A stretch of DNA of 13,025 nt from NCBI GenBank assembly GCA_023132135.1, contig JAGLYR010000115.1, positions 1 through 13,025 of the forward strand, written 5' to 3'. Each line of letters starts with the position of its first letter. Within the stretch, counting starts at the first letter, position 1. This document shows, piece after piece, positions 1 to 13,025 of the stretch. Below the pieces are notes generated by a model. It did no database searches. It saw only the letters and a list, made by a program, of their open reading frames with translations, and was not told where the DNA came from. This DNA is from Candidatus Eiseniibacteriota bacterium. GTDB taxonomy: Bacteria; Arandabacterota; Arandabacteria; JAGLYR01. Both the position numbers and the translations under genes were made by a program.

Positions 1-4
1 GGGC

Positions 5-27
5 GAGTGACAAGTGTCGAGTGTCGA
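5..27. repeat. Short array with 7-bp period
   Basis: Three consecutive 7-mers, gagtgac, aagtgtc and gagtgtc (5-25), continue into gag. Within this, gtgtcga is repeated exactly at 14-20 and 21-27. The array lies just upstream of the first gene, and another 7-bp-period array closes the window at 12933. Heptanucleotide repeats (STRR) are known from filamentous cyanobacteria; no relation is claimed here. The array may continue beyond the window's left edge. Confidence 0.5.
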
Positions 28-39
28 GGAAATGGGGCA

Positions 40-58
40 GAATTCCGCAGGCTAGGGG
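40..58. repeat. Degenerate copy of the end of the 65-bp palindrome
   Basis: Positions 40-54 match the last 15 bases of the palindromic element (7154-7168) at 12 of 15 positions. Both are followed by gggg, giving an identical 11-mer, caggctagggg, at 48-58 and 7162-7172. It could be a decayed element end in front of the first gene. The match is short, so chance is possible. Confidence 0.3.
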
Positions 59-64
59 GACAGA

Positions 65-1042
65 ATGATCCCAGTGATCGCTCTGTGTGTACTGTTGTCG
101 GCCATTGCGGCCCCGTCCGGTGAGAAGGCTCAAGCGGGAAAGACCGTGGATCTCCTTCCCGGTCCCGAGGCCATCTCCGGCTGGGAAGCGGGAGATCGGA
201 AGACCTGCTCCACGGCCAGGGCTCTCTACGACTACATGAACGGTGGAGCCGAGATATACATCGACTACGGATTCCGGGATCTGGCCGTGGGCGACTGGAC
301 CTCGCCCGTGGGTGATCCCCTCCGGGTCGAGATCTACCGGATGGGACAACCGAAGAGCGCCTACGGGATGTTTACCCAGGACACGTGGGGCGAGGAGGTG
401 GACGTTGGTCAGGGAGCGAGGCTCCAGGGGGGCACGCTCCGGTTCTGGAAGGGCGAGTATCTCGTCCGGGTGTTCATGTGGCGGGGGTACCAGGACCATC
501 TCGATGTGATCCTGGGAGCCGGGAAGTCCGTTTCCGGGAGAATCAAGACCACCGGCGAGATTCCGGAGATCGTGGCGTACCTGCCCGAAGAGGGCTTGGC
601 GGAGGGTGGACTTCATTTCTTCCATACGGCCCTCACCCTGGGTGCCTTCTACTACTTTTCCGACGGGAATCCCCTCAAACTGTCGAAGGACACGGATGGA
701 GTCATCGGCGAGTATCTCCTGGAGGACGGCAGTCCGGCTTTCCTCGTCCTGATCTCGTACCCGGACGTCGCATCCGCGGAGAAGGCATACGACGCATTTC
801 TCGATGCGGAGTCGTCCGTGGCGAAGACGACCCTTGTGGAGAGACGGCGCGCCGGGCTGGCGTACGATGACGGGCTTCTGCGGACGATGGCTCGCCGCGG
901 ATCCTTCCTTGGGTTGGGGCTGGATTTCCCCTCCGATGACCTTTTCCCCGAGTTGTTCGATCAGATGCTGGACGGGTTGGGATCGAAGGATAGGGAATCT
1001 GCGAAGAACAAGCCGAACAAGCCGACGGAGCATGGAGAATAG
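65..1042 (+). CDS. DUF6599-family exported protein
   Basis: A 325-residue protein of unknown function. The N-terminus (residues 1-16) is hydrophobic with small residues after it, consistent with a signal peptide cleaved near AQA (about residue 24), although no basic n-region is visible. Residues 54-70 read LYDYMNGGAEIYIDYGF, the hallmark of DUF6599 proteins. This is followed by the family's strand-rich region with RVEIYRMGQPKSAYGMF (residues 87-103) and a WKGEYLVRVF stretch. The start is the only candidate after the in-frame stop at 53-55; the purine-rich AGGGGGA lies close to it, so the RBS is imperfect. It ends 24 bases before the TolB-like lipoprotein gene, so the two are probably co-transcribed. 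The role is unknown; export to the periplasm is inferred. The C-terminus is Lys/Asn-rich and looks disordered. Confidence 0.85.
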   Translation: MIPVIALCVLLSAIAAPSGEKAQAGKTVDLLPGPEAISGWEAGDRKTCSTARALYDYMNGGAEIYIDYGFRDLAVGDWTSPVGDPLRVEIYRMGQPKSAYGMFTQDTWGEEVDVGQGARLQGGTLRFWKGEYLVRVFMWRGYQDHLDVILGAGKSVSGRIKTTGEIPEIVAYLPEEGLAEGGLHFFHTALTLGAFYYFSDGNPLKLSKDTDGVIGEYLLEDGSPAFLVLISYPDVASAEKAYDAFLDAESSVAKTTLVERRRAGLAYDDGLLRTMARRGSFLGLGLDFPSDDLFPELFDQMLDGLGSKDRESAKNKPNKPTEHGE

Positions 1043-1055
1043 CCCAGCGCGGAAT

Positions 1056-1060
1056 GGAGG
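1056..1060 (+). promoter_or_regulatory. RBS supporting a TTG start
   Basis: GGAGG lies six bases before the TTG at 1067. The only nearby ATG (1094) has no comparable Shine-Dalgarno sequence and would remove the basic n-region of the lipoprotein signal peptide. The RBS therefore decides the TTG start. Confidence 0.6.
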
Positions 1061-1066
1061 ATCAGA

Positions 1067-1999
1067 TTGTCCGGGCATAGATGGGAAATCGTTATGCTGC
1101 TGGGTGTCCTGCTCGTGACGGGATGCGGTTCCAGTGATGAGGGGAAAACGGAGTTCGTCTTCAATCCCAATGCCTTGACGTTCTCGCGGATCACGACCAA
1201 CCCGGCGAGCGACACAGTTCCCGCGTGGAACCCTGCGGGAACCCGCCTGGCCTTCGTTGCTACGCGTACGACTCACCCGGAGCTCTACATCACGCCTGTG
1301 GCGGAACTGAATCCAGTAAGGATCAGCAGCCAGGAGGGCACATTCGTCTCGAAGCCCTCCTGGTCCCCCAACGGCGAGAACATCGCCGTGGCGGCCGACT
1401 CACCGGGCAAAGCGGAGCCGGCCGCGCCGGAGACTCACCTCTGGGTTGCCTCGTATCTCACCACCCTGCCCCAGCTGCGGCAGCTGACCGAAAGCGAAGT
1501 GGCGGACAGCGGTCCCGCGTGGTCGCCGGACAATTCCAGGATTGTGTTCTCCAGGGACAGTTCCCTGTGGCGCGTAGCTCCTCCGGGCGGCGACGGGGAC
1601 ATCCTGGAGACGGGCGACCTGACTGGACCCATCGTCGACCCGGCGTGGTCTCCCGATGGCCTGCGCCTCGCCTACGCCGTCTTCAACGGGGATAATCACG
1701 ACATCTACGTTCAGGCCGATGGAGGAAGCCCTGCCGTCCTGGTTGCCTCCGGCGCGGACGAACGTTACCCGACGTGGTCACCGAGCGGCGGGCACCTCGC
1801 CTACCAGTCCGATGCCCGCGGGAATTGGGATCTCTGGCTGGTGAGCTCCGGAGGCGGAACCCCGATAAACCTGACGCCGGACAGTGCTCATGATGACAAA
1901 CATCCCAGCTGGAGCCCGTTGGGCGGGACCATCGCTTTCAGCTCCAATCGCGGGGGGAACAGCGATATCTGGATCATGGAGAGAGTCCCGTTTGAGTAG
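1067..1999 (+). CDS. TolB-like PD40 beta-propeller lipoprotein
   Basis: A 310-residue protein. The N-terminus has basic and polar residues (HRWE), then a hydrophobic run ending in the lipobox LVTGC, so Cys20 is the likely lipidated residue after signal peptidase II cleavage. Six PD40 (TolB/WD40-like) motifs follow at about residues 52, 97, 150, 192, 235 and 280, each a variant of P-x-W-S/N-P-x-G/N-x-x-I/L-A/V-F/Y, for example PAWSPDGLRLAY and PSWSPLGGTIAFSS. Several are followed by a D-I/L-W/Y strand (HDIYV, WDLWLV, SDIWIM). Six motifs would close a six-bladed propeller like the TolB C-terminal domain, but the TolB N-terminal domain is absent and no Tol-Pal genes are nearby. It probably binds a protein or glycan at the envelope; the ligand is unknown. 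The TTG start is chosen on the GGAGG spacing. Confidence 0.88.
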   Translation: MSGHRWEIVMLLGVLLVTGCGSSDEGKTEFVFNPNALTFSRITTNPASDTVPAWNPAGTRLAFVATRTTHPELYITPVAELNPVRISSQEGTFVSKPSWSPNGENIAVAADSPGKAEPAAPETHLWVASYLTTLPQLRQLTESEVADSGPAWSPDNSRIVFSRDSSLWRVAPPGGDGDILETGDLTGPIVDPAWSPDGLRLAYAVFNGDNHDIYVQADGGSPAVLVASGADERYPTWSPSGGHLAYQSDARGNWDLWLVSSGGGTPINLTPDSAHDDKHPSWSPLGGTIAFSSNRGGNSDIWIMERVPFE

Positions 2000-2031
2000 A
2001 TGATACGCCAAGAATGGCTGGATTTGCGGCC

Positions 2032-2057
2032 CAGGATGTGATATCCTTCACATCCTG
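2032..2057 (+). terminator. Stem-loop after the lipoprotein gene, weak terminator candidate
   Basis: CAGGATGTG (2032-2040) and CACATCCTG (2049-2057) form a perfect 9-bp stem with an 8-base loop. Four T residues follow at 2062-2065, after a short spacer. The stem is only moderately GC-rich and the T-tract is short and displaced, so it could equally be an operator-like palindrome in front of the peptidase gene (start 2122). No other signal in the 122-bp gap is clear. Confidence 0.35.
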
Positions 2058-2121
2058 TACGTTTTGCAGATACTGAGTCGATCTGGATAGTCCTTTCCCA
2101 ATTACTCCATGGAGGTGACGG

Positions 2122-5100
2122 ATGCTGTTGGATACCGGTCGGTATCGTGGTGTTGTGGCGCTTGCGTTCTTCGGCCTCGTTCTCGCGTCTCCGGTGCTTG
2201 GCGGGGAAGTAACCCTGACTCTCGAATTCCCGGAACCCACAGTCATCCATGCCGGCGACTATGTGCGGATAGAGTTCCCGGAAACCTGGAACTACGGCGA
2301 TCCCGGGGAACCTGTCGTCCCCTGGCGGGGGGTGCAGGTCCTGCTGCCTCCGGGCGAAGAAGTCTCCGGCGTGGAACTTGTGCCGGGTGAGGTGAGAACT
2401 CTCCAGGGTCATTTCGCACTGGAACCGGGCCAGCCCCAGTATCCCCTGAGTTTCGACGGGCCGGTTACACCTGTCTCGCCGGATGCGGCGATCTACGCGT
2501 CCGGCTCGCCGTACCCGGAGGATCTCGTCGGATCCGTCTCAACCCAGTTCCTCTGCGGTCATGGCGTTGGCGCAGCGTCCGTGTGCCCGATCCAGTATGT
2601 TCCGTCGACGGGAGAAGTTTCGTACTACACCGAGATCCGGATTCGGATCACAACGGAGCCAACCGAGCGGGCCCGGATTTCCCGCGAACGGCTTCTGCGT
2701 ACCACTCCCCAGACCGCAGCACGACTGGCCCGGATGGTGGAGAATCCGCTGGCGGTCTCGGGGTATCGAGGGGAAATGGCCACGCGCCAGCCTTTCGCAA
2801 GAGACATCGTCAATCCTGCGGACGACTTTGACTACGTGATCATCACCAACAGTACCTTTGAGCCGTACTTCCAGGATCTCGCCGATTTCAAGAGCGCCCG
2901 CGGGGTCCGGGCCACCATCGTCCTCATGTCCGATATTCTGGCCGAGTACTCCGGAGATGATACTCAGGACAAGATCAGGAATTTCATCACGGATGCCTAT
3001 AGTGGATGGGGCACGGAGTATGTCCTTCTCGGCGGGGACGACGAGATCATTCCTCATCGGGGCCTGTACGCAGTTGGCTACGGGACACCCGACCAGGACA
3101 TCGCTGCGGACCTCTACTACGGCGCTCTGGACGGGACCTGGAACGATGACGGGGACGCGTACTGGGGAGAACCCGGCGAGGACGACCTGATTCCCGAAGT
3201 TCGTGTTGGACGGGCGGCCATAGACAATGCTACCGAGGTGCAGAATTTCATCAACAAGACCCTCATGTACCAGGAAAACCCGGTACTGGCCGACTGCAAC
3301 CAGGCCATCATGATGGCCGAGTTGCTCTGGGACGAGCCCACCTGGGGAGGGGACTACAAGGACGAAATCAAGGACGGGGCTTCCACCCACGGGTACACCA
3401 CTGTCGGTTTCCAGGGGAGCGACTTCCTGGTGAGCACTCTCTACGACCGGGACCACGGTTCATGGTCTAAGTACGCCGCCATCGATTCGCTCAATTCCGG
3501 GATCAACCTCTGTAACCATCTCGGCCACTGCAACGTGACCTATGCTCTGAAGATGATCAACAGTGACGTGGACAGCCGGTTCACCAACGACGGTGTCAAC
3601 CACGGCTTTTTCATCATCTACACCCAGGGTTGCTACTGCAATTCCTTCGACAACCGCGATCCCTACGGCAACTACGGCGAGGACGCGATCGCCGAGCACT
3701 TCACTACCGTCGAGGAGGCGGCCGTGGCCTTCGTCGGAAACACGCGGTACGGATGGGGGCAGCACGAGAGTACCAATGGCTCCTCCCAGTATTTCGACAG
3801 GCAGTTCTTCGACGCGATCTTTGACGAGGACATCACCCGCATCGGCGATTGCAATGACGATTCCAAGGTGGACAACATTCCCTTCATCTCCTACGGCGCA
3901 AACCGCTGGTGCTACTACCAGCTGTGCGTCCTCGGGGACCCTGAGCTGGACATGTGGACCGGAGTCCCGTCGGTCCTGGCCGTGGATCATCCCGGGGTGA
4001 TTGCCACCGGCTCGGCGTACTTCACGGTAGCAGTGAGTTCGGCGAAAACCCCGGTGGAAGGCGCTCGGGTCTGCCTGATGAAGGGTTCCGAGGTCTACGA
4101 GGTGGACTTCACCGACGGGAGCGGGCAGGTGACTTTTGAGCCCGAACTGCAGACAGGCGGGTGGATGACTGTAACAGTCACCAAGCACGATTTCCTGCCG
4201 TACCAGAGTGACGTCGAGGTTGTGGAGGGGACCCCCCCCGCGCCACCCACGGGCCTTGCCGCGACTGCGGGGAATGGAGAGGTGTCCCTGTCCTGGGACG
4301 CGAACCCCGAACCCGATGTCGACTACTACATTGTCTACCGGTCCACGCTTCCGGCGCCCACCGATTCTCTGGCAGCGGTTCCCGCGCCGCAGACGGGCTA
4401 TGTGGACGCGAGCGCGATCAACGACACAACCTACTACTACCGCCTCAAGGCTGTGGATACCGAGGGCGACAGAAGCGGATACTCGGTTCAGGTGAACGCC
4501 ACTCCGAGCCAGCCCCCGGTGATCTTCATCACCCACACACCGCTGACGGATACGAACGACGCGTCTCACCCCTACCCTGCAGTCGCAATGATCACGACCA
4601 GCGAGGCGCCGGTGGATCCCGACTCGCTCTTCGTTGTCTGGGAGACCCAGACCCGCGGGTGGGAATCGGCCCCGATGACGGCCACCGGAACACCCAACGA
4701 GTATCTGGGACATATCCCGGCGCAGATCTGCGGGACCCTGGTCAACTACTACATTCTTGCCATGGATACGAACCACAACCGGGAAACCGACCCGGATTTG
4801 GCGCCCGCCTTCTACCACTCCTTCTCGGTCAACTTCAAGGTGGTCTTCGAGGATGATCTCGAGGCGGACCTGGGATGGACGGTGGGGGCGCCGGACGACG
4901 ACGCCACCACGGGCATCTGGGAGCGATGTGATCCGGAAGTCACCGATGCCCAACCGGGCGACGACCACACCCCGGGCGCCGGGACGCACGCCTACATCAC
5001 GCAGTGCGAAGCCGGGAGCGGGCAAGGATCCTACGACGTGGATGGCGGCAAGACCACCCTCTTCTCGCCCGTGTTCGATCTTACCGGCTACCTGAGTGTG

Positions 5101-6006
5101 GCGGTGAAGTACTACCGCTGGTACTCGAACGACACCGGCTACGCCCCGGGCGAGGACGACTGGACGGTGGAGGTAACGGGCGACGGTAATACCTGGGTGA
5201 CTCTCGAGAGCACCAACCTGAGCAACCGCAGCTGGTTGTTGAAGCAGTTTGACATCGGGGCCTACATCACGATTACGGATCAAGTCCAGTTCCGCTTCAT
5301 AGCCGGCGATTTCGGTACAGGTTCCCTGGTCGAGGCCGGGGTGGATGATTTCCAGATCCTGGGGTGTCCGGAATCCGGAGACACGGAACCGCCTACTGTG
5401 ACGGTGCTGGATCCCAACGGCGGTGAGGTGGTCGTGGGCGGCGGGAGCACGCCGTACGAGATTCGCTGGACGTCCCACGACAATGTGGGTGTGACCACCA
5501 CGGAAGTCCTTCTCTCCACCGACAGCGGGAAAACTTACCCTACGCTGATTGCTTCCGGGGTAGATATCATTTCGCCCTATGCATGGGAAGTGCCGGATAT
5601 GAATGAGGAGTATTGCCGGATCCTGGTGGTCTGCCGCGACAAAGCCGGGAATGAGGGCAGTGACGAGTCGGACGGCGGCTTCGAGATCCGGAGCACAACC
5701 GCAGTGAGCGCTCTTTGTTCACTACCGGCGGATCTGGTCCTGCGCCAGAACCAGCCGAATCCGTTCAATCCGGTGACGGAAATCGAGTTCGGGCTCCCCA
5801 CTGCCGGACAGATTACGCTTGAGATTTTCAGCGTCGAAGGTCGCCTGGTGACCACCCTGGCCGCCGGCGTGTACGATGCCGGCTATCACAAGGTGGTCTG
5901 GCGAGGGACCGATTCGGAGGGTGTTGAGGTTTCCAGCGGTGTCTACTTCAGCAGACTGGTCACAGGGGGGAAGACGCTCACGCGGAAGATGATAGCGTTG
6001 AAATAG
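2122..6006 (+). CDS. Secreted C25 (gingipain-type) cysteine peptidase with FN3, jelly-roll and FlgD/T9SS-like C-terminal domains
   Basis: A 1294-residue exported multidomain protease. The signal peptide spans residues 1 to about 27 (basic DTGRYRG, then VVALAFFGLVLASP). Residues 30-225 resemble the propeptide region of C25 peptidases. The peptidase C25 domain runs from about 236 (DFDYVIITN) to 612 (LGDPELDMW). By comparison with gingipain, the catalytic His is H469 in NHLGH and the nucleophile is C504 in TQGCYCNSFD; an acidic LLGGDDEIIPHRG stretch lies at 302-314. Next come an Ig-like domain (about 615-700), a fibronectin type III domain (about 706-795, from PPTGLAATAGNGEVSLSWD), another beta domain (800-900), a MAM/choice-of-anchor-like jelly roll (908-1083) and an Ig-like domain (1090-1190). 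The FlgD-Ig/type IX-like sorting domain starts near 1207 (LRQNQPNPFNPVTEIEFGLP) and ends TLTRKMIALK. GGAGG sits six bases before the ATG. It is probably cell-surface or secreted. The target substrates are unknown. Confidence 0.93.
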   Translation: MLLDTGRYRGVVALAFFGLVLASPVLGGEVTLTLEFPEPTVIHAGDYVRIEFPETWNYGDPGEPVVPWRGVQVLLPPGEEVSGVELVPGEVRTLQGHFALEPGQPQYPLSFDGPVTPVSPDAAIYASGSPYPEDLVGSVSTQFLCGHGVGAASVCPIQYVPSTGEVSYYTEIRIRITTEPTERARISRERLLRTTPQTAARLARMVENPLAVSGYRGEMATRQPFARDIVNPADDFDYVIITNSTFEPYFQDLADFKSARGVRATIVLMSDILAEYSGDDTQDKIRNFITDAYSGWGTEYVLLGGDDEIIPHRGLYAVGYGTPDQDIAADLYYGALDGTWNDDGDAYWGEPGEDDLIPEVRVGRAAIDNATEVQNFINKTLMYQENPVLADCNQAIMMAELLWDEPTWGGDYKDEIKDGASTHGYTTVGFQGSDFLVSTLYDRDHGSWSKYAAIDSLNSGINLCNHLGHCNVTYALKMINSDVDSRFTNDGVNHGFFIIYTQGCYCNSFDNRDPYGNYGEDAIAEHFTTVEEAAVAFVGNTRYGWGQHESTNGSSQYFDRQFFDAIFDEDITRIGDCNDDSKVDNIPFISYGANRWCYYQLCVLGDPELDMWTGVPSVLAVDHPGVIATGSAYFTVAVSSAKTPVEGARVCLMKGSEVYEVDFTDGSGQVTFEPELQTGGWMTVTVTKHDFLPYQSDVEVVEGTPPAPPTGLAATAGNGEVSLSWDANPEPDVDYYIVYRSTLPAPTDSLAAVPAPQTGYVDASAINDTTYYYRLKAVDTEGDRSGYSVQVNATPSQPPVIFITHTPLTDTNDASHPYPAVAMITTSEAPVDPDSLFVVWETQTRGWESAPMTATGTPNEYLGHIPAQICGTLVNYYILAMDTNHNRETDPDLAPAFYHSFSVNFKVVFEDDLEADLGWTVGAPDDDATTGIWERCDPEVTDAQPGDDHTPGAGTHAYITQCEAGSGQGSYDVDGGKTTLFSPVFDLTGYLSVAVKYYRWYSNDTGYAPGEDDWTVEVTGDGNTWVTLESTNLSNRSWLLKQFDIGAYITITDQVQFRFIAGDFGTGSLVEAGVDDFQILGCPESGDTEPPTVTVLDPNGGEVVVGGGSTPYEIRWTSHDNVGVTTTEVLLSTDSGKTYPTLIASGVDIISPYAWEVPDMNEEYCRILVVCRDKAGNEGSDESDGGFEIRSTTAVSALCSLPADLVLRQNQPNPFNPVTEIEFGLPTAGQITLEIFSVEGRLVTTLAAGVYDAGYHKVVWRGTDSEGVEVSSGVYFSRLVTGGKTLTRKMIALK

Positions 6007-6024
6007 AAGCACATTTCTTTTGCG

Positions 6025-6053
6025 TTGACATCCAGTGAGGTCCGTCCTAGCTT
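6025..6053 (+). promoter_or_regulatory. Candidate sigma70-type promoter for the DUF4412-like gene
   Basis: A perfect TTGACA (6025-6030) is followed after 17 bases by TAGCTT (6048-6053), a poor match to TATAAT but correctly spaced. It lies in the 104-bp gap and would give a 5' leader of roughly 50 bases before the ATG at 6111. The -35 box is the main evidence. Confidence 0.4.
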
Positions 6054-6110
6054 TCCTGTCGTAAGCATGTGGACTGGGCGCCAGGACGTTAACGGGGAAG
6101 GAGACCTCAA

Positions 6111-6893
6111 ATGAAGACGGTTGCGCTCTTCTGTGCGATGGTTATCCTGCTCATGGCTTCACCGGTCCTTGCGGGCTGGGTTGTCGAAGAAGTGAGCGGG
6201 GATGCCGAGGATCAGGAAGTTACAACCCTCTACATCCAGGACAACAAGATCAAGGCCGTCGGGTCCCAGATCATGATCTTCGACCTTGAGAAGGGAACGT
6301 TCTGTGTTGTGATTCCGCAGCAGAAGGTCTACTACATCGGCCAGGTCGGCGAAATGCAGAAACAGGCGGAAGCGGTGGGGAAGCGGATGGAAGAGGAGTA
6401 CCTGAAGCAATTGCCGCCGGAGCAGAGGGAAGCGTATGAGCAATACCGGAAAAGCATGAAGAAAGAAGAACCGCCCGCGGCGCGGAAGTTGAAGGTGCAG
6501 GTGAAGAAGACTTCGGAGAAGCCCAAGATAGTCGGCTACTCGACACAGAAGTACGAGGTGCGGGTTGACGGTGAGCTGGTCGAGGAACTGTGGATAGCGC
6601 CGGACGTCAACGTGGGGGCGGAAATTGACTTGGGCAAGTATCGCGAATTCAGCACGTCCATGAGCAGTGGATCTGCGGAGGCGTCCTACAGTCTTGCCGA
6701 GGAGTACATGGCCCTCATGGAACGGGGGTACCCGCTCAAGAAAATCGAATACGAGGAGGGGGAGCAGACGGTCACCGAAGCTACGAAGGCTGAGAAGAAG
6801 AAGATTCCCGATTCCGAGTTCAGACCGCCGAAGAGCTTCCGGAAGGCTGACATGGAGGAAATGATGCGGGCCCAGCAGGGGTCTTCCGAATAG
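6111..6893 (+). CDS. Exported DUF4412-like protein
   Basis: A 260-residue protein with a clear signal peptide (MKTVALFCAMVILLMASPVLAG), probably cleaved after the LAG or VLA at about 21-22. The mature start, with repeated short beta strands (VTTLYIQDNKIKAVGSQIMI, then FDLEKGTFCVVIPQQKVYYI), looks like DUF4412/LolA-like proteins. A charged helical insert follows (about 82-125, rich in Glu, Gln and Lys), then KIVGYSTQKYEVRVDGELVEELWIA, a typical second half of that fold. The C-terminal 40 residues are Lys/Glu-rich. AAGGAG lies seven bases before the ATG. It is likely periplasmic; no enzymatic motif is visible. The family call rests on pattern recognition, and the protein could be a lineage-specific relative. 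Confidence 0.75.
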   Translation: MKTVALFCAMVILLMASPVLAGWVVEEVSGDAEDQEVTTLYIQDNKIKAVGSQIMIFDLEKGTFCVVIPQQKVYYIGQVGEMQKQAEAVGKRMEEEYLKQLPPEQREAYEQYRKSMKKEEPPAARKLKVQVKKTSEKPKIVGYSTQKYEVRVDGELVEELWIAPDVNVGAEIDLGKYREFSTSMSSGSAEASYSLAEEYMALMERGYPLKKIEYEEGEQTVTEATKAEKKKIPDSEFRPPKSFRKADMEEMMRAQQGSSE

Positions 6894-6946
6894 GCTGCAT
6901 TTCTCACCAGGTTTCTACTACGGTACCGGTCCACAAAAAGCTTGGA

Positions 6947-6973
6947 CCACGAAGTCCACGAAGAACACGAAGG
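6947..6973. repeat. 9-bp tandem repeat (three units)
   Basis: The units ccacgaagt, ccacgaaga and acacgaagg are adjacent, sharing the core cacgaag. From memory, cacgaag-based tandem arrays recur in intergenic DNA of many uncultured bacteria, where they often give spurious ORFs. I could not search for this. Confidence 0.6.
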
Positions 6974-6982
6974 GGAGAACGG

Positions 6983-7018
6983 TTCTGGAGGAACGCCGAA
7001 CCATGCGTTCCTCCAGAA
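6983..7018. repeat. Perfect 14-bp inverted repeat
   Basis: Arms at 6983-6996 (TTCTGGAGGAACGC) and 7005-7018 are exact reverse complements with an 8-base loop. No T-tract follows on either strand, so a simple intrinsic terminator is unlikely. It may be an RNA hairpin at the 3' end of the upstream transcript, a protein-binding palindrome, or an insertion remnant. Confidence 0.7.
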
Positions 7019-7103
7019 AACCCCGAAGCTGCCGTTTGCCGCAATGGTTTCCGCCCCTCCAATGCCCTTTTCCTTAGAGTCCTGGACCCCAACGCTGCCG
7101 TTA

Positions 7104-7168
7104 TAGCCTGGGTTATTCAGGAATCCCGTAGCGAGAGGGACGCAGGGATTCATGAATAACCCAGGCTA
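7104..7168. repeat. 65-bp near-perfect palindromic element
   Basis: Two 24-base arms (7104-7127 and 7145-7168) are reverse complements with one mismatch, separated by a 17-base centre (7128-7144). The outer ends read TAGCCTGGG and CCCAGGCTA. No transposase is present, so this resembles a non-autonomous MITE- or REP-like element. A 19-of-21 match to one end occurs at 12873 and a weaker one at 40. It lies immediately upstream of the promoter for the CoA-ligase operon. Confidence 0.8.
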
Positions 7169-7172
7169 GGGG

Positions 7173-7201
7173 TTGACAAGCGGTGAGTGACAGGCTACCA
7201 T
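7173..7201 (+). promoter_or_regulatory. Strong candidate promoter of the CoA-ligase/lyase operon
   Basis: A consensus TTGACA (7173-7178) is followed after exactly 17 bases by TACCAT (7196-7201), four of six matches to TATAAT. Transcription would start near 7208, about 70 bases before the first ATG at 7277. That excludes the in-frame GTG at 7187 as a start. The -35 box begins five bases beyond the palindromic element. Confidence 0.6.
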
Positions 7202-7213
7202 ACTTGGTCGCTG

Positions 7214-7259
7214 TGTCCCGCGCTTCGGAAGGAGTGCCCGGGACATGTTTTGGGTCTGA
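7214..7259 (+). promoter_or_regulatory. Leader stem-loop with possible four-codon ORF
   Basis: TGTCCCG (7214-7220) pairs with CGGGACA (7239-7245). The sequence TTTT follows at 7248-7251, giving a weak attenuator-like shape. AAGGAG at 7229-7234, in the loop, lies ten bases before an ATG (7245) that begins M-F-W-V-stop (7245-7259). The arrangement could be a translated leader controlling the operon, or chance. The ORF is too short to support on sequence alone. Confidence 0.25.
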
Positions 7260-7276
7260 ACAGGACAGGAAGGTTC

Positions 7277-8806
7277 ATGGCGCGTCTATTCGAGTATCAG
7301 GGCAAGGAAATCCTCTCCCGGATGAAGATCCCGATCCCGAAGGGACAGGTGGCGAGGACCCCCGAGGAAGCCGAAGAGGCCGCCCGATCCATCGGGAAGC
7401 CCGTGATCATCAAGGCCCAGGCATGGGTCACGGGCCGGGCGAGCCTCGGAGGAATCAGGAAAGCGGACAGTGCGGATGAAGCCCGGAAAGCGGCCGAAGC
7501 CATTCTCGGCATGGAGATGAAGGGTTTTACCGTCAACGAGGTCCTGGTCGAAGAGCAAATCGACATCGACCAGGAATTCTATGCGGGAGTCATCATAGAT
7601 GACGTTGCACGCCGGCCGGTTGTGATTGTCAGTTCCATGGGCGGAACAGGGATCGAGGAAATCGCCCAGTCGCACCCCGACAAGGTGGCCACACAGAAGG
7701 TGAAGATCACCAGGGGGCTGCCGGCGCACGATGCCCGGAATCTCTGGAGGAAGGTCGGGATCTCGGGGAAGCTCCAGATGAAGCTGGGAAACGCGCTGGT
7801 CGGCCTCTACAACATGTGCCGCAAGTACGAGGCCCGGTCGGGAGAGATCAACCCGCTTGTCGTAACCAACGATGGGCAGGTCATGGCCGCCGACTGCCGG
7901 TTGACTGTTGATGACTACGCTGTCTTCCGGCACCCCGATCTCGGGATCGAGATTGCCAGGGAGCTGGACCGCCCCGCCACGCCGCTGGAGAAGATCGCCT
8001 ACCAGGTGGAGGCCGTGGACTACCGGGGTACCTTCTACTTCATCCAGATGGCTCAGGGATTCCGGGAGGGCGAGGGATACATCGGCTTCCACGGCGCGGG
8101 CGGGGGCGGGTCCATGATGAGCATGGATGCGCTCCTGAAACGCGGATACAAGATCGCCAATTTCACCGACACCAGCGGGAACCCGCCGTCATCAAAGGTC
8201 TACCGGGCAGCGCGGATCATCCTTTCCCAGGAAGGGCTGGACGGCTACTTTGCCTCGGGCTCCGGAGTTGCTTCGCAGGAGCAGTTCCATTCGGCCCGGG
8301 GATTCGTGAAGGCTTTCCGTGAGGTGGGGCTCTCAATTCCCGCCGTCATTCGCCTGGGAGGGAATTTCGAGGAAGAGGCCATCGAGATTCTCGGGAAATG
8401 CGCTTCGGGTCTTCCTTCGAAACTGGAAGCCTACGGCCGGGATGATTCTCCCGATTTCTGCGCCGAGCGACTGCAATTGCTGATCGAGGAGCAGAAGAAG
8501 GCAGGACTCCGGTCCTTCACACCCCGGAAGCGCAACCCGGCCCGGAAACCCTACAGGTTCGAAACCGTGACCGGGTCCATCGAAATCGATCATGCGTGCT
8601 GCGTCCAGTGCAAGGACAAACCATGCGTGGCGGCGTGTACCAGGGAGATTCTGAAGATTGAAGATAGCGCCCCGGTTCTGGCCCAGGAGGTCGCGGTGGT
8701 CAAGAAGGGCCGGTGCACGGAATGCCTGGCGTGTGAGATTGCCTGTGAGTTCGAGGGGAATGGGGGGCTCTGGATAGATCTGCCCATCCCCGAACTAAAG
8801 GAGTGA
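7277..8806 (+). CDS. ATP-grasp acyl-CoA ligase beta subunit (SucC/ATP-citrate-lyase type) fused to a 2[4Fe-4S] ferredoxin domain
   Basis: A 509-residue protein. The N-terminus MARLFEYQGKEILSRMKIPI matches the SucC/AclA start. An ATP-grasp domain follows (about 1-235, with VIIKAQAWVTGRASLGG and ARSGEINPLVV). The CoA-ligase half covers about 240-425, with GAGGGGS (273-279), the ATP-citrate-lyase-like SGNPPS (300-305) and IRLGGN (358-363). Residues about 430-509 are extra compared with SucC. They hold C442, C445, C450 and C454 (Cx2Cx4Cx3C) and C480, C483, C486 and C490 (Cx2Cx2Cx3C), the ligand pattern of a two-cluster ferredoxin. With the next gene it should form a hydroxy-acid (citrate or similar) CoA thioester using ATP; what the clusters do is unknown. 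The ATG at 7277 is chosen from the family N-terminus and the preceding GGAAGG; the GTG at 7187 would add 30 residues and lies within the promoter. Confidence 0.88.
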   Translation: MARLFEYQGKEILSRMKIPIPKGQVARTPEEAEEAARSIGKPVIIKAQAWVTGRASLGGIRKADSADEARKAAEAILGMEMKGFTVNEVLVEEQIDIDQEFYAGVIIDDVARRPVVIVSSMGGTGIEEIAQSHPDKVATQKVKITRGLPAHDARNLWRKVGISGKLQMKLGNALVGLYNMCRKYEARSGEINPLVVTNDGQVMAADCRLTVDDYAVFRHPDLGIEIARELDRPATPLEKIAYQVEAVDYRGTFYFIQMAQGFREGEGYIGFHGAGGGGSMMSMDALLKRGYKIANFTDTSGNPPSSKVYRAARIILSQEGLDGYFASGSGVASQEQFHSARGFVKAFREVGLSIPAVIRLGGNFEEEAIEILGKCASGLPSKLEAYGRDDSPDFCAERLQLLIEEQKKAGLRSFTPRKRNPARKPYRFETVTGSIEIDHACCVQCKDKPCVAACTREILKIEDSAPVLAQEVAVVKKGRCTECLACEIACEFEGNGGLWIDLPIPELKE

Positions 8807-8816
8807 GCGGAAACAG

Positions 8817-9737
8817 ATGTCCATTCTGATTGACAAAGAGAAGCGGGTTCTCATTCAGGGAATCACCGGGCGAGAGGGAATGACCCGGGCCAAGTTGATG
8901 ATGGACTACGGTAGCCAAGTGGTAGCCGGCTGCACTCCCGGGAAAAAAGGGGAGGTCGTGCACGGGGTCACGGTCTACGACACCGTTCAGGAGGCGGTAG
9001 AGGCAACCGGCCGGATCGATGTCAGTGTAATCTTTGTGCCCGCGCCCCTCATCAAGGGCGCAGCGCTGGAAGCGATCGAGGCCGGTGTGAAACTGCTGGT
9101 CATCGTGCCGGACCGGGTTCCCATCTATGACGTTCTGGAAATCGCGGAGGCGGCCGAGCAAAACGGGGCGCAGTTCGTCGGCCCGAACACACTGGGCGTA
9201 ATCAGCCCCGGCAAGGCGGTGGTGGGCATGATTGGCGGTCGCGCCCGGACGGCCAACGAGTGGTTCAAGCCGGGCCCGGTTGGGGTGATGTCCCGGTCCG
9301 GAGGCATCACCTCGGCGATATCCTACTACCTCACGCAGGAAGGACTGGGCCAGACCACGGCCATTCATGTTGGCGGCGATGCTGTGGTGGGACTCCCCCT
9401 CCACGAGGTCGTCAAGCACTTCCAGGCGGATGATGAAACGCGGATGGTGGTGATGTTCGGGGAGATCGGAACCGCGCAGGAGGAGAAGGTGGCCGATCTC
9501 ATCGAACAGGGGAAATTCACCAAACCCCTGGTGGCTTTTGTCGGGGGAAAGGCGGCCAAGTCGGGCACGCGCTTCTCGCATGCCGGTGCCATTGTGGAGG
9601 GCAACCGCGGGTCCCACGAGGGCAAAGTCAAGCGTCTGAGAGAAGTTGGAGCACACGTTGTGGATGCCTTTGGAGATATTCCCAAGGTGGCCAGGCGGGT
9701 GCTGGAAGAAGCCGGAAAACAGTCGGGAGATGCATGA
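8817..9737 (+). CDS. CoA ligase alpha subunit (SucD/CcsB type)
   Basis: A 306-residue partner of the preceding ATP-grasp subunit. The Rossmann CoA-binding domain begins RVLIQGITGREG (residues 10-21), with VFVPAPLIKGAALEAI-like and GPNTLGVISPG (122-132) segments. The ligase domain holds GPVGVMSRSGGITSAI (153-168), VGGDAVVG (185-192) and GEIGTAQEE (215-223). The phosphohistidine is H255 in SHAGAIVEG, equivalent to E. coli SucD H246, so the acyl-phosphate/phospho-His mechanism should be intact. Length is close to bacterial SucD. It begins ten bases after the beta subunit, whose AAAGGAG near its stop codon may serve as RBS. It is not fused to a citrate-synthase domain, unlike ATP-citrate lyase, because that part is the next gene. 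Confidence 0.92.
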   Translation: MSILIDKEKRVLIQGITGREGMTRAKLMMDYGSQVVAGCTPGKKGEVVHGVTVYDTVQEAVEATGRIDVSVIFVPAPLIKGAALEAIEAGVKLLVIVPDRVPIYDVLEIAEAAEQNGAQFVGPNTLGVISPGKAVVGMIGGRARTANEWFKPGPVGVMSRSGGITSAISYYLTQEGLGQTTAIHVGGDAVVGLPLHEVVKHFQADDETRMVVMFGEIGTAQEEKVADLIEQGKFTKPLVAFVGGKAAKSGTRFSHAGAIVEGNRGSHEGKVKRLREVGAHVVDAFGDIPKVARRVLEEAGKQSGDA

Positions 9738-10510
9738 TGGGTGAGTATCACTGGAAAACGGGCGTGACAAAGATCGAACCGAACAAGGTGGCCCTTCGGG
9801 GCTATCCACTGGATAACCTGATTGGCAAGATCAGCTTTGGGCAGGGGGTGTATCTCGCCATCAAGGGAGAGCTTCCCTCCGAGAACGTGGGCAGGATGAT
9901 GGAGGCAATGCTGGTTTCCTCTCTGGATCACGGGGCGACGCCACCCTCGACGCTTGTGGCCAGGGCGGTGGCCTCATGCGGGTCGACGCTGAATGCTGCG
10001 ATTGCGGCGGGAATACTGACCATCTCCCGTCATCACGGTGGGGCAGTCGAGAACTGCATGCGCGCTCTTCTGGAGGCCCGGGAGAAGATGACATCGGGAA
10101 TGTCCGTCGAGGAAGCGGCGACACAGCTGGTGGAAGAGTACGCGGGGAAGAAAAGGCGAATCGCCGGGTACGGGCACCGCATCCATAAAAGGGACCCACG
10201 GACCGTGCGTCTTCTTGAGTTGGCCGAGGAGCTGGGTGTTGCAGGGGATTTCGTGGCTCTGGGAAAGGCCGTTGCGGTCGCGATCGAAAAGCGGTCCGGG
10301 AAACAACTGCCCCTCAACGTAGACGGCGCTATTGCTACGCTCCTCTGCGAAATGGAGTTCGGACCCTCGATCGCCAACGCTTTTTTCATGATGGCGCGGA
10401 TCCCGGGCCTGGTGGCCCACATCCAGGAGGAGACGACGCGGGAAAGACCTATGCGGGTGATTCATCCCCGCGATCATGAGTACGACGGAGCGGAAGAGCG
10501 AACCCTGTAG
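9734..10510 (+). CDS. Citrate-synthase-fold lyase, citryl-CoA lyase type
   Basis: A 258-residue protein, short for a citrate synthase but right for citryl-CoA lyase. The citrate-synthase catalytic residues are all present: H101 (RHHGGAVEN), H148 (GYGHRIHKRDPR) and D197 (NVDGAI). ARIPGLVAHIQEE (221-233) and the C-terminal RPMRVIHPRDHEYDG correspond to substrate/CoA-binding parts. SSLDHGATPPSTLVARAVAS (62-81) is typical of the lyase branch. It should cleave a 3-hydroxyacyl-CoA such as citryl-CoA to acetyl-CoA and oxaloacetate. The start overlaps the upstream stop in ATGA, indicating translational coupling. The adjacent ATG at 9737 is an alternative with better spacing from GGGAGA. The preceding CoA ligase genes would supply the thioester. 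Whether the real substrate is citryl-CoA is not shown. Confidence 0.88.
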   Translation: MMGEYHWKTGVTKIEPNKVALRGYPLDNLIGKISFGQGVYLAIKGELPSENVGRMMEAMLVSSLDHGATPPSTLVARAVASCGSTLNAAIAAGILTISRHHGGAVENCMRALLEAREKMTSGMSVEEAATQLVEEYAGKKRRIAGYGHRIHKRDPRTVRLLELAEELGVAGDFVALGKAVAVAIEKRSGKQLPLNVDGAIATLLCEMEFGPSIANAFFMMARIPGLVAHIQEETTRERPMRVIHPRDHEYDGAEERTL

Positions 10511-10522
10511 GAGACGCGGAGA

Positions 10523-11056
10523 ATGAAGAACGAACTTCGAAAGCTGATTTCAGAGTTTGACCTCATCCAGGACAAGAATCTGAGAGAAGCCACCCTTGCC
10601 GTGTGGGAAAAGGCGATGATGGCGGGCGGGTGGAGCATCACGGACCTCACTCGTATCCCCTTTACCTTGCTCATCGAAGGGACAACCGTCGACTATGTAG
10701 CCCACGTCCGCGGGGTCACAAAGGTCATGGTGGAGGCGGCGAGAGTCCTGAAGGAGACGTACGGGAACCAGGTCAAGATCAACCACGACTACCTGGTAAT
10801 GGGTGGGCTACTGCACGACATCGGGAAGCTGGTGGAATACGAGGAGAAGAACGGCAAATTCGTGAAGAGCGGATGCGGGGAACTCCTGCGCCATCCGTTC
10901 TCCGGTGTCGGTCTCTGCTACGAAGCTGGAATCCCGACGGAAGTCCAACACATGATCGCCTGCCATTCCAAGGAAGGGGATCTGGGGAAGCGTACGGTGG
11001 AGGCCATTATCCTTCACCATGCCGATTTCACGAACTTTGAATGCCTGAAAGCGTAG
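10523..11056 (+). CDS. HD-domain metal-dependent phosphohydrolase
   Basis: A 177-residue stand-alone HD-domain protein. The metal-ligand set is visible: H61 (HVRGVTK), H98-D99 in GLLHDIGKL, H124 (LRHPFSG), H148 (ACHSKEGD; H143 is nearby) and D168 (ILHHADF). The LLHDIGK form resembles the HDIG subgroup. The first 45 residues form a helical lead with no known motif. AGGAGA lies eight bases before the ATG. The gene is wedged between the lyase (12 bases upstream) and the LeuC-like gene (5 bases downstream), so it is surely part of the operon. No phosphorylated intermediate is expected in the pathway, so it may hydrolyse a nucleotide or damaged metabolite, act as a regulator, or have a different activity. 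Its function is unassigned. Confidence 0.85.
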   Translation: MKNELRKLISEFDLIQDKNLREATLAVWEKAMMAGGWSITDLTRIPFTLLIEGTTVDYVAHVRGVTKVMVEAARVLKETYGNQVKINHDYLVMGGLLHDIGKLVEYEEKNGKFVKSGCGELLRHPFSGVGLCYEAGIPTEVQHMIACHSKEGDLGKRTVEAIILHHADFTNFECLKA

Positions 11057-11061
11057 GGACC

Positions 11062-12318
11062 ATGGGAAAGACATTCGCCGAGAAAATCCTGGCAGTCAAG
11101 TCCGGGCAGGATGAAGTCTCCGTTGGTCAGATTGTGGACGTCTCGCCCGACGCGACCCTGTCGCACGACAACACGGCGGCAATCTCAAAGATCTTCGAGA
11201 GCATCGGGGTCGAGAAAATCTGGGACCCGGCGAAGCCGGTGATTGTGCTGGATCACTGCGTTCCGGCGGCTACGGAGAAATACGCGTCCAATCACAAGAC
11301 CATCCGGGAGTTCGTGGCCAGGCAGGGGATCGGGAATTTCCACGACATCAACGCCGGAGTCTGCCACCAGGTCCTGGCCGAGCAGGGTCATGCCCTCCCC
11401 GGTCGGCTGATTCTGGGAAGCGATTCGCACACAACTAGCTACGGCGCCCTGGGCGCGTTTGCCGCCGGGATCGGTCGGTCGGAAATGGCCGTGATCTTTG
11501 CCACAGGAACCCTCTGGTTGAGAGTTCCCGAGACGTTGAAGCTCCAGCTGGAGGGTCCACTGCCGGACGGAGTCGAGCCGAAGGATGTAGTCCTCCGACT
11601 CGTCGGCGAACTGGGCGCGGACGGCGCGCTCTACCGGGCCGTGGAGTACACGGGCTCTGTCGTGGAGGAGATGAGTGTGGGCGGGCGGATGACCCTGTGC
11701 AACATGGCGGCGGAGATGGGGGCGAAGATCGGATACGTGGCTCCGGACAAGAAAACGGCTCGGTGGCTGGAAAAGAGAAAACGGGCCGACTATGAGGTCG
11801 TGATCTCGGACGAGGACGCGGAATTCGAGCAAGTTCTTCGTTTCGATATGGAAGGACTGGCGCCACAGGTTGCCAAACCTCACACCGTTGACAATGTGTG
11901 CGGGGTGGACGAGGTGGCCGGTACAAAGATCCAGCAGGCACTGGTGGGCACGTGCACCAACGGCCGCCTGGAGGATCTGGAGTCCGCTGCCCGGATTCTC
12001 TCCGGGAAGAAGGTCCACCGGGATGTACGACTGCTTGTCTTCCCGGCCTCGATGGAGGTCTACCGGGAAGCGCTGGATACCGGGGTCATCGGCCGGTTGG
12101 TGGACGCCGGCGCCGTGATCATGAATCCAGGGTGCGGGCCCTGCCTCGGCGCCCACGAGGGAGCTCTGGCCCCCGGAGAGGTTTGTCTCTCCACGGCCAA
12201 TCGAAATTTCAAGGGAAGGATGGGTTGCCGCGAGGCGGAAGTGTACCTGGCTTCCCCGCTCACCGTTGCTGCGTCTGCGGTCCAGGGTGAGATTACCGAT
12301 CCAAGGGAGTTCCTGTAG
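11062..12318 (+). CDS. LeuC/homoaconitase-type hydro-lyase large subunit
   Basis: A 418-residue aconitase-superfamily protein of the short (archaeal LeuC/HacA-like) type. It begins MGKTFAEKILAVKSG. Family landmarks include DHCVPAA (about 63-69), HDINAGVCHQVL and LGSDSHTTSYGALGAFAAGIGRSEMA. The [4Fe-4S] ligands are C298 (VGTCTNGR), C358 and C361 (GCGPCLG), with the expected spacing. With the small subunit it should catalyse dehydration/rehydration (hydroxyl migration) of a malate-type substrate such as isopropylmalate, homocitrate, citrate or a methylated malate. The ATG at 11062 is preferred over one at 11041 because the conserved N-terminus starts there and the earlier start would overlap the HD gene without a good RBS. 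No leuA, leuB or homoisocitrate dehydrogenase gene is adjacent, so leucine biosynthesis is not implied. Confidence 0.9.
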   Translation: MGKTFAEKILAVKSGQDEVSVGQIVDVSPDATLSHDNTAAISKIFESIGVEKIWDPAKPVIVLDHCVPAATEKYASNHKTIREFVARQGIGNFHDINAGVCHQVLAEQGHALPGRLILGSDSHTTSYGALGAFAAGIGRSEMAVIFATGTLWLRVPETLKLQLEGPLPDGVEPKDVVLRLVGELGADGALYRAVEYTGSVVEEMSVGGRMTLCNMAAEMGAKIGYVAPDKKTARWLEKRKRADYEVVISDEDAEFEQVLRFDMEGLAPQVAKPHTVDNVCGVDEVAGTKIQQALVGTCTNGRLEDLESAARILSGKKVHRDVRLLVFPASMEVYREALDTGVIGRLVDAGAVIMNPGCGPCLGAHEGALAPGEVCLSTANRNFKGRMGCREAEVYLASPLTVAASAVQGEITDPREFL

Positions 12319-12319
12319 A

Positions 12320-12348
12320 AGAGCATCTGCGAAATGTGTGGATGCTCT
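12320..12348 (+). other. Stem-loop between the LeuC-like and LeuD-like genes
   Basis: AGAGCATC (12320-12327) and GATGCTCT (12341-12348) are exact complements around a 13-base loop, starting just after the stop codon at 12318. There is no T-tract, so it is more likely an mRNA processing or stability hairpin tuning the ratio of the two subunits than a terminator. Confidence 0.5.
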
Positions 12349-12374
12349 CGCTTCCCTGTCGCATGGAGTGAAAC

Positions 12375-12875
12375 ATGGTACTCAGAGGCCGGGTCTGGAA
12401 GTACGGCGATGATGTCAACACCGACGTGATTTTTCCGGGCAAGTACACCTACACGATCACGGATCCCAAAGAGATGGCGGCCCACGCGCTGGAGGATCTG
12501 GACCCGGATTTCGCGGGCAGTGTGAAGGCCGGCGATCTTGTGGTTGCCGGCAGGAACTTCGGGTGCGGTAGTTCCCGGGAGCAGGCGGCTACATGTCTCA
12601 AGGAAGCCGGTGTTGGGGCCGTGATCGCGGAGTCGTTTTCCAGGATCTATTTCCGAAATGCCATCAACCAGGGTATGCCGGCAATTCAGTTCAAGGACGC
12701 CTCGCAGTACATCGAGTCGGGCGAAGAGATCACGGTTGATCTCGGCAAAGGCGAGATCACCTGCAAGGCGGGGACTTTCAATTTCCCGCCGCTGTCCGAG
12801 TTCATGATGGGAATCCTGGAGGATGGGGGACTGGTGCCGCATACGAAGAAAGTACTGCGGAAGAGCAGTACCTAG
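12375..12875 (+). CDS. LeuD/homoaconitase-type hydro-lyase small subunit
   Basis: A 166-residue small (swivelling) subunit, the size of archaeal-type LeuD/HacB. It opens with [21 protein letters not shown], then the substrate-specificity loop at residues 24-27, here Y-T-Y-T, followed by [18 protein letters not shown]. The family signature [13 protein letters not shown] is at 59-71, then [23 protein letters not shown]. In characterised enzymes the equivalent loop (YLVx in isopropylmalate, YLRT in homoaconitate enzymes, from memory) reports substrate; YTYT matches neither. GGAG lies six bases before the ATG. The stop codon TAG (12873-12875) is also the first three bases of a decayed palindrome copy. 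The 56-base gap upstream contains a stem-loop, unlike the other tight junctions of the operon. Confidence 0.9.
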
Positions 12876-12897
12876 CCTGGATTATGCATGAATGCGT
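12873..12897. repeat. Degenerate copy of the palindrome end at the operon's 3' end
   Basis: Positions 12873-12893 match the reverse complement of the palindrome's right arm (7148-7168) at 19 of 21 positions, starting TAGCCTGG, and then diverge. The partner arm is not recognisable downstream. It overlaps the stop codon of the LeuD-like gene. Confidence 0.6.
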
Positions 12898-12932
12898 ATG
12901 CCCGCGATATGCTAGTGCCTTGTCGGACAGGA

Positions 12933-13019
12933 CAATAGACAATAGAGAATAGACCGCAATAGAGAAGTGTGAAGGTGTTTCTATGATGCCCTTGTCCGGA
13001 ATCTATTCTCTATTGTCTA
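12933..13019. repeat. 7-bp-period array with an 18-bp inverted partner
   Basis: The units caataga (12933-12939), caataga (12940-12946) and gaataga (12947-12953) run in tandem, with another caataga at 12957-12963. The 18 bases at 12936-12953 are exactly reverse-complementary to 13002-13019, with 48 bases between. The AT-rich pair could fold in RNA downstream of the operon or mark a repetitive element. The region 12898-13025 otherwise shows no gene. The array may continue past the window end. Confidence 0.65.
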
Positions 13020-13025
13020 CTTCTC

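Follow-up and report, generated by a model that had tools for sequence, protein, structure and literature searches.

The closest described system is the split citryl-CoA synthetase (CcsA/CcsB) and citryl-CoA lyase (Ccl) of Hydrogenobacter thermophilus. The ccl gene has served as a marker for the reductive TCA cycle, as reported for example for Zixibacteria (PMC11279179). Genes of Planctomycetes that resemble citryl-CoA synthetase and lyase, recovered from hot-spring metagenomes, were likewise interpreted as reductive TCA cycle genes in the relevant passages of PMC5459899. The precedent for oxidative use of ATP-citrate lyase is Desulfobacter postgatei, as cited in passages of PMC9768450 and PMC12137691. 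The genes analyzed here form an unusually conserved variant of the citryl-CoA synthetase/lyase type, of which we found no description in the open-access literature.

The window, a stretch of 13,025 nucleotides from a Candidatus Eiseniibacteriota bacterium, contains six tightly packed genes on the + strand at 7277-12875. The first-pass annotation had described this arrangement, and open reading frame and domain analysis confirmed it (Table 1). The intergenic spacings, in gene order, are +10, -4, +12, about +5 and +56 bases. The LeuC1 start that matches relatives (MGKTFAEK) is more likely than the annotated one. The contig stops at 13025, 150 bases past the end of LeuD1.

Table 1. Features of the window, with positions, strand and supporting matches.
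Feature	Position	Strand	Support
ScsB-Fd, CoA-ligase beta (ATP-grasp and substrate domain) with fused C-terminal ferredoxin domain	7277..8806	+	PF08442 8.9e-53
2[4Fe-4S] ferredoxin domain of ScsB, residues about 433-491	8573..8749	+	eight invariant cysteines
ScsA, CoA-ligase alpha subunit	8817..9737	+	PF02629, PF00549
CCL, citryl-CoA-lyase homologue, citrate-synthase fold	9734..10510	+	NF004869 282 bits
HD-domain metal-dependent phosphohydrolase-like protein	10523..11056	+	PF01966 3.1e-12
LeuC1, aconitase-superfamily large subunit	11062..12318 (annotated ORF start 11041)	+	TIGR01343 561 bits
LeuD1, aconitase-superfamily small subunit	12375..12875	+	TIGR02087 201 bits

The association of these genes is not due to chance. 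Among the best 80 of 338 relatives of the ScsB gene, ScsA followed ScsB at 65 of the 75 loci with room for it, the lyase followed ScsA at 47 of 54, and the HD gene followed the lyase at 39 of 42. The order was kept across Chloroflexota, Aminicenantes, Neomarinimicrobiota, Hydrothermota and others; the module occurs in many little-characterized phyla from sediments and hot springs. These counts support the earlier proposal of one conserved unit and run against the possibility that the genes rarely co-occur. There were no relatives in the viral contigs searched. Neighboring genes encode pyruvate dehydrogenase E1, LipB, complex I and 2-oxoacid:ferredoxin oxidoreductase, and Kor genes lie near some loci. 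Given the proximity of pyruvate dehydrogenase, complex I and ferredoxin-dependent oxidoreductases, the module probably belongs to central metabolism. In Desulfobacterota, ScsBA-CCL lies beside divergent SdhA/B-like and class I fumarase-like genes. Class I fumarases form (S)-citramalate from mesaconate (PMC12290011), and we counted these fumarase-like neighbors in favor of citramalate as substrate.

The six-gene set is incomplete: it is the beginning of a module of nine genes, of which the last three lie outside the window. In relatives, the genes continue past LeuD with a decarboxylating dehydrogenase, a downstream member that the first-pass annotation had suggested looking for, and also with a second dehydratase (LeuCD2 or a PrpD-family enzyme). 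At one locus, L069, the nine-gene order includes 4-base overlaps. The suggestion that the six genes are self-contained had to be abandoned, because the dehydrogenase and the second dehydratase are missing from them. The PrpD-family gene was present in 8 and dehydrogenase-linked LeuC2 in 12 of 20 genomes, with no genome having both or neither; because they are mutually exclusive, the two appear to fill one step. In the source genome, the dehydrogenase and a second LeuCD are located together on contig C20. The dehydrogenase is 66-74% identical to operon-linked homologues and 41-43% identical to characterized isocitrate/homoisocitrate dehydrogenases. The LeuC on C20 groups within the operon LeuC2 clade, and LeuC1 falls in a separate operon LeuC clade. 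Thus, the C20 genes complete the module of the window, the link being one of homology. The end of the window's contig (C19) has no sequence overlap with C20 or C56, so we infer the C19-C20 join from synteny and not from the assembly.

The ligase is closer to succinyl-CoA synthetase than to citryl-CoA synthetase. ScsB, whose 509-aa architecture is kept in relatives, gave an AF2 model (pLDDT 90.9) with succinyl-CoA synthetase beta as its best Foldseek match, and in a PDB sequence search it scored 246 bits with SucC and 118 bits with CcsA. The citryl-CoA synthetase loop GGTASNTR/GGTANNTR is replaced by GVASQEQ, nearly or fully invariant in 81 sequences. For both reasons, the ligase and the Hydrogenobacter citryl-CoA synthetase are not orthologues. 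ScsA is mostly 64-73% identical among operon relatives and 44% identical to the canonical SucD of the source genome. Scores with the succinate-CoA ligase equivalog models stayed below their cut-offs (beta, 264 of 370; alpha, 288 of 336). ScsBA is unlikely to be the succinate ligase of this genome, which has a separate canonical SucCD on contig C280. The ferredoxin addition noted previously is indeed a 2[4Fe-4S] domain, but it is fused to the ligase beta subunit and is not a separate gene. Its cysteines (C442, 445, 450, 454, 480, 483, 486 and 490) are invariant in 81 sequences, it has weak PDB matches to Fe-S subunits of oxidoreductases, and it may have a role in the module.

CCL passes the citryl-CoA-lyase subfamily model NF004869 (282 bits, cut-off 212). 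Its top solved structure is the Hydrogenobacter citryl-CoA lyase 6HXP (2.7e-65, 223 bits; the next scored 65). H101, H148, R156, D197 and R222 are invariant in 51 operon members. In the HD protein, H61, D99, H124, H143, H148 and D168 are invariant in 30 sequences. Its AF2 model (pLDDT 94) has a generic HD phosphohydrolase fold, nearest to the HD domain of YhaM, and a PDB sequence search gave no match. It is predicted to be a metal-dependent phosphohydrolase-like protein and may have a role in the module.

The C20 dehydrogenase has a substrate motif unlike that of isocitrate dehydrogenase. It carries S-P-I-V and, like archaeal isopropylmalate dehydrogenase, has hydrophobic residues where the gamma group is recognized; module dehydrogenases share this motif, whereas canonical isocitrate dehydrogenases in the inspected genomes of relatives keep S-x-N-V, in which S-x-N is the motif for the gamma-carboxylate. 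The isocitrate dehydrogenase model NF006529 gave 297 of the required 510, and LeuB gave 215 of 353, with FRENTEG in place of the REL motif. The highest equivalog score was with methanogen homoisocitrate dehydrogenase (353 of 540). The SPI motif may occur also in that enzyme, and we counted this against the non-citrate reading that we favor.

We propose that the module encodes a linear, reversible route whose acid is more likely citramalate than citrate, and give this a probability of roughly 0.45. The overall reaction would be acetyl-CoA + 2-oxo acid + ADP + Pi <-> hydroxy acid + ATP <-> isomer <-> longer 2-oxo acid + CO2 + NAD(P)H; its direction and each of its reactions are predicted from sequence. 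CCL would condense acetyl-CoA with a 2-oxo acid, R-CO-COOH, or cleave the product, and ScsBA would exchange the thioester for ATP (hydroxyacyl-CoA + ADP + Pi <-> hydroxy acid + CoA + ATP). The 2-hydroxy acid could then be dehydrated by LeuCD2, or by the PrpD-family enzyme in other lineages, and rehydrated by LeuCD1 to a 3-substituted malate, which the dehydrogenase would oxidize and decarboxylate to R-CH2-CO-COOH. R would most likely be small and not carboxymethyl, and in the citramalate case the route would interconvert pyruvate and 2-oxobutyrate. A citrate-synthase-type lyase should yield the (S)-acid, whereas ordinary LeuCD uses citramalate of the opposite, (R), configuration, and two dehydratases would be needed for this reason; two separate enzymes would suit a chiral acid. 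The module thus resembles a parallel counterpart to the opening reactions of the citric acid cycle, probably with an acid other than citrate.

Citramalate is our tentative choice of substrate, narrowly ahead of citrate. It is a doubtful but specific possibility that the module is a reversible, ATP-conserving elongation of 2-oxo acids via (S)-citramalyl-CoA (acetyl-CoA + pyruvate <-> 2-oxobutyrate + CO2) that parallels the citric acid cycle. In genomes with methylmalonyl-CoA mutase as well, such a pathway could form an alternative acetyl-CoA-oxidizing cycle via propionyl-CoA. Methylmalonyl-CoA mutase was absent from 7 of 29 genomes of unstated completeness, three WOR-3 genomes among them, so a propionyl-CoA oxidation cycle would not be general. 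A role in branched-chain amino-acid biosynthesis could go either way: the source genome has a lone IlvC on contig C68, with no recognized ilv or leu genes beside it and no LeuA/CimA. No ordinary citramalate or isopropylmalate synthase was found in this genome, which has no PF00682 protein and hence no Re-type citrate synthase.

Citrate itself is a possible substrate, although less favored. ScsBA and CCL would make or cleave citrate, LeuCD/PrpD would serve as a split aconitase, and the dehydrogenase would be an isocitrate dehydrogenase. In the oxidative direction the route would gain one ATP per citrate, like ATP-citrate lyase in Desulfobacter, and in the reductive direction it would be the citrate cleavage of a reductive TCA cycle. 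This agrees with the likeness of CCL to the Hydrogenobacter lyase, its retention of the arginines with which citrate synthase binds oxaloacetate, the GGGGS...[SG]GNPP segment common to ScsB and CcsA, a weak match of the C-terminal ligase region of ScsB to Citrate_bind (PF16114; 25.3 bits, cut-off 26.8), and the central-energy neighbors (pyruvate dehydrogenase, complex I, Kor, Sdh/fumarase-like). In addition, CCL is the only PF00285 protein in the source genome, which has no other citrate synthase yet has an aconitase that would be left without a pathway if the module did not make citrate. A canonical isocitrate dehydrogenase likewise seems to be missing from those relatives that have no citrate synthase, which we counted against citramalate. 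However, 23 of 30 relatives also carry a full-length citrate synthase, so the operon does not replace that enzyme everywhere, and both genomes inspected for this (G066 and G078) have a complete ordinary synthase-aconitase-isocitrate dehydrogenase cluster beside the module. Moreover, the ligase citrate loop and the dehydrogenase S-x-N motif are lost, and citrate is prochiral, so that one aconitase would be enough, yet two dehydratases are kept. The doubt that the first-pass annotation had raised about citrate was thus well placed. Elongation of a longer oxo acid, such as 2-oxoglutarate via homocitrate to 2-oxoadipate, is improbable. The CCL arginines, the best dehydrogenase score and the score of LeuC1 with HacA_Meth (490, cut-off 550) would fit, but every equivalog cut-off was missed, the dehydrogenase lacks the homoisocitrate dehydrogenase arginine at the S-P-I-V motif, and the LeuD1 loop, G[KR]YTY[TSKQ] in most operon members, reads YTYT where homoaconitase has YLRT.

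A propionyl-CoA-based variant, with 2-methylcitrate (suggested previously) or 2,3-dimethylmalate, is very unlikely. A substituent on the acyl arm would give a tertiary alcohol, as in 2-methylisocitrate, and the decarboxylating dehydrogenase family to which the linked enzyme belongs needs a secondary alcohol. The source genome has no close PrpD-family match and CCL as its sole citrate-synthase-family protein, the PrpD-family member of relatives scored far below equivalog cut-offs (122 of 950 and 79 of 458), and there was no PrpB-type lyase among annotated recurrent neighbor clusters. The interchange of PrpD-family and aconitase-family enzymes does recall PrpD versus AcnD/PrpF, as treated in part of PMC5690661. 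Least likely is a chance packing of housekeeping genes, a succinate-CoA ligase and a leucine isomerase. General family models give such names, but the genome's own SucCD, the synteny across many phyla and the LeuCD-LeuB or LeuB loci that relatives carry separately argue against it.

If the substrate is not citrate, carbon-fixation calls made from ccl may be wrong: the module lyase passes curated citryl-CoA-lyase models, and module genes are easily mislabeled as carbon-fixation markers. If citrate is made, the module would be a widespread alternative to citrate synthase that yields ATP.

The module shares its three-component logic with CcsA/CcsB and Ccl, Ccl being the nearest solved relative of its lyase, and has the GGGGS and GNPP segments in common with CcsA. 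In contrast, its ligase beta subunit is nearer to succinyl-CoA synthetase, is fused to ferredoxin and has an altered citrate loop; its lyase has mostly R/K at position 99 (not S/D) and N at 215 (not K); and it adds the HD protein, two dehydratases and a dehydrogenase. The Planctomycetes genes likewise have a SucCD-like pair adjoining a CCL-like gene in uncultured bacteria, and the passages of PMC5459899 concerned do not mention the ferredoxin fusion or an HD/LeuCD/dehydrogenase module. The 2-methylcitrate pathway (PrpD or AcnD/PrpF, then AcnB) has a similar split of dehydration and hydration, with PrpD-family or aconitase-family enzymes at one step, but the module ends in an oxidative decarboxylase and not in the PrpB lyase. 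Citramalate/isopropylmalate elongation (CimA or LeuA, LeuCD, LeuB) also combines an isomerase with a beta-decarboxylating dehydrogenase, and its overall chemistry would be equal if R is methyl or isopropyl. The module differs in having two dehydratases and in condensing by CCL/ScsBA in place of a PF00682 synthase, so that the energy of the thioester would be conserved in ATP.

The operon of six packed genes described by the first-pass annotation was confirmed and extended by the open reading frames, domains and conserved gene order. It encodes, in series, an ATP-grasp CoA-ligase beta subunit (ScsB), a CoA-ligase alpha subunit (ScsA), a protein of citrate-synthase fold (CCL) that scored above the cut-off in three citryl-CoA-lyase subfamily models, an HD protein, and the large and small subunits of an aconitase-superfamily enzyme (LeuCD1). 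In structure comparison, the predicted ScsB model was nearest to succinyl-CoA synthetase beta, then to CcsA (citryl-CoA synthetase) and ATP-citrate lyase. The "ferredoxin addition" is indeed a 2[4Fe-4S] domain but not a separate gene; because its eight cysteines are invariant in the C-terminus of ScsB (81 sequences), it is a fused domain. The HD protein retains its metal ligands in the alignment of relatives, and its predicted fold is that of a generic HD phosphohydrolase.

Features of the window, from open reading frames and domain searches
Feature	Positions	Strand	Remarks
DUF6599 protein	65-1042		upstream of operon; domain search
TolB-like PD40 beta-propeller protein	1067-1999		upstream of operon; domain search
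Large secreted C25-family (gingipain-like) cysteine peptidase	2122-6006		FlgD-Ig-type C-terminal domain; no relation to operon
DUF4412 protein	6111-6893		upstream of operon; domain search
Six genes, ScsB to LeuD	7277-12875	+	gaps +10, -4, +12, about +5, +56 bases

The six genes had also been considered self-contained, which did not hold: the set is cut at the end of the contig (C19, 13025 bases, all of which is the window, in a 3.4 Mb genome that is 96% complete). In relatives, LeuD (or HD) is followed by a PF00180-family decarboxylating dehydrogenase, after which comes either a second LeuCD or a PrpD-family gene; the second LeuCD precedes the dehydrogenase in some Chloroflexota. The only PF00180 protein in the window's genome is on contig C20 (4780 bases), with a second LeuCD directly after it. 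This dehydrogenase shares 66-74% identity with its operon-linked counterparts and 41-43% with characterised isocitrate/homoisocitrate dehydrogenases, and the C20 LeuC groups within the operon LeuC2 clade (FastTree, tree without support analysis). A search for sequence overlap between C19 and C20 found none, so we infer their adjacency.

Scanning one genome per species gave 338 relatives of the ligase, and the best 80 were kept, a sample thus biased to close ones. Among these 80, where there was room, ScsA followed ScsB in 65 of 75 loci, the lyase followed ScsA in 47 of 54, and HD followed the lyase in 39 of 42. LeuC and the dehydrogenase were each present in 15 of the 21 loci traced past HD (for 7.5 kb, or less if both were already found). 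In the tightest form, from Aminicenantes (L069), nine genes run together and overlap by 4 bases at four junctions. By record title, carriers include Chloroflexota, Aminicenantes, KSB1, WOR-3, Zixibacteriota, Neomarinimicrobiota, Hydrothermota, Caldithrix and Thermodesulfobacteriota. WOR-3 loci keep ScsB-ScsA-CCL-HD together with the dehydrogenase and LeuC2 elsewhere, Desulfobacterota have only ScsBA-CCL, and KSB1 loci have a LeuC of another type. In four Aminicenantes loci (L068, L073, L079, L092), the ferredoxin-fused ligase pair has no lyase and a class II aldolase gene comes next, so this ligase may serve other cleavage reactions. No description of the module was found among open-access papers.

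Of 20 genomes carrying the module dehydrogenase, eight had the PrpD-family enzyme (at least 49% identity) and 12 the dehydrogenase-linked LeuC2; none had both and none had neither (Fisher's test, 8e-6, uncorrected for descent). LeuC2 was assigned from the tree where the locus was available for it, and elsewhere by adjacency to the dehydrogenase; one Hydrothermota genome (G066), whose state was not assignable, lies outside this count. Both states occur within Chloroflexota. This exclusivity points to one step performed by two interchangeable enzymes, and to separate dehydratase and hydratase steps. Citrate is prochiral, and a single aconitase can perform both half-reactions. By analogy with Si-citrate synthase, a citrate-synthase-type enzyme making a chiral acid would yield an (S)-citramalate-like enantiomer. 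LeuCD acts on the (R)-citramalate series, a mismatch that a second dehydratase would resolve.

We tentatively favor citramalate as the substrate, with a probability of about 0.35. In Desulfobacterota loci L053, L058 and L072, genes for SdhA-like, SdhB-like (not called in L072, which has KorBC upstream) and class I fumarase-like beta and alpha proteins precede ScsB, ScsA and CCL. The fumarase-like and SdhA-like proteins score below curated values (118 of 276; 281 of 567). Formation of (S)-citramalate from mesaconate is an activity of class I fumarases (PMC12290011), and these neighbors are suggestive of that acid. A propionyl-CoA cycle could run in most carriers without being general, as 22 of 29 have methylmalonyl-CoA mutase.

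Citrate itself is only slightly less probable than citramalate, on conflicting evidence. The Hydrogenobacter citryl-CoA lyase is by far the nearest to CCL (223 bits; next, 65), the catalytic and arginine residues are retained, and the GGGGS and GNPP segments are alike in the ligase and CcsA, not in SucC. Module neighbors are central-energy genes: in Caldithrix (L043), pyruvate dehydrogenase E1 alpha and beta, then putative NuoB, NuoCD and NuoE as read by eye; elsewhere, Kor, Etf and Hdr-like genes. A profile search of the window's genome found no PF00285 protein beyond CCL and no PF00682 protein, leaving no known citrate route apart from a possible one through CCL/ScsBA. On its contig C56 (L010), a PRK07229-type aconitase adjoins glutamate dehydrogenase; citrate synthase was undetected in this genome. 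Its canonical SucCD is on C280, with 37% identity between that SucC and the module ligase. Against citrate, 23 of 30 relatives have a full-length citrate synthase, and G066 and a WOR-3 genome (G078) have the module plus a complete ordinary synthase-aconitase-isocitrate dehydrogenase (IDH) cluster. The ordinary G066 aconitase is also LeuCD-type, with the loop PGRYFHLR where the module has PGKYTYT. In a Hydrothermota TCA cluster (L128:1184-5334), the aconitase that lies between the citrate synthase and IDH genes is LeuCD-type, so such proteins can occupy the aconitase position. Module dehydrogenases have S-P-I-V-x-L-R, unlike the S-L-N-V-T-[LM]-R of most ordinary IDHs in these genomes; in the E. 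coli IDH, the serine and asparagine of that motif bind the third carboxylate. LeuB has L-L-x-L-R in the compared sequences. Longer or other acids are unlikely, and we left a smaller share still to no named acid.

Judged from sequence, the module would work in the manner of the citryl-CoA synthetase/lyase route, with isomerisation and then oxidative decarboxylation as further steps. In another genome, the gene order IDH-like, CcsA, CcsB, CCL (L034:5639-10096) likely represents genuine citrate cleavage and is a useful motif control. A further point against citrate is that the module ligase has VASQEQ (ASQEQ invariant in 81 members) where citryl-CoA synthetase has TANNTR or TASNTR; the equivalent segment of human ATP-citrate lyase is SIANFT, whose N and T contact citrate. 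Because its ligase thus lacks a defining feature of that system, we do not class the module as a citryl-CoA synthetase/lyase system.
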